From Ligilactobacillus cholophilus (GTDB lineage Bacteria; Bacillota; Bacilli; Lactobacillales; Lactobacillaceae), in NCBI RefSeq assembly GCF_030389495.1, contig NZ_CP127832.1, forward strand, positions 62,001 to 126,000: a DNA stretch of 64,000 nt, given 5' to 3'. The notes beneath the pieces are model-generated. The model was given only the letters and a program-made list of their open reading frames with translations, was not told the DNA's origin and ran no database searches. This document shows, piece after piece, positions 1-64,000 of this stretch. Within the stretch, counting starts at the first letter, position 1, and the number at the start of each line of letters is the position of its first letter. Made by a program: the position numbers and the translations under genes.

Positions 1-409
1 ATTAGCAGATATTGGTGAAAATGTTCATATTGGAAACTTTGTAGAAGTTAAGAAAGCACAAATCGGCAAAGATACTAAAGTTGGTCATTTGACATATGTT
101 GGAGATGCAACTTTAGGTAAAGAGATTAATGTTGGATGTGGAACAATCTTTATTAATTACGATGGAATGAACAAGCATCATACTAATGTTGGCGACTTCT
201 CATTTATCGGAAGTGGTGCTAATTTAGTTGCTCCATTAGAAATTGGTGATCATGCATATGTTGCTGCAGGCTCAACAATTACAAATGATGTTCCTCCTCA
301 TGCAATGGGAATTGGACGTGGCCGCCAAGTAAATAAAGAAGGCTATTATGATAAATATCCTGTTGCTGAAGCAGCAAAAAAGATTGAAAAGGCAGAAAAT
401 AATAAATAA
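1..409 (+). CDS. glmU: GlmU, C-terminal part (5'-truncated by window edge)
   Basis: This is the acetyltransferase end of bifunctional GlmU, which makes UDP-N-acetylglucosamine for peptidoglycan and teichoic acid. The open frame runs from base 2 without a start, so the gene begins before the window. What remains is about 135 residues of left-handed beta-helix hexapeptide repeats ([21 protein letters not shown]) and the conserved [20 protein letters not shown] region that contributes to the acetyl-CoA site. The uridyltransferase domain is missing only because of the window edge. It ends in a Lys/Glu-rich tail. prs follows 73 bp downstream, the usual glmU-prs order in Firmicutes. Confidence 0.96.
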
Positions 410-482
410 TTATGATTTTAGCTTGCTTTTAAGAAGATAAATTAATAATATATTAATAGAATAATCATTATTGGAGGCAATC

Positions 483-1475
483 ATGGCTGAACAAAGTTAT
501 AGTTCAAAAGTAAAAATTTTTGCTTTGAATTCAAACAAACCGTTAGCAAAGAAAATTGCAGATGCTGTTGGAGTACCCCTTGGTAAGACATCTGTAGATC
601 GTTTTAGTGATGGAGAAATTCGGATTAACATTGAAGAAAGTATCCGTGGTGATGAAATTTTTATTATTCAATCAACTTCAGCTCCTGTTAACGATAACTT
701 GATGGAATTGTTAATTATGATTGATGCATTGCGTCGAGCAAGTGCTTCAACAATTAACGTAGTAATTCCATATTATGGTTATGCACGACAAGATCGAAAA
801 GCTCGCTCTCGTGAACCAATTACTGCTAAGTTAGTAGCTGATATGTTAGAAAAAGCAGGTGCTGATCGTGTGATTGTACTTGATTTACATGCAGCTCAAA
901 TTCAAGGATTCTTTGATATTCCTGTTGATCATTTAATGGGTGCACCATTATTAGCTGATTATTTCTTAAAGAATAACTTAGAAAAAGATGCAGTAGTTGT
1001 TTCACCTGATCATGGTGGAGTTACACGTGCACGTAAGTTGGCTGAGTTCTTAAAAGCTCCAATTGCAATTATCGACAAGCGACGTCCTAAAGCAAATGTG
1101 GCAGAAATCATGAATATTATTGGTTCGGTTGATAACAAGCGTTGCATTATTATTGATGATATGATCGATACAGCTGGTACAATTACTTTAGCATCACAAG
1201 CATTAATGGATGCTGGTGCAAAAGAAGTTTATGCCTGTGCAACTCACCCAGTATTATCAGGTCCAGCAATTGAACGGTTAGATAAGTCTCCAATTAAGAA
1301 AATCATTGTAACGGATTCAATTCAAATTCCAGAAGAAAAGCAAATCGATAAATTGACACAAGTTTCAGTTGGTCCACTTATCGGTGATGCTATTCGTAGA
1401 ATTCATGAAAATAAACCAGTTAGTCCATTGTTTAAGAATCGTTTTCGTTCAGATTCAACACCAAATGAAGACTAA
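483..1475 (+). CDS. prs: ribose-phosphate pyrophosphokinase
   Basis: This enzyme makes PRPP from ribose 5-phosphate and ATP, feeding purine, pyrimidine, NAD and His/Trp synthesis. The 330-residue product has the flexible ATP-binding loop around residues 97-113 ([16 protein letters not shown]), the [11 protein letters not shown] segment near 134-144 and the PRPP-binding loop [13 protein letters not shown] at 221-233. ATG at 483 is chosen because GGAGG lies 6 bp upstream at 473-477; an in-frame TTG at 471 lies before that site. Length fits class I PRPP synthetases. Its product is used by hpt and pncB in this same window. Confidence 0.97.
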
Positions 1476-1480
1476 TTAAA

Positions 1481-1515
1481 AAAGAAGCTGTAAATTATTA
1501 CAGCTTCTTTTTTTG
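1481..1515 (+). terminator. Rho-independent terminator of prs
   Basis: A perfect 13-bp stem (1481-1493 with 1498-1510) has a 4-nt loop and is followed by a T run. The A-rich 5' flank makes it usable from the minus strand too, for the convergent gene ending at 1531. Confidence 0.9.
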
Positions 1516-1530
1516 CTTAAATTAATTTAA

Positions 1531-1773
1531 TTAGTCATCAATTCTTTCGATAATCTTATACGATTTTGCGTGTTGCTTTTCTTTATATTCTTCTTCAATT
1601 GCTGCTTTTTCATCAAATACGATGTATGGTTTATCGTTTTCTTCTTTTACGACTAACACAGGTTTTTCAACTTTTTGATGATAAACCTGAGCTGCTATAT
1701 AGGCTTTGTTATAATCATAATCACTTGCAATCGATTGTCCTGGGTTAAAGAAAACATCTTCATTCATACTCAT
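1531..1773 (-). CDS. conserved small hypothetical protein, 80 aa
   Basis: I do not recognise a named family. The product is acidic and hydrophilic, with no membrane segment or signal peptide. It has a central beta-type stretch (KPVLVVKEENDKPYIVFDE) and a charged helical C-terminus (EEEYKEKQHAKSYKIIERIDD). The ATG at 1773 is preceded on the minus strand by an AGGGGTG ribosome-binding site, so the longer open frame reaching 1863 is not used. It converges with prs and shares its terminator. Its 5' end faces the nagB promoter, so the two may be divergently transcribed. Confidence 0.75.
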   Translation of the reverse strand: MSMNEDVFFNPGQSIASDYDYNKAYIAAQVYHQKVEKPVLVVKEENDKPYIVFDEKAAIEEEYKEKQHAKSYKIIERIDD

Positions 1774-1842
1774 TTTAATCACCCCTCTATATCTATATTT
1801 TATCATAGACAAATTTATTATTAGAAGTATAAGGGGCTTCAG

Positions 1843-1883
1843 TTGAAAAATGGTATAGTCCATTGTATAATTGGACTATACCA
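1843..1883 (+). promoter_or_regulatory. nagB promoter with two NagR-type operators
   Basis: A sigma-A type promoter is visible: TTGAAA at 1843-1848, a 17-bp spacer and TATAAT at 1866-1871. Two 12-mers that are exact reverse complements flank the -10: TGGTATAGTCCA at 1851-1862 and TGGACTATACCA at 1872-1883. Each resembles the palindromic dre operator TGGTNTANACCA of NagR/YvoA-type GntR regulators. One site sits in the spacer and one over the start point, so binding should block RNA polymerase. The likely regulator is encoded at 46662-47360. Confidence 0.8.
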
Positions 1884-1904
1884 AAAAAATGTGGGGGAAT
1901 TACC

Positions 1905-2615
1905 ATGAAAATCATTATCGTTAAAGATCCAATTGATGGTGGTAAACAAGGATTAAAGAGATTCCAAAAAGCTAAAGCAAATGGAGCTAAAGTTTTTGGA
2001 TTAGCGACTGGAAGTACTCCGATTACAACATACAAAGAAATTTGTAAAAGTGATTTAGATTTTTCTGATGATGTCTCAATTAACTTAGATGAGTACGTTG
2101 GATTAAGTGCAGATAATCCACAAAGTTATCACTATTATATGCAAGAACACTTATTTAGTTATAAACCCTTTAAACACTCATATATTCCGGATGGAACTAA
2201 CTTGAATACAGAAAATGAAATTAAAAGATATAATCAAATCATTGCCGATAATCCTATTGATTTGCAATTATTAGGATTAGGAAGAAATGGACATATTGGA
2301 TTTAATGAACCAGGAACACCATTTGATTCTAAAACAAATCGTATTAAATTAACGCAATCAACTATTGATGCGAACGCACGATTTTTTGATAATGAAAATG
2401 AAGTTCCTAAAGAAGCATATTCGATGGGAATCGGTTTGATAATGAAAGCTAAACATATTTTACTGGAAGCATATGGTAAGCAAAAAGCGCAAGCAGTAAA
2501 GGCAATGGTAGAAGGTCCTATTACAACGGACGTTCCTGCAAGTGTATTACAAAATCATCCCGACGTAACAATTATTTTAGATAAACTTGCTGCATCATTG
2601 TTAGAGAAAAAATAG
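1905..2615 (+). CDS. nagB: glucosamine-6-phosphate deaminase
   Basis: NagB converts glucosamine 6-phosphate to fructose 6-phosphate and ammonia, linking amino-sugar use to glycolysis. The 236-residue product carries ATGSTP (34-39), NLDEYVGL with the catalytic-site Asp62 and Glu63, and [14 protein letters not shown] (124-137). It is the short form typical of Gram-positive bacteria. ATG 1905 is chosen because a GGGGGAA ribosome-binding site lies just upstream; the longer frame from 1863 would start inside the promoter. The gene is monocistronic between its operator-bearing promoter and a terminator. No nagA is adjacent. Confidence 0.97.
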
Positions 2616-2625
2616 ATATAACCAA

Positions 2626-2677
2626 AATACCCGATATAAATGAAATGTAAAATTTTTAATTTATATTGGGTATTTTT
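2626..2677 (+). terminator. terminator of nagB
   Basis: A long A/T-rich stem (about 2626-2641 with 2658-2673, one G-T pair) around an 18-nt loop is followed by T residues. Confidence 0.75.
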
Positions 2678-2744
2678 ATGTTTTTTTCTTTTAAATTTAT
2701 GGGATGAATGGTATTGTTAAAGTTGATTTATTTGAGGTGATTTT

Positions 2745-3857
2745 ATGCAAAGAAGAAAAGTAATATTTTCTGGTATATTAATTGCATTGAGTGGTATTAT
2801 TCTTTGGATGTTTACGACTCACGATGCTTTTCTTTATAAACAAAGCATTGCAGAAGTGATTAATGTAAAAAATGAAGAGCCAGTTGAGACAGAAGATCCA
2901 TATCAAAATAAAGATGAGACAACACAACAGATTTTAACTTTAAAAGTTCTTAATGGGAAAAATAAAGGAAAAATTGTTACCGCACAGAATGAGTTTTCGA
3001 AATCAGGTGCATATGATCAAAAATATCATGAAGGTCAACAGGTATTTTTAAATATCCATCATCATAAAAAGAAGTTAACAGCTAACATTTCACATTATAA
3101 GCGAGATACATATCTAATAATGCTTGTTTGGTTAGTAACCGTTTTACTTTATGTGTTTATGCATGTGAAGGGATTAAGAACATTATTAAGTGTGATAATG
3201 AACTTTATCATTTTTCTGATTTTTGTTGAAATTGATGTTAGTTATGACTTTACAAACTTTTTCTGGTTGTTTGCTACTAGTGCCATAATATTTACTGGGC
3301 TCTCGTTAGTCTTGGTAATTGGTTGGAACAAACAATGTTTAGTTTCTTTCCTATCTATTGTTTTCGGTACAACTGTGGCTTTGATATTAGGGATATTGAT
3401 ATTATACTTAACAGGTAATCAAGGAATTCATTATGAAGCGTTGGATTTTGCAACGCAAGAACCACAACAATTATTTTTATCAGCAACTGTAATTGGTCTT
3501 TTAGGAGCAGTAATGGATGCAGCAACTGATATTGTGTCGACTTTATTCGAAATGAAGCGAAAACAACCAGAAATTTCTGCAAAACAACTATATAAGTCTG
3601 GTCAAGAAGTTGGGCATGCAATCATGGGGCCACTAATTAATGTTTTATTAATGATTTTCTTTGCTGAAACTTTTGCTATTGCAGTATTGTATTTTAGAAC
3701 TGGAAATACTTATGCATATACCTTTGAGTGGGCAATGGCTTTAGGGGTTGCACAAGCTCTAATTAGCGGAATTGGAATTACATTGGTAATCCCATCAGCT
3801 AGTTTCTTATGCTCACGCTTTTTAGGAAGGAGGAATAAAAAATGTCCTCAATCTTAG
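2745..3857 (+). CDS. YibE/F-like membrane protein (first of pair)
   Basis: This is a multipass membrane protein of the YibE/F family, whose function is not established. The 370-residue product has an N-terminal membrane anchor (residues about 5-25) and an extracytoplasmic region of about 95 residues resembling a small beta domain (QILTLKVLNGKNKGKI). About seven hydrophobic segments follow from residue 123 to the end. The conserved family stretch GLLGAVMDAATDIVSTLFEM is in the middle. ATG 2745 follows GAGGTG. Its end overlaps the next gene by 16 bp, so the two are probably translationally coupled. Confidence 0.88.
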   Translation: MQRRKVIFSGILIALSGIILWMFTTHDAFLYKQSIAEVINVKNEEPVETEDPYQNKDETTQQILTLKVLNGKNKGKIVTAQNEFSKSGAYDQKYHEGQQVFLNIHHHKKKLTANISHYKRDTYLIMLVWLVTVLLYVFMHVKGLRTLLSVIMNFIIFLIFVEIDVSYDFTNFFWLFATSAIIFTGLSLVLVIGWNKQCLVSFLSIVFGTTVALILGILILYLTGNQGIHYEALDFATQEPQQLFLSATVIGLLGAVMDAATDIVSTLFEMKRKQPEISAKQLYKSGQEVGHAIMGPLINVLLMIFFAETFAIAVLYFRTGNTYAYTFEWAMALGVAQALISGIGITLVIPSASFLCSRFLGRRNKKCPQS

Positions 3858-4600
3858 CACTAACGATTGTATTAGGAATTTTAATGACGATTTTTGGTGG
3901 AAAACAGGGAATATCCTCTTTCTTTAGTGTATTGATGAATTTTATTATTTTATTTTTAACAGTAATATTAATTTCAAGTGGTTTTCCTCCTTTAGGAGTA
4001 TCTTTATTTGCAGGTATTTGTATTTTAGCAATTACTATTTATATGGGCGATAAAGATGAACATTCTGCTAATGTTGCATTTATTGCAACATTAATTGTTT
4101 TAGCAATTATGCTTATTTTGATTATTCCAATTGATCATTTTGCTCAAATTAAAGGATTTTCAATGGAAGAATCAGAGGAAATTGAAGCTTTTAATTTATT
4201 GATTGGAGTTAATTTTGAACAATTAGCAATTTCAACTGCAATTTTAAGTACATTAGGTGCAATTGCGGAAGCAGCAATTGCAATTGCAAGTGGCTTAGAA
4301 GAAATTATTGAACAAAATTCTCATATTACTAAAAAAGAACTTTTTGAAAGTGGAAGTAACATTGGTTCTCAAATTATGGGAATGACATTTAATACTTTAT
4401 TTTTTGGAATGTTTGGTAGTGATTTAGCGCTATTTGTTTTGTTAAGTAAGTTACATGCAAGTCCAGGATATTATTTAAACTCTAAAATATTTGTTTCAGA
4501 GTGTATGTTGGTTTTGTATTCTGCAGTGGCAGTTATTGCAGTAATTGTAATTACAACATATCTAATGGCACATAAATTAGACAAAAAAACAAGTAAATAA
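3842..4600 (+). CDS. YibE/F-like membrane protein (second of pair)
   Basis: This 252-residue multipass membrane protein has six to seven hydrophobic segments and no extracytoplasmic domain. It shares the family signature with its upstream partner (STLGAIAEAAIAIASGLEEI versus GLLGAVMDAATDIVSTLFEM), so the pair looks like an ancient duplication forming a two-subunit membrane complex. The AAGGAGG ribosome-binding site lies inside the end of the upstream gene and ATG 3842 overlaps it. Substrate and role are unknown; a transport function is only inferred from topology. Confidence 0.87.
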   Translation: MSSILALTIVLGILMTIFGGKQGISSFFSVLMNFIILFLTVILISSGFPPLGVSLFAGICILAITIYMGDKDEHSANVAFIATLIVLAIMLILIIPIDHFAQIKGFSMEESEEIEAFNLLIGVNFEQLAISTAILSTLGAIAEAAIAIASGLEEIIEQNSHITKKELFESGSNIGSQIMGMTFNTLFFGMFGSDLALFVLLSKLHASPGYYLNSKIFVSECMLVLYSAVAVIAVIVITTYLMAHKLDKKTSK

Positions 4601-4632
4601 AAAGAGACTATATTTTATAGTCTCTTTTTATT
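4601..4632 (+). terminator. bidirectional terminator between YibE/F pair and HD gene
   Basis: A 12-bp perfect stem (4601-4612 with 4616-4627) has a TTT loop, A residues before and T residues after. It serves the plus-strand pair and the converging minus-strand gene. Confidence 0.9.
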
Positions 4633-4642
4633 TTAATTATGA

Positions 4643-6013
4643 TTATGGAAAAATTAAACGATCATTATGAAGGTAATTTTCAAATTCTTGATATACTGGG
4701 GTGAAAATTTCCAGTTGATTTCCCTTAGCAAGCATTTCTTTTGGAAAGAAGAAGCGTTCATCACCTAAAATTTTTCCACTAATTGAACTTACTAATTCAC
4801 TTACTGAAGAAAGTTCAACTAAGGAACCATCGCTTTGCATCAACTCTATTTGAGTTTGAGGTTTCTTAGAATTAGGATTATAGGAGTCATAAGGAAGATC
4901 AAAACTATCATTTGTTGCTGAATAGTACACAGGATCAAATCCAGCTTCTTCGATTAACATTTTTAATTTAGGCAAAAGTTCACGGGTTTGAAGATTAACT
5001 TTTACTGATTTCAATGGCTTGCGGTTCAAGAAACGTGATGATAAGTCTTTTAAAATTTGGTCGTCACAGTGACTCCAAATACTAAAACAAGTATTTAAAA
5101 TGCCATCATCTAAACTTAGATAATCATCAAGTGTAAAGTCATTATCAAAAAAAGGCTTTAGCATTTCAAAGGCATAATTTTGTGGTAATTTGTGTTGTTC
5201 ATATAAATATTTAGCACGCTTTAAAAGTGAGTTCAAAATGACTTCCATTGATCGTGAAACTGGATGGAAATAGACTTGTTGATACATTTGAAAACGACTA
5301 ACAACATAATCTTCAACTGCGTGCATGCCACTAAAATTAAATGCAATTCCATCCTTATATGGCCGCATAACGCGTAAAATACGATTTAAATCAAAGTTTC
5401 CGTAATTAGTTCCAGTGAAATATGAATCCCGTAATAAATAATCCATGCGATCAGCGTCAATTTGACTAGAAATCATTTGAACAATTTGTTTATTAGGATA
5501 TGTTTTAGCAATTACACTAGCAACTTTTTGAGGAAAGTCATCACTTACTTGTTTTAAAACTTGATTAATTTCAGTTTCAGGAGAAGTGATAATTAACTGT
5601 GTCATTTTTTCATGATCAGTCTCAAAAATATGTTCAAATGTATGGGAATATGCTCCGTGACCAACATCATGCAGTAAAGCTGCACAAAGTGCTACTAATC
5701 GGTCTTCATCATTCCAAAGACCATCATCAGATGTTTTGGAGGAATAATTTCGTTGAAATAAGTCACAAATTTTACGTGCTATTTCATAAACACCGACAGA
5801 GTGGCCAAAGCGAGAATGTTCTGCTCCATGAAAGGTATAGCTGGTTGTTCCTAATTGCTTAATACGACGAAGCCGCTGAAATTCACGTGTATTGATCAAA
5901 TCTAGAATCACTTTATGTTGAATGTAAATATAGTTGTGGATTGGATCGCGAAGCACTTTTTCCATTGGTAATAATTGGTCATTATAATGGTTAATAGTAA
6001 TCTCTTCTTTCAT
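4643..6013 (-). CDS. HD-domain phosphohydrolase, YwfO/EF1143 type
   Basis: This 456-residue HD-superfamily hydrolase matches the YwfO group; the Enterococcus faecalis member EF1143 is a dNTP triphosphohydrolase. Metal-binding residues are visible: His66 in GAEHSRFGHS, His115-Asp116 in ALLHDVGHGAYSHTFEH, and Asp186 in SSQIDADRMDYLLRDS. A dNTPase role in nucleotide pool control is inferred from family. The start at 6013 has no clear ribosome-binding site; Met17 (about 5965) is an alternative just before the conserved LRDPIHNYIY segment. It is divergent from the DUF1934-rpoE-pyrG cluster. Confidence 0.88.
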   Translation of the reverse strand: MKEEITINHYNDQLLPMEKVLRDPIHNYIYIQHKVILDLINTREFQRLRRIKQLGTTSYTFHGAEHSRFGHSVGVYEIARKICDLFQRNYSSKTSDDGLWNDEDRLVALCAALLHDVGHGAYSHTFEHIFETDHEKMTQLIITSPETEINQVLKQVSDDFPQKVASVIAKTYPNKQIVQMISSQIDADRMDYLLRDSYFTGTNYGNFDLNRILRVMRPYKDGIAFNFSGMHAVEDYVVSRFQMYQQVYFHPVSRSMEVILNSLLKRAKYLYEQHKLPQNYAFEMLKPFFDNDFTLDDYLSLDDGILNTCFSIWSHCDDQILKDLSSRFLNRKPLKSVKVNLQTRELLPKLKMLIEEAGFDPVYYSATNDSFDLPYDSYNPNSKKPQTQIELMQSDGSLVELSSVSELVSSISGKILGDERFFFPKEMLAKGNQLEIFTPVYQEFENYLHNDRLIFP

Positions 6014-6147
6014 TGAAAATAAATTTATTGTTATTAATTAAAGTCATTAGTTAAAATTTGTTGTATTATTATATTATTTAGTATTATAACGCATTTTAGT
6101 AATAGATTAACTTAAGACTACTATGTAAGTTAGAAGGGAGTGATTCA

Positions 6148-6595
6148 ATGTCATCAAATAATGAGTATAAAGTTAAAATTCATGTCGAAACAATTCATAA
6201 ACAAAATGGAGAAGTTGAACGATATGTAGAAGATAGAAGATTTTGAAGGCCAACTAATTCAATTAAATAATGCATTTTATTTGCGATATACTGAAAAGCT
6301 TCCAGATAATGAAGAAGCTAAGGTTACATTTAAAATTGAAAATTCGGGAATAGTGCAACTAACTCGTAAAATGGGACAACATAGAATGCACTTGCGATTT
6401 GAATTAGAAAAAACAAATCAAACATTGTATCATACTCCATACGGAAATGTTCCAATGAGTGTTGTAACTCGTGCGATTAATAGTGTTTTAGATGATGAAA
6501 ATACTATTTGTGGGAATTTGAATATTGATTATGAATTATATAATGGAGAAGCATTTTTAGGAGATTATAAAATTAGATTGCAATTTAGTGCATAA
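6148..6595 (+). pseudogene. DUF1934 (YwiB-like) gene broken by a 7-bp tandem duplication
   Basis: ATG 6148 has a good GGGAG ribosome-binding site, but the frame stops at 6244-6246 after 32 codons. The rest of the protein continues in another frame to 6595. The break coincides with a perfect tandem duplication of AGAAGAT (6228-6234 and 6235-6241). Removing one copy restores a continuous 146-residue protein reading through VERYVEDFEGQLIQLNNAFY, ending in the beta-barrel-like DUF1934 region (MGQHRMHLRFELEK, YELYNGEAFLGDYKIRLQF). YwiB-like proteins are calycin-type proteins of unknown function near rpoE. Here the gene is inactive unless the repeat contracts. Confidence 0.85.
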
Positions 6596-6639
6596 TATTG
6601 TATGATGAGAAGTAAACTGCTGAAAGGACGTGTACCATA

Positions 6640-7179
6640 TTGGGGCTTGAAAAATTCGAAGGTATGAATAAAAACGAATTATCAATGATTGAAGTTTCAC
6701 GTGAGATTTTGCATGAAAAAGGAGAACCCATGGCATTTGCCGATTTAACAAATGCGGTTCAAAATTTCCTTGGTAAAAGTGATGAAGAAATTCGTGAGAG
6801 ATTACCACAGTTTTATACAGATTTAAATATCGATGGCAGTTTTATCTCACTTGGAGATAATATGTGGGCATTACGTTCATGGTATCCATATGAATCAATC
6901 GATGAAGCTCTTGTTCATTCTGAAGAAGAAGGTTCACAACAACACCAACAAAAGAAAGTTAATGCTTTCTTAGATACAAATAATGATGACGATGTAATTG
7001 ATTACGATAATGATGATCCAGAAGATAATGATTTTGATGATGACAACAATCACCGTCAAGAATTAAAAGATTATCAAAGTGATCTTGATAATATGGATGA
7101 TGGTGATGATCCAGAAGATGAATTGCCAGATGGTATTGAAGGTCAATTAAACGAATTTTCAGATGACGAAGACGAATAA
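6640..7179 (+). CDS. rpoE: DNA-directed RNA polymerase delta subunit
   Basis: RpoE (delta) binds RNA polymerase in Firmicutes, displaces nucleic acids and helps recycling and promoter selectivity. The 179-residue product has the folded N-terminal HARE-like domain (about 1-95; QFYTDLNIDGSFISLGDN and WALRSWYPYESIDEA are diagnostic) and a highly acidic disordered tail of Asp/Glu repeats from about 115. The start is TTG 6640, about 11 bp after an AAAGGA site; the MGLEKFEG opening fits lactobacillar homologues as I remember them. pyrG follows, the classic rpoE-pyrG order. Confidence 0.96.
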   Translation: MGLEKFEGMNKNELSMIEVSREILHEKGEPMAFADLTNAVQNFLGKSDEEIRERLPQFYTDLNIDGSFISLGDNMWALRSWYPYESIDEALVHSEEEGSQQHQQKKVNAFLDTNNDDDVIDYDNDDPEDNDFDDDNNHRQELKDYQSDLDNMDDGDDPEDELPDGIEGQLNEFSDDEDE

Positions 7180-7183
7180 AGAC

Positions 7184-7290
7184 TTGACGTACATGTAATG
7201 ATTGAGTAAAATCTTATATGGGCGCTCGGAAGAGCCATTTGAACGGAAATAAGCTCCCTATTCAATATGAATAGGGAGCTTGTTGTTTTT
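7184..7290 (+). promoter_or_regulatory. pyrG promoter and CTP-sensitive attenuator leader
   Basis: The promoter is TTGACG at 7184-7189, a 17-bp spacer and TAAAAT at 7207-7212. The predicted start is the G run at 7220-7222 (transcript GGGCGCUC). Downstream lies a strong terminator with a 14-bp stem (7251-7264 with 7268-7281) and a T-rich tail. Its 5' arm contains GCTCCC, able to pair with a G-rich 5' end. This is the layout of the Bacillus subtilis pyrG leader, where low CTP causes reiterative G addition and an antiterminator. The mechanism here is inferred by analogy. Confidence 0.8.
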
Positions 7291-7314
7291 TATATTTCCC
7301 CGTAAAAGCAATAA

Positions 7315-8940
<1,626 letters not shown>

Positions 8941-9015
8941 GCGTTATTTGCTTACGAATTCATTTAAGTATGCTATTCTTAAGTTAAGTGAGATAGTGAA
9001 ACGGAGGCGATACTA

Positions 9016-9234
9016 ATGAAAGAGAAAAAATTAGGACATCTTGCTGAGGAAATCGTTAAATATCAAGAAAAATATCATTTGACAGATGCCGAACTAGCAT
9101 TAACAAGCCATTTTTCCGTTGAGAGAATTCATGCGATCAAAGTTGGCCAAGCTCAAGTGAATCCACAAGAGTATGAAGAATTACAAGAATTATTGGCCGA
9201 TGAAAAACCTGTAACAAGTGACGATGAAATGTAA
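9016..9234 (+). CDS. small HTH-like hypothetical protein, 72 aa
   Basis: This short acidic protein (EEIVKYQEKYHLTDAELALT then SHFSVERIHAIKVG) looks like a compact helix-turn-helix domain: a helix, the LTDAELALTSHFS turn and a recognition-like helix. No named family can be assigned with certainty. ATG 9016 has CGGAGGCG just upstream. It lies 75 bp after pyrG and ends at its own terminator, so it may be co-transcribed with pyrG. A DNA-binding role is an inference from the pattern only. Confidence 0.75.
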   Translation: MKEKKLGHLAEEIVKYQEKYHLTDAELALTSHFSVERIHAIKVGQAQVNPQEYEELQELLADEKPVTSDDEM

Positions 9235-9250
9235 TTACTTAACTTACTTT

Positions 9251-9297
9251 AAGAGTTTGCAAAGCTTTTCATAATAGAGCTTTACAAACTCTTTTAT
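9251..9297 (+). terminator. terminator after the small HTH gene
   Basis: A long stem (9251-9266 with about 9278-9293, one mismatch) with an AAGAGTTTG/CAAACTCTT base is followed by T residues. Confidence 0.85.
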
Positions 9298-9337
9298 TTG
9301 GCATTAGGTATTTTTATACGTAGGAAGGAAGTTTATA

Positions 9338-10162
9338 ATGGCAAAGCGAAAAAAGAAACAAAAAGTAACACCTGCACAAACAATTATTACTATTTTAACT
9401 GCAATATTAATTGTTTTATGTGGTGGAAGAGCTACAGGACAGTTCTCAAATATTAATTTAGGATATTCACAAAACGTAAAAACAAGTCAAAATACTCCTA
9501 ACAAAGAATTAGCGTCAAGTGTTTTAACAGATAATGTAAAAAAACAATTAGGTAATTCGATTGTATATAATGGTCATGGTGCATTTATTATTAATAATAA
9601 TAAAAATGATTTGAATGCTCATATTTCAAGTGCCCCTTATGCAGTGAATGAAGTAGATGAATTGGGACGAGCACATATTGGTAATGCATGGTTAAATAAG
9701 ACTTCGCGTCAATATAAGAGTCGTGAAAAAACAGGAAATGGTCGAACAAGTTGGAAACCAAAGGGATTTCATCAATTGACGAATCTTCCTGGAGAATATA
9801 AACATGCATATGATCGTGGTCATTTATTAGGTTATGCACTAGTTGGGGGAGTTCGTGGATTTAATGCATCAGAATCAAATGAGGCTAATATTGCAACGCA
9901 GACAGCGTGGGCAAATGAAGCTCGTAGTAAAAATTCAACAGGCCAAAATTATTATGAAGGTCTAGTACGAAAAGCATTAGATCAAAATAAGCAAGTACGT
10001 TATCGAGTAACAGATGTTTATGATGGCAATAATGTAATCCCATCTGGAGCACATCTTGAAGCTAAATCTTCAGATGGTTCATTAGAATTTAATGTATTTG
10101 TTCCTAATGTACAGACTAATATTAAAATTAATTATGAAACAGGTTACGCTACAAAAAATTAA
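9338..10162 (+). CDS. membrane-anchored DNA/RNA non-specific endonuclease (EndA-like)
   Basis: This 274-residue beta-beta-alpha-metal nuclease resembles streptococcal EndA, the surface nuclease used in DNA uptake. A Lys/Arg-rich cytoplasmic start precedes one membrane anchor (residues about 14-29), so the catalytic domain should lie outside the cell. The DRGH motif is at 159-162 (catalytic His162) and the metal-binding Asn is probably Asn193 in QTAWAN. No com genes are adjacent, so whether it serves competence or nutrient scavenging is open. ATG 9338 follows GGAAGGAAG. Confidence 0.9.
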   Translation: MAKRKKKQKVTPAQTIITILTAILIVLCGGRATGQFSNINLGYSQNVKTSQNTPNKELASSVLTDNVKKQLGNSIVYNGHGAFIINNNKNDLNAHISSAPYAVNEVDELGRAHIGNAWLNKTSRQYKSREKTGNGRTSWKPKGFHQLTNLPGEYKHAYDRGHLLGYALVGGVRGFNASESNEANIATQTAWANEARSKNSTGQNYYEGLVRKALDQNKQVRYRVTDVYDGNNVIPSGAHLEAKSSDGSLEFNVFVPNVQTNIKINYETGYATKN

Positions 10163-10281
10163 TACTAATATTATTTAAAAATAATTGAAACCCAATTAGG
10201 TATCTTGTATTATAAAAAGTGATACGTCTATAGTAGATAATAGTACGGTATATAATTTGTAATAAGAGTGAGGATCTTTCA

Positions 10282-11550
10282 ATGAAAAAAATGATAGTTA
10301 AGGGAGAGCAACGCCTTCGCGGTGAAGTTACAATTGGCGGAGCTAAAAATAGTACAGTGGCTTTAATACCAGCTGCTATTTTAGCTGATACTCCTGTAAA
10401 GTTTGATTCTGTACCTGAGATTTTAGATGTACATAACTTAATGTTGATTTTAGAAGCAATGAATGTAAAATCACATTTTGAAAATGGAAAATTAGAGATT
10501 GACCCAACTAATATTAAAAATTCCCCATTGCCAGGTGGTGCAATTCGGAGTTTACGCGCATCATATTATTTCATGGGTGCACTATTAGGAAAATTTGGAG
10601 AGGCAACAGTTGGTTTCCCAGGAGGAGATAATATCGGACCTCGCCCAATTGACCAACATATTAAGGGATTTAAAGCATTAGGGGCACATGTTGAAGAACA
10701 AGAAAATGCAGTTAAAATTACTACAGGTCCAGATGGGTTACATGGATCTAGAGTCTTTTTTGATATGGTTTCAGTTGGTGCAACAATTAATGTTTTACTT
10801 GCAGCTGTCAAAGCAAAAGGAACAACAATCATGGAAAATGTTGCTAAAGAACCTGAAATTATTGATTTAGCTACATTTTTGAATAATATGGGAGCACATA
10901 TTCGTGGTGCGGGAACAGATGAGATTAGAATTGAGGGTGTTGAAACATTAAAATCTACTAATACTCATACAATTATTCCTGATCGAATTGAAGCCGGAAC
11001 TTATTTGTCATTTGCAGCAGCAAATGGTGATGGTGTGTTAATTAAAAATGTTATTACAGAACATTTAGATCCATTTATTGCTAAGTTACGCGAAATGGGT
11101 GTAACAATGGAAATTAATGAAGATAGCATTTATATCCCAGGAAATGATGATTTAAAACCTGTAACTGTTAAAACTTCACCATTCCCAGGTTTTGCAACTG
11201 ATTTACAACAACCAATCACGCCATTGTTGATGTGTGCAGAAGGAACAAGTAAAATCATTGAAACAATTTATCCTAAGCGCATTAAACATATTTCAGAAAT
11301 GCAACGAATGGGTGCAGATATTTCATGTGAAGATGGAGTATTTACAATTAAACATTCAGATCATTTAGTAGGAGCAACAGTTGATGCGGGAGAAATTCGT
11401 GCTGGGGTTGCTTTATTAGGTCTTGGATTAATGGCAAACGGTACTACTGTAATTAATAATGCAGATAACATTTTGCGTGGTTACGATAGAATTGTTGAAA
11501 AAATGAATGAGTTATCAGTTGAAATTGAACTGTTAACAGTTGCTGAATAA
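10282..11550 (+). CDS. murA: UDP-GlcNAc 1-carboxyvinyltransferase, with Asp in place of the active-site Cys
   Basis: MurA transfers enolpyruvate from PEP to UDP-GlcNAc, the first committed step of peptidoglycan synthesis. The 422-residue product is full length and shows the family stretches [26 protein letters not shown] and KEPEIIDLA. The PEP-loop reads [14 protein letters not shown]: residue 116 is Asp where most MurA proteins have Cys (E. coli Cys115), the target of fosfomycin. The Cys-to-Asp form is known to be active and fosfomycin-insensitive in other bacteria. The rho start codon lies 17 bp after its stop. The [11 protein letters not shown] version resembles the MurA2/MurZ paralogue group. 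Confidence 0.96.
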
Positions 11551-11566
11551 GGATGTCGATAGAATA

Positions 11567-12892
11567 ATGGAGAAAAAAACGGAAAAAAATAAAGACAATA
11601 AAACTGAAGATTTGCAAGGTGAAAAAGATGCGATAACTTTAAAAAACCTTGAAAAAATGACATTACGTGAAATTTATGAATATGCTCGAAAGTATAAGAT
11701 TCCATATTATAGTCAAATGAATAAAAAAGAACTTGCAATGGCAGTAGTGCGAGCTCAAGCAGAAAAGCAAGGATATTTTTATATGGAAGGCGTTTTAGAA
11801 ATTATTTCACGTGATTCATACGGCTTTTTACGTCCTATCAATTATGGACCTTCAAAGGAAGATATCTATATTTCTGTCAGCCAAATTAGTAAATTTGGAT
11901 TAAGAAATGGTGATTTAGTTGCAGGATTGGCACGCTCTCCACGACATGGTGAACAGAATTATGGAATGATGCGTATTGATTCAGTAAATGGAAAATCACC
12001 TCAAGAAGCTAAAAGTCGTCCGCATTTTCCTGCATTAACTCCAATTTATCCAGATAAACAAATTAAGTTAGAAACAACAACTAAAAACATCTCAACACGA
12101 ATAATTGATATGTTTGCTCCAATTGGATTTGGCCAACGTGGATTAATTGTTGCTCCTCCTAATGCGGGAAAAACTAGTTTATTAAAAGCAATCGCTGGAG
12201 GTGTTTCTCAAAATTATCCGGATGCGAAATTAATGCTACTATTAATCGATGAACGTCCAGAAGAAGTTACTGATTTAGAAAGAACCGTAGATGGCGAAGT
12301 AATATATTCAACATTTGATCAACGTCCAGAAAATCATATCAGGGTTGCTGAATTAGTTTTGGAACGTGCAATGCGTCTTGTTGAAGATAAGCAAGATGTG
12401 GTAATTTTACTTGATTCTTTGACTCGATTGGCAAGAGCATATAACTTGGTTGAAACACCAAGTGGAAGAACCTTATCTGGTGGGGTGGATCCTGCTGCAT
12501 TGTACAAACCTAAAAAGTTCTTTGGTGCAGCACGAAACGTTGAAGAAGGCGGAAGTCTTACAATTTTAGCAACCGCATTGATTGATACTGGAAGTCGAAT
12601 GGACGATGTAATTTATGAGGAATTTAAGGGAACTGGAAATCAAGAATTGCAATTAAATCGTACATTAGCTGAAAGAAGAATTTTCCCTGCAATTGATCTT
12701 GATAAATCTGTTACTAGAAGAGAAGATTTATTATTACCTACTGAAATGCGAAACGCTATTTGGAAGTTAAGACGTGAATTAATGACTAATGATTTAACAC
12801 AGGATACAGCAGAAGTGTTAGGCATGTTGCGTCATACAAAGGATAATGAAGAGTTTATTGCAGAAATTAACAAAATTAAGTCAATTAGGTAA
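11567..12892 (+). CDS. rho: transcription termination factor Rho
   Basis: Rho is the hexameric RNA-dependent ATPase that terminates transcription. The 441-residue protein has an N-terminal Rho_N helical segment (about 27-65), a cold-shock-like RNA-binding domain ([20 protein letters not shown], 84-103), a Walker A at 196-204 (APPNAGKTS), [12 protein letters not shown] and the [12 protein letters not shown] secondary RNA-binding loop. The Lys usually found just before AGKT is Asn here. ATG 11567 is chosen; its AAGGA site lies about 14 bp upstream at the murA stop, slightly far. murA-rho-rpmE2 is the standard lactobacillar order. Confidence 0.96.
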
Positions 12893-12960
12893 TTAAAAAT
12901 AATATTGCATGCATAATTATTTCATGTTATCATGATATCTGTTATACAACATGAATTTAA

Positions 12961-12985
12961 CTCTGGCTCAGCAAATGAACCAGGG
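12961..12985 (+). promoter_or_regulatory. leader hairpin before rpmE2
   Basis: CTGG-TCA and TGA-CCAG arms around a GCAAA loop form a hairpin a few bases before the AAAGGAG ribosome-binding site of rpmE2. L31 mRNA leaders with autoregulatory hairpins are known in Firmicutes; whether this is one is inferred from position and shape. Confidence 0.45.
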
Positions 12986-13003
12986 CAAAGGAGCGAAATT
13001 AAA

Positions 13004-13255
13004 ATGAAACAAGGAATTCACCCAGATTACCATAAAGTTGTATTTATGGATTCATCAACAGGTTACAAGTTTTTATCTGGCTCAACAGCTACATCAAACG
13101 AAACTGTTGAATGGGAAGATGGTAACACATATCCATTAATCCGTGTTGAAATTTCAAGCGACTCACACCCATTCTACACAGGTAAACAAAAGTTTACACA
13201 AGCAGACGGTGTTGTCGATCGTTTCAACAAAAAATATGGCTTTACAAACAAATAA
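13004..13255 (+). CDS. rpmE2: 50S ribosomal protein L31, type B
   Basis: This 83-residue protein is the zinc-independent (C-minus) L31 paralogue: the Cys pairs of the zinc form are absent, while [17 protein letters not shown] and [14 protein letters not shown] are diagnostic. ATG 13004 is supported by AAAGGAG at 12988-12994; the longer frame from 12932 reads through the leader hairpin and is not used. It is followed by its own terminator. In B. subtilis the type B paralogue is Zur-controlled; no Zur box was noticed here and no type A copy is in the window. Confidence 0.95.
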
Positions 13256-13267
13256 AGGATATTTTTC

Positions 13268-13298
13268 AGACTGCAAATTATCAATTGCAGTCTTTTTT
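13268..13298 (+). terminator. terminator of rpmE2
   Basis: A 9-bp perfect stem (13268-13276 with 13285-13293) and an 8-nt loop are followed by a T run. Confidence 0.9.
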
Positions 13299-13370
13299 GT
13301 TATAAAATAAGATATAGGAATATTTATATATTCTATTTAATAATGATTTTATAGAAGGGAAGTTAGCGCT

Positions 13371-13685
13371 ATGTCAGTTAAAGAATTAACAGATAGTAAT
13401 TTTGAAGAAGAAACAGCTAATGGAATTACATTTACAGATTTTTGGGCAACTTGGTGTGGTCCATGTAGAATGCAAAGCCCTGTAATCGATGAATTAGCCA
13501 AGGAACTAGATGGCAAGGTTAAATTTACTAAGATGGATATCGATCAAAATCCTAATACTGCAACTGAATTAGGAATAATGTCAATTCCTACAATGGTTAT
13601 TAAAAAAGATGGCAAGATTGTGGATTCAATTGTTGGATATCATGATAAAGCACAATTAGAACAAATTATTAATCAATATCTTTAA
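13371..13685 (+). CDS. trxA: thioredoxin
   Basis: This 104-residue thioredoxin has the WCGPC active site (Cys29, Cys32), FTDFWAT before it and the cis-Pro loop SIPTMVI. It reduces disulfides in cytoplasmic proteins such as ribonucleotide reductase. ATG 13371 follows GAAGGGAAG. trxB follows after 14 bp with its own GAGGTG site, so reductant and reductase are co-expressed. Confidence 0.97.
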   Translation: MSVKELTDSNFEEETANGITFTDFWATWCGPCRMQSPVIDELAKELDGKVKFTKMDIDQNPNTATELGIMSIPTMVIKKDGKIVDSIVGYHDKAQLEQIINQYL

Positions 13686-13699
13686 TATGAGGTGTCACA

Positions 13700-14629
13700 A
13701 TGGCTGATAAATATGATGTAATTGTAATTGGTGCAGGGCCTGGCGGAATGACTGCAGCACTTTATGCTTCACGTGCAAATTTGAAGGTAGCAATGCTTGA
13801 TCGTGGAGTTTATGGAGGCCAAATGAATAATACTGCTGAAGTAGAAAATTACACTGGATTTAAATCTATTTTAGGTCCAGATTTGGCAGAAGAAATGTAT
13901 CAAAGTTCAATCCAATTTGGAGCAGATTTTGTTTATGGTAGTGTGCAAAAAATGACGGTTGATCAAGATAATATAAAACATGTTATTACTGATAGTGGTG
14001 AGTTAGAGGCACCAGCAGTAGTAATTGCAACGGGTTCCCAATATCGCAAATTACAAATTCCAGGTGAAGAAGAATATAGTGGTAAAGGTGTATCATATTG
14101 TGCAGTCTGTGATGGTGCATTTTACCGTAATAAAAAAGTTACAGTTGTTGGTGGTGGAGATTCTGCTGTCGAAGAAAGTGCATATTTGGCAAAATTAGTT
14201 GACCATGTAAACGTTGTTCATCGACGTGATCAATTACGTGCACAAAAAATTTTACAAGACCGTGCTTTTGCTAATGATAAAATTGGATTCACATGGAATA
14301 CAGTTGTAACAGAAATTGTGGGTGATGGCCAAAAAGTGACAGGTGTAATGACTCATAATAAAGATACAGGCAAGGATACATTGGTAGAGACAGATGGGAT
14401 TTTTATCTATATTGGAAATGTACCAATGACTGAACCATTTAAAGATTTAGGAATTACAAATGAGCAAGGTTGGATTATTACAGATGATCAAATGAAAACC
14501 TCAATTCCTGGGGTCTTTGCAGTAGGAGATGTACGTGATAAAAAATTACGACAAATTACTACAGCAGTAGGCGATGGGGGAATTGCAGGACAAGGAACAT
14601 TTGATTATTTAGAAAGTCTCAAGAATTAA
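13700..14629 (+). CDS. trxB: thioredoxin-disulfide reductase
   Basis: TrxB is an FAD- and NADPH-dependent reductase that recycles thioredoxin. The 309-residue protein has the FAD-binding GAGPGG at 11-16, the redox pair CAVC (Cys134, Cys137), a second nucleotide-binding GGGDSAVEES motif and the C-terminal FAD motif PGVFAVGDVRDK. Length is typical of the low-molecular-weight class. It is the second gene of a trxA-trxB operon. Confidence 0.97.
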   Translation: MADKYDVIVIGAGPGGMTAALYASRANLKVAMLDRGVYGGQMNNTAEVENYTGFKSILGPDLAEEMYQSSIQFGADFVYGSVQKMTVDQDNIKHVITDSGELEAPAVVIATGSQYRKLQIPGEEEYSGKGVSYCAVCDGAFYRNKKVTVVGGGDSAVEESAYLAKLVDHVNVVHRRDQLRAQKILQDRAFANDKIGFTWNTVVTEIVGDGQKVTGVMTHNKDTGKDTLVETDGIFIYIGNVPMTEPFKDLGITNEQGWIITDDQMKTSIPGVFAVGDVRDKKLRQITTAVGDGGIAGQGTFDYLESLKN

Positions 14630-14641
14630 TATAAAATACGG

Positions 14642-14690
14642 AAGTTAAATCCGAACAATCATTTTACATTGTTCGGATTTAACTTTTTAT
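14642..14690 (+). terminator. trxB terminator whose stem is two inverted PurBoxes
   Basis: An 18-bp perfect stem (14642-14659 with 14668-14685) and 8-nt loop are followed by T residues, so it is a strong terminator. Each arm also contains AAATCCGAACAAT (14647-14659 and, inverted, 14668-14680). This matches the PurR-binding PurBox consensus AWWWCCGAACWWT exactly. A purine permease gene lies just downstream. Confidence 0.88.
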
Positions 14691-14733
14691 TTTTTAAGTT
14701 TTTAATTAAAAAACGCTTTCTATAAATTTATTA

Positions 14734-14762
14734 TTTACAAACCTTAATCGATAATGTATATT
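14734..14762 (+). promoter_or_regulatory. promoter of the purine permease gene
   Basis: TTTACA at 14734-14739, a 17-bp spacer and TATATT at 14757-14762 fit a sigma-A promoter about 64 bp before the permease start. The PurBox pair lies roughly 85-125 bp upstream of the predicted start point. I saw no purine riboswitch in the leader. Confidence 0.5.
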
Positions 14763-14825
14763 TATCTTTGTAATTTACAATAATTCTTTAATTTAATGTT
14801 CGTGTTTACAAAGGAGTGTTTATCT

Positions 14826-16133
14826 TTGAAAGGTATTGCAAATTATTTTGAGTTTGATCGGTTACATACGAATTTTAAGCGTGAAATAATCGCTGGTTGT
14901 ACGACTTTCGTGTCGATGGCTTACATTTTGTTTGTTAATCCGACAATTTTAGGAGCTTCTGGCATGAATCAAGGAGCTGTATTTACAGCTACTGCATTAT
15001 CTGCTGCATTTGCTTGTTTAGTAATGGGATTATATGCTAAATATCCTTTTGCTTCAGCACCAAGTCTAGGTATTAACGCATTCTTTGCATATTCAGTATG
15101 TATTGAAATGCATATTCCTTGGCAAACTGCTTTAGCTGGTGTTTTTGTAGCATCAATTATTTTCTTATTACTTACAGTTTTAAAACTTCGTGAAACAATT
15201 ATTAATTCTATTCCAGTTGATTTGAAATATGCAATTTCAAGTGGTATTGGATTGTTTATCGCATTTGTTGGATTAAAAGACGGTGGTTTGATTGTTGCCG
15301 ATAAATCAACTTTAGTAGCTTTAGGAGATATTAAAGGTGTTGTATGGGTAACATTATTTGGATTATTAGTAACTGTAATCTTAATGTTATTAAATGTCCC
15401 AGGTGCAATCTTCATTGGAATGGTTGCAGGTGCAGTTTTTGGAATGTTCTCAGGATACATTTCAATGCCAAAGAGCTTTATTTCAAGTATTCCAAGTTTG
15501 GAACCTACATTTGGAGTTGCTCTTAGAAATATTGGTCATATAAATACAATGCAAATGTGGATTGTTGTCTTTACATTTTTATTGGTTACATTCTTTGATA
15601 CTACAGGAACATTAATTGGATTAGCTCAACAAGGTGGTTTTATGAAAGATAATAAGATGCCACGTGTTGGTAAAGCTTTGATGGCTGATTCAACAGGAAT
15701 GATGGTTGGTTCGGTTTTAGGAACATCACCAGTTAGTGCTTATATTGAATCTTCTGCTGGAATTGCAGTAGGTGGACGTTCAGGTTTCACAGTTGTCATA
15801 ACCGGATTATTATTCATTGTGGGAATGTTCTTCTCACCATTGTTAGCAGTAGCAACTTCACAAGTAACAGCACCAGCTTTAATTATTGTAGGTGTATTAA
15901 TGGCTCAAAATACAGCTAAAATCAATTGGAGTAAATTAGAAATTGCTATTCCTGCTTTCTTGATTTTAATTGGTATGCCTTTAACATATAGTATTGCAGA
16001 TGGATTAGCATTAGGATTTGTTGCTTATCCTATTACAATGATTGCTGCAAAGAAATGGAAAGACGTTCCATTATTAATGTATGTATTATTCTTTGTATTC
16101 ATTGCATACTTTGCAATTTTAGGCTTTAAATAA
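14826..16133 (+). CDS. NCS2-family purine permease (PbuG/AzgA type)
   Basis: This 435-residue membrane transporter belongs to the nucleobase:cation symporter 2 family, AzgA-like branch (adenine, guanine or hypoxanthine). It has about 12-14 hydrophobic segments and the signatures AGCTTFVSMAYILFVNP, SAPSLGINAFFAY, FFDTTGTLIGLAQQGG and GTSPVSAYIESSAGI. The TTG at 14826 is preferred because GGAG lies at 14813-14816; the ATG at 14796 precedes that site. The closest match in style is PbuG (hypoxanthine/guanine). PurR control is suggested by the upstream PurBoxes. Confidence 0.92.
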   Translation: MKGIANYFEFDRLHTNFKREIIAGCTTFVSMAYILFVNPTILGASGMNQGAVFTATALSAAFACLVMGLYAKYPFASAPSLGINAFFAYSVCIEMHIPWQTALAGVFVASIIFLLLTVLKLRETIINSIPVDLKYAISSGIGLFIAFVGLKDGGLIVADKSTLVALGDIKGVVWVTLFGLLVTVILMLLNVPGAIFIGMVAGAVFGMFSGYISMPKSFISSIPSLEPTFGVALRNIGHINTMQMWIVVFTFLLVTFFDTTGTLIGLAQQGGFMKDNKMPRVGKALMADSTGMMVGSVLGTSPVSAYIESSAGIAVGGRSGFTVVITGLLFIVGMFFSPLLAVATSQVTAPALIIVGVLMAQNTAKINWSKLEIAIPAFLILIGMPLTYSIADGLALGFVAYPITMIAAKKWKDVPLLMYVLFFVFIAYFAILGFK

Positions 16134-16221
16134 TTAGAAAGAATAATGAATAGATTATAGGATTTTAATATTTATTTTTATTTTAACTGCTTTTTTGTAT
16201 AATAGTGCTTGAGGTGTACTT

Positions 16222-16650
16222 ATGTTAAAGATTAAAAAAACAGTTAATCTTGATCAGGAATTGTATAAAGATGCTGTTTCAATTAGAGAACAAGTCTTCG
16301 TTAGTGAACAAGGTATCCCAATTGAATTAGAAATGCAGGGTGAAAATGGTCCTTGTTATTACGTAGGATATGTAAATGATGTTCCAGTTGCGACTGCTCG
16401 TGTTGTGCTTGATGGACAACAATGGATAATCCAACGAATGGCAGTATTACCAGATTGGAGAAATCGTCATTTTGGTTCAAAAATTATCGAAGCAATTGAA
16501 CATGATGCAAAAGAAAATCATGTAAATAAAATTACATTACATGCTCAAGACAATGCGGAAAAGTTTTATCAAAAACTAGGGTATAAAATACAAGGTGAGA
16601 GTTTTAATGAAGTTGAAATTCCTCATCATGTGATGACAAAAGAATTGTAA
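16222..16650 (+). CDS. GNAT-family N-acetyltransferase (ElaA/YjcF-like)
   Basis: This 142-residue acetyltransferase has the early IREQVFVSEQGIP segment typical of the ElaA/YjcF branch. Acetyl-CoA motif A (QRMAVLPDWRNRHFGSKII, with R-x-x-H-F-G in place of the usual Q/R-x-x-G-x-G/A) and a C-terminal AEKFYQKLGYK follow. The substrate is unknown. ATG 16222 follows GAGGTG. It is monocistronic between the permease and the lemA leader. Confidence 0.9.
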   Translation: MLKIKKTVNLDQELYKDAVSIREQVFVSEQGIPIELEMQGENGPCYYVGYVNDVPVATARVVLDGQQWIIQRMAVLPDWRNRHFGSKIIEAIEHDAKENHVNKITLHAQDNAEKFYQKLGYKIQGESFNEVEIPHHVMTKEL

Positions 16651-16675
16651 ATTTGATAATTACATGTTATTATAA

Positions 16676-16878
16676 CGCTATGCGATGAGTCGAGAATAGC
16701 CAATAGTATTTTTACTATCGTGTTGCGGCACAAGGCTAAATCGAATGGCACACATAAACTGCCGGATTGCAGCGTGTGATCTATTTTTAATGTGGATAAA
16801 AAATAGATTATTTTGATGTTAGTTATCAAAGTACCAACAAGAGGTGTGAGAACTAATTGTTCTCACACCTTATTTTAT
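16676..16878 (+). ncRNA. candidate structured leader RNA upstream of lemA-htpX, ending in a terminator
   Basis: This stretch has no gene but much nested pairing. A stem TAGCC/GGCTA (16697-16701 with 16734-16738), extended by TCGA/TCGA, encloses two hairpins (ATAGTA/TACTAT and GTG/CAC). A stem CACAC/GTGTG (16749-16753 with 16774-16778) encloses CTGC/GCAG. A long A/T hairpin follows at 16779-16808. It ends in a 12-bp terminator (16842-16853 with 16859-16870). GTGTGA at 16774 can alternatively pair with TCACAC at 16863 in the terminator, as in an attenuator or riboswitch. I cannot match it to a known class. Confidence 0.6.
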
Positions 16879-16896
16879 AATAGATGGAGTGGGAAA

Positions 16897-17451
16897 ATGA
16901 TTTTTATTATTTTAATAATTTTATTAGTTGTTATTATTGGTGGATATGTTATTTTATACAATAATTTGCAAACTGCAAAGGTTAATACAGAAGAGGCTTG
17001 GAGTCAAATTGATGTTCAGTTACAACGTAGAAATGACTTAATTCCTAATTTAGTAGAAGCCACTAAAGGATATGCTAAGCATGAACGTGAAACGTTTGAA
17101 GAAGTTGTTAAATTAAGAAATAAAATTATGACATTGCCTGCTGATGCACATCAAGAAAAAATGGAAATTTCTAACCAGTTAACAGATGCTTTAAAATCAA
17201 TTTTTGCACTTTCTGAAAATTATCCTGATTTAAAAGCTAGTCAACAATTTTCACAATTACAAGAAGAACTAACGAATACTGAAAATAAAATTGCATACTC
17301 ACGGCAACTATTTAATAGTTCTGCAGCAATTTTTAATAAAAAGTTGGTAGTCTTTCCATCAAATTTGGTGGCTAAATTTAGTCATTTAACTAAGATAGAT
17401 TATTTACAAGTCCCTCAAGATGTTAAAGATGTGCCACAAATTCATTTTTAG
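16897..17451 (+). CDS. lemA: LemA family protein
   Basis: LemA proteins have one N-terminal membrane helix and a long helical-bundle domain; their function is unresolved. The 184-residue product has the membrane helix at about 2-23, then the diagnostic ROW of NLQTAKVNTEEAWSQIDVQL, RRNDLIPNLVEATKGYAKHE and NKIAYSRQLFN. The N-terminus should face outside. ATG 16897 follows GGAGTGGG; the upstream frame from 16813 runs through the terminator hairpin and is rejected. It is paired with htpX 14 bp downstream, a common arrangement in lactobacilli and streptococci. Confidence 0.93.
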   Translation: MIFIILIILLVVIIGGYVILYNNLQTAKVNTEEAWSQIDVQLQRRNDLIPNLVEATKGYAKHERETFEEVVKLRNKIMTLPADAHQEKMEISNQLTDALKSIFALSENYPDLKASQQFSQLQEELTNTENKIAYSRQLFNSSAAIFNKKLVVFPSNLVAKFSHLTKIDYLQVPQDVKDVPQIHF

Positions 17452-17465
17452 AAGAAGGAATTTAG

Positions 17466-18350
17466 ATGCTTTATCAACAAATTGCCCGAAATAAGAGAAA
17501 AACGATTTATGTAATGATTGGTTTCTATATGTTAGTTGGATTAATGGGAGCAGCACTTGGCTATTTCTGTTATGGCAGACCTTCAGTTGGAATTGCGATA
17601 GCAATTGGAATTGGAATCTTCTATATGATTACAACATTGAGTCAATCGACACAGATTGTTATGAAAATGAATAATGCACATCAAGTTACGGAACAACAAG
17701 CCCCAGAACTATATCATGTTGTTGAAGATATGGCAATGGTGGCAAAAGTTCCAATGCCAGAGGTATATATTATTGATGATCCTAGTCCCAATGCATTTGC
17801 TACTGGACCTGATCCAGAACACGCAGCTGTTGCCGCTACTTCAGGTTTACTTCAACGATTAAATCGTGAAGAACTTGAAGGTGTTATGGGACATGAAATT
17901 AGCCATATTCGAAACTATGATATTAGATTGCAATCAACTGCTTTAGCATTAGTATCTGTAATTTCATATTTAGCTAATTTTAGTGTAAATTCTATTTTCT
18001 GGGGAAGAGTTAATCGTGATGATGATGAAAATAATAATTCAGCGATTATTGCGATGATTCTATCTCTTTTAACATTAATTTTAGGGCCACTTGCAGCATC
18101 GCTTGCACAAATGGCACTATCAAGAAATCGAGAATATTTGGCAGATGCTTCTGCAGTTGAACTTACTAGAAATCCGCAAGGCTTAATAAATGCACTAAAA
18201 AAGATTTCTAATAGTGAGCCAATGAAAAATGCTAATACAAGTAGCGCTTCATTGTATATTGCAGATCCATTCAAAAAAGATAATTGGGCACATTTATTCG
18301 ATACTCATCCTCCAATTGACCAAAGAATTAAACGGTTAGAAGAAATGTAG
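17466..18350 (+). CDS. htpX: membrane zinc metalloprotease HtpX
   Basis: HtpX is an M48-family membrane protease that degrades damaged membrane proteins. The 294-residue product has two N-terminal membrane helices (about 15-35 and 40-58), the zinc motif HEISH at 143-147 (His143, Glu144, His147), two further hydrophobic segments around 160-220 and the NREYLADA segment supplying the third zinc ligand Glu. It is co-transcribed with lemA and ends at a terminator, so both may be controlled by the upstream leader RNA. Confidence 0.95.
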
Positions 18351-18363
18351 TATTTATTAAATG

Positions 18364-18424
18364 AAAAGATGCAAATGGATTATAAAGCTTTTTTTCGCTT
18401 TGACTTTCATTTGCATCTTTTTCA
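18364..18424 (+). terminator. terminator of lemA-htpX
   Basis: A 14-bp arm pair (18364-18377 with 18409-18422) around a roughly 30-nt loop that contains a smaller A/T hairpin is followed by T residues. Confidence 0.8.
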
Positions 18425-18524
18425 ATTTTGTAATATCGATGAAGAATATCTTGGAATGTGGTACAATTACATAGAATTATGTGCAGTTTTAGAAAACTTA
18501 TTACTGAAAGGAAGAGCAGATTTT

Positions 18525-19901
18525 ATGAAGATGCAATTATCAGAAATTGCGCGGGTGTTAGAAATTGAAGATATTCCTAATGATTGGCAGAATATTACCA
18601 TCACCAGTGTTAGCTTTGATAGTCGGAAAATGAAAGAAGGAGCTTTATTTGTCCCTTTGAAAGGTGAGCATGATGGACATCAATACATTCAAAATGCAAT
18701 TGATGCAAATGCACAAGCAACACTTTGGCAAAAAGATCACCGTGCAATACCTACTGAAATACCTGCATTAGTAGTGGATGATACTCTTGAAGCATTACAA
18801 AAATTAGCAAAGTATTATTTGCAAAAGATTAATCCGCAAGTGGTTGCTGTTACTGGAAGTAACGGAAAAACAACTACAAAAGACATGATTGCTGCTGTCT
18901 TAAAAACACAATATAACGTTACAAAAACGTTTGAAAACTTCAACAATGAAATTGGGGTCCCAATTACATGTTTATCAATGGAACCTAATACTGAAGTATT
19001 AGTTGTTGAAATGGGAATGGATCGATTCGAACAATTAGATAAATTAAGTCACTTAGTAGATCCAGATGTAGCCGTTATTACTATGATTGGTGAGGCACAT
19101 ATTGAGTTCTTTGGAACACGTGATAAAATTGCAGATGCTAAAATGGAAATTACTCATGGATTAAAAGAAGATGGCGTATTAGTTTACAATGGCGATGAAC
19201 CTTTATTACATGAGCGTGCACAGAAAATTGTACAAGAAACGCAAACATTTGGACTAAACAATAATGATGATGATTTAACTGCAGAAAACATAAAGAGTTT
19301 TGAAACTCGTACGACTTTTGATGTTCCTGAATTAAATCACACATCATTTGAAATTCCTATGTTAGGGGATTATAACGTAAAAAATGCCCTTGCATCGCTT
19401 TTAGTAGGTCGTTTAATGCATATTTCAACAGAAAATATGCAGTTAGCACTAAAAGATTTTGCACTAACTAAAAATAGAACTGAATGGGTACAAGGTGCTT
19501 TAGGAGAACAAATTTTAAGCGATGTTTATAATTCAAATCCTACAGCAGTTAAAGCAGTTTTGAATTCTTTTGAAAAAGTCGAAACAAAGGGTAAAAGAAT
19601 TGTATTATTAGGTGACATGCTTGAATTAGGTGAAAAATCTGCAGAAATGCATGCTTCTTTAGCTCAAGAAATTAATCCTGATAAGATTGATGAAGTTTAC
19701 TTATATGGTAATGAAATTAGAATTTTGGCAGATCAATTAGGAGCAAAAATGCCTGCTAAAAGAATTCATTATTTCCCATTGGGGACACAGGAGCAAATGA
19801 TTGAAAATCTTAAAGCATCAATTACTAAAGATGACGTAATTATGCTAAAAGGTAGTCATGGAATGCACTTAGAAAATGTTTTACAAGCATTAAAAAAATA
19901 A
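18525..19901 (+). CDS. murF: UDP-MurNAc-tripeptide--D-Ala-D-Ala ligase
   Basis: MurF adds D-Ala-D-Ala to the UDP-muramyl tripeptide, the last cytoplasmic step of peptidoglycan precursor synthesis. The 458-residue protein has the Mur-ligase N-domain, the ATP loop TGSNGKTT (110-117), the ENFNNEIGVPIT stretch and the C-terminal domain with SDVYNSNPTAVKA. ATG 18525 follows GAAAGGAAG; the longer frame from 18369 would read through the upstream terminator and is rejected. ddl is not adjacent. cshA begins 30 bp downstream. Confidence 0.97.
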   Translation: MKMQLSEIARVLEIEDIPNDWQNITITSVSFDSRKMKEGALFVPLKGEHDGHQYIQNAIDANAQATLWQKDHRAIPTEIPALVVDDTLEALQKLAKYYLQKINPQVVAVTGSNGKTTTKDMIAAVLKTQYNVTKTFENFNNEIGVPITCLSMEPNTEVLVVEMGMDRFEQLDKLSHLVDPDVAVITMIGEAHIEFFGTRDKIADAKMEITHGLKEDGVLVYNGDEPLLHERAQKIVQETQTFGLNNNDDDLTAENIKSFETRTTFDVPELNHTSFEIPMLGDYNVKNALASLLVGRLMHISTENMQLALKDFALTKNRTEWVQGALGEQILSDVYNSNPTAVKAVLNSFEKVETKGKRIVLLGDMLELGEKSAEMHASLAQEINPDKIDEVYLYGNEIRILADQLGAKMPAKRIHYFPLGTQEQMIENLKASITKDDVIMLKGSHGMHLENVLQALKK

Positions 19902-19931
19902 TATTTATAGAGCAGAATTGAGGAGATTTGG

Positions 19932-21404
19932 TTGAATTTTAATGATTTAGGTTTGGATGAACAAATGTTATCAGCAGTTGAACGAACAGGGTTTGAAACT
20001 GCAACTCCAATCCAAGAAAAAACAATTCCATTAGTTTTAAGTGGAATAGATGTAATTGGTCAAGCACAAACAGGAACAGGAAAAACGGCTGCTTTTGGTT
20101 TGCCATTACTACAAAAAATAGATTATTCTAAAAAACAAATTCAAGCTTTAGTAATTTCTCCTACTAGAGAATTAGCGATTCAAACACAAGAAGAGATATA
20201 TAAATTAGGTAAAGAAAAACGAGCTAAAGTTCAGGTCGTGTATGGTGGGGCAAATATTTCACGCCAAATTAAGCAATTAAAAAATTATCCTCCTCATATT
20301 TTAGTAGGAACTCCTGGAAGACTTTTGGATCATATTAAAAGACACACAGCTGATTTGTCAGCAGTCAAAATGTTAGTTTTAGATGAAGCTGATGAAATGC
20401 TTGATATGGGATTTTTAGATGATATTGAAAATATTATTAAAAATGTACCCAAAGAACGTCAGACTTTATTGTTTTCAGCAACTATGCCTAAATCCATTCT
20501 TAATATTGGAAAAAAATTTATGCATGATCCAGAAATTGTAAAAATCAAAGCAAAACAATTAACTACTGATTTAGTTGATCAATATTTTGTAAAAGTACGT
20601 GATAATGAGAAATTTGATGTAATGACACGTATTTTAGATGTACAATCTCCGGATTTAACAATTGTGTTTGGAAGAACAAAACGACGCGTAGATGAGTTAT
20701 CTCGAGGATTAGAAATTCGTGGTTATAATGCCGCTGGTATCCATGGTGATTTATCTCAACAACAACGAAGCGAAGTATTGAAAAAATTTAAAAATGGTTC
20801 GCTTGATATTTTAGTTGCTACAGATGTTGCGGCTCGTGGTTTAGATATTTCAGGCGTAAGTCACGTATATAATTATGATATACCTCAAGATCCAGAAAGT
20901 TATGTACACAGAATTGGAAGAACAGGTAGAGCTGGTAAGCATGGAATTTCAGTTACTTTTGTAACACCACATGAGATGGATTATTTACGTGTAATTGAAA
21001 ACTTAACTAAAAAACGAATGATTCCAATGAGACCACCAACAGAAAAAGAAGCATTTGCTGGGCAAATGTCAGCAGCTGTAGAGGAAATTGGAACATTAAT
21101 TGAACAAACTGATTCTGAAAAATATTTAAAGACTGCAGACCAATTATTGGAAGAATATAGTGCTTTAGATATCGCATGTGCTTTATTAAATAGCGTTTCT
21201 AAAGAAGATGCAAGTTCAACACCAGTGAAGATTACTCCAGAACGACCATTACCAAGAAGAAAGAAAAGACAATCATTTTCTAAAAAGAAAAAATATGGTA
21301 ATTCTAAGCGAAGCCAAGGCAGACGTTATCGTCATGAATATGATAAGCAACGTGAAAATAAGAGAAAGCCAAAGTATAAGATTCGTAAAAAAAGTCGGGG
21401 ATAA
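19932..21404 (+). CDS. cshA: DEAD-box RNA helicase CshA
   Basis: CshA works in RNA decay and ribosome assembly in Firmicutes. The 490-residue protein shows the Q motif (GFETATPIQEKTIP), motif I AQTGTGKT, PTRELAIQ, DEAD (VLDEADEMLDMGF), SAT, and motif VI HRIGRTGRAGK. It has a long Lys/Arg-rich tail from about residue 430 expected to bind RNA. The start is TTG 19932 after AGGAGA. Location between murF and acpS-alr is the usual lactobacillar order. Confidence 0.96.
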   Translation: MNFNDLGLDEQMLSAVERTGFETATPIQEKTIPLVLSGIDVIGQAQTGTGKTAAFGLPLLQKIDYSKKQIQALVISPTRELAIQTQEEIYKLGKEKRAKVQVVYGGANISRQIKQLKNYPPHILVGTPGRLLDHIKRHTADLSAVKMLVLDEADEMLDMGFLDDIENIIKNVPKERQTLLFSATMPKSILNIGKKFMHDPEIVKIKAKQLTTDLVDQYFVKVRDNEKFDVMTRILDVQSPDLTIVFGRTKRRVDELSRGLEIRGYNAAGIHGDLSQQQRSEVLKKFKNGSLDILVATDVAARGLDISGVSHVYNYDIPQDPESYVHRIGRTGRAGKHGISVTFVTPHEMDYLRVIENLTKKRMIPMRPPTEKEAFAGQMSAAVEEIGTLIEQTDSEKYLKTADQLLEEYSALDIACALLNSVSKEDASSTPVKITPERPLPRRKKRQSFSKKKKYGNSKRSQGRRYRHEYDKQRENKRKPKYKIRKKSRG

Positions 21405-21406
21405 TC

Positions 21407-21769
21407 ATGATTTATGGGCTAGGTGTTGATATTACAGAAATTGAACGAGTACATAAAATTCGTCAGAAAAATGAAAAATTTATAACTAAAGTATTAACTG
21501 ATAACGAGTTTGACTTTTATCAAAATTTAACTGAAAAAAGAAAAGATGAGTTTTTAACTGGACGATTTTCTGTAAAAGAATCATATAGTAAAGCATTAGG
21601 AACAGGAATTGGAAAATATGTGACCTTTAAGGATTTAGAAATTCTTGATAATGAGTGGGGAAAACCAGAATTTAAAAAGCATCCATATAGTGAAAAATTG
21701 AATGCACATGTTTCAATTTCGCATACCGATGAATTAGTGATGACAGAAGTTATTTTAGAAAAAAAATAG
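21407..21769 (+). CDS. acpS: holo-ACP synthase
   Basis: AcpS attaches 4'-phosphopantetheine to acyl carrier protein. The 120-residue enzyme has the magnesium-binding GVDITEIERV start (Asp8), the FSVKESYSKALGTGI motif with its Glu, and the ISHTDELV end. It starts 2 bp after cshA and is followed by alr, so translation is probably coupled in one operon. Confidence 0.96.
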   Translation: MIYGLGVDITEIERVHKIRQKNEKFITKVLTDNEFDFYQNLTEKRKDEFLTGRFSVKESYSKALGTGIGKYVTFKDLEILDNEWGKPEFKKHPYSEKLNAHVSISHTDELVMTEVILEKK

Positions 21770-21785
21770 GAAAGGGACGTTTCAA

Positions 21786-22910
21786 ATGATTATTGGGCGA
21801 CATAGAAATACTTATGCCACAATAGATTTAAGTGCAATTCAACATAATATTAATGTTGAAAGACAACATATGAATGATGGTCAAGCATTATTTGCAGTAG
21901 TAAAAGCAGATGCATATGGACATGGTTTAGTTCCAGTAGCAATTGCAGCACAAGAGGCAGGTGTCGATGGCTTTTGCGTAGCTTTAATTGATGAAGCAGT
22001 TGCATTACGCGAAGTCGGAATTACAAAACCTATTTTGATTTTAGGAATTACACCTGTACAACAAGCTACTTATATGGCAAAATATAATCTTTCTACTGCT
22101 GTAGGCGACTTACAGTTTTTAAAAGAAGCTCAAGTTCAACTTGAAAAAAGTCATTTGAAATTAAGGGTTCATCTTGCATTAGATACTGGAATGGGAAGAA
22201 TCGGCTTTCGTAATCAAAAAGATTTGAGTGAAGCAATTGAATTTCTTGAAAAATATCCAAATGAATTTGATTATGAAGGTATTTTTACTCATTTTTCTAC
22301 TGCAGATAGTTCCGATGATACTTATTTTGAAATGCAATTAAACAAATTTCAAAATTTAATGGAAGTAGTAAAAAAACGGCCAAAATATGTTCATGTAGCC
22401 AATTCTGCTGCTTCAATTTGGCATAAAAAATGCGGTGGCGATTTAGTACGATTGGGAATTGGAATGTATGGATTGAATCCATCAGGAAAAGAAGTGGATT
22501 TACCAGAAGATATGCAAATTAAGCCTGCATTTTCATTATCAAGTGAACTGGTAGCAGTAAAAAAGGTTCATGCAGGTGATTCTATTAGTTATGGTACGAC
22601 ATATACTGCTGAAAAAGATGAATGGATTGGTACAGTTCCAATGGGATATGCAGATGGATGGTTACGCCGAATGCAAGGTTCAAAAGTTCTTGTTGAGGGC
22701 CATGAATGTGAGATTGTTGGAAGAATTTGTATGGATCAATTTATGATTCGATTACCATATAAAATGGATATTGGCAAAGAAGTTACCCTTATTGGTGAAA
22801 ATAATGGTAAAATAAAAACGGCACAGGATGCAGCCGACTTTGCTGGAACTATTCATTATGAAATCGTTTGTTCGATTGCGCAACGTGTTCCACGCTTTTA
22901 TAAGAAGTAA
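21786..22910 (+). CDS. alr: alanine racemase
   Basis: Alr makes D-alanine for peptidoglycan and teichoic acid D-alanylation. The 374-residue PLP enzyme has the cofactor lysine Lys40 in VVKADAYGHG, the barrel segments (LDTGMGRIGF, THFSTAD) and the second catalytic Tyr in SISYGTTYTA. ATG 21786 has GAAAGGG upstream. It is followed by a small gene and mazF, the same alr-to-mazF linkage as in Bacillus. Confidence 0.97.
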   Translation: MIIGRHRNTYATIDLSAIQHNINVERQHMNDGQALFAVVKADAYGHGLVPVAIAAQEAGVDGFCVALIDEAVALREVGITKPILILGITPVQQATYMAKYNLSTAVGDLQFLKEAQVQLEKSHLKLRVHLALDTGMGRIGFRNQKDLSEAIEFLEKYPNEFDYEGIFTHFSTADSSDDTYFEMQLNKFQNLMEVVKKRPKYVHVANSAASIWHKKCGGDLVRLGIGMYGLNPSGKEVDLPEDMQIKPAFSLSSELVAVKKVHAGDSISYGTTYTAEKDEWIGTVPMGYADGWLRRMQGSKVLVEGHECEIVGRICMDQFMIRLPYKMDIGKEVTLIGENNGKIKTAQDAADFAGTIHYEIVCSIAQRVPRFYKK

Positions 22911-22928
22911 CTAACGGAGGTTGTTGAA

Positions 22929-23162
22929 ATGAACGCAAGTGATGCTTTGAAAAAGGTTTTGAATTGCGAGAATTTACAAATTTATTGTGATTACTATTCG
23001 ATTTCGGTTGAACAAATTAAAGAAAATCCTAAAATTGCAGTTTATATTTTAGAGCATCAGCAATCTTTAGATAAAATGATTGCTGGATATAATGAGATGA
23101 GTTCAATTAATCAACATATTTGTAGTGAATTTCAACTATGCGAACATGAGTGCCAATTTTAA
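22929..23162 (+). CDS. small protein in the antitoxin position before mazF
   Basis: The 77-residue product sits between alr and mazF, exactly where the EndoAI/MazE antitoxin would be. It does not look like a ribbon-helix-helix or AbrB-type antitoxin. It is helical, has no basic DNA-binding start, and ends with a Cys-containing tail (HICSEFQLCEHECQF). ATG 22929 has a strong CGGAGG site, so it is translated. It may be an unconventional antitoxin, or the toxin may be constitutively held by another factor. No function is assigned. Confidence 0.7.
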   Translation: MNASDALKKVLNCENLQIYCDYYSISVEQIKENPKIAVYILEHQQSLDKMIAGYNEMSSINQHICSEFQLCEHECQF

Positions 23163-23190
23163 ACCTAATTTATGAATTGAGGCACTTATT

Positions 23191-23556
23191 ATGAATGAAG
23201 AAGAACAGGTTAGTAGAGGAGATATTTATTATGCAGACTTATCCCCAGTAGTGGGTTCAGAACAAGGGGGATTACGACCTGTATTAATTATTCAAAATAA
23301 TATTGGAAATAAATTTAGTCCAACAGTCATAATTGCAGCAATTACATCTAAAATTTCGAAACCTAAGATGCAAACACATGTTGCAATTGAAAAATCAAAA
23401 AATGGATTAGAAAAAGATTCTGTCGTTTTGTTGGAACAAGTTAGAACAATTGATAAAAAACGTCTAAGAAGAAAAGTGACTCATTTAAAAGCTAAAGTGA
23501 TGAAAAAAGTCGATCATGCTTTAGAAATTAGTCTAGGATTAAAAGTATTAAAATAA
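23191..23556 (+). CDS. mazF: type II toxin MazF/PemK (EndoA-like endoribonuclease)
   Basis: This 121-residue sequence-specific mRNA interferase closely follows Bacillus Endo[20 protein letters not shown] with the catalytic Arg region, [17 protein letters not shown], the AAITSKI strand with the catalytic Thr, and [13 protein letters not shown]. Mature length and all core motifs are intact, so activity is expected. ATG 23191 follows TGAGG. It is the last gene of the murF-cshA-acpS-alr run before a strong bidirectional terminator. Confidence 0.95.
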
Positions 23557-23595
23557 AAAGACTGTGTATAATTTGTAATTATACACAGTCTTTTT
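23556..23595 (+). terminator. bidirectional terminator between mazF and cbpA
   Basis: A near-perfect stem of about 18 bp (23556-23573 with 23577-23594) has a TGT loop, A residues on one side and T residues on the other. It serves both converging genes and overlaps the mazF stop and the cbpA stop. Confidence 0.92.
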
Positions 23596-24229
23596 ATGCA
23601 TGAAGATCTTCAATTGCTTCAATTTCAAAACGATTTCGTTTTAAACTAGCAACAATGCGTTTTAATTTTGATTTGTCAACATCTGAAGGTAGTGTAAATA
23701 ATATTCTTTGAACATTATTACTTTCATGTAAATCAAGTGAAATGCAACTTGCAATTGATGTATAGCGAGTGATGATTTTTGAAATTTTTGCAAGGTCACC
23801 ACGATTTCCTGAAGATAGGATGGTTAACACATAACTACCATCATTAACATTCCATGACTGCGAAAGCATTTTTAATAAACTGCTGTGAGTAAGAATACCA
23901 AAGAAGTTATTATTTTCATCTAAAACTGTAATATATGGCAAATCTTTGATTGTAAAAAAGATATTAAAAAAAGCAGAATCAAGTGAAATAAATTTATTAG
24001 CGTTTTTTAATAATTGAGTTACTGGAAGATTCATATCTCCCCCACGAGATTTATGACGATAAATGTGCATCTTATAAATATTTCCGCGAAAAATATTTCC
24101 ACTTTTATCAAGAACTGGTACGCAACGAAATCCAGAGGTTTCTAAGATATCCAATGCTTCCTCTAAAGTTGCATTTTCATTAATTAAAGTCAGTTCATCT
24201 TTAGGTTTAACAATTTCTTTTAAAATCAT
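23594..24229 (-). CDS. cbpA: CBS-ACT protein, cyclic-di-AMP-binding CbpA type
   Basis: The 211-residue protein has two CBS motifs (about 8-60 with GFRCVPVLDKSGNIFRG, and about 75-125 with LPYITVLDENNNFFGILTHSSLL) and a C-terminal ACT domain (about 133-205, SYVLTILSSGNRGDLAKISKII). This CBS-CBS-ACT order and length match Listeria CbpA, a c-di-AMP-binding protein. Binding c-di-AMP here is inferred from family. The ATG at 24229 has a minus-strand AGGAG site. It is divergent from pth, with about 200 bp holding both promoters. Confidence 0.85.
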   Translation of the reverse strand: MILKEIVKPKDELTLINENATLEEALDILETSGFRCVPVLDKSGNIFRGNIYKMHIYRHKSRGGDMNLPVTQLLKNANKFISLDSAFFNIFFTIKDLPYITVLDENNNFFGILTHSSLLKMLSQSWNVNDGSYVLTILSSGNRGDLAKISKIITRYTSIASCISLDLHESNNVQRILFTLPSDVDKSKLKRIVASLKRNRFEIEAIEDLHA

Positions 24230-24435
24230 TACAATTCTCCTAGAATATCCAATCGAAGTTTCAAATTATATAATACCATACTAAGTTAATTCTAAGAAAT
24301 ATTTAATTTAAAATTGCTCATTAAATGGGAATAAATATAAATGTGATATACTTAAACACGACATAAAGTTGGAGAATGTAGTTCTAATTTATAGAATATC
24401 TTCTTCATAACGTATTAAGATTGGAGGTTATAAAA

Positions 24436-24993
24436 ATGAAAATGATTGTTGGATTAGGAAACATTGGTGCACGTTATGATAAGACACGACACAATACAGG
24501 ATTTATGATAGTTGATGAATTAGCAGAACGTAACCATATTGATTTTGATAAAGAAAAATGTAATGCGATGATTGGATTAGGCATGATTGAAAATGAAAAA
24601 GTAATTCTTGTAAAGCCTAAGACATTTATGAATGAATCTGGACGAGCTGTTAAGCCATTGATGGATTACTATAAGATTGATAAAGATGATATATTAATTA
24701 TTCAAGATGATTTAGATATGGAAGTTGGCAGAATCAGATTACGCCAAAAAGGATCTGCTGGCGGGCATAATGGGATCAAAAGTATCATTCAACATGTAGG
24801 AACACAAGAATTTAAGCGATTAAAAGTTGGAATTGGACGTCCTAAAATTATGACAGTTGTTGATTGGGTATTAGGAAAATTTAAGCCATCAGAACAACTT
24901 CAATTTAATAATGCAAAAGATCAAGCTGTTGATGCAATTGAATATTGGATTGCATCAGGTGATTTTATGAAGACAATGAATAAATTTAATTAG
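24436..24993 (+). CDS. pth: peptidyl-tRNA hydrolase
   Basis: Pth cleaves peptidyl-tRNA that has dropped off the ribosome. The 185-residue enzyme has GLGNIG with Asn9, the catalytic His19 in RHNTGF, the DDLDMEVGRIRLR segment and GSAGGHNGIKSI. ATG 24436 follows GGAGG at 24423-24427; the frame from 24421 is not used. It starts the pth-mfd block, 13 bp before mfd. Confidence 0.97.
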   Translation: MKMIVGLGNIGARYDKTRHNTGFMIVDELAERNHIDFDKEKCNAMIGLGMIENEKVILVKPKTFMNESGRAVKPLMDYYKIDKDDILIIQDDLDMEVGRIRLRQKGSAGGHNGIKSIIQHVGTQEFKRLKVGIGRPKIMTVVDWVLGKFKPSEQLQFNNAKDQAVDAIEYWIASGDFMKTMNKFN

Positions 24994-25006
24994 AGAGTGA
25001 TGTGAT

Positions 25007-28000
25007 ATGCGACTAGATGATTTTGTTGAAAAATCTATAGAATTTAAAGATTTTCAACACAACATTGAAAATAATGGAAGACATTTACTAACTGGTGTAT
25101 TAGGGTCAGCAAAGACAATTGTGTTACAAACATTATTAAAAAAAGCACAAAGTCCAATTTTAGTAGTTACAGATACTATTAGTAATGCCCAAAACTTAGT
25201 AAATGATTTACAAAATGTTGTTGCAGAAGACCAAGTATACTTATTTCCAGTAGAGGAACTTATTGCTACTGAGATTGCAACAAGTTCCCCAGACTTTAAA
25301 AGTCAACGTGTACAAGCGTTAAGTGCAATGGCAAAGCAAGAGCCAGCAATAATAGTAACGAATACTTCTGGACTTCAACGCAGATTACCTTCTGTAGAAT
25401 CTTGGAAGAAATCAATTTTAACCTTAAAACAAGGGGAAGAACTTGACCTAGAACAAGTAGCAACTAAGTTAATTCAAATGGGGTATACTCGGCAAAAGTT
25501 AGTCGATCATCCTGGAGATTTTGCTATTCGTGGATCAATTCTTGATATCTATTCATTAAATTATGCTTTTCCGCTCAGAATTGATTTATTTGATACAGAA
25601 ATTGATTCGATTAGATCATTTGATATTGGAACTCAAAGAAGTATTAAAGAATTAGATGAAGCAGAAATTTTTCCTGCTACGGATTTAATTTTTGATCATA
25701 AGTTATTAAAAAATGCAGCATTGAAGTTAACTCAAATAGCACATGATGTAAATAGTTCATTAACTGAAGAGAAGCAAAATCAGTTAAACGATAAAATTGA
25801 TGAAATTATTAATGATTGGCAAAATGATACTTTGCTTCCACTTCATCGAATTTTTGCTCAGGTATTGTATCCAGAACAGACTTCATTATTAGATTATTTA
25901 AGTACTAAAGGCTTATTAATAGTAGATGATTATGCTAAGATTTTGGATAAGTCTGATAAAAATAATCAAGCAGAGCAAGTTTGGATAGATGAAGAAAATA
26001 ATTTAACTCCAATTTTTAACAAAATAAAAATTAATTTTGATATCCGTAAGATAATTCGAAATACACAGCAAAATAGTATTTTTATGTCTTTATTTAAAAA
26101 GGGAATTGGAAGATTAAAATTTACTAGCATAAATGATTTTAGAGTGCGCGCTGTTCAACAATTTTTTAGTCAATTATCATTATTAAAAACTGAAGCAACA
26201 CGCTGGATCAAACAAAACCAGACGGTAATTATAATGATTCAGGATGAAGAAAGACTCAGTAAAATTTCAGAAACTTTAGATGATTTTGAAATACCAAATA
26301 TTTTAACTAAAAGTGATGCTATTCAACAAGGTGTATTACAAATTATTCATGGAAGTTTACAGACAGGGTTTGAAATTCCAAGTTGCGATTTAGTAGTTTT
26401 AACTGAGAATGAATTGTTTGCAAAAGCAACTAAAAAACGTGCAAAACGTTTAACAATGGATAACGCTGAACGATTAAAAAGTTATACTGACTTAAAAGAG
26501 GGAGACTATGTTGTTCATGTTAATCATGGTATTGGTCGCTTTCTTGGAATTAAAACAATGGAAGTTGATGGTAAGCATCAAGATTATCTTACATTGGAAT
26601 ATCAAAATGCAGCAAAATTATATGTGCCAGTTAATCAATTAGATAGAATTCAGAAATATGTATCTTCTGAATCGAAAACACCTCATTTAAATAAGTTAGG
26701 TGGGACAACTTGGCATAAAACTAAAATGCGTGTTGCAAATAAAATTGAGGATATTGCTGATGACTTAATTGATTTGTATGCTGAACGAGAATCTTTAAAA
26801 GGCTTTGCTTTTCCTAAAGATGATGCATATCAAAAAGAATTTGAAGAGGCATTTCCATATACTGAAACACCAGATCAATTGCGAAGTACTGCAGAGATAA
26901 AAAAAGATATGGAAAGTACACACCCAATGGATCGATTACTGATCGGAGATGTTGGGTATGGTAAGACCGAAGTAGCTTTAAGAGCAGCATTTAAAGCTGT
27001 TGAAGCAGGGAAGCAGGTTGCTTTCTTAGTACCAACTACAGTTTTAGCACAACAACATTATGAAACAATGGAACAGAGATTTAGTGGTTTTCCAGTTGAG
27101 ATTGGCATACTTTCAAGATTTAATACACCTTCAGAATCTAAAAAAGTAATTGAAAATCTAGCAAGTGGTAAATGCGATATTGTTGTTGGGACACATCGAT
27201 TATTATCAAAGGATGTTAAATTTAAAGATTTAGGTTTATTAATCATAGATGAGGAACAACGATTTGGTGTAAAACATAAGGAAAGATTAAAACAATTAAA
27301 GCAAAATGTAGACGTTTTAACATTAACTGCAACGCCAATTCCACGAACTTTGAATATGTCTATGTTAGGTGTACGTGATTTATCAGTTATTGAAACTGCT
27401 CCAGTTAATCGCTATCCAATTCAAACGTATGTTATGGAACAAAATTATCAGGTAATTGCAAATGGAATCCGACGTGAAATTGAGCGTCACGGTCAAGTTT
27501 TTTACTTACACAATCGTGTAAAAGATATTGAAAAAGTGGTTGCAATGTTACAAGACTTAGTTCCAGAAGCAAGAATTACTTATATTCATGGTCAAATGAC
27601 AGAGTTGCAGATGGAGAAAATTTTAATCGATTTTATTCGCGGAGATTTTGATGTTTTAGTTACAACAACAATCATCGAAACAGGTGTTGATATTCCAAAT
27701 GCAAACACTTTGTTTGTTGAGGATGCAGATCGAATGGGCTTAGCACAGTTATATCAATTGCGAGGAAGAGTTGGACGTTCAAATCGCGTAGCCTATGCAT
27801 ATTTTATGTATAAAGCAAATAAAGTTTTAACAGAAGAAAGCGAAAAACGACTTGAAGCAATTAAAGATTTTACTGAATTAGGTTCAGGGTTTAAAATTGC
27901 TATGCGAGACTTGGCAATTCGTGGTGCAGGAAATTTATTAGGTAAACAACAACATGGTTTTATTGATTCGGTTGGATATGACTTATATATGCAAATGCTA

Positions 28001-28513
28001 AATGAAGCAGTTGCTAAAAAACGCGGTATAAAACCAAACGAAAAGACAGATTCAGAAATTAATTTTGATGTTGAAGCATATATTCCAAATTCTTATATAA
28101 ATGATGAACAACAAAAAATTGAAATTTATAAACGAATTCGACAATTTAATAGTTTTGAACAATATCAAGAAGTACAAGATGATTTAATTGATCGATTTGG
28201 AGATTATCCAGATGAAGTATCTAATTTGTTAGAAATTGGTTTATTGAAGATGTATGCAGATCAAGCATTAGTTGAGAAAATTTATCAAGTAAAGAGAAAA
28301 GTTACAATTATATTTTCTAAAAAAGCGACTGATAAATTGACGGGTCAGATATTTCTTGAAGAAATTTCAAAAACAAAATTAAAAACACAATTAAATGTTG
28401 AAAATGGAAAAATGAAGATTATAATTGATGAGAAAGCTCATCAAAATATTTATGAGATAATTTTAGAACTACAAAATATGCTTAAAAACTTAGCTAAAAA
28501 GTTAGTTAAATAG
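25007..28513 (+). CDS. mfd: transcription-repair coupling factor
   Basis: Mfd removes RNA polymerase stalled at lesions and recruits UvrA. The 1168-residue protein has the UvrB-like N-terminal module (GVLGSAKTIVLQTLL through about 350), the polymerase-interacting domain (EGDYVVHVNHGIGRFLGI, about 500), and the RecG-like translocase with Walker A GDVGYGKT at 647-654, DEEQRFG, LTATPIPRTL and QLRGRVGRS. The C-terminal TRCF domain follows. Length is standard. The flippase gene follows after 10 bp. Confidence 0.97.
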   Translation: MRLDDFVEKSIEFKDFQHNIENNGRHLLTGVLGSAKTIVLQTLLKKAQSPILVVTDTISNAQNLVNDLQNVVAEDQVYLFPVEELIATEIATSSPDFKSQRVQALSAMAKQEPAIIVTNTSGLQRRLPSVESWKKSILTLKQGEELDLEQVATKLIQMGYTRQKLVDHPGDFAIRGSILDIYSLNYAFPLRIDLFDTEIDSIRSFDIGTQRSIKELDEAEIFPATDLIFDHKLLKNAALKLTQIAHDVNSSLTEEKQNQLNDKIDEIINDWQNDTLLPLHRIFAQVLYPEQTSLLDYLSTKGLLIVDDYAKILDKSDKNNQAEQVWIDEENNLTPIFNKIKINFDIRKIIRNTQQNSIFMSLFKKGIGRLKFTSINDFRVRAVQQFFSQLSLLKTEATRWIKQNQTVIIMIQDEERLSKISETLDDFEIPNILTKSDAIQQGVLQIIHGSLQTGFEIPSCDLVVLTENELFAKATKKRAKRLTMDNAERLKSYTDLKEGDYVVHVNHGIGRFLGIKTMEVDGKHQDYLTLEYQNAAKLYVPVNQLDRIQKYVSSESKTPHLNKLGGTTWHKTKMRVANKIEDIADDLIDLYAERESLKGFAFPKDDAYQKEFEEAFPYTETPDQLRSTAEIKKDMESTHPMDRLLIGDVGYGKTEVALRAAFKAVEAGKQVAFLVPTTVLAQQHYETMEQRFSGFPVEIGILSRFNTPSESKKVIENLASGKCDIVVGTHRLLSKDVKFKDLGLLIIDEEQRFGVKHKERLKQLKQNVDVLTLTATPIPRTLNMSMLGVRDLSVIETAPVNRYPIQTYVMEQNYQVIANGIRREIERHGQVFYLHNRVKDIEKVVAMLQDLVPEARITYIHGQMTELQMEKILIDFIRGDFDVLVTTTIIETGVDIPNANTLFVEDADRMGLAQLYQLRGRVGRSNRVAYAYFMYKANKVLTEESEKRLEAIKDFTELGSGFKIAMRDLAIRGAGNLLGKQQHGFIDSVGYDLYMQMLNEAVAKKRGIKPNEKTDSEINFDVEAYIPNSYINDEQQKIEIYKRIRQFNSFEQYQEVQDDLIDRFGDYPDEVSNLLEIGLLKMYADQALVEKIYQVKRKVTIIFSKKATDKLTGQIFLEEISKTKLKTQLNVENGKMKIIIDEKAHQNIYEIILELQNMLKNLAKKLVK

Positions 28514-28523
28514 GGAGCAAAAA

Positions 28524-30107
28524 ATGAAAAATGATCAAATGAAAACGGTAATGCATGGGGCTTTGATCTTATCAGTAGCTTCATTAATTGCTAAAATTTT
28601 AAGCGCATGCTATCGCATTCCATTTGAAAATTTAGTAGGAAATACGGGATTTTATGTATACCAGCAAGTGTATCCTATTTATGGAATTGGAATGACATTT
28701 GCTCTTAGTGGATTTCCAGTATTCATTTCTAAACTAATTGCTGAGCAGGAAGATAGTGGTGCAAAATACCAAGTTGCACGTCAAGTGTTTGTTATTTTGG
28801 CTATTTTTGGAATCATATGTTTTCTTTTTTTAAGAATGTTTTCAAATAAGATAGCTTTTTTAATGGGAGATTTAGGGTTAACTACATTGCTTAAAAGCGT
28901 GGCATGGATGTTTCTTTTTATGCCAATTTTAGCTGTTGGTAGGGGATTCTATCAGGGAATTTTTGATATGAAGCCAACGGCAATTTCTCAAGTAACAGAA
29001 CAGTTTATTAGGGTAGCGTTTATTATCTTTGTTGCAATGATATCTGTTTGTGATCACTGGAATGTGTATAAAATGGGAAGCTGGGCAATGTTTGCTTCGA
29101 CTTTAGGAGCGATTGGAGCAAGTTTAAGTTTTGTCACATTTTATATAAAAACTATCTGGCGATATCCTAATGAAAAGAAAAAAAGTTATTTTACTTTAAG
29201 TAAAAGAATTTTTTCAGATGGATTGATTATATGCTTGTTTGCTTCGATGATGGTTTTATTACAATTGGTAGATTCGTTTACCATTAATAACTGTCTTGTA
29301 TCATCAGGAATTGCTCCAGATGTTGCTAAAAATATTAAGGGTGTATATGATAGAGCTCAACCACTTGTTCAACTTGGAATGGTAATAGCGGTTAGTTTTT
29401 CATCTACTTTATTACCTGCACTGACTAATGCATTAAAAGAGGGGAAATTAGCAAGTTTTCGTCGCATTGCTAGAACATTAATGAGGGTTAGTGCTACAAT
29501 TGCTGCAGCCGCTACAGGTGGCATGATTGTACTTATGAAATACATTAATGTGATGTTATTTGGAAGTGGTGAGTTATCTGGAACAATAGCAGTTTATGTG
29601 ATAAGTGTATTAATAATTACGTTAATAAGCACATATAATTCTATACTTCAAAGTTTAAATCAATTTAAAATTACAGCAGTAGGGTTGATTTTAGCAGTTG
29701 TTATAAAGGCATTAACTAATTCGTTTATGATACGTAATTTTGGGATTGTTGGTGCTAGTTTGGCAACTATTTTAAGCCTATTTATTGCCTTATTAGTAGT
29801 ATTATGGGCTTTACCAGCAAATGTTAAAAATTTATTTTTTAACGGGGATGGTTTTGTAAAAAAATTGATTTTATCAGTGTTTGTGATGTGTCTATGTGTA
29901 TGGATGAGTTCCAATTTATTACAGTTATTTTTACCATTTGGACGTAAAGCAGCAGTAATGATCGTATTTGTTGCAATAGCTATTGGAATTATTACATTCT
30001 TATTTATGATTATATCTCAACGAATGTTTACAATAAGAGAATGGTTTTTGATTCCTGGTGGTAAAAAGATTATTAGTTTAGTAAAAAAATTAAAAATGGA
30101 AGGGTAA
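28524..30107 (+). CDS. SpoVB/MurJ-like lipid II or polysaccharide flippase
   Basis: This 527-residue MOP-superfamily membrane protein has about 14 hydrophobic segments, matching the YabM/SpoVB-type polysaccharide biosynthesis proteins encoded after mfd in Firmicutes. Recognisable stretches are ACYRIPFENLVGNTGFYVY near the start and the GRGFYQGIFDMKPTAISQV loop. The family moves undecaprenyl-linked sugars across the membrane; the actual substrate is not known. GGGAGC precedes ATG 28524 and rqcP follows after 3 bp. Confidence 0.9.
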   Translation: MKNDQMKTVMHGALILSVASLIAKILSACYRIPFENLVGNTGFYVYQQVYPIYGIGMTFALSGFPVFISKLIAEQEDSGAKYQVARQVFVILAIFGIICFLFLRMFSNKIAFLMGDLGLTTLLKSVAWMFLFMPILAVGRGFYQGIFDMKPTAISQVTEQFIRVAFIIFVAMISVCDHWNVYKMGSWAMFASTLGAIGASLSFVTFYIKTIWRYPNEKKKSYFTLSKRIFSDGLIICLFASMMVLLQLVDSFTINNCLVSSGIAPDVAKNIKGVYDRAQPLVQLGMVIAVSFSSTLLPALTNALKEGKLASFRRIARTLMRVSATIAAAATGGMIVLMKYINVMLFGSGELSGTIAVYVISVLIITLISTYNSILQSLNQFKITAVGLILAVVIKALTNSFMIRNFGIVGASLATILSLFIALLVVLWALPANVKNLFFNGDGFVKKLILSVFVMCLCVWMSSNLLQLFLPFGRKAAVMIVFVAIAIGIITFLFMIISQRMFTIREWFLIPGGKKIISLVKKLKMEG

Positions 30108-30110
30108 GTT

Positions 30111-30380
30111 ATGCGATTAGATAAGTTTTTAAAAGTATCAAGAATTATTAAAAGACGTTCGGTTGCAAAAGATATTGCTGATCAAGGTAGAATTGACATA
30201 AATGGAAAAGTTGCTAAGTCATCATCAAATGTAAGCATAGGTGATGAGTTAACTATTAATTTTGGAAATAAAACATTAGTTGTTAAAATCGATAATATTA
30301 AAGATACTACTAAGAAAAATGAGGCAGAAGATTTATATACTGTTATTGAAGAAAAATATCAAGAAGATTATCGTATTTAA
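30111..30380 (+). CDS. rqcP: S4-domain protein RqcP (YabO)
   Basis: This 89-residue S4-domain RNA-binding protein opens with MRLDKFLKVSRIIKRRSVAKDI and continues GRIDINGKVAKSSSNVSIGDEL. RqcP acts with RqcH in adding alanine tails to nascent chains on obstructed 50S subunits. Length and position between the flippase and divIC match YabO of Bacillus. It overlaps nothing but is tightly spaced, so it belongs to the mfd operon. Confidence 0.93.
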   Translation: MRLDKFLKVSRIIKRRSVAKDIADQGRIDINGKVAKSSSNVSIGDELTINFGNKTLVVKIDNIKDTTKKNEAEDLYTVIEEKYQEDYRI

Positions 30381-30452
30381 AATACATTTTTGTTATGATA
30401 TTTGTTATAGTTTTAACTAAAGATAATCATGTTATTTAATAAGGAGATTAAC

Positions 30453-30860
30453 ATGGCGCAAGATAATAAATCGAAAAATGTAAAAATTTTAAATAAGGAA
30501 TACTATAATCAACAAACAAGATTAACAGAAACGCAAAAATTACAGCTGGCAATGACTAAAAAACATCGATTGAGAATGTTAATTCTTTTGGGAGTAACTT
30601 TATTTTTTTCACTAATATTAGGTGCTCGCATTATTCAAAACAACATTCAGGCTGGGATTTTAAATAAAAAAGCAACACAAGCTAAAGTTGAATTAAAAGA
30701 TGCTAAGAAACAGAATAAAGAATTAAAGCAACAAGTTGAACAATTAAAGGATTCTGATTATGTTGCAAAGATTATTCGCCAAAAATATTATTACTCTAAA
30801 GATGGTGAAACAATATACAGTTTACCAGGAGATAAGTCAAAGAGTATAACAGATAACTAA
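30453..30860 (+). CDS. divIC: cell-division protein DivIC (septum formation initiator)
   Basis: This 135-residue bitopic membrane protein has a charged cytoplasmic start, one membrane helix (about 40-60, LILLGVTLFFSLILGARII), then an extracytoplasmic coiled coil (KKATQAKVELKDAKKQNKEL). DivIC works with FtsL and DivIB at the septum. ATG 30453 follows AAGGAG; the frame from 30429 begins before that site. The C-terminal YYYSKDGETIYSLP region is the conserved family end. Confidence 0.92.
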   Translation: MAQDNKSKNVKILNKEYYNQQTRLTETQKLQLAMTKKHRLRMLILLGVTLFFSLILGARIIQNNIQAGILNKKATQAKVELKDAKKQNKELKQQVEQLKDSDYVAKIIRQKYYYSKDGETIYSLPGDKSKSITDN

Positions 30861-30945
30861 ATTTAAATTTAGCATTTATTTAAAACAATAAACAGTGGTA
30901 TACTAAAATAAATATCAGAAAGATCTTGGAGGATTAATTTTTCTT

Positions 30946-31395
30946 ATGACAGTTGAAGTGGGAACGAAAGTTTCAGGCAAAGTTTCAGGAATTACAAACT
31001 TTGGTGCATTTGTGGATTTAGGCGAGAAACAAACTGGATTAGTGCATATCAGTGAAGTTTCTAATAATTATGTAAAAGATATTCATGATGTTTTAAAAGT
31101 TGGCGATGAAGTTCAAGTTAAAGTTCTTAAAATTGGTGACGATGGGAAAATTTCATTGTCAATTAAGCAAGCAATGCCCAAACCTAAGAAAAATGAATCA
31201 ACTAGCCGACAAAATAATAACCATCAAGGAAATCATCAACGTTTCCACGGAAATAAATCAAATCATCAAAATCATTCAAAGAAAGATTTTGATACATTAT
31301 TAGCTGGATTTTTAAAGGAAAGCGATGAACGCTTAACTTCTCTAAAACGAAATACTGATGGTAAGCGCGGTGGTCGTGGCGGTCGTCGAAGCTAG
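30946..31395 (+). CDS. S1-domain RNA-binding protein (YabR-like)
   Basis: This 149-residue protein has one S1 domain (about 1-72: VGTKVSGKVSGITNFGAFVD, TGLVHISEVS, GKISLSIKQ). A low-complexity Asn/Gln/His-rich linker (about 80-112) and a basic Arg/Gly end (GKRGGRGGRRS) follow. It is the usual gene between divIC and tilS. It probably binds RNA or ribosomes; exact role is unknown. GGAGG lies 12 bp before ATG 30946, somewhat far. Confidence 0.9.
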   Translation: MTVEVGTKVSGKVSGITNFGAFVDLGEKQTGLVHISEVSNNYVKDIHDVLKVGDEVQVKVLKIGDDGKISLSIKQAMPKPKKNESTSRQNNNHQGNHQRFHGNKSNHQNHSKKDFDTLLAGFLKESDERLTSLKRNTDGKRGGRGGRRS

Positions 31396-31403
31396 AAGCT
31401 AGA

Positions 31404-31438
31404 AAACAGAGGTTGTGATATTTACAACCTCTGTTTTT
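31404..31438 (+). terminator. terminator after the S1 gene
   Basis: A 13-bp stem (31404-31416 with 31424-31436) and a 7-nt loop are followed by T residues. It separates the mfd-to-S1 unit from tilS, although some readthrough is likely since tilS is only 40 bp on. Confidence 0.9.
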
Positions 31439-31478
31439 ACATTCAATATTTGGTCTTTATTTAATGTGAGGAAATCTT

Positions 31479-32825
31479 ATGAAAATCGATAACTTTAATA
31501 ACCATTTTCGAAAGTTTAATTTGGAACAAAAAAAAGTACTTGTAGCTGTATCAACCGGAGTAGATTCTATGAGTTTATTAAAACTATTAATGGATTTACC
31601 TGTAAAAAGCCGTCCCAAAATTGAAGTTGCATATGTTGATCACAAATTACGAAAGCAAAGTATAGTTGAAACAGAATTTATTCAAAAATTTTGTAAAAAA
31701 AATAATTTGAAACTGCATCAAACTGTTTGGCAAAAGAAATTTCATCCTAAATTAGGAATTGAAGAACAGGCGCGTAATTTTCGATATTCTTTTTTTGAAA
31801 AGGTTATGGATGAGAATAATATTAAATATTTAATGACAGCACATCATGCTGATGATCAAGCAGAAACTTTTTTAATGAAACTAGTTCGTGGTGGCCAACT
31901 TCAACAACTGGTAGGAATAGAAAGTTTACGTGATTTTGCAGATAATAAGTATATTATTAGGCCTTTATTACCCTTTTCTAAATTAGAAATTTTAAATTTT
32001 GCACAAAGGAATCAAATTAAATATTTCGAAGATGAAACGAATGCAATGGATGATGCTTTGCGAAATCGTATACGTCATCAAATAATCCCATTATTAAAAA
32101 AGGAGAATCCAAAATTTTTAGAACATATCCAAGAGTATGAATCTCAAATAAAGATAGCTCTATCCTGTCAAGAATTGGAGCAGCAAAGAATAGTAGAAAA
32201 ATTGAGAGATTCTGATGGATATAATTTGGAATTGTTTTCTCAATTAAATGCTAATCAACAAGAATTAGTTATGAAACAAATTTTAAAGTTAACTGATATT
32301 CCGATAAATCAGCATCAAGTAACTGAAATTATACAATTTTTATTAAATTTGAATAAACCGCAAGGAATTTATCAAATAAATCAAGAAAAACAATTGCGAA
32401 AAGAATATCAAACTTTTAAAATTGAATGTAAGAATAAAAAAACTATTAAAAAAGAATTAGCAATTTTGTTATCACTAAACCAATGGATTAAATATGAAGA
32501 TTTTAAAATTGGAATTTTTTCTAAGGATAAAGTAGTAATTGAAAAAACAGATAAAACCATTGGTCTATCTAATTGTCCGTCTAAATTAGTTTTACGATTT
32601 CGAAAACCAAAAGACTATTTTGAAATCAATGGCATGCATAAAAAGTTAAGACGCTATTTTATCGATAATAAGATACCTTCAGAAGATCGTCAGACGATGC
32701 CTTTGATTGCAGATGGGAATTTGATATATGCTGCTTTAAATCCACAGCAGTTGTATTTGTCACATTTTAGCGAAAATGCTACAATTCGATACACAATAGT
32801 AATAAAGAAGTACAGAAAGAGGTAA
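31479..32825 (+). CDS. tilS: tRNA(Ile)-lysidine synthetase
   Basis: TilS converts C34 of tRNA-Ile(CAU) to lysidine so that it reads AUA. The 448-residue protein has the PP-loop ATPase motif ([10 protein letters not shown], with ST in place of the usual SG), [11 protein letters not shown], and the TilS C-terminal domains. The gene is essential and ordered tilS-hpt-ftsH as in Bacillus. Its stop lies 4 bp before the hpt start. Confidence 0.95.
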
Positions 32826-32829
32826 AAAC

Positions 32830-33387
32830 ATGAACAACGATATTTTGAAAGTTCTTTATAGTAGAGAACAAATTCAAGATGTTACTAAAAAATTAGGTAA
32901 ACAAATCACTAAAGATTTTGCTGGTAAAGATCCACTTGTAGTATGCATTTTAAAAGGTGCAGCTGTGTTTTATTCAGATATTGTACGTGAGATTGATACA
33001 TATTGTGAATTAGATTTTATGGATGTTTCAAGTTATGGAAATGAAACAGTTTCATCTGGAAATGTAAAAATTATTAAAGATTTGGATACATCAGTTGAAG
33101 GAAGAAACGTACTTATTATCGAAGATATCATTGATACAGGTCGAACACTTCAATGTTTGGTTGATTTATTTCAAAGTCGCAATGCTGCCTCTGTTAAAAT
33201 CTGTACTTTATTAGATAAACCAGATCGTCGTGTTGAAGGTATTGAAACAGATTATTATGGATTTAAAGTTCCTAATGAATTTGTAGTAGGTTATGGTTTA
33301 GATTATTCAGGTCATTATCGTAATTTACCATATGTTGGTGTTTTAAAACCTGAAGTTTATGCTAAGAATGAAAATGGTCAAAATTAG
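32830..33387 (+). CDS. hpt: hypoxanthine phosphoribosyltransferase
   Basis: This 185-residue enzyme salvages hypoxanthine or guanine with PRPP to IMP or GMP. It has the PRPP loop [14 protein letters not shown], the flexible-loop [11 protein letters not shown] and the base-binding [13 protein letters not shown]. In Bacillus the product also touches ftsH regulation. It may cooperate with the purine permease at 14826 and with prs. Confidence 0.97.
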
Positions 33388-33452
33388 TCAAGTATGATAT
33401 GATTAATCTTGATAACATTTTAGTTATTTATTGGTGCCTAAGGAGGAAATAA

Positions 33453-35570
33453 ATGAATAATAACAACAAAAAGAATGGATTATTCAGAAATAGTCTTTTC
33501 TATATTGTGATTTTCCTTGGAATTATGGGAGCTGTCTATTACTTCACTGGAGGCAATAGCAATTCTCAAACTCAACAAATTCAGTCCAGTACATTTATGT
33601 CTGAGATGAAGAAGGATAATGTGCGTAAGTTTACGTTAGAGCCTTCAGGGAGTGTTTATAAGGTAACTGGTGAATATCGTAAACCAGTTACAGTTAAAAA
33701 TAAAAAGAATACTTTAACAGGCGCAACGGAAAGTACTAAAGTTAAGAGCTTTACAACAAATATTGTGACTAATGGTGATACTGTAAACCAAGTCATGGAT
33801 TATGCACAAAAGAATCATGTTACAAATAATGCAAAAGAAGAACAATCAAGTAATATTTGGATGCAACTTCTTTTAACATTACTTCCAGTAGTCTTCATGA
33901 TTTTCTTCTTCTATCTAATGATGGGAAATGCTGGTGGCCAAGGCGGAAGCGGACGTATGATGAATTTTGGCAAGTCAAAGGCTAAGCCAATTAATAAGAG
34001 TCAAAATAAGGTTCGTTTCTCAGATGTAGCCGGTGCAGAAGAGGAAAAACAAGAGTTAGTTGAAGTCGTTGAATTTTTACGTGATCCAAAGAAGTTTAGA
34101 AAATTAGGAGCACGAATTCCATCTGGAGTATTACTTGAAGGACCTCCAGGAACAGGTAAAACTTTATTAGCTAAAGCCGTGGCTGGTGAAGCTGGCGTGC
34201 CATTCTTCTCAATTTCAGGTTCAGATTTCGTTGAAATGTTTGTTGGTGTTGGGGCAAGCCGTGTTCGTGATTTATTTGAAAATGCTAAGAAGAATGCTCC
34301 ATCAATTATCTTCATTGATGAAATTGATGCTGTTGGTCGTCGTCGTGGAAATGGTATGGGCGGTGGCCATGATGAACGTGAACAAACATTGAACCAATTA
34401 TTGGTTGAAATGGATGGGTTCGAAGGCGATGAAGGCGTAATTGTAATGGCTGCTACAAACAGATCTGATGTTTTAGACCCAGCCTTACTTCGTCCTGGTC
34501 GTTTTGATCGTAAAATTCTTGTTGGTAGACCAGATGTTAAGGGCCGTGAAGCTATCTTAAAGGTCCATGCAAAAGGAAAACCATTGGCCAAAGATGTTGA
34601 CTTGAAGATGGTTGCTAAGCAAACACCAGGATTTGTTGGTGCTGATTTAGCTAACTTGTTAAATGAAGCTGCATTATTAGCTGCAAGAAGAAATAAAAAT
34701 GAAATTGATGCTTCTGATGTTGATGAAGCAGAGGATCGTGTAATTGCTGGTCCAGCAAAACGTGATCGAGTTGTAAGTGAAAAAGAACGACGGACAGTTG
34801 CATTCCACGAAGCTGGTCATACAATTGTTGGTTTAGTTTTAAATGACGCACGTGTTGTGCATAAGGTAACAATTGTACCACGTGGTCGTGCAGGTGGTTA
34901 TGCAATAATGCTTCCTAGAGAAGACCAAATGTTAAACTCAAAGAAAGATTTGACAGAACAAATTGCCGGTTTAATGGGTGGTCGTGCTGCGGAAGAAATT
35001 ATTTTCAATCAACAGTCATCTGGTGCTGCAAACGATTTCCAACAAGCAACACAATTAGCACGTGCTATGGTTACTGAATACGGAATGAGTGAAAAATTAG
35101 GTCCTGTTCAGTACGAAGGACAAGCAAATATGCAACCAGGAGAATTTGATGGACAACATAGTTACTCTGGAAAAGTTGCTAACTTAATTGACGAAGAAGT
35201 AATGCGTTTGTCAAATGAAGGAATGGAAACTGCTAAGAGAATTATTCAAGAACACCGCGAACAACATAAAATTATTGCAGAAGCATTATTAAAATATGAA
35301 ACTCTTGATGAAAAGCAAATCTTAAGTTTATATAAGACAGGTAAAATGCCAGTTGAAAATGAATTTCCTAGTGAAAAATCGGGATCATTTGAAGAAGCTA
35401 AAAAAGCCTTAGAACGAAAAGATGCACAACGCCAAAAGATTGATGAACAAGAGGTTGCTGAAGAGAAAAAAGCTGATAAACGTGATGATCAGGCTTTACC
35501 AACTCAAACTTTCTATCCAAGCAATCAAAACGACGTAGAAAAACATCAAGACAAAGATAATAAGGATTAA
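33453..35570 (+). CDS. ftsH: ATP-dependent zinc metalloprotease FtsH
   Basis: FtsH is the membrane AAA+ protease for quality control. The 705-residue protein has membrane helices at about 12-30 and 130-155 flanking an extracytoplasmic domain, Walker A GPPGTGKT at 230-237, [15 protein letters not shown], the second region of homology and the zinc motif HEAGH at 452-456. The C-terminal tail (about 640-705) is charged and low-complexity. AAGGAGG precedes ATG 33453. A terminator follows. Confidence 0.98.
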
Positions 35571-35585
35571 TTAAAACTTATTATA

Positions 35586-35626
35586 AAAAATAGAGGATGT
35601 ACATTTTTGTACGCCTCTATTTTTAT
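35586..35626 (+). terminator. terminator of ftsH
   Basis: An 11-bp outer stem (35586-35596 with 35614-35624) plus an inner TGTAC/GTACG pairing ends in T residues. Confidence 0.88.
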
Positions 35627-35709
35627 TGATATATATTTTTTAATATTATTTTTGAAATCTGAATTTTAATCATGATAAAATAATAGTTTGAGTAAGAAAG
35701 GAAATTAAT

Positions 35710-36585
35710 ATGAGTGATTATTTAGTTAAAAGTTTAGCATTTGATGGGCAAATTCGTGCATATGCAGTTGATGCAACTGAAACAGTGAGAAAAGCACAAG
35801 AATTACACGATACATGGAGTGCAGCTTCAGCAGCATTAGGACGTAGTTTAATTGGAACATTATTATTATCATCTGCTTCATTGCAAGATGATGAAAAAAT
35901 GACCGTAAAGATTAATGGAAATGGACCAGTTGGTGGTATTGTTATTGACGGAAATGCAAAGGGTACAGTTAAAGGATATGTGCAACATCCTCATGTGCAT
36001 TTACCATTAAATGATAAGAATAAAATTGATGTAAAAGGTGCAGTAGGAACAAATGGTTTTTTAGCGGTAACTAAAGATTTAGGACTAAAAGAACCATTTA
36101 CTGGTCAAGTTCCTTTAGTGTCTGGAGAATTAGGAGAAGACTTTACTTATTATTTAGCAAAGTCAGAACAAATCCCTTCATCTGTTGGATTATCAGTATT
36201 TGTGAACAATGATAATACAATTAAAACAGCAGGTGGATTTATGTTGCAAGTTATGCCAGGTGCTAAAGATGAGGTTTTGAGTAAAGTTGAACAAAAATTA
36301 AATGAAATTCCAATGGTATCTGAAATGATGCAACAGGGTATGACACCTGAAGATATGTTATATGAAATTTTAGGTAAAGATAATGTTAAAATTTTAGATA
36401 AAATGGAAGTTAGTTATAAATGTGATTGTTCACGCGACCGTTTTTACAATATTATAAAAACATTACCTAATGATCAAATAAAAGAAATGATTGATGAGGA
36501 TCATGGTGCAGAAGTCATTTGTCATTTTTGCGGTAAGAAGTATAAATTTACTGAAGATGAATTAAAGAAATGTATAAAAAAATAG
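35710..36585 (+). CDS. hslO: redox-regulated chaperone Hsp33
   Basis: Hsp33 is an oxidation-activated holdase. The 291-residue protein has the N-terminal fold (SLAFDGQIRAYAVDAT) and the C-terminal zinc switch with Cys238, Cys240, Cys271 and Cys274 (CDC and CHFC), all intact. GAAAGG precedes ATG 35710. dusB starts 13 bp later, so hslO-dusB-lysS are likely one unit. Confidence 0.97.
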   Translation: MSDYLVKSLAFDGQIRAYAVDATETVRKAQELHDTWSAASAALGRSLIGTLLLSSASLQDDEKMTVKINGNGPVGGIVIDGNAKGTVKGYVQHPHVHLPLNDKNKIDVKGAVGTNGFLAVTKDLGLKEPFTGQVPLVSGELGEDFTYYLAKSEQIPSSVGLSVFVNNDNTIKTAGGFMLQVMPGAKDEVLSKVEQKLNEIPMVSEMMQQGMTPEDMLYEILGKDNVKILDKMEVSYKCDCSRDRFYNIIKTLPNDQIKEMIDEDHGAEVICHFCGKKYKFTEDELKKCIKK

Positions 36586-36598
36586 AAAGGAAAAAATT

Positions 36599-37600
36599 AT
36601 GGAGTGGAAAATTGGTGATATAACAATTCCAAATCAAGTCGTGGTAGCTCCCATGGCTGGAGTTACTAACGTTGCATTTAGATTAATTTGTAAAGAATTT
36701 GGAGCAGGACTAGTTGTGTGTGAAATGATTTCAGATAAAGGAATTCATTTTAGAAATAAAAAAACATTAGGAATGTTATTTGTAGATGAAACTGAACATC
36801 CTGTTAGTGTACAGATTTTTGGCGGTTCAAAGGATTCCTTAGTTGAAGCAGCACAGTTTGTTGCTGAAAATACAAATACTGATATTATTGACATAAATAT
36901 GGGTTGTCCTGTACCTAAGGTTACAAAAACTGATGCTGGTGCACATTGGTTACTAGATCCTGATAAAATTTATGAGATGGTAAGTGCGGTGACTAAAGTT
37001 GTAAAGAAACCAGTAACAGTTAAAATGCGTACAGGTTGGGATGATGATCACATTTTAGCAGTTGAAAATGCTTTGGCAGCTGAAGAAGGTGGAGCAGCTA
37101 TGCTTGCTATGCATGGTAGAACACGTAAACAACTTTATTCTGGCCATGCAGATTGGGGAATTTTAAAAGAAGTAAAGGATAATTTGAAGAAAATTCCTTT
37201 TGTTGGAAATGGTGATGTGACAACTCCACAAGAAGCTAAGAAAATGCTAGATGAAGTAGGTGCAGATGCTGTAATGATAGGTCGTGCAGCATTGGGTAAT
37301 CCTTGGATTGTTAAACAAACAACTCATTATTTAGAGACTGGTGAAATTTTGTCTGAACCAACACCTGATGAAAAAATTGAAGTTGCTAAAGAACATTTAC
37401 ATCGATTAGTTAAAGTTAAGGGTGAAAAAATTGGTCCAAGAGAATTTCGCTCTCAAGCTGCATATTATATTAAGGGAATTCCACGTGCAGCTCGTACAAA
37501 AGCAGCTTTAAATTCTGCTGATACTGAAGAAGAAATGATAGAAATTTTTGATCAGTTCTTAGCTGATACGAAAGAACGTATGAATGTAAAAAGAAAATAG
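36599..37600 (+). CDS. dusB: tRNA-dihydrouridine synthase
   Basis: This FMN enzyme reduces uridines in tRNA. The 333-residue product shows VVAPMAGVTNVAFR, the catalytic Cys103 in MGCPVPKVTKTDAG, KMRTGWDDDH, MHGRTRKQLYSG and GRAALGNPW. The gene order hslO-dusB-lysS is standard for Firmicutes and supports the DusB assignment. Confidence 0.95.
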   Translation: MEWKIGDITIPNQVVVAPMAGVTNVAFRLICKEFGAGLVVCEMISDKGIHFRNKKTLGMLFVDETEHPVSVQIFGGSKDSLVEAAQFVAENTNTDIIDINMGCPVPKVTKTDAGAHWLLDPDKIYEMVSAVTKVVKKPVTVKMRTGWDDDHILAVENALAAEEGGAAMLAMHGRTRKQLYSGHADWGILKEVKDNLKKIPFVGNGDVTTPQEAKKMLDEVGADAVMIGRAALGNPWIVKQTTHYLETGEILSEPTPDEKIEVAKEHLHRLVKVKGEKIGPREFRSQAAYYIKGIPRAARTKAALNSADTEEEMIEIFDQFLADTKERMNVKRK

Positions 37601-37614
37601 TTAAATAATTATGA

Positions 37615-39147
<1,533 letters not shown>

Positions 39148-39152
39148 CATTT

Positions 39153-39184
39153 AAAGAGATTACAATTGTAATCTCTTTTTTTTA
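39153..39184 (+). terminator. terminator of lysS
   Basis: A 13-bp perfect arm pair (39153-39165 with 39166-39178) forms a stem around the AATT centre and is followed by a T run. Confidence 0.9.
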
Positions 39185-39193
39185 TAAAAATGC

Positions 39194-39304
39194 TTGACAG
39201 TAGTTCATTTAAAATGATAGACTATAAAAGTTGTCAGATGAAAAGGTAATTGATTTTTTTAATAAAAAAAAGATGTTGACAATTATTGATTCGTCTGATA
39301 ACAT
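39194..39304 (+). promoter_or_regulatory. rRNA operon tandem promoters P1 and P2
   Basis: The 308 bp before 16S contain two promoters. P1 has TTGACA at 39194-39199 with a -10 near 39218. P2 has TTGACA at 39276-39281, a 17-bp spacer and TAACAT at 39299-39304. After P2 comes a CTTTGAAAACTG stretch (around 39343) that resembles the antitermination boxA of Gram-positive rrn leaders; a similar one (near 41181) precedes 23S. Confidence 0.75.
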
Positions 39305-39455
39305 AATAAATGTTCCGTTGATAAGGAATTTATAAAATAGATCTTTGAAAACTGAATATGTTTCGATGAACAAATGTGCAGGGCAATTCATGAAAATGAA
39401 TGCAAAAACATTTGCGAAGTCAATTCGCTAGTAAAATTTATGAGTCACAAAACTT

Positions 39456-41027
<1,572 letters not shown>

Positions 41028-41082
41028 AAAATACGGAAACTGCACATTGTCGAAACTTATTCAGTTTTGAGAGATCTATTTC

Positions 41083-41155
41083 GGGGCCTTAGCTCAGTTG
41101 GGAGAGCGCCTGCTTTGCACGCAGGAGGTCAGGAGTTCGACTCTCCTAGGCTCCA
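41083..41155 (+). tRNA. tRNA-Ala (TGC)
   Basis: A 73-nt cloverleaf in the 16S-23S spacer has acceptor GGGGCCT/AGGCTCC, an anticodon loop TTTGCAC and discriminator A; CCA is not encoded. No tRNA-Ile accompanies it in this spacer. Confidence 0.97.
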
Positions 41156-41305
41156 TTGATGAATTAGTTCATCAAACTTGTTCTTTGAAAACTAGATAAT
41201 AATTTATTTCTTAATAAACCGAGAACACCGCGTTTTTAAGAGTTTTAACAAGAATCAAAGTTCTTAATTCGCTAAACTCATAAACCAACTGATCAAATCA
41301 GTTCA

Positions 41306-44214
<2,909 letters not shown>

Positions 44215-44293
44215 AAGGTTAAAAAAGCGGTGAAGGTCAAAAGAATAAATTATTAGCTAGTTTTGAGAGAACAAGGTTTTCTCAAAAGCACAA

Positions 44294-44413
44294 AGTGCGG
44301 TGATGATGGCTTGAAGGATACACCTGTTTCCATTCCGAACACAGAAGTTAAGCTTCAAAACGCCGATAGTAGTTAGAGGAACGCCTCTTGCAAGGGTAGG
44401 AAGTCGCCGTGCT
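44294..44413 (+). rRNA. rrf: 5S ribosomal RNA
   Basis: About 120 nt with the conserved CCGAACACAGAAGTTAAGC segment. The ends AGTGCGGTGA and TCGCCGTGCT pair throughout with wobbles, defining the boundaries. It lies about 80 bp after 23S. Confidence 0.95.
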
Positions 44414-44420
44414 TAATTAT

Positions 44421-44493
44421 TCCGGCATAGCTCAGTTGGTAGAGCATCTGACTGTTAATCAGGGTGTCGACGGTTCGAGTCCGCCTGCCGGAG
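44421..44493 (+). tRNA. tRNA-Asn (GTT)
   Basis: A 73-nt cloverleaf has acceptor TCCGGCA/TGCCGGA, anticodon loop CTGTTAA and discriminator G. It starts 8 bp after 5S, so it is probably co-transcribed with the rrn operon. Confidence 0.97.
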
Positions 44494-44544
44494 TTTGTAT
44501 ATGGACTAATGAGTTTTCACGATAGTGATCAGCATAGTTTATAT

Positions 44545-44616
44545 GACCCGTTGGTCAAGTGGTTAAGACACCGCCCTTTCACGGCGGTAACATGGGTTCA
44601 AATCCCGTACGGGTCA
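44545..44616 (+). tRNA. tRNA-Glu (TTC)
   Basis: A 72-nt cloverleaf has acceptor GACCCGT/ACGGGTC, anticodon loop CTTTCAC and discriminator A. CCA is not encoded. Confidence 0.97.
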
Positions 44617-44624
44617 TCTTTGTT

Positions 44625-44697
44625 GCCAGTTTAGCTCAGTTGGTAGAGCATCGGTATCGTAAACCGGCGGTCACAGGTTCGAATCCTGCAACTGGCA
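44625..44697 (+). tRNA. tRNA-Thr (CGT)
   Basis: A 73-nt cloverleaf has acceptor GCCAGTT/AACTGGC and discriminator A. The anticodon loop ATCGTAA gives anticodon CGT. The loop has A rather than a pyrimidine at position 32, and the outer T-stem pair is an A-C mismatch, both unusual. CCA is not encoded. Confidence 0.88.
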
Positions 44698-44732
44698 TGA
44701 ATAACTGGTTTTTATTCATATTACGGCTAATA

Positions 44733-44769
44733 ATGAGATTATGTTAAATTCATGATCTCATATTTTTTT
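44733..44769 (+). terminator. terminator of the rrn-tRNA unit
   Basis: ATGAGAT (44733-44739) pairs with ATCTCAT (44755-44761), with ATG/CAT continuing the stem inward, and a T run follows. Confidence 0.75.
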
Positions 44770-44842
44770 ATATAAATATAATTTAAATTTTTCTAAATTT
44801 ACCGTATTTTATAATTTAATTTTTAGAATAGAAGGTCATCTT

Positions 44843-46318
44843 ATGCTTCCAACAAATTCAAATTCCACTAAAACATTTTTAGGACATCCTCGAGGTTTAG
44901 CTACACTCTTTTTCACTGAAATGTGGGAACGTTTTAGTTATTATGGAATGCGAGCAATTTTATTATTTTATATGTTTTATTCTGTAATGGATGGCGGCCT
45001 TGGTTTCACTAAAGCTCAAGCAGCATCTATAATGTCTATTTATGGTGCACTTGTATATTTAACAAGTGTACTTGGAGGTTTTATTAGTGATCGAATCTGG
45101 GGAAGTAGAAGAACGGTTTTATACGGTGGAATTTTAATTATGTTGGGACATATTGTACTTGCAATATTTACTGGAAGGATTGCACTATATGTTTCTATTG
45201 GATTAATTACATTAGGAACAGGAATGCTAAAACCTAATGTTTCTGAAATGGTGGGAGAACTCTATGATAAAAATAATTATCGTAGAGAAAATGGATTTAA
45301 TATTTTTATCTTTGGTATTAATATGGGGGCATTTATTGCTCCAATTATAGTTGGATATATGGGACAAACCTATAATTTTCATATAGGCTTTTCTATTGCT
45401 GCAATTGGAATGTTTTTTGGTCTTATTCAATATATGATAGATGGTAAAAAATATCTTTCATCTGATAGTTTATTTCCAACAGCTCCATTAGAGCCAGAAG
45501 AGGTTAAAAGTTTAGCACGGAAAATTTTTATTTGGATTATTGGAATAATTTTAATTGGAACAGTAATGACTGCATTTAATATTTTAAGCATTTTAAATAT
45601 AATTACAGTTCTATCTATCTTGACTATAATAATTCCAATTTATTATTTTATTGTAATGATTGTAAGTAAAAAAACATCAAATCAAGAAAGAAGAAAAGTT
45701 TTTTCTTATATTCCTTTATTTTTAGCAGCAATAATGTTTTGGATCATTGAAGAACAGGGGTCAGTAACTTTAGCAATATTTGCGGAAGAACAAACTAAAT
45801 TAACAATTTTTGGTCATAGTTTTCCAGCTAGTTGGTTTCAGAGTTTAAATCCATTATTTATAATGATTTGTGTGCCAGTTTTCATTTTTCTATGGAAAAA
45901 AATGAAGAATAATCAACCATCTGCACCAACTAAATTTTCTATAGGTTTATTTTTTGCTGGAATATCTTTTTTATGGATGATGATACCTGGAATAGTATTT
46001 GGAACAGGAAAACTAGTATCACCTATTTGGTTAATTGTTAGTTGGATTCTAGTAATTATCGGAGAGATGTTTATCTCACCTATTGGGCTATCTACTACGA
46101 CTCAATTAGCTCCAAAGGCATTTAAATCTCAAATGATGAGTATGTGGTTTTTAAGTGATGCTGTTGCTCAAGCTATCAATGCACAAATTGTTAAATTATA
46201 TTCACAAGATACAGAAATTCTATATTTTGGCATATTAGGAATAATCTCAATTATCTTTGGAATAATTCTTTTTTCATTTTCAAAAAGAATTAAAATATTT
46301 ATGACAATAAAAAAATAA
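44843..46318 (+). CDS. dtpT: POT-family di/tripeptide transporter
   Basis: This 491-residue proton-coupled oligopeptide transporter of the DtpT type has about 12-14 hydrophobic segments. It carries the family E-x-x-E-R motif in FFTEMWERFSYYGMRAI, the SDRIWGSRR loop and GTGMLKPNVSEMVGELY. It imports di- and tripeptides, the main nitrogen source of auxotrophic lactic acid bacteria. ATG 44843 has AGAAGG about 8 bp upstream. It stands alone between the rrn terminator and tRNA-Tyr. Confidence 0.95.
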   Translation: MLPTNSNSTKTFLGHPRGLATLFFTEMWERFSYYGMRAILLFYMFYSVMDGGLGFTKAQAASIMSIYGALVYLTSVLGGFISDRIWGSRRTVLYGGILIMLGHIVLAIFTGRIALYVSIGLITLGTGMLKPNVSEMVGELYDKNNYRRENGFNIFIFGINMGAFIAPIIVGYMGQTYNFHIGFSIAAIGMFFGLIQYMIDGKKYLSSDSLFPTAPLEPEEVKSLARKIFIWIIGIILIGTVMTAFNILSILNIITVLSILTIIIPIYYFIVMIVSKKTSNQERRKVFSYIPLFLAAIMFWIIEEQGSVTLAIFAEEQTKLTIFGHSFPASWFQSLNPLFIMICVPVFIFLWKKMKNNQPSAPTKFSIGLFFAGISFLWMMIPGIVFGTGKLVSPIWLIVSWILVIIGEMFISPIGLSTTTQLAPKAFKSQMMSMWFLSDAVAQAINAQIVKLYSQDTEILYFGILGIISIIFGIILFSFSKRIKIFMTIKK

Positions 46319-46406
46319 TTTTTTTCAGAAAAACACTTGCATTTTTTTCGAATAAAGGGTAATATAATTAAGTCGGATGCGTTAGTTATCCAATAGATAT
46401 TATTGT

Positions 46407-46492
46407 GGAGGGGTAGCGAAGTCTGGCTAAACGCGGCGGACTGTAAATCCGCTCCTTCGGGTTCGGTGGTTCGAATCCACTCCCCTCCACCA
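46407..46492 (+). tRNA. tRNA-Tyr (GTA), CCA encoded
   Basis: A class II tRNA with a long variable arm (CCTTCGGG region), acceptor GGAGGGG/CCCCTCC, anticodon loop CTGTAAA and discriminator A. The terminal CCA is encoded (46490-46492), unlike the rrn-linked tRNAs. Confidence 0.96.
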
Positions 46493-46496
46493 TTAT

Positions 46497-46568
46497 TGGG
46501 GTATAGCCAAGCGGTAAGGCAACGGTTTTTGGTACCGTGATGCGCTGGTTCGAATCCAGCTACCCCAA
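46497..46568 (+). tRNA. tRNA-Gln (TTG)
   Basis: A 72-nt cloverleaf has acceptor TGGGGTA/TACCCCA, anticodon loop TTTTGGT and discriminator A. It lies 4 bp after tRNA-Tyr and shares its transcript, ending at a terminator 7 bp downstream. Confidence 0.96.
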
Positions 46569-46574
46569 CTATTT

Positions 46575-46605
46575 AAGACTGTGACTGTGGTTACAGTCTT
46601 TTATT
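46575..46605 (+). terminator. terminator of the Tyr-Gln tRNA pair
   Basis: AAGACTGT (46575-46582) pairs with ACAGTCTT (46593-46600), followed by TTATT. Confidence 0.82.
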
Positions 46606-46661
46606 GTATATAAGTAAAGCTAAGATTTATGTTTAAGAAAATTTTATAAGGGTGTAATTTC

Positions 46662-47360
46662 ATGGGATCTCCAATTTATATTCGAATTCATAATAGTATT
46701 AAAGAATCAATTGAAAATGGGAAATGGCAGGTTGGAGAAAGAATTCCAGCAGAACGTGAGCTAGCTATTGAATTTGGGGTTAGTAGAATGACGCTTCGTC
46801 AAGCAATTCAAACATTAGTTGATGAAGGAATTTTGGAACGTCGCGTTGGTTCTGGAACTTTTGTTGCTCGTAAAAAAGTTCAAGAAAAGATGTCTGGAAT
46901 TACTAGTTTTACACAGATAATGGAAAATCAAAATCGTCATCCATCTAGCAAAACTATTTCATATCAAGTAGCAACACCATCATTAAGTGAACGTGAGCAT
47001 TTAAAGTTAAATGATAAAGTAAATGTATTAAGAATGGAAAGAATTAGATATGCAGATAATGTTCCTATTTGTTTTGAAGTAACTACATTACCTTATGATT
47101 TAGTAAAAAAATATCAACGTTCACAAATAACTAAGTCATTATACCAAACGCTTGAGGAACATGGATTACATATTGGTCATGCACAACAGATTGTATCTGC
47201 CTCTAGTGCATCAGAAAGAATTTCAGATTATTTAAACATTAAAAGAGGAGCCCCAATTTTAAAATTACGGCAAATTACGCAACTTAATTCAGGAAAACCA
47301 TTCGAATATGTACGAACAGAATATGCTGGAGAACGTTTTGAATTTTACTTAGAAAAATAA
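46662..47360 (+). CDS. nagR: GntR/HutC-family regulator, NagR (YvoA) type
   Basis: This 232-residue regulator has an N-terminal winged helix (about 5-75: IRIHNSIKESIENGKWQVGE, GVSRMTLRQAIQTLVDEGIL) and a C-terminal UTRA effector domain (about 90-230). The style matches NagR/YvoA, which senses amino-sugar phosphates. The likely target is the dre-like operator pair before nagB at 1851-1883; no such operator was seen before this gene. It is monocistronic between two terminators. The regulator-operator link is inferred. Confidence 0.88.
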   Translation: MGSPIYIRIHNSIKESIENGKWQVGERIPAERELAIEFGVSRMTLRQAIQTLVDEGILERRVGSGTFVARKKVQEKMSGITSFTQIMENQNRHPSSKTISYQVATPSLSEREHLKLNDKVNVLRMERIRYADNVPICFEVTTLPYDLVKKYQRSQITKSLYQTLEEHGLHIGHAQQIVSASSASERISDYLNIKRGAPILKLRQITQLNSGKPFEYVRTEYAGERFEFYLEK

Positions 47361-47393
47361 AGTATTCCCTAAAGGAATACTTTATTTTTTTTG
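47360..47393 (+). terminator. bidirectional terminator between nagR and tagA
   Basis: A 10-bp stem (47360-47369 with 47375-47384) is followed by a T run on the plus strand and overlaps the stop region of the converging minus-strand gene. Confidence 0.88.
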
Positions 47394-48113
47394 TTTAAAT
47401 TTCTCTTTATAGATTAATAATAGATATTTTGGAAGAGCAAGCATACGTATAAAACGTTTAGGTTCTTGAATTAAACGATAAAGCCATTCTATATGATGAT
47501 TAATCCAAAATTCAGGTGCACGATTAATATTTCCTGCTAAAATATCAAAACTTCCACCGACTCCCATCCAAATCGAATTAGAGATTTCTCTATATTTTTC
47601 AATGAAATAGTCTTGTTTCGGAAATCCCAAAGCAACGAAAATAAAATCAGGTTGTTTTTGTTTAATGTCTTTAATAATTGGATCAGGATTTTTGAAATAA
47701 CCATTATGATATCCACTAATAATAATATCAGGGTAATCTTTTTGTACATTAATAATGGTATCCTTAATTATTGTTTCTTTTGCACCTAAAAAATATACTT
47801 TACATTTATTTTTATTGGAATACTTTAGTAATTTAAGCATAGTATCAAATCCAGTGACTCTTTCAGGTAATGGTGTGTTTAGTATATTTGCACCTTTTAT
47901 AATTCCAATTCCGTCAGCAGTTACATAATCGGCATGATTAATAATTTTTTGATATTCTTTGTTTTTTCTTGCTGCTAAAACAATTTCTGGATTTGCAGTA
48001 ACAATAAAACGATTTTTTTTATGTTTATGATCATCAATTAGGGATTTAATTAATTGATTTTCAGTAATCTTAGTAAAATTAATTCCTAATATATTGATAT
48101 GTTCAAAATGCAA
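47382..48113 (-). CDS. tagA: WecG/TagA/CpsF-family glycosyltransferase
   Basis: The 243-residue protein is a TagA-type N-acetylmannosaminyltransferase that adds the second sugar of the wall teichoic acid linkage unit. Diagnostic stretches are RFIVTANPEIVLAARKN, ADGIGIIKGA, KVYFLGAKE, FVALGFPKQDYFIEKYR and GVGGSFDILAGNINRAPEFW. The start is a TTG at 48113 with an AGAAAG site about 11 bp before it; no ATG is available nearby. No other teichoic acid genes are adjacent, which is common for tagA in lactobacilli. Confidence 0.92.
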   Translation of the reverse strand: MHFEHINILGINFTKITENQLIKSLIDDHKHKKNRFIVTANPEIVLAARKNKEYQKIINHADYVTADGIGIIKGANILNTPLPERVTGFDTMLKLLKYSNKNKCKVYFLGAKETIIKDTIINVQKDYPDIIISGYHNGYFKNPDPIIKDIKQKQPDFIFVALGFPKQDYFIEKYREISNSIWMGVGGSFDILAGNINRAPEFWINHHIEWLYRLIQEPKRFIRMLALPKYLLLIYKEKFKQKK

Positions 48114-48244
48114 AATATCAGCTACTTTCTAGAAGATTACTTTTAATTATAAACAAATTTTTTATAGGTGTGAATAATATATTAAAAAGTGATAAAATAA
48201 GTACAACTATAATAAATTAAAGAATTATCTTAAAGAGGATTAAA

Positions 48245-49723
48245 ATGACACATAAATATGCAGACGATAGTTTAGCACTTCATACAGATGCGTATGAACT
48301 AAATATGATAGAAACATACTGGAGAAAAGGAATTGCAGATAGAAATGCAATCTTTGAAGTTTATTTTAGGGATTTACCATTTGATAACGGCTATGCTATT
48401 TTTGCTGGATTAGAAAGAATTATTCAATATTTGCAAAACTTACGCTTTTCAGAATCTGATTTACAGTATCTTAAAGAAGTAATGAATTATGAAGATGATT
48501 TTATTGAATACTTACGTAAGTTTAAAGTACGTTTGAGTATACGTTCAATGGTTGAGGGAGAAGTAGTATTTAATAATGAGCCATTAATGCAAATTGAAGG
48601 ACCACTTGCTGATTGTCAGTTAGTGGAAACAGCAATTTTAAATATTATCAACTATCAGACTTTAATTGCAACAAAAGCAGCACGAATTAGATCAGTTGTA
48701 TCTGATGATGCATTACTCGAATTTGGTAGTCGTCGTGCTCAAGAAATGGATGCAGCAATTTGGGGAACTAGAGCAGCTTATATTGGCGGATTTGATGCAA
48801 CAAGTAATTTGCGTGCAGGTAAAATTTTTGGTATTCCAGCTAGTGGAACACATGCACACGCTTTAGTCCAAACATATCAAAATGATTATGAAGCATTTAA
48901 AGCTTATGCAGAAACACATAAGAATTGTGTATTTCTTGTGGATACTTATGATACTTTACGTTCTGGTGTGCCAAGTGCAATTCGTGTTGCCAAAGAAATG
49001 GGAGATAAGATTAATTTCCTTGGTGTCAGAATTGACTCTGGAGATATGGCATATATATCTAAATGTGTTAGAAAACAACTTGATGCTGCAGGTTTTAAAG
49101 ATGCTAAAATATATGCATCAAATGATTTGGATGAAAAGACTATTATGAATTTAAAAATGCAACATGCGAAAATTGACGTTTGGGGCGTTGGAACTAAGTT
49201 AATTACCGCATATGATCAACCTGCATTGGGAGCTGTTTATAAAATGGTTGCCATTGAAAATAGTCAAGGAGAAATGGAAGATACTATTAAGATTTCAAAT
49301 AATGTTAATAAGATTTCTACTCCAGGTAAAAAACAAGTTTGGCGTATTACTAAAAAAGCTTCAGGAAAATCCGAAGGTGATTATATTGCTTTAAGTAATG
49401 AACAACCACAAAGAAGAAAATCCTTATTAATGTTTCATCCGCAATATACATATATTAATAAAGAAGTAACAGATTTTAATGCTCGTCCATTATTAGCTAA
49501 TATTTTTGAAAATGGCAAATTGGTATACAAACAACCAAGTCTTGATGAAATAAAGAAATATTCACATGATAATTTAGAGAGTCTTTGGGGAGAATACAAA
49601 CGCCTTTTAAACCCTCAAGATTATCCTGTAGACTTATCCAAAGAGTGTTACGATAACAAAATGAATATAATTCAAAAAATTAGAGAGACAAATAGTAAAA
49701 AGCCAATGCCTAATGACATTTAA
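48245..49723 (+). CDS. pncB: nicotinate phosphoribosyltransferase
   Basis: PncB joins nicotinate and PRPP to give nicotinate mononucleotide in NAD salvage. The 492-residue protein shows LHTDAYELNMIETYWRKG, EFGSRRAQEMDAAIWGTRAA, SGTHAHALVQTY and LGVRIDSGDMAY. It is the longer Gram-positive form. AGAGGA precedes ATG 48245. nadE follows after 20 bp, giving a two-step salvage operon. Confidence 0.96.
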   Translation: MTHKYADDSLALHTDAYELNMIETYWRKGIADRNAIFEVYFRDLPFDNGYAIFAGLERIIQYLQNLRFSESDLQYLKEVMNYEDDFIEYLRKFKVRLSIRSMVEGEVVFNNEPLMQIEGPLADCQLVETAILNIINYQTLIATKAARIRSVVSDDALLEFGSRRAQEMDAAIWGTRAAYIGGFDATSNLRAGKIFGIPASGTHAHALVQTYQNDYEAFKAYAETHKNCVFLVDTYDTLRSGVPSAIRVAKEMGDKINFLGVRIDSGDMAYISKCVRKQLDAAGFKDAKIYASNDLDEKTIMNLKMQHAKIDVWGVGTKLITAYDQPALGAVYKMVAIENSQGEMEDTIKISNNVNKISTPGKKQVWRITKKASGKSEGDYIALSNEQPQRRKSLLMFHPQYTYINKEVTDFNARPLLANIFENGKLVYKQPSLDEIKKYSHDNLESLWGEYKRLLNPQDYPVDLSKECYDNKMNIIQKIRETNSKKPMPNDI

Positions 49724-49743
49724 TATGATTTGGAGTGATTGTA

Positions 49744-50571
49744 ATGCGAAAATTACAAGCTGAGATTATTAATACTTTGAAAGTAAAATCTGAAATTGAT
49801 CCAAAAGTAGAAATTAGATCATCAATAGATTTTTTGAAAGAATATTTGAAAAAAAATTCTTTTCTTAAGACATTAGTTTTAGGAATTTCTGGCGGACAAG
49901 ATTCTACTTTAGCAGGGAAACTAAGCCAAATGGCAATTAAAGAGATGCGTGAAGAAACAAATGATGATACATATCAATTTATTGCAGTTCGGCTACCATA
50001 TGGAAATCAAGCAGATGAAAAAGATGCAATGGATGCAATCGACTTTATCGATGCTGATCAAGTAATGCGTATTAATATAAAAGAAGCAGCTGATAAGATG
50101 ACAACAGCTGTAGAAGAAAATAATATTAAAATTAGCGATTTTAATAAGGGAAATATTAAGGCACGTGAACGAATGATCGCACAATATGCAGTAGCTGGAG
50201 CAACTAGTGGTGCAGTTGTAGGGACTGATCATGCTGCCGAAGCAATTACTGGGTTCTATACAAAATATGGTGATGGTGGAGCAGATATTACTCCTTTATG
50301 GCGTTTAGATAAGCGACAAGGAAAAATGATGCTAGCATATTTAAATGCACCTAAGCATTTATATGAAAAAACACCTACTGCTGATTTAGAAGATGAACGT
50401 CCTGCATTACCTGATGAAGTTGCTTTAGGAGTAACTTATGATGATATAGATGACTATTTAGAAGGTAAAGATATTGATAGTCATAATGCAGAAATTATAG
50501 AAAATTGGTATCAAAAAACAGAACATAAACGACACATGCCAATTAATATTTATGATGAATTTTGGAAATAA
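49744..50571 (+). CDS. nadE: ammonia-dependent NAD synthetase
   Basis: NadE amidates deamido-NAD to NAD. The 275-residue enzyme has the PP-loop SGGQDS at 49-54, [32 protein letters not shown] and the C-terminal [15 protein letters not shown]. There is no glutaminase domain, so it uses ammonia. ATG 49744 follows GGAGTG; the frame from 49735 starts inside that site and is not used. Confidence 0.96.
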
Positions 50572-50588
50572 CGATAAGGATGAATTAA

Positions 50589-51023
50589 ATGAAAAAAATT
50601 AGTATGAGCCAATATTTAGGTACAATAAATGCAGTACTTGATAGTACACAAAAAATGAGCAGCAAAATGGATCCATATTTTAAAATTTTTAGAAATGCAT
50701 TAAATAATAATGAACAAATTGAATCTGCTGATTATGCTGATACAAAAGAAAAGTTTGCTGAGGGCATTAAGCAATATGAAGAAAATTTATCTAAATTAAC
50801 TCAAGCTAAACCACCAGTAAAAATTATTGGTATCCACAAAATGTTTGTTTCTCATTATCGTGAGTTTGTAAATGCTTGCATAGAAATGAATAAAAGTATT
50901 GATTTTGAAAATGAAAGTGTTAATAAAACAGAGTTTGATAATGCAGAACAATTGCAAGAACAAGCAATGGATAAGATTAATTCAAATGTGCAAAAAATAG
51001 TACAAAATTTAAGATTGGTTTAA
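50589..51023 (+). CDS. conserved hypothetical protein, 144 aa
   Basis: I do not recognise this family. The product is hydrophilic and almost entirely helical, with a central ITGIHKMFVSHYREF-like segment (IIGIHKMFVSHYREFVNACI) and heptad-like spacing suggesting a helical bundle. There is no signal peptide or membrane segment. It lies 17 bp after nadE with its own AAGGA site and ends at a terminator, so it is transcribed with pncB-nadE. A link to NAD metabolism is not shown. Confidence 0.75.
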   Translation: MKKISMSQYLGTINAVLDSTQKMSSKMDPYFKIFRNALNNNEQIESADYADTKEKFAEGIKQYEENLSKLTQAKPPVKIIGIHKMFVSHYREFVNACIEMNKSIDFENESVNKTEFDNAEQLQEQAMDKINSNVQKIVQNLRLV

Positions 51024-51043
51024 TGATAGATAAATTTAAAGTT

Positions 51044-51082
51044 GGAGGTTGTGACAGATATTGTCATAGCCTCATCTTTTTA
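51044..51082 (+). terminator. terminator of the pncB-nadE unit
   Basis: A 12-bp stem with wobbles (51045-51056 with 51062-51073) and a short loop is followed by ATCTTTTTATTT. Confidence 0.8.
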
Positions 51083-51113
51083 TTTAAATTTAAATCTAAA
51101 GGAAGAAATATAG

Positions 51114-53300
51114 ATGGAACAAAAATGTTTAAAAATAACATATGAAAAATTACCAAAATATCAAGCAAAACAAATCAAAGCGACGTTAAATTTATTGGAA
51201 GATGGTAATACAATCCCATTTATCGCACGTTATCGCAAAGAAAAAACAGGAAGTTTAAATGAAGTTGAAATTCATGAGATTCAAGAAACATTTGAACAAG
51301 TTGCTAAGTTAGAAAAAAGAAAAACAGATATTTTAGAAAAAATAGAACAACAAGGAAAATTAACTGCACAATTAAAACAAAAAATAAATCTTGCAACAAC
51401 AATGCAATTGCTAGAAGATTTATATTTACCATTTAAGAAAAAAAGAGAAACTAAGGCAGAAATTGCGAAAAAAGCGGGACTGGAAAACTTAGCATACTAT
51501 ATTTTAAACTTTAATGAACAAATTGAAAATGAGGCTAAAAAATATTTAAATGAAGAACATAAAATTTTAACAGTAGAAGATGCATTAAATGGTGCTCATG
51601 AAATCATTACAGAGGCATTTGGAGAAAATGTACAATTACGTGAATGGGTGCGTAACAACACATTTAAATATGGAACTTTAGTTTCTCGTGTTAAAGATAG
51701 CGAAAAAGATGAGAAACAAGTCTATATGAATTACTATGATTTTAATAAGAAATTAAATAAATTGGCATCTTATCAAATTTTAGCTTTAGATCGTGGAGAA
51801 AAGGAAAAAATTTTGAAATTAAAGATAGATGTGGATGAGAATTATATTTTACATTATTTCCATTCGCGGTTTATTGGTTCAAAAAAAGGTGAAGCAGTTA
51901 AATATATTGAACGAGCATATACTGATGCTTATCGAAGATTTATTAAACCAGCTATCGAACGTGAAATTCGTAAAAAATTAACTTCATCTGCTGATGATCA
52001 GGCAATTCATGTATTTGGAGATAATTTATATCATTTATTAATGCAGGCACCTTTGAAAGGGAAAATTATTCTTGGATTAGATCCGGCTTTTAGAACAGGA
52101 TGCAAATTAGCAGTAATTGATTCAACGGGTAAATTTCTAACTAAAGCGGTAATATATCCACATGAAAAGGCAAAAGGACAAAAGCCTAATAAAGAATTAC
52201 GTAATAAAGCAAAAGAAATATTAAAAAAATTAATTCTTGATTATCATGTTGAAATGATTGCAATTGGAAATGGAACTGCTAGTCGTGAATCAGAACATTT
52301 TGTTGCAGAGGTATTAAAAGAAATTGATAATAAGGTATATTATGTAATAGTCAATGAAGCAGGGGCTTCAGTATATTCTGCTAGTCAAATTGCGCGTGAA
52401 GAATTTCCTGATTTTAATGTTGAAGAAAGATCTGCAGTAAGCATTGCTAGAAGATTACAGGACCCACTCGCAGAATTAATTAAAATTAATCCAAAATCAA
52501 TTGGCGTAGGACAATATCAGCATGATGTACCACAAAATAAATTAAATGATCAACTTAAACAAGTTATTGAAACAGCTGTTAACCAAGTCGGAGTTAATTT
52601 AAATACAGCTAGTATTCAATTGTTGACACATATTTCAGGATTAAATCAAGGAATTGCAAAAGAGATTGTAAAGTACAGAGATGAGGAAGGCAAGTTTAAT
52701 TCAAGAGATCAGCTTAAACAAGTACCTCGTTTAGGTAAAAAAACTTTTGAACAGGCAGCAGGATTTTTGAGAATTAATAGTGGCATAAATCCTCTTGATA
52801 ATACTGATATTCATCCTGAAAGTTATGCGATTGCGGAAAAAATTTTACAGGAAAATAAAATATCTTCTAAGAAGATTGGAACAACAGTTATTAAAGAACA
52901 ACTTAATAATTTTGATATTCAAAAGTTTGCAAATGAAAATAATGTTGGATATGAAACAGTAAAAGATATTATTAGTGGACTAATTACACCGGGAAGAGAT
53001 TTTCGTGATACGATGCCAATGCCATTATTAAAATCAGAAGCATTACATATTGAAGATTTAAATAACGGCATGCATTTGCAAGGAACTGTTCGAAATGTTG
53101 TAGATTTTGGAGTATTTGTTGATATTGGGATAAAGCAAGATGGGTTAGTCCATATTTCTAATCTAAGTAAATCACGTGTAGAAACTCCACAAGATTTTAT
53201 TTCTGTAGGAGATATTGTAGATGTATGGGTTAAAGAAATTGATGAAAAGAGAAATCGAATTCAATTAACGATGATAAAACCAGAAGATGAGGAAAATTAA
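51114..53300 (+). CDS. tex: Tex-family S1 RNA-binding transcription accessory protein
   Basis: The 728-residue Tex protein has the N-terminal helical region (DGNTIPFIARYRKEKTGSL), the YqgF-like RNase H fold (KIILGLDPAFRTGCKLAVID), helix-hairpin-helix repeats (SGLNQGIAKEIVKYRDEEG) and a C-terminal S1 domain (about 648-720, LQGTVRNVVDFGVFVDIG). It binds nucleic acids and is linked to transcription; its exact role in lactobacilli is not settled. AAGGAAG precedes ATG 51114. It overlaps sprT by 14 bp. Confidence 0.95.
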   Translation: MEQKCLKITYEKLPKYQAKQIKATLNLLEDGNTIPFIARYRKEKTGSLNEVEIHEIQETFEQVAKLEKRKTDILEKIEQQGKLTAQLKQKINLATTMQLLEDLYLPFKKKRETKAEIAKKAGLENLAYYILNFNEQIENEAKKYLNEEHKILTVEDALNGAHEIITEAFGENVQLREWVRNNTFKYGTLVSRVKDSEKDEKQVYMNYYDFNKKLNKLASYQILALDRGEKEKILKLKIDVDENYILHYFHSRFIGSKKGEAVKYIERAYTDAYRRFIKPAIEREIRKKLTSSADDQAIHVFGDNLYHLLMQAPLKGKIILGLDPAFRTGCKLAVIDSTGKFLTKAVIYPHEKAKGQKPNKELRNKAKEILKKLILDYHVEMIAIGNGTASRESEHFVAEVLKEIDNKVYYVIVNEAGASVYSASQIAREEFPDFNVEERSAVSIARRLQDPLAELIKINPKSIGVGQYQHDVPQNKLNDQLKQVIETAVNQVGVNLNTASIQLLTHISGLNQGIAKEIVKYRDEEGKFNSRDQLKQVPRLGKKTFEQAAGFLRINSGINPLDNTDIHPESYAIAEKILQENKISSKKIGTTVIKEQLNNFDIQKFANENNVGYETVKDIISGLITPGRDFRDTMPMPLLKSEALHIEDLNNGMHLQGTVRNVVDFGVFVDIGIKQDGLVHISNLSKSRVETPQDFISVGDIVDVWVKEIDEKRNRIQLTMIKPEDEEN

Positions 53301-53748
53301 AGAATATGAATTGCAAAAATTAGTTGAGAAAATTTCTTGTGATTATTTTAATGCACCATTTAATCATACAGTAACTTTAAATCAGCGTTTAAGAACGACA
53401 GGTGGGCGCTATTTACTGGCTAGTCATAATATCGAAATAAACCCCAAAATTATTGAAAATTATGATAAAGGTGTTCTAATAGGAGTAATAAAACATGAAT
53501 TATGCCACTATCATTTACATATAAATCATAAGGGTTATCAGCATAGAAATACTGATTTTAAATTATTATTAAAAAAAGTGAATGGTTTAAGATACGCTCC
53601 AGCAACTTTAAATACAAAAATTAAAGTTGTTTATGAATGTATAAAATGTAAAAAACAATATCCGAGAAGAAGGCATATAAATACTGATCATTATTGTTGC
53701 TCAAATTGTGGAGGAAAGTTAAAAATAATTCAAGAACATTCAAATTAG
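53287..53748 (+). CDS. SprT-like zinc protein (YdcK type)
   Basis: The 153-residue protein has the SprT zinc-protease motif HELCHYH (His70, Glu71, His74). It also has a C-terminal zinc ribbon with four Cys (CIKCKKQYPRRR ... CCSNCGGKL). In bacteria its substrate is unknown; eukaryotic SprT proteins cut DNA-protein crosslinks. ATG 53287 lies inside the end of tex, so translation is coupled. The tex-sprT pairing is common in Firmicutes. Confidence 0.93.
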   Translation: MRKIKEYELQKLVEKISCDYFNAPFNHTVTLNQRLRTTGGRYLLASHNIEINPKIIENYDKGVLIGVIKHELCHYHLHINHKGYQHRNTDFKLLLKKVNGLRYAPATLNTKIKVVYECIKCKKQYPRRRHINTDHYCCSNCGGKLKIIQEHSN

Positions 53749-53792
53749 ACTTGTACATGCTAATTTAATTTGATATAATTACTAATGTTGTC

Positions 53793-53877
53793 GCGGGTAT
53801 GGCGGAATTGGCAGACGCGTCAGACTAAGGATCTGGTGAGCATTGCGCTCGTGATGGTTCGAATCCATTTACCCGCA
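53793..53877 (+). tRNA. tRNA-Leu (AAG)
   Basis: An 85-nt class II tRNA has acceptor GCGGGTA/TACCCGC, a long variable arm, anticodon loop CTAAGGA and discriminator A. CCA is not encoded. A TATAAT box lies about 20 bp before it. Confidence 0.96.
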
Positions 53878-53896
53878 TAATGTTAGTAATATAAGG

Positions 53897-53932
53897 AATA
53901 ACAAGACTCAATTGAGCCTTGTTATTTTTTTA
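53897..53932 (+). terminator. terminator of tRNA-Leu
   Basis: AATAACAAG (53897-53905) pairs with CTTGTTATT (53918-53926), with CTCAATTGAG forming an inner stem; a T run follows. Confidence 0.9.
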
Positions 53933-54077
53933 GTTATAATTTAACATCTTAGATAAAATTTTCTTATTTTTAATAAAACTATAGTATATTAATTGCAAAA
54001 AATAAATTTATGGTATATCTTTTAAAATGGAATTCGAAAAGGATAGTATAATACTTTGTGTTTTGAGGTGAAAAGAG

Positions 54078-55052
54078 ATGTCAGAAGGAATTAAATTAAC
54101 TGCAAGTGCGTCATATTTACCAGAACGTGTGGTAACTAATGATGAATTAAGTGAAATTATGGATACTACGGATGAATGGATTCAGGCGCATACAGGAATT
54201 AAAACTAGACATTATGCAATTGATGAAGATTCTTCAGAAATGGCAACAAAGGTTGCGTTAAAATTATTAAAAGAAGCTAATGTCGATGCTAAAGATATTG
54301 ATTTGATTATTTTATCAACAATTTCTCCAGATGCCTTAACGCCTTCAACTGCTGCGTTAGTACAAAAAAATATTGGTGCATCAAATGCTTTTGCATATGA
54401 TTTATCCGCAGCATGTGCAGGATTTATTTTTGGATATAGTACCGCTGATAAGTTTTTACATAGTGCACAGTATAATAAAGCTATGGTTATCAGTGTTGAA
54501 AATAATTCTAAAATGATGGACTTTAAAGATCGTACATCTGCAGTATTTTTTGGCGATGGTGCTGCGGGAGTATTATTAGAAAAAGAACCTAACTCTTCTG
54601 ATACTTTACTTGCTGAAAAAATGTGTACAGATGGAGATATGGGATCAGTTAACAGTGGTAGAATTAAGCCATTAAGTAAAATTTCAAGTGAAAATTACCC
54701 TCAAGCGAAAGCTTTTTATCAAAATGGACCAGCAGTATTTAATTTTGTTACTTCAACTGTAATTGATCATATGAAAGAATTTATGAAACAAAATAATGTT
54801 AAACCAGATGATATTGATTTAGTAATCCCTCATCAAGCTAATTTAAGATTATTAGAAAAAATATCTGAAGGGTTAAATATTCCATTTGAAAAATTTGCAG
54901 TAAATGTAGATTATGCAGGAAATACATCTTCTGTTGGAATCCCACTAGCTTTGGATGAAGAATTAAAGAAGGGAAATAAGCCTAAAAAAGCATTATTAAC
55001 TGGATTTGGTGCAGGATTAGTTTATGGAAGTTTATTATTAGATTTGTCATAA
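54078..55052 (+). CDS. fabH: beta-ketoacyl-ACP synthase III (stand-alone FabH)
   Basis: FabH condenses acyl-CoA with malonyl-ACP to start fatty acid chains. The 324-residue enzyme has the catalytic Cys113 in DLSAACAGFIFG, the His region PHQANLRLLE and the Asn region DYAGNTSSVG. It is not beside other fab genes: tRNA-Leu is upstream and a terminator follows. This suggests either a second paralogue with different acyl preference or a displaced single copy; the window cannot decide. GAGGTG precedes ATG 54078. Confidence 0.93.
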   Translation: MSEGIKLTASASYLPERVVTNDELSEIMDTTDEWIQAHTGIKTRHYAIDEDSSEMATKVALKLLKEANVDAKDIDLIILSTISPDALTPSTAALVQKNIGASNAFAYDLSAACAGFIFGYSTADKFLHSAQYNKAMVISVENNSKMMDFKDRTSAVFFGDGAAGVLLEKEPNSSDTLLAEKMCTDGDMGSVNSGRIKPLSKISSENYPQAKAFYQNGPAVFNFVTSTVIDHMKEFMKQNNVKPDDIDLVIPHQANLRLLEKISEGLNIPFEKFAVNVDYAGNTSSVGIPLALDEELKKGNKPKKALLTGFGAGLVYGSLLLDLS

Positions 55053-55060
55053 GTTAAGTA

Positions 55061-55098
55061 AAAAAAAGCCTATCATATACGTGATAGGCTTTTTTTTA
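55061..55098 (+). terminator. bidirectional terminator between fabH and the LCP gene
   Basis: An 8-bp G/C-containing stem (55068-55075 with 55082-55089) is extended by seven A and nine T residues on either side. It also overlaps the stop of the minus-strand gene. Confidence 0.92.
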
Positions 55099-56325
55099 AT
55101 ATCCAAAATTACCAGTAGTAGTATTACCATTATTATAACCATTGGTATTTTGATTATTATATGTATTTCTATTTTGATTGTATTGGTTATTATATGTATT
55201 TGTATTTCCTTGATAACGGTTAGAATTATAATTTGAATTTGTTCCATATGAATCATATGAGTTATATCCATTATTATAAGACGTTGAATCTGTACTTGAA
55301 GCAAAAGGTGAATCACTTTCAAAATCATGTGTGGAATCTTTTAACCCTAGTTGATGGCGAATTCTATTTGATGTTTTTTCTTTTTCAGAAGCAGAAACTA
55401 CTTGATAAGAAAGTCCACCAAGAGTAGCGTCTTCACCTTGTAAAACATATGATTTAATATGATTTCCAGCATCTGCATAATATGATTCGATTAACATAAT
55501 ATCATCATATGAAAGATTTGTTTTAAGATTTCCATTGATACTCTTTAATGTATCATTATATTTTGTTAATGAAGATGCAGACATTGCTTTTTTTATAATT
55601 GCAGTAATTATTTGTTTTTGTCTTTTTTGTCGTCCATAATCGCCTTGTGGGTCATCATCACGCATTCGTGAGTATGAAAGGGCTTCTGAACCATTTAATG
55701 TTACTTTTTCACCCTTTTTTACTGAAACATTTTCATATGAGAATGTTAGCGGTGAAGTAACAGTTACGCCACCTAATTCATTAATGATTTTAGTAAGTCC
55801 GCCCATGTTAATTAACATGTAAAAATTAATAGGGATATCAAGTGTCTTTTCGACAGTTTTAACTGCTAATTTAACTCCACCATATGTATATGCTGAGTTA
55901 ATTTTGTCATATGAGTTGCCAGTTCCAGAAATTTGAACGCAGGTATCACGTGGAATACTTGTCATTGTAATTTTTTCTTTCTTAGGATTGACCGTTGCTA
56001 CGATAATAGTATCGGTTCGTCCTTTAAAAGTTCGTCCTAAGTCTCCTGTATCAGTTCCCAATAATAAAATTGAGAAAGGTTTTTTTTGTTTTAAAATTTT
56101 TGAAACTTTTTTTGAGTTTGAAGTAGGGGAATAAGCTTCTGAAAGTGTATTCTTAGCAGTATTTAAAATACTAGCCCCATAAATACCAAGTCCATAAAAA
56201 GCAATTAAAAGTAAAACTAAAAAAATTGTACATATGCGTTTACGTAAATGGTGCTCATTTTTCTTTCTGTTATATTCTTCTACACGAGAAGGAATTTTAT
56301 CAAAATCTTCTTGGTTATTATTCAT
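55096..56325 (-). CDS. LytR-CpsA-Psr (LCP) family cell-wall ligase with Asn/Tyr-rich tail
   Basis: LCP enzymes transfer teichoic acids or capsule from lipid carrier to peptidoglycan. The 409-residue protein has a membrane helix at about 31-52 and an extracellular LCP domain (about 85-285; GTDTGDLGRTFKGRTDTI, SIPRDTCVQI, NSAYTYGG, SRMRDDDPQGDYGRQKRQ). A low-complexity C-terminus (about 345-409) is built mainly of Asn, Tyr, Gly, Ser, Thr and Gln. The LCP catalytic Arg and Asp residues are in place. The start ATG at 56325 has GGAG upstream. It is divergent from the NlpC/P60 gene. Confidence 0.94.
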   Translation of the reverse strand: MNNNQEDFDKIPSRVEEYNRKKNEHHLRKRICTIFLVLLLIAFYGLGIYGASILNTAKNTLSEAYSPTSNSKKVSKILKQKKPFSILLLGTDTGDLGRTFKGRTDTIIVATVNPKKEKITMTSIPRDTCVQISGTGNSYDKINSAYTYGGVKLAVKTVEKTLDIPINFYMLINMGGLTKIINELGGVTVTSPLTFSYENVSVKKGEKVTLNGSEALSYSRMRDDDPQGDYGRQKRQKQIITAIIKKAMSASSLTKYNDTLKSINGNLKTNLSYDDIMLIESYYADAGNHIKSYVLQGEDATLGGLSYQVVSASEKEKTSNRIRHQLGLKDSTHDFESDSPFASSTDSTSYNNGYNSYDSYGTNSNYNSNRYQGNTNTYNNQYNQNRNTYNNQNTNGYNNGNTTTGNFGY

Positions 56326-56477
56326 AAAAAGCTCCTTATTAATTTTTTAACTAATCTCTTAAATTATACTAGTAAATTTCTAATTTTTATAATTAATTTG
56401 ATACTCCTATGAATTATACCAAAAAATTATTTTAAAAAACATGAATAATTTTCGAAATTATATATAGGAGGTTATTT

Positions 56478-57020
56478 ATGTATAAAAGAATATTTTTTAC
56501 AACATTAATATCAGTATTATTTTTATGTACGTCAAAGGTTCATGCTCAAAGGTTTAATTGGATTGAAGACTTTGATGAAAATATAGATCCGAAAATTGAA
56601 ATAATATTTGAAGATTCTGATGGAATTGATGATACTTTTATTAATTTTAATTCAAATGCAATTAATGAAACTGGTAATAAGGTGGTTGAGATTGCACAAA
56701 ATTATATTGGAGTACCATATATTTGGGGTGGTGTATCTCCTAATGGATTTGATTGCTCAGGTTTTGTACAGTATGTATACAATAAAACAGGTAAAAAATT
56801 ACCAAGAGTTACAACTGAACAAGAGAAGTGCGGACATTTAATTAATATTAAAGATGCTTGTGCAGGTGATTTGTATTTTTGGGGAAAGAGAGGTCACAGT
56901 TATCATGTTGCAATTGCATGTGGTAATGGAAAATTTATTCAGGCTCCTGCTCCAGGACAAAATATTAATTACAGTAATATTTTTATTTTTAAACCCGATT
57001 TTGCAATACGTTTGGAATAA
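56478..57020 (+). CDS. secreted NlpC/P60 cell-wall hydrolase
   Basis: The 180-residue protein has an N-terminal signal peptide (about 1-23, ending VHA before QRF), an acidic linker (about 28-62) and an NlpC/P60 domain with Cys93 (NGFDCSGFVQYVY) and His143 (SYHVAIACGNG). The third catalytic position holds Gln155 (KFIQAPAPG) where His is most common; Gln and Asn occur in the family. It probably cuts peptidoglycan stems. AGGAGG precedes ATG 56478. No LysM or SH3 anchor is present, so it is a minimal enzyme. Confidence 0.93.
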   Translation: MYKRIFFTTLISVLFLCTSKVHAQRFNWIEDFDENIDPKIEIIFEDSDGIDDTFINFNSNAINETGNKVVEIAQNYIGVPYIWGGVSPNGFDCSGFVQYVYNKTGKKLPRVTTEQEKCGHLINIKDACAGDLYFWGKRGHSYHVAIACGNGKFIQAPAPGQNINYSNIFIFKPDFAIRLE

Positions 57021-57195
57021 TGTGGACAATATTTTTATTGAAAACTATATGCATTTTGCAATTAATTGTAATAACTATATTATTTAATAAAACATAGTCC
57101 TTTTTAGTTATTACGTTTCATTGTGATATTGCTTTATAATAGGATAAAAATTTGGTATTATATTTTTGGTTTAAAACGTAAAAGAAGGTGGACTA

Positions 57196-57882
57196 ATGGT
57201 TAAGTTAGTATTATTACGTCATGGGCAAAGTATTGCTAATAAAAAAAATGAGTATACAGGTTGGTCAGATGTTCCATTAACTCCATTAGGAGAAGAACAA
57301 GCACGTGCTGCAGGAAGATTGCTGAAATCGACAAATATTCAATTTAGTGATGTTCATACTTCCATTTTAGTTCGAGTTATAAAAACGGCTAATATTGTTT
57401 TGGAAGAAATTAATCAATTATTGATTCCTGAACATAAAACATGGCGACTAAATGAACGTCATTATGGCGCATTACGTGGATTAAATAAAGATTATACAAG
57501 AAAAATTTATGGGAAAAAACAAGTTGCTTTATGGCGACGTTCATATTATTCTATTCCACCTAAATTAGAACAATTTGATGATGACCGTCGTTATCAAAAT
57601 ATTCCACATGATTTATTACCTTTGTCTGAGAGTCTAGAGATGGCTTCAAATAGAATTTTGCCTTACTGGAATGATGAGATTGCTCCAAGACTAAAACAAG
57701 GAAAAAATCAGTTAGTTGTTGCTCATGGAAGCTCACTACGTGCTTTATTAAAATATTTAGAAAAAATAAGTGATGAAGGTATTGATGGAGTGGAAGTATA
57801 TAACGGTGAACCCATTATCTATACTTTAGATGACAAGACATTAGATGTAGTTGAAAAAGAAGTTTTATCATTCAACGATTAA
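57196..57882 (+). CDS. gpmA: 2,3-bisphosphoglycerate-dependent phosphoglycerate mutase
   Basis: This 228-residue glycolytic mutase interconverts 3- and 2-phosphoglycerate. It has the phospho-His loop [10 protein letters not shown] (His9), [32 protein letters not shown] and [15 protein letters not shown]. Some positions differ from the most usual lactobacillar form (for example [17 protein letters not shown]), so it may be a second paralogue. AGAAGGTGG precedes ATG 57196. It is the last chromosomal gene before the integrated element. Confidence 0.93.
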
Positions 57883-57883
57883 T

Positions 57884-57914
57884 AAAAAAGACTAGCATGT
57901 TGCTAGTCTTTTTT
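57884..57914 (+). terminator. terminator of gpmA
   Basis: A 13-bp perfect stem (57885-57897 with 57901-57913) has a 3-nt loop and T residues. It lies directly beside the integrated element and may mark the attachment region. Confidence 0.92.
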
Positions 57915-57916
57915 AT

Positions 57917-58026
57917 TAAGCTAAACTCCCCATAGGGTCCCAAGGTGTTATAATTTAATTTTTAAAACCTTGATATATCAATGATTACTTGCTGTTATTT
58001 ATTTTTGGCTTTGTTATTGGCTAGGT
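57917..58026. other. candidate left attachment region
   Basis: This non-coding stretch lies between the gpmA terminator and the integrase stop. It contains TTGATATATCAA (palindromic) and a local GC-richer stretch CCCCATAGGGTCCCAAGG, either of which could belong to attL. The core cannot be defined without the right end. Confidence 0.3.
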
Positions 58027-59187
58027 TTAAAAATCTGCATACCTAACTAATTTATTTACAGCCTTCTTCTCTTGTTGCTCATCAATATGTGTATAAATTT
58101 GCATTGTAGTATTTAAATCTGAATGTCCTAGGCGTAACTGTGCTTCTTTTATATCAACACCACTTGCATATAATAAACTAGCGTGAGTGTGTCTTAATCC
58201 GTGTATGGTTATCCTAGGAATATCAATTCGTTTTAAAATCTGGTCCATCCATTCTTTAGGGGTATAATTAATCAAGTAATGATTACGAGTATTAGCAAAA
58301 ATTAGTTGCTGGTTATCAGGCTTAATCTTACAATAATTATTATTTAAAAATTGAAAGTAGGACACTTGTTTCTTTTTCCATTCAGATAAAGTTTCAAGTG
58401 TCTTTTTGTCTAATGGTATCTTACGAATACCAGCTTTTGTTTTTGGTAACTGTTCAATCATCTTGCCACGATCTCCTTGAGAAAGAGTTTTTGAAATATT
58501 CAATATTCCATTCTTAAAATCAACATCAGACCAATAGAGAGCAAAACTTTCACTTTTACGAATTCCAGTAAATGCTAATAATCTAAAATACGTGTATTGT
58601 TGGAATTCTTTTTGTTTATCAATAGCATTTAAGAATTGCTCTAGTTCTTTTTTAGTCCAATATTTTCTTCTTGGATGTAAGTTTTCTTGTGGCTTAGGTT
58701 TAATAACATCTTCGCATGGATTACGGTCTATATAACGTTGTTTCCGTGCATATTCAAGGATTTTCTTTAAATACTTAAAAGCACTATTATATGACTTATA
58801 GCCAGATTTATACCATTTGATTATTAACTCTTGGCAATCTTTGGTAGTTATTTTATCAATGTAATAATCTTTAAGATTAGGTAGTATTTTATTTTTAAAA
58901 TATCCGTAAGTTCTAATTGTCGTTGACTTACGAACAGTAGTAATATAAATTTCCCACCATTCATTAAATAGTTCTTGAAAAGTGATTTTTTCTTTTGATT
59001 TAATTTCACCTTTATCAAGAAATTCAACTTTCAATCTTGAATAAGTGATTTGAGCTTCACTTTTCGTTTTAAATCCACGCCTACGAGTAACTTTATCTTT
59101 ACCAGTACGTGGATCCTTTCCTAAATACATTTGAAATTGATAACGTGTTTCACCTTTTTTAGTTTTATATTTTTTAAATTGTACCAT
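58027..59187 (-). CDS. int: tyrosine-type site-specific integrase
   Basis: The 386-residue recombinase has an N-terminal AP2-like arm-binding domain (YKTKKGETRYQFQMYLG), a SAM-like core-binding domain (about 65-165) and the catalytic domain. The catalytic Arg is in FTGIRKSESFALYW, HGLRHTHASLLYASG gives the His-x-x-Arg, and the nucleophile Tyr365 is in TTMQIYTHID. The ATG at 59187 has a minus-strand GGAGG site; the longer frame to 59223 runs into the 34-nt repeat and is rejected. It inserts and, with the excisionase, excises the element. Confidence 0.95.
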   Translation of the reverse strand: MVQFKKYKTKKGETRYQFQMYLGKDPRTGKDKVTRRRGFKTKSEAQITYSRLKVEFLDKGEIKSKEKITFQELFNEWWEIYITTVRKSTTIRTYGYFKNKILPNLKDYYIDKITTKDCQELIIKWYKSGYKSYNSAFKYLKKILEYARKQRYIDRNPCEDVIKPKPQENLHPRRKYWTKKELEQFLNAIDKQKEFQQYTYFRLLAFTGIRKSESFALYWSDVDFKNGILNISKTLSQGDRGKMIEQLPKTKAGIRKIPLDKKTLETLSEWKKKQVSYFQFLNNNYCKIKPDNQQLIFANTRNHYLINYTPKEWMDQILKRIDIPRITIHGLRHTHASLLYASGVDIKEAQLRLGHSDLNTTMQIYTHIDEQQEKKAVNKLVRYADF

Positions 59188-59204
59188 TTTTTCCTCCGTA
59201 ATTT

Positions 59205-59238
59205 TGCACAGGGTCAAGGGCATTATTACGGTTGGAAA
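59205..59238 (+). repeat. 34-nt direct repeat, copy 1
   Basis: TGCACAGGGTCAAG and the following 20 bases match copy 2 at 60298-60331 at 29 of 34 positions. It lies just upstream of the integrase start. It may be a protein-binding site for excision or regulation. Confidence 0.6.
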
Positions 59239-59240
59239 TG

Positions 59241-59288
59241 GGGCGACGTCGTCATATTATTACATTCAAAATGGACGATGTCGTCCAT
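59241..59288. promoter_or_regulatory. GC-rich palindromic cluster between int and repressor
   Basis: An AT-rich setting contains CGACGTCGTC at 59244-59253 and a perfect inverted repeat ATGGACGA/TCGTCCAT (59271-59278 with 59281-59288). It could be a terminator for the repressor transcript, but the minus-strand T run is weak, so an operator is also possible. Confidence 0.45.
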
Positions 59289-59309
59289 TTTTGAAAAATC
59301 ACGTCTTAA

Positions 59310-59966
59310 TTATTTTTCTTCTTTATTTAATAAATCTAATAATTTTTGAAATGATTCTTTTACATCACTTTCATTTCTATTATCTTCATGCATTATATAA
59401 CCTAAAAGCACTCTCAAAAATGTTTGTAACGTAGTATAAATTTCATCATTTTCTTTGAATAAATTTATAAAAGTATTAGCTAAGGAATTTAGTAATAACA
59501 AGTCTACTAAATTCAATTTATCATTTTTTATTATTTTTATTAAATTTTGCTGTTCTTGAGAAATTGAAGTCATTTGTTGTTCTCGAATTATATTTAATTG
59601 TTTAATTAAATTATCTCTAGCAGATTCAATTTCTTTTATTTTTTGTTGTAGTTGTTTTTCTGTAGTTTGTAAGTTTGATAATGATGAATTTGGAACGTTA
59701 TTAATAAAATCAAATATATCAGTAAAGGGAGCTTCACCATTTGCTAAATAAATCACTGATACATTAAAAAAATTTGCTAAATTTTTTAAATATGAAGCTC
59801 TTGGTTTAGATGCATCAGTTTCCCACCTTGAAAAAGTTGCCTGTGTTATAGGTGATAAATCAGTTTTATTTTCTAAATAAGCATTAAATTTTTTTGTTAT
59901 TTCTTTTTGAGATAATCCTAACTTTTTTCTTTGTAATGCAATTCTATTGCCTAAAGTCTCACTCAT
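59310..59966 (-). CDS. Cro/CI-type HTH repressor of the element
   Basis: The 218-residue protein has an N-terminal HTH_3 domain (about 5-65; IALQRKKLGLSQKEITKKF, ITQATFSRWETDASKPRASYL), then a coiled-coil stretch (about 80-125, LQTTEKQLQQKIKEIESARDN) and a hydrophobic C-terminus. There is no LexA/CI peptidase domain, so SOS autocleavage is not expected. A satellite master repressor (Stl-like) is typically released by a helper phage protein instead. The ATG at 59966 has GGAGG on the minus strand. It faces the operator block at 60002-60077. Confidence 0.9.
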   Translation of the reverse strand: MSETLGNRIALQRKKLGLSQKEITKKFNAYLENKTDLSPITQATFSRWETDASKPRASYLKNLANFFNVSVIYLANGEAPFTDIFDFINNVPNSSLSNLQTTEKQLQQKIKEIESARDNLIKQLNIIREQQMTSISQEQQNLIKIIKNDKLNLVDLLLLNSLANTFINLFKENDEIYTTLQTFLRVLLGYIMHEDNRNESDVKESFQKLLDLLNKEEK

Positions 59967-60001
59967 AATTTCCTCCAGATGTAATAAATTTTAATACACT
60001 T

Positions 60002-60077
60002 ATTATAAATACAATGTAATCAAATGTAAAATAATGTATTTAAATGTATTGACTTATCATTGTTATTACGTTATTAT
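60002..60077. promoter_or_regulatory. divergent promoters with four phased repressor-type repeats
   Basis: AATGTA occurs four times at exactly 10-bp intervals (60013, 60023, 60033, 60043). The rightward promoter has TTGACT at 60049-60054, a 17-bp spacer and TATTAT at 60072-60077. The leftward one has TTTACA (complement of 60025-60030), a 17-bp spacer and TATAAT (complement of 60002-60007). The repeats cover the leftward promoter and touch the rightward -35, as expected for the switch of a satellite. Confidence 0.75.
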
Positions 60078-60113
60078 ACATTATGCCGAATGAATTGAAA
60101 GGGGTAAATCATA

Positions 60114-60290
60114 ATGACAAGCAATAATAAATGGCTTACATATAAGCAAGCAATGGATTATTTACAAATCAGAAGTTATACAACCTTATACAAATTTATT
60201 GCTGATGGCTTGAAAGTATCTGAAATTGGTAAAGTAAAGCGTATTTCAACAGAAGCGCTTGATGAATTTATGAATGAACATACGATTTAA
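60114..60290 (+). CDS. excisionase-like HTH protein, 58 aa
   Basis: The product (WLTYKQAMDYLQIRSYTTLY then KVKRISTEALDEFM) is a MerR/excisionase-type winged-helix (HTH_17) domain of 58 residues. ATG 60114 follows GAAAGGGG. It is the first rightward gene after the repressor switch, the place of Xis or an AlpA-like activator in satellites. It should help excision or activate transcription of the element; which of the two is not clear. Confidence 0.82.
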   Translation: MTSNNKWLTYKQAMDYLQIRSYTTLYKFIADGLKVSEIGKVKRISTEALDEFMNEHTI

Positions 60291-60297
60291 ATAAACA

Positions 60298-60331
60298 TGC
60301 ACAGGGTCAAGAGCATTGTTTAGGTTAGAAA
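60298..60331 (+). repeat. 34-nt direct repeat, copy 2
   Basis: Same orientation as copy 1 at 59205-59238, 29 of 34 bases identical. It lies in the leader of the next small gene, overlapping its AAAGGA site only at the end. Confidence 0.6.
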
Positions 60332-60344
60332 GGAACTAAATTAA

Positions 60345-60551
60345 ATGAGTATTGAAGAATTAAATTTACAAAATGAAGCTTTAATCACTTTATTAGATGA
60401 TGCAATGGAAAGTATTTCACGAACTGAGAATAAGTTAAAAGATTATGAATTTAACCGTTTAGAAAAATCAATTTTTTATATTACTGGACAACTAAGTCAA
60501 AATACAAAAGCAATTAATAAATTGATTGAAAAAGAATTATCTAAAAAATAA
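60345..60551 (+). CDS. small hypothetical protein, 68 aa
   Basis: The product is a charged helical protein with heptad-like spacing (LNLQNEALITLLDDAMESIS, GQLSQNTKAINKLIEKELSK), probably a short coiled coil. I recognise no family. ATG 60345 follows GAAAGGAAC. It is in the rightward early operon of the element. Confidence 0.75.
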   Translation: MSIEELNLQNEALITLLDDAMESISRTENKLKDYEFNRLEKSIFYITGQLSQNTKAINKLIEKELSKK

Positions 60552-60571
60552 TTATTAATGAGGTGAAAATG

Positions 60572-60778
60572 ATGAATTACAAACGTTTATCAGAAGTATT
60601 AAAAAGTACAGCTAATTTAATTGAAGATTTTGGTACAGCTTTAGATTTTGATGATATTGAAACTGATATTTCAAAAGAAGATTTAAAAGTATTTTTAGAT
60701 ATGGCTGATGATATAGAGGAAAAGATGTTAAATGTTGCTCAAGAATGTGGAGCAATTGTTATAGAAAAAAGCCATTAA
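60572..60778 (+). CDS. small acidic hypothetical protein, 68 aa
   Basis: The product is acidic and helical (TANLIEDFGTALDFDDIETD, LDMADDIEEKMLNVAQEC), with no recognised family. ATG 60572 is taken because GAGGTG sits 6 bp upstream; ATG 60569 is equally possible. It belongs to the early operon ahead of the primase. Confidence 0.72.
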   Translation: MNYKRLSEVLKSTANLIEDFGTALDFDDIETDISKEDLKVFLDMADDIEEKMLNVAQECGAIVIEKSH

Positions 60779-60787
60779 AAAACAAAA

Positions 60788-60809
60788 AATCGTGGCAATA
60801 ACCACGATT
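60788..60809. terminator. hairpin before the primase gene
   Basis: AATCGTGG and CCACGATT form an 8-bp stem. On the plus strand no T run follows. On the minus strand it is followed by a T-rich run, so it would end transcripts coming from the right. No minus-strand gene is visible there. Confidence 0.5.
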
Positions 60810-60879
60810 ACAGCAGATAAATAAAAAATTCACTGAGTTAATTATACCAGAAAAATAAAAATTAGGTAAGGAGGATAAA

Positions 60880-61677
60880 ATGCAATCATTAATAAATTCT
60901 GCAGTAGCATACTTTAAAACTGGTATGAATGTTATTCCTATTAATCCGCAAAATAAGCGACCTATGATTAAATTTACAACTGAACCATTAAATACAGAAA
61001 GCAAAGTTAAAGATTATTGGATTAAATATCCATACGCTAATATTGCTTTACAAACTAAAAACTTTTTTGTGATAGATGTTGATAGACATGAAGGAGGAAA
61101 GAATGGTGTAAGTAGTATAAAATCTTTGCACCATGATGAATGGTTTAAAGGAACATTAGTTCAGAAAACACCACACAACGGTTATCAATATTTTTTCTTA
61201 AAACCTGATTGTTTTAAGATTTCACAGCATATTAATTTTTTAGATGGAGTAGATATTAAAGCACACCCTAATAATTACGTAGTGGTTGCTCCTAGCAAAA
61301 TAAAAGGCAAAGCGTATGAATGGCTAAATCATAATCCAATCATTAAACCTTGTTCTGAATTAGTTAGTTTCATTAAAGAAAAAACGAATAAAGAAAGTGA
61401 AACGAATGATTTTAATTTTGATGTTAAGTATAGAAAAAATGCTAAGACAGCATTTAGCAAATACGCACCAATGTTTTTACATGGTTTAGGAGTTAAAGGA
61501 ACGCGAAATGATAATTTGCATAAATTAGTGTCTTATATGGTTGGATATGGACAAGTTAAACCAACTGACGCATATAAACTTGCTCAGTTAGCGAATAATG
61601 CAACAGATGAAAAATTAAATGAAAAAGAATTTGACGCAACATTTAGAAGTTGTTTAAAGAAAGAAGGGTTATTGTGA
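60880..61677 (+). CDS. bifunctional primase-polymerase (prim-pol)
   Basis: The 265-residue protein has the prim-pol fold: VIDVDRHEGG with Asp66 and Asp68, the His99 region QKTPHNGYQYFF and the third acidic site near DGVDIKAHP. A small primase C-terminal helical region follows. Such genes prime replication of plasmids and phage satellites. AAGGAGG precedes ATG 60880. It overlaps the helicase gene by 4 bp, so the two are translationally coupled. Confidence 0.92.
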   Translation: MQSLINSAVAYFKTGMNVIPINPQNKRPMIKFTTEPLNTESKVKDYWIKYPYANIALQTKNFFVIDVDRHEGGKNGVSSIKSLHHDEWFKGTLVQKTPHNGYQYFFLKPDCFKISQHINFLDGVDIKAHPNNYVVVAPSKIKGKAYEWLNHNPIIKPCSELVSFIKEKTNKESETNDFNFDVKYRKNAKTAFSKYAPMFLHGLGVKGTRNDNLHKLVSYMVGYGQVKPTDAYKLAQLANNATDEKLNEKEFDATFRSCLKKEGLL

Positions 61678-62963
61678 TTAAATTAAAAGAGCTCAAGGAG
61701 GCGGAGAAAAAACAAAAAGAAAAAAATAAAAGAAGTGTAATTAGTTGGATTAAAACAGAAAGAGGTAATATTAAAGCTTCCTCACCGACAAATGTAGCGC
61801 TTTTTATTGAAAATCAACCTATCTTTGATGGATTATTTAAATTTAATAAATTTACTGGAACAGTTGAATTAACTAAATCAATCTATAAGGATAAATTAAA
61901 TATTGATAGAAACGAAAACGAAGGATCACTATATGATGAAGTTAATGCTGAAATTAGAATGTATGCTGAAAGAGTAATGAATATTACTTTTACAAAGGAC
62001 GCCACAGATGATGGAATACAAAAAGTTGCAAGAGATCATTCATACAGTCCAATTTTGGATTATATGAATGAGGCATATAAAGAATGGGACAAGAAATCAA
62101 GATTACAACATGTATTTCATGATTTTTTAGGAGTTGAAGAAAATGAAGTAACAGATTTAATAACAAGATTATTTTTTGTTGGTGGAGTGGCAAAAGCATA
62201 TGATCCGAAAACTAAATTTGATTTTGTTTTAGATTTGGTAGGTAGTCAAGGAACAGGAAAAACTGAATTTTTAAAAAGATTAACGCCTTTAGAATATTAT
62301 ACAGATCAATTTACAAGTTTTAGTGATAAAGATGATATTGCCACAATGGCAAGAAATTTTATTGTGAATGATGATGAAATGGTTGCTACAAATAAGTGTA
62401 GTTTTGATGAATTAAAGAAATTTGTTTCATCAACTGAACTTAGTTTTAGACCACCTTATGGACATAGTAACGTTTATAGAAGTAAAGGTTTTATTATGGC
62501 ACGTACAACCAATAATCTTTATTATTTAAAAGATAAAACAGGAGATCGTAGATTTTTACCAGTTCGTTGCCATCACAACCATAAAAATATATTTACTGAA
62601 TTTACTGACGAATATGTTAAACAGCTTTGGGGCGAAGCCGTTAATTTATATAAATCTAAGACGGTTGATATATCAGCACATAGTAAAGAAGAAAATGAGT
62701 TACTTAATAAACAAAGGAGACAGTTTAAGTATACTGATTTTTTTGATGACGCAGTATCTGATGTTGTTGAAAATTATTTAGCAGATAAAAATTTTATTTC
62801 GAATGAAGAGCTATATAAGAAGACAACAGGAAAAGCTTTTTATGATTCTAGAGATAAAAAAGTAACTAATAAAATTAGTGATGTTATGGTAAATGTTTAT
62901 GATTGGAGAAAATCAAGAAAAACTATAAATGGTAAACAAGTTCGTGGATTTACTAGACAGTAA
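61674..62963 (+). CDS. VapE-family (SF3-like) replication ATPase
   Basis: The 429-residue protein has Walker A GSQGTGKT at 190-197, the FIVNDDEMVAT Walker B region and IMARTTNNLYYLKDKTGDRR, typical of the virulence-associated E family, which act as satellite replication initiator/helicases. GTG 61674 is chosen because AAGAAGGG lies 5 bp before it and GTGA overlaps the primase stop; the TTG at 61650 lies before that site. The last codons run into the first iterons of the candidate origin. Confidence 0.93.
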   Translation: MIKLKELKEAEKKQKEKNKRSVISWIKTERGNIKASSPTNVALFIENQPIFDGLFKFNKFTGTVELTKSIYKDKLNIDRNENEGSLYDEVNAEIRMYAERVMNITFTKDATDDGIQKVARDHSYSPILDYMNEAYKEWDKKSRLQHVFHDFLGVEENEVTDLITRLFFVGGVAKAYDPKTKFDFVLDLVGSQGTGKTEFLKRLTPLEYYTDQFTSFSDKDDIATMARNFIVNDDEMVATNKCSFDELKKFVSSTELSFRPPYGHSNVYRSKGFIMARTTNNLYYLKDKTGDRRFLPVRCHHNHKNIFTEFTDEYVKQLWGEAVNLYKSKTVDISAHSKEENELLNKQRRQFKYTDFFDDAVSDVVENYLADKNFISNEELYKKTTGKAFYDSRDKKVTNKISDVMVNVYDWRKSRKTINGKQVRGFTRQ

Positions 62964-63230
62964 AGACAGTATAAGACAATAAAATTTTGCTTATTGTCTA
63001 GTGGATAATCGTTGTCATATCAATACTTTATAACGATTATTAGACAGTAAGACAGTATATTCAATATAAAAAGTATAAATAATACTATTAACGTATAAAT
63101 GCGTTATTTGTATATATTACAGAAAAATTACTGTCTACTGTCTAGAAAAGTGTTGAAAGTGTTGTTAAATCAACGATAAACGACTAGACAAAGAAATGTT
63201 TTAAGTGTCTATGTATCAGTTCACTGTCTA
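62954..63230. other. candidate replication origin with iterons
   Basis: This 289-bp non-coding stretch holds at least nine copies of a TAGACAGTA-like 9-mer in both orientations. They are at 62954, 62963, 62973 (direct); 62992 (inverted); 63041, 63049 (direct); 63129, 63136, 63222 (inverted). The direct pair at 63041-63057 and the inverted pair at 63129-63144 flank an AT-only-like stretch (63058-63128). A 9-bp inverted repeat ATAATCGTT/AACGATTAT lies at 63005-63040. This is the form of a satellite origin bound by the VapE-type initiator. Confidence 0.75.
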
Positions 63231-63252
63231 ATTACAGAAAGGAAAGATAAAA

Positions 63253-63441
63253 ATGATACAAGTAAAAGAATTTAGGGGTAGAGATTTAGTAGAAAATATT
63301 AATTTGTTTTTAAGTGCTAATCCACGTTATAAATTGATTGATATTAAATATAATCAAGGATTTTATGGAACGTTAGAAGATATTAGTTCATCATCTCAAG
63401 CATTGGTTATTTATGAGGTAAGCGGCAATGAAAGTAATTAG
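63253..63441 (+). CDS. small hypothetical protein, 62 aa
   Basis: The product (IQVKEFRGRDLVENINLFLS, IDIKYNQGFYGTLEDIS) looks like a small alpha-beta protein; I recognise no specific family, though short phage proteins with this KEF-start are common. ATG 63253 follows GAAAGG. It overlaps the next gene by 14 bp. Confidence 0.75.
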   Translation: MIQVKEFRGRDLVENINLFLSANPRYKLIDIKYNQGFYGTLEDISSSSQALVIYEVSGNESN

Positions 63442-63673
63442 ATACGTAGATAAAAACATAATAGAAAACATTAAGAAGAATATTAAGGATAAAGAAGAAC
63501 AGATCAGTATATTAATAAAATTACTTGAATGGTATAATCATGAACATTCAATAATTTTCAATAAGAAACACAAAACACGCAAAGAATTAAATCGCCTTAA
63601 AGTTTTGGAAGAACGACAAAAAGTATTAGCTGATATGGCTATGGAATTAACTAATGAGCTGAAGGAGATGTAA
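63428..63673 (+). CDS. small helical hypothetical protein, 81 aa
   Basis: A Lys/Glu-rich, helix-forming protein (NIKKNIKDKEEQISILIKLL, LEERQKVLADMAMEL), probably a coiled coil. No family is recognised. ATG 63428 lies inside the end of the previous gene, so translation is coupled. Confidence 0.75.
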   Translation: MKVIRYVDKNIIENIKKNIKDKEEQISILIKLLEWYNHEHSIIFNKKHKTRKELNRLKVLEERQKVLADMAMELTNELKEM

Positions 63674-63677
63674 AGAT

Positions 63678-63845
63678 GTGGTTGTTTTAATTATTATTTT
63701 TATGATAGTAAATTCTTTTATAATGAATTATTTCTTTGACAAAAAACAAAGAAATAATATTAAACAATGTTTAAAATGGACAGTAATTGATTCTGTGTTA
63801 TCGATTATAGTAATGCTTGCGTTGTATTATGGGGTGATTAAATGA
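63678..63845 (+). CDS. small membrane protein, 55 aa
   Basis: This short frame starts at GTG 63678 after GGAG and encodes two hydrophobic helices (VVVLIIIFMIVNSFIMNYFF and SVLSIIVMLALYYGV) joined by a basic loop. It ends at TGA 63843-63845, overlapping the next ATG. No family is recognised. Small membrane proteins are frequent in satellites. Confidence 0.6.
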   Translation: MVVLIIIFMIVNSFIMNYFFDKKQRNNIKQCLKWTVIDSVLSIIVMLALYYGVIK

Positions 63846-64000
63846 AACAGTATCAACTATCAAGATTAAAGCATACAGCAGAATTTGGAATATATGACTA
63901 TCAAGAAGGAGCAAATGGTATAACAGTAGAAGTTTTTAAAACATTATTTACTAAGCGTTTTGGCTATGTAACTCAAAGTATTAATAGTCAATTATCAAAT
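63842..64000 (+). CDS. head-tail-adaptor-like protein, N-terminal part (cut by window end)
   Basis: The first 53 residues (MKQYQLSRLKHTAEFG ... EVFKTLFTKRFGYVTQ) resemble the start of phage head-tail adaptor/head closure proteins, which begin with an L-x-R-L-K-H-x-x-x-F-G pattern. This is from memory of the family and the domain is incomplete, so it is tentative. GGGGTG precedes ATG 63842, which overlaps the previous stop. If correct, packaging or capsid genes should follow downstream. Confidence 0.55.
   Translation, partial: MKQYQLSRLKHTAEFGIYDYQEGANGITVEVFKTLFTKRFGYVTQSINSQLSN

Follow-up and report, generated by a model that had tools for sequence, protein, structure and literature searches.

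The closest described relatives of the RNA studied here are catalogued in Rfam under three names: RF02840 (Ref68/Lacto-3), RF01732 (asd/MarS) and RF03066 (COG3610-DE). In the output of Rfam 15, none of these entries is assigned to a clan. The title of RF02840 names no function, while RF01732 has been linked to the gene mga through work in group A Streptococcus. Transcription of MarS is reported to be independent of its neighbouring genes (PMC5613026). For the pneumococcal copy, srf-17, the annotation gives 140 nt (PMC6212727); Northern blots detected the group B streptococcal copy, whose stated length is 200 nt (PMC4448216). The length given for srf-17 fits the distance from the start of the motif to the end of the T run in the S. 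pneumoniae copy (locus L213). That the RNA is a catalogued sRNA is thus already known; what is new here is a predicted pairing of its 5′ tail with helix 90 of 23S rRNA. In the open-access literature searched, we found no report that RNAs of this family pair with 23S rRNA.

The copy analyzed here lies at positions 16676-16878 of the window, by which we mean the whole 64,000-nucleotide stretch of Ligilactobacillus cholophilus DNA. Its neighbours, both named from their translations, are a GNAT-type gene whose end is at 16650 and, on the plus strand at 16897-17451, a lemA-like gene. The original prediction described the region as gene-free and structured, with a terminator before lemA, and these features hold. 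No plausible gene was seen when the list of open reading frames was read by eye, the predicted fold has an energy of -66.2 kcal/mol (z -6.9, equalled by none of 200 shuffles), and a hairpin of 13 pairs resembling an intrinsic terminator occupies plus-strand positions 16841-16871. The same prediction erred in stating that the RNA fits no known class. It had made this claim depend on there being no match to a known Rfam family, and cmscan assigns window positions 16681-16800 to RF02840 with 74.2 bits (gathering cut-off 44), covering model positions 1-124 of 124.

A promoter-like site precedes the RNA at 16645-16673 on the plus strand, comprising a -35 element (TTGTAA, 16645-16650), a 17-nt spacer and an extended -10 element, (TG)TATTAT, with its hexamer at 16668-16673, although promoter-like sites in the region overall show no clear excess over shuffles. 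This site places the start of the RNA near 16680; with the terminator, its end falls near 16878. At about 190 nt, and with a promoter and terminator of its own, the RNA is a free sRNA; the lemA-like gene is regarded as a neighbour outside its function. Among 27 named loci compared, the window copy is closest to that of Ligilactobacillus aviarius (72% over 183 nt).

Comparison with the three families reveals a common plan. RF02840 matches the window RNA over the full length of its model, with the tail and helices P1, P2 and P3 alike, but this model stops before P4, P0 and the terminator that the window RNA possesses. RF01732 has the same 5′ tail, the same P0-P4 arrangement and likewise its own promoter and terminator, with a P1 shorter than that of the window RNA. 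RF03066, found at loci of the genus that we label g2, carries the same tail in a version with C at position 7 (C7). On the window copy, RF01732 scores 22 bits (E 0.032), under its gathering cut-off of 84, and RF03066 is absent from the matches at E ≤ 5. The gathering cut-off of RF03066 (73.5 bits) is reached in the three g2 loci scanned (L281, L287 and L289; 110-117 bits), the match in L281 starting a few nucleotides inside the tail.

These similarities extend across the order. At E ≤ 0.001, 223 of 395 Lactobacillales genomes have a single match to RF02840 (118 above the cut-off), and RF01732 is found in 89 of the 395 (68 above the cut-off). A covariance model built from 17 Enterococcaceae copies alone (R1) matches window positions 16680-16836 with 57.6 bits and finds 82 of 83 non-seed sources, the window included, at E ≤ 1; 71 are found at E ≤ 0.01 and 80 at full length. 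Its matches span all six families sampled, Streptococcus asd loci among them. Of 19 Streptococcus loci, 16 are matched at full length with 15.5-29.6 bits, several of them weakly, yet at the expected places; L123 and L124 are matched at the 5′ end (the tail) only, owing to insertions, and L148 is missed. About 270 nt in L123 (genome G312) and 150 nt in L124 (G180) separate the tail from the asd match downstream of it, as would result from an insertion of DNA inside the RNA.

Matches to different models also fall on the same places, some of them outside the streptococci: RF02840 and RF01732 coincide in G122, G142, G123, G241 and G374, and RF03066 and R1 coincide in the three g2 loci. RF02840 has no match in any of the 14 g2 genomes; R1 has one at E ≤ 1 in nine of them and none at that threshold in the other five. 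Judged from sequence, the three entries behave as one family with a common covarying fold, and the shared tail together with that fold points to common ancestry of the window RNA with RF01732. We regard it as nearly certain that the RNA is both a free sRNA and a member of this single family. A copy in Sedimentibacter sp. SX930 (L236, MUZD01000001.1) is identical over the printed stretch to the Trichococcus copy L199 and probably represents assembly contamination.

The family fold consists of the 5′ tail, then P1, then the closing stem P0 enclosing P2, P3 and P4. In the window, P1 occupies 16697-16738 and has the stem UAGCC/GGCUA with two inner hairpins, as given by the fold computed with the tail open and by the RF02840 alignment. 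The main domain at 16746-16836 is delimited by P0 (UGG 16746-16748 with CCA 16834-16836), as matched by R1. Within it lie P2 at 16749-16778 (CACAC/GUGUG, apical stem CUGC/GCAG, loop CGGAUU), P3 at 16779-16808 with the loop motif UGUGGA at 16791-16796, and P4 at 16809-16833, the last from the R1 match and the tail-open fold; all are on the plus strand. A word of the UGUGGA/UGUGAA type is present in the P3 loop in 100 of 100 loci, five word forms being permitted.

Covariation supports these stems. In an alignment fitted to the model (A2; 81 distinct sequences), which leans towards the structure, 91.5% of cells pair compared with 55.9 in shuffled alignments, 870 cells are changed on both sides compared with 237.9, and the covariation score is 0.752 compared with 0.198, slid controls reaching at most 0.096. 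Some two-sided change occurs in all 32 pairs, an uninformative figure given the shuffled mean of 30.2. P0 is 99.6% paired, mainly with CG, GC, AU and UA types, and P1 (helix 1) has 82.9% of cells paired. A seed alignment made with MAFFT, and so not fitted, gives a covariation score of 0.383 compared with 0.192 (reached by none of 500 shuffles), 86.6% paired cells compared with 76.0, and two-sided changes in 23 of 33 pairs compared with 13.1; its count of further pair types is ordinary, being reached by 60 of 500 shuffles. The first of two pairings proposed from the sequence, CACAC at 16749 with GTGTG at 16774, corresponds to P2, which is 98.9% paired across 81 distinct sequences.

The second pairing fared differently. 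It joined GTGTGA to TCACAC in the terminator over 6 nt as the alternative state of a switch; it can be drawn here, but it is not conserved. Watson-Crick complements of at least 6 nt linking the GTGTGA segment to the 80 nt that follow are present in 13 of 98 loci compared with 346 of 1960 shuffles, and those of at least 7 nt in 2 of 98 compared with 80 of 1960. The covariation check suggested with the original prediction thus bears out the stems and tells against the switch, and an attenuation switch was rejected.

The wider loci bear on the same question. We compared 100 of them, namely the window copy and 99 others with flanks, hand-picked to spread over genera, with neighbouring genes named from translations. 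Families were recognized by identical or close named loci: f1 as Lactobacillaceae, f3 as Enterococcus, f4 as Streptococcus, f5 as Trichococcus-like and f7 as Marinilactibacillus-like. Downstream genes differ between lineages and are often on the opposite strand. Upstream genes are mostly common within one family (e.g. a udk-like gene in Enterococcaceae), and two upstream gene clusters extend over f2, f5 and f7. In 92 of 98 loci (363 of 1960 shuffles), the last base of a -10 hexamer lies 5-7 nt ahead of the RNA; the hexamer is extended by TGN in 74 of 98 and is accompanied by a -35 element with at least four of six matches in 51 of 98. By a simple scan, 94 of 98 loci have a terminator-like hairpin preceding a T run, although some of these picks are weak; L056, L057, L060 and L105 gave none. 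The members of RF02840 thus show the -10 elements, terminator-like hairpins and variable downstream genes of an independent sRNA.

The region had been put forward as either an attenuating RNA or a free sRNA, and only the latter stands. The possibility of a cis-acting attenuator or riboswitch of lemA-htpX draws on the gene order: lemA-htpX follows the RNA in the window and L053, and does so with another gene in between in L055, and a lemA-like protein (cluster 25) is the second downstream gene in Streptococcus loci L118, L120 and L143. In most of the 100 loci, however, the downstream genes differ or are reversed, and PMC5613026, PMC6212727 and PMC4448216 describe the relatives as independent transcripts. 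Neither a conserved downstream gene nor a conserved exclusive pairing was found among the loci. A leader of lemA-htpX or of any other fixed gene was therefore rejected on account of the variable downstream genes, and we consider a cis-acting regulator of this kind exceedingly improbable.

The 5′ tail of the free sRNA, AUGCGAUGAGUCGA (16680-16693, plus strand), can pair at 14 of 14 positions with 23S rRNA, forming 13 Watson-Crick pairs and one G.U pair. The proposed partner is UCGGCUCAUCGCAU (43822-43835, plus strand), which we take to be E. coli U2506-U2519, in helix 90 of the peptidyl-transferase region. By the structure line of the Rfam LSU model, this target consists of one base (U), the whole 11-nt 5′ strand of the helix and two bases (AU). 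The 3′ strand of the same helix, GCGGUACGCGAGCUGG, is at 43883-43898 on the plus strand, and the tail resembles it minus its bulges.

All 82 copies in A2 agree at tail positions 2-6, 8, 10, 13 and 14, and conservation stops at position 15, so that the conserved block and the 23S target end together. Outside A2, position 14 is changed in G286 and G102, and L149 carries one additional base. The changes A9G, U11C and C12U still pair with 23S rRNA, whereas G11, present in four f5 copies and five C7 copies of genus g67, is a mismatch. In the free RNA the tail is only partly open: its mean unpaired probability is 0.49 compared with 0.34 elsewhere in the RNA, and is the higher of the two in 82 of 98 loci. 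Positions 11-14 can pair within the free sRNA, and in the window copy keeping the tail open costs 6.8 kcal/mol.

This long exact complementarity to rRNA exceeds chance. The tail-23S duplex has a predicted energy of -23.1 kcal/mol, equalled by none of 300 shuffles, and a 14/14 match with at least 13 Watson-Crick pairs arises in 1 of 60,000 shuffles on 23S rRNA, in two on 16S rRNA and in none on 5S rRNA. If wobble pairs are admitted without limit, matches of 14 pairs are not particularly rare (81 of 40,000 shuffles; 170 of 40,000 14-mers of the window). When 13 letters of the tail were searched against its own genome with up to two mismatches, 18 places were found. Six of them are antisense in the six 23S genes and share one identical single change. 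Two other one-mismatch places would pair at 13/14 and 12/14 positions, and both are opposite the gene strand, so that the site is missing from the mRNA of the gene there. The sole place outside 23S that pairs over positions 2-14 is on the strand opposite a PTS-like gene; because of this orientation, no known transcript carries the site.

Other candidate interactions were also considered. For loop 3, matches to rRNA of at least 8 nt are scattered over 16S and 23S with none standing out, and pairing of loop 2 with rRNA was rejected by eye. A small open reading frame in the tail, AUGAGUCGAGAAUAG, is readable here, but the Rfam consensus does not retain its stop codon, as judged by eye, and this reading was rejected.

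The tail also varies together with its proposed target. Tail position 7 faces a 23S base that we take to be 2513, which is A or G depending on the genome, its helix partner being U or C accordingly (21 copies). U7 can pair with A or G, while C7 can pair with G only. Tail position 7 was read in 130 genomes; 38 lack a 23S type, leaving 92 with both sites. Among these, A-type genomes have 38 U7 and one C7, and G-type genomes have 24 U7 and 29 C7; the 24 of 53 G-type genomes that retain U7 form a wobble pair and are uninformative. Full pairing over positions 2-14 is achieved in 81 of the 92 genomes with their own 23S type, compared with 57 of 92 with the other type.

The C7 tail of genus g2 led to the advance prediction that its 23S rRNA would be G-type, unlike that of the Lactobacillaceae examined before it. 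The prediction held: all 12 g2 genomes in which 23S was matched carry G, C7 itself having been read in eight of them; the thirteenth, G236, is without a 23S match. The remaining 17 genomes of this test in which 23S was matched are A-type. They include G286 (genus g17), for which the companion prediction failed, since it combines C7 with an A-type 23S. An order-wide pattern scan, which does not catch every C7 copy, identified C7 copies in 30 of 390 genomes, 25 of them G-type and five without a 23S match. Within genus g67, which belongs to another family, five of these 25 genomes (G214, G229, G266, G305, G341) have C7 with G, and their congener G373 has U7 with A. At the genus level the association is weaker (Fisher test, p = 0.014, with the genus of the window entered twice and relatedness not removed). 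Position 7 therefore tends to change in step with the 23S base, with G286 as an exception and with limited phylogenetic independence. Such a one-base compensatory swap seems to have been made by nature more than once. Overall, the complementarity and its co-change make it probable that the tail pairs with 23S rRNA.

The same resemblance between tail and helix could arise if the 5′ end mimicked the helix-90 3′ strand to bind a protein without any rRNA pairing, the candidates being a helicase, a modification enzyme or a ribosomal protein. Such mimicry would agree with a tail that equals the 3′ strand without its bulges, and with position 7, where C7 matches C and U7 mostly U. It is less easily reconciled with the omission of the bulged bases, where protein contacts would be expected, in favour of an uninterrupted complement. 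In addition, 24 of 53 G-type genomes keep U7, and the 3′-strand base is C in the three of these 24 that were read (G323, G352 and G006). We judge this type of mimicry to be improbable.

A further possibility is that the RNA is a trans-acting mRNA regulator of the MarS type, its 5′-end complementarity to 23S being incidental or serving some mRNA. According to PMC5613026, mga is lowered when MarS is deleted, and in vitro the RNA binds the mga leader, through nucleotides 88-89 and not the 5′ end. The UGUGRA of loop 3, present in every locus examined, appears to lie near the site mutated in that work. Regulation of mga was, however, studied in group A Streptococcus, leaving the conservation across six families unexplained, as are the shuffle statistics and the co-change with 23S rRNA. 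Published mRNA predictions reach -12.06 kcal/mol compared with -23.1 for 23S; the two values are not strictly comparable, as opening costs are counted in the former (IntaRNA) and not in the latter. On balance, regulation of mRNA as the explanation of the whole family is unlikely, if less so than mimicry of the strand. The two activities might also be combined in a sensor or sponge, in which binding of unassembled 23S rRNA, or of fragments of it, to the tail switches the action of the sRNA on mRNAs. The division of the RNA into separate parts, a 5′ tail for rRNA and another for mga, would suit such a device; an mRNA target common across families was not found reported, and we rate this combination lower still.

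The reading that we prefer, to which we give a probability of roughly 0.55, is that the free sRNA pairs with open helix 90 and serves as a trans-acting RNA chaperone in assembly of the large ribosomal subunit. The tail would bind the 5′ strand of helix 90 while the helix is open, in nascent or unfolded large subunits, standing in for the helix's own 3′ strand. Such pairing could hold or time the folding of the peptidyl-transferase region or prevent its misfolding, until a helicase or the finished fold displaces the sRNA. In the mature ribosome, helix 90 is internal, which counts against this reading. If the pairing takes place, a role in large-subunit assembly is somewhat favoured, and the complementarity and co-change of the tail suggest an RNA that acts on ribosomes rather than on a neighbouring gene. 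PMC4448216 reports that the group B streptococcal copy declines in late stationary phase, and likewise at pH 5.2, a drop that would fit growth-linked work. A marS deletion in group A Streptococcus left the growth rate in rich medium unchanged, according to PMC5613026, and the effect known for it acts by way of mga; both are points against a vital role.

Comparison with RNAs of other domains places the preferred reading in context. Box C/D and H/ACA guide RNAs and U3-type rRNA chaperones operate in eukaryotes and archaea. They share with the window sRNA a short exact complement to a functional rRNA site, a likeness in the way of working only, and we know of no guide enzymes of the C/D or H/ACA kind in bacteria. 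Another resemblance is to the GGA-loop sponges of the CsrB/RsmY type, as many copies have GGA in the apical P2 loop; unlike in those sponges, the loop varies, reading GUA, GCA or AGA elsewhere by eye. As a broader and more tentative proposal, for which we put the odds at somewhat less than even, lactic acid bacteria may have a conserved RNA that pairs in trans with the 5′ strand of helix 90 and so assists the folding of the peptidyl-transferase centre or sets its timing. It would be a bacterial counterpart of snoRNA-type rRNA chaperones, overlooked because target searches look at mRNAs. If true, a bacterial small RNA would act on rRNA much as snoRNAs do in eukaryotes and archaea. The most tightly conserved part of the RNA now has a testable candidate partner in the catalytic core of the ribosome, and, again if the proposal is true, the role of asd/MarS/Lacto-3 across the order would become testable by a one-base compensatory swap.

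The C-terminal domain of DbpA (PF03880) was considered as a missing counterpart of the sRNA. It is absent from five of five Lactobacillaceae and two of two Streptococcus genomes tested, but it was found in five of six other genomes that also carry the sRNA; domain and sRNA do not simply exclude each other, and the idea was rejected.

A search of 299 class-level genomes with R1 gave seven with a match at E ≤ 0.01, one of them (G570) outside Lactobacillales; this search overlooked Lactobacillales genomes with known copies and is therefore poor evidence of absence. The match in G570 was rejected as a full homologue, being a stretch behind 5S rRNA. It comprises a tail in the C11 form (L300:1602-1615, minus strand), 18 nt behind the 5S rRNA gene and just before a terminator-like hairpin in the rRNA-operon trailer. 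This sequence may correspond to the sRNA tail but act in cis, or it may be a chance occurrence.

Two observations on genomic position may be added. In five genomes from four Lactobacillaceae genera (L069 in G142, L071 in G302, L067 in G222, L087 in G374 and L084 in G358), the sRNA gene follows the helix-90 site of a 23S gene on the same strand, at a distance of about 2-4 kb. Elsewhere in the window, the ribosomal protein leader RF03156 (L31-Firmicutes) matches 12961-12993 with 36 bits (cut-off 33.3), within an open reading frame at 12932-13255 and close to its start.
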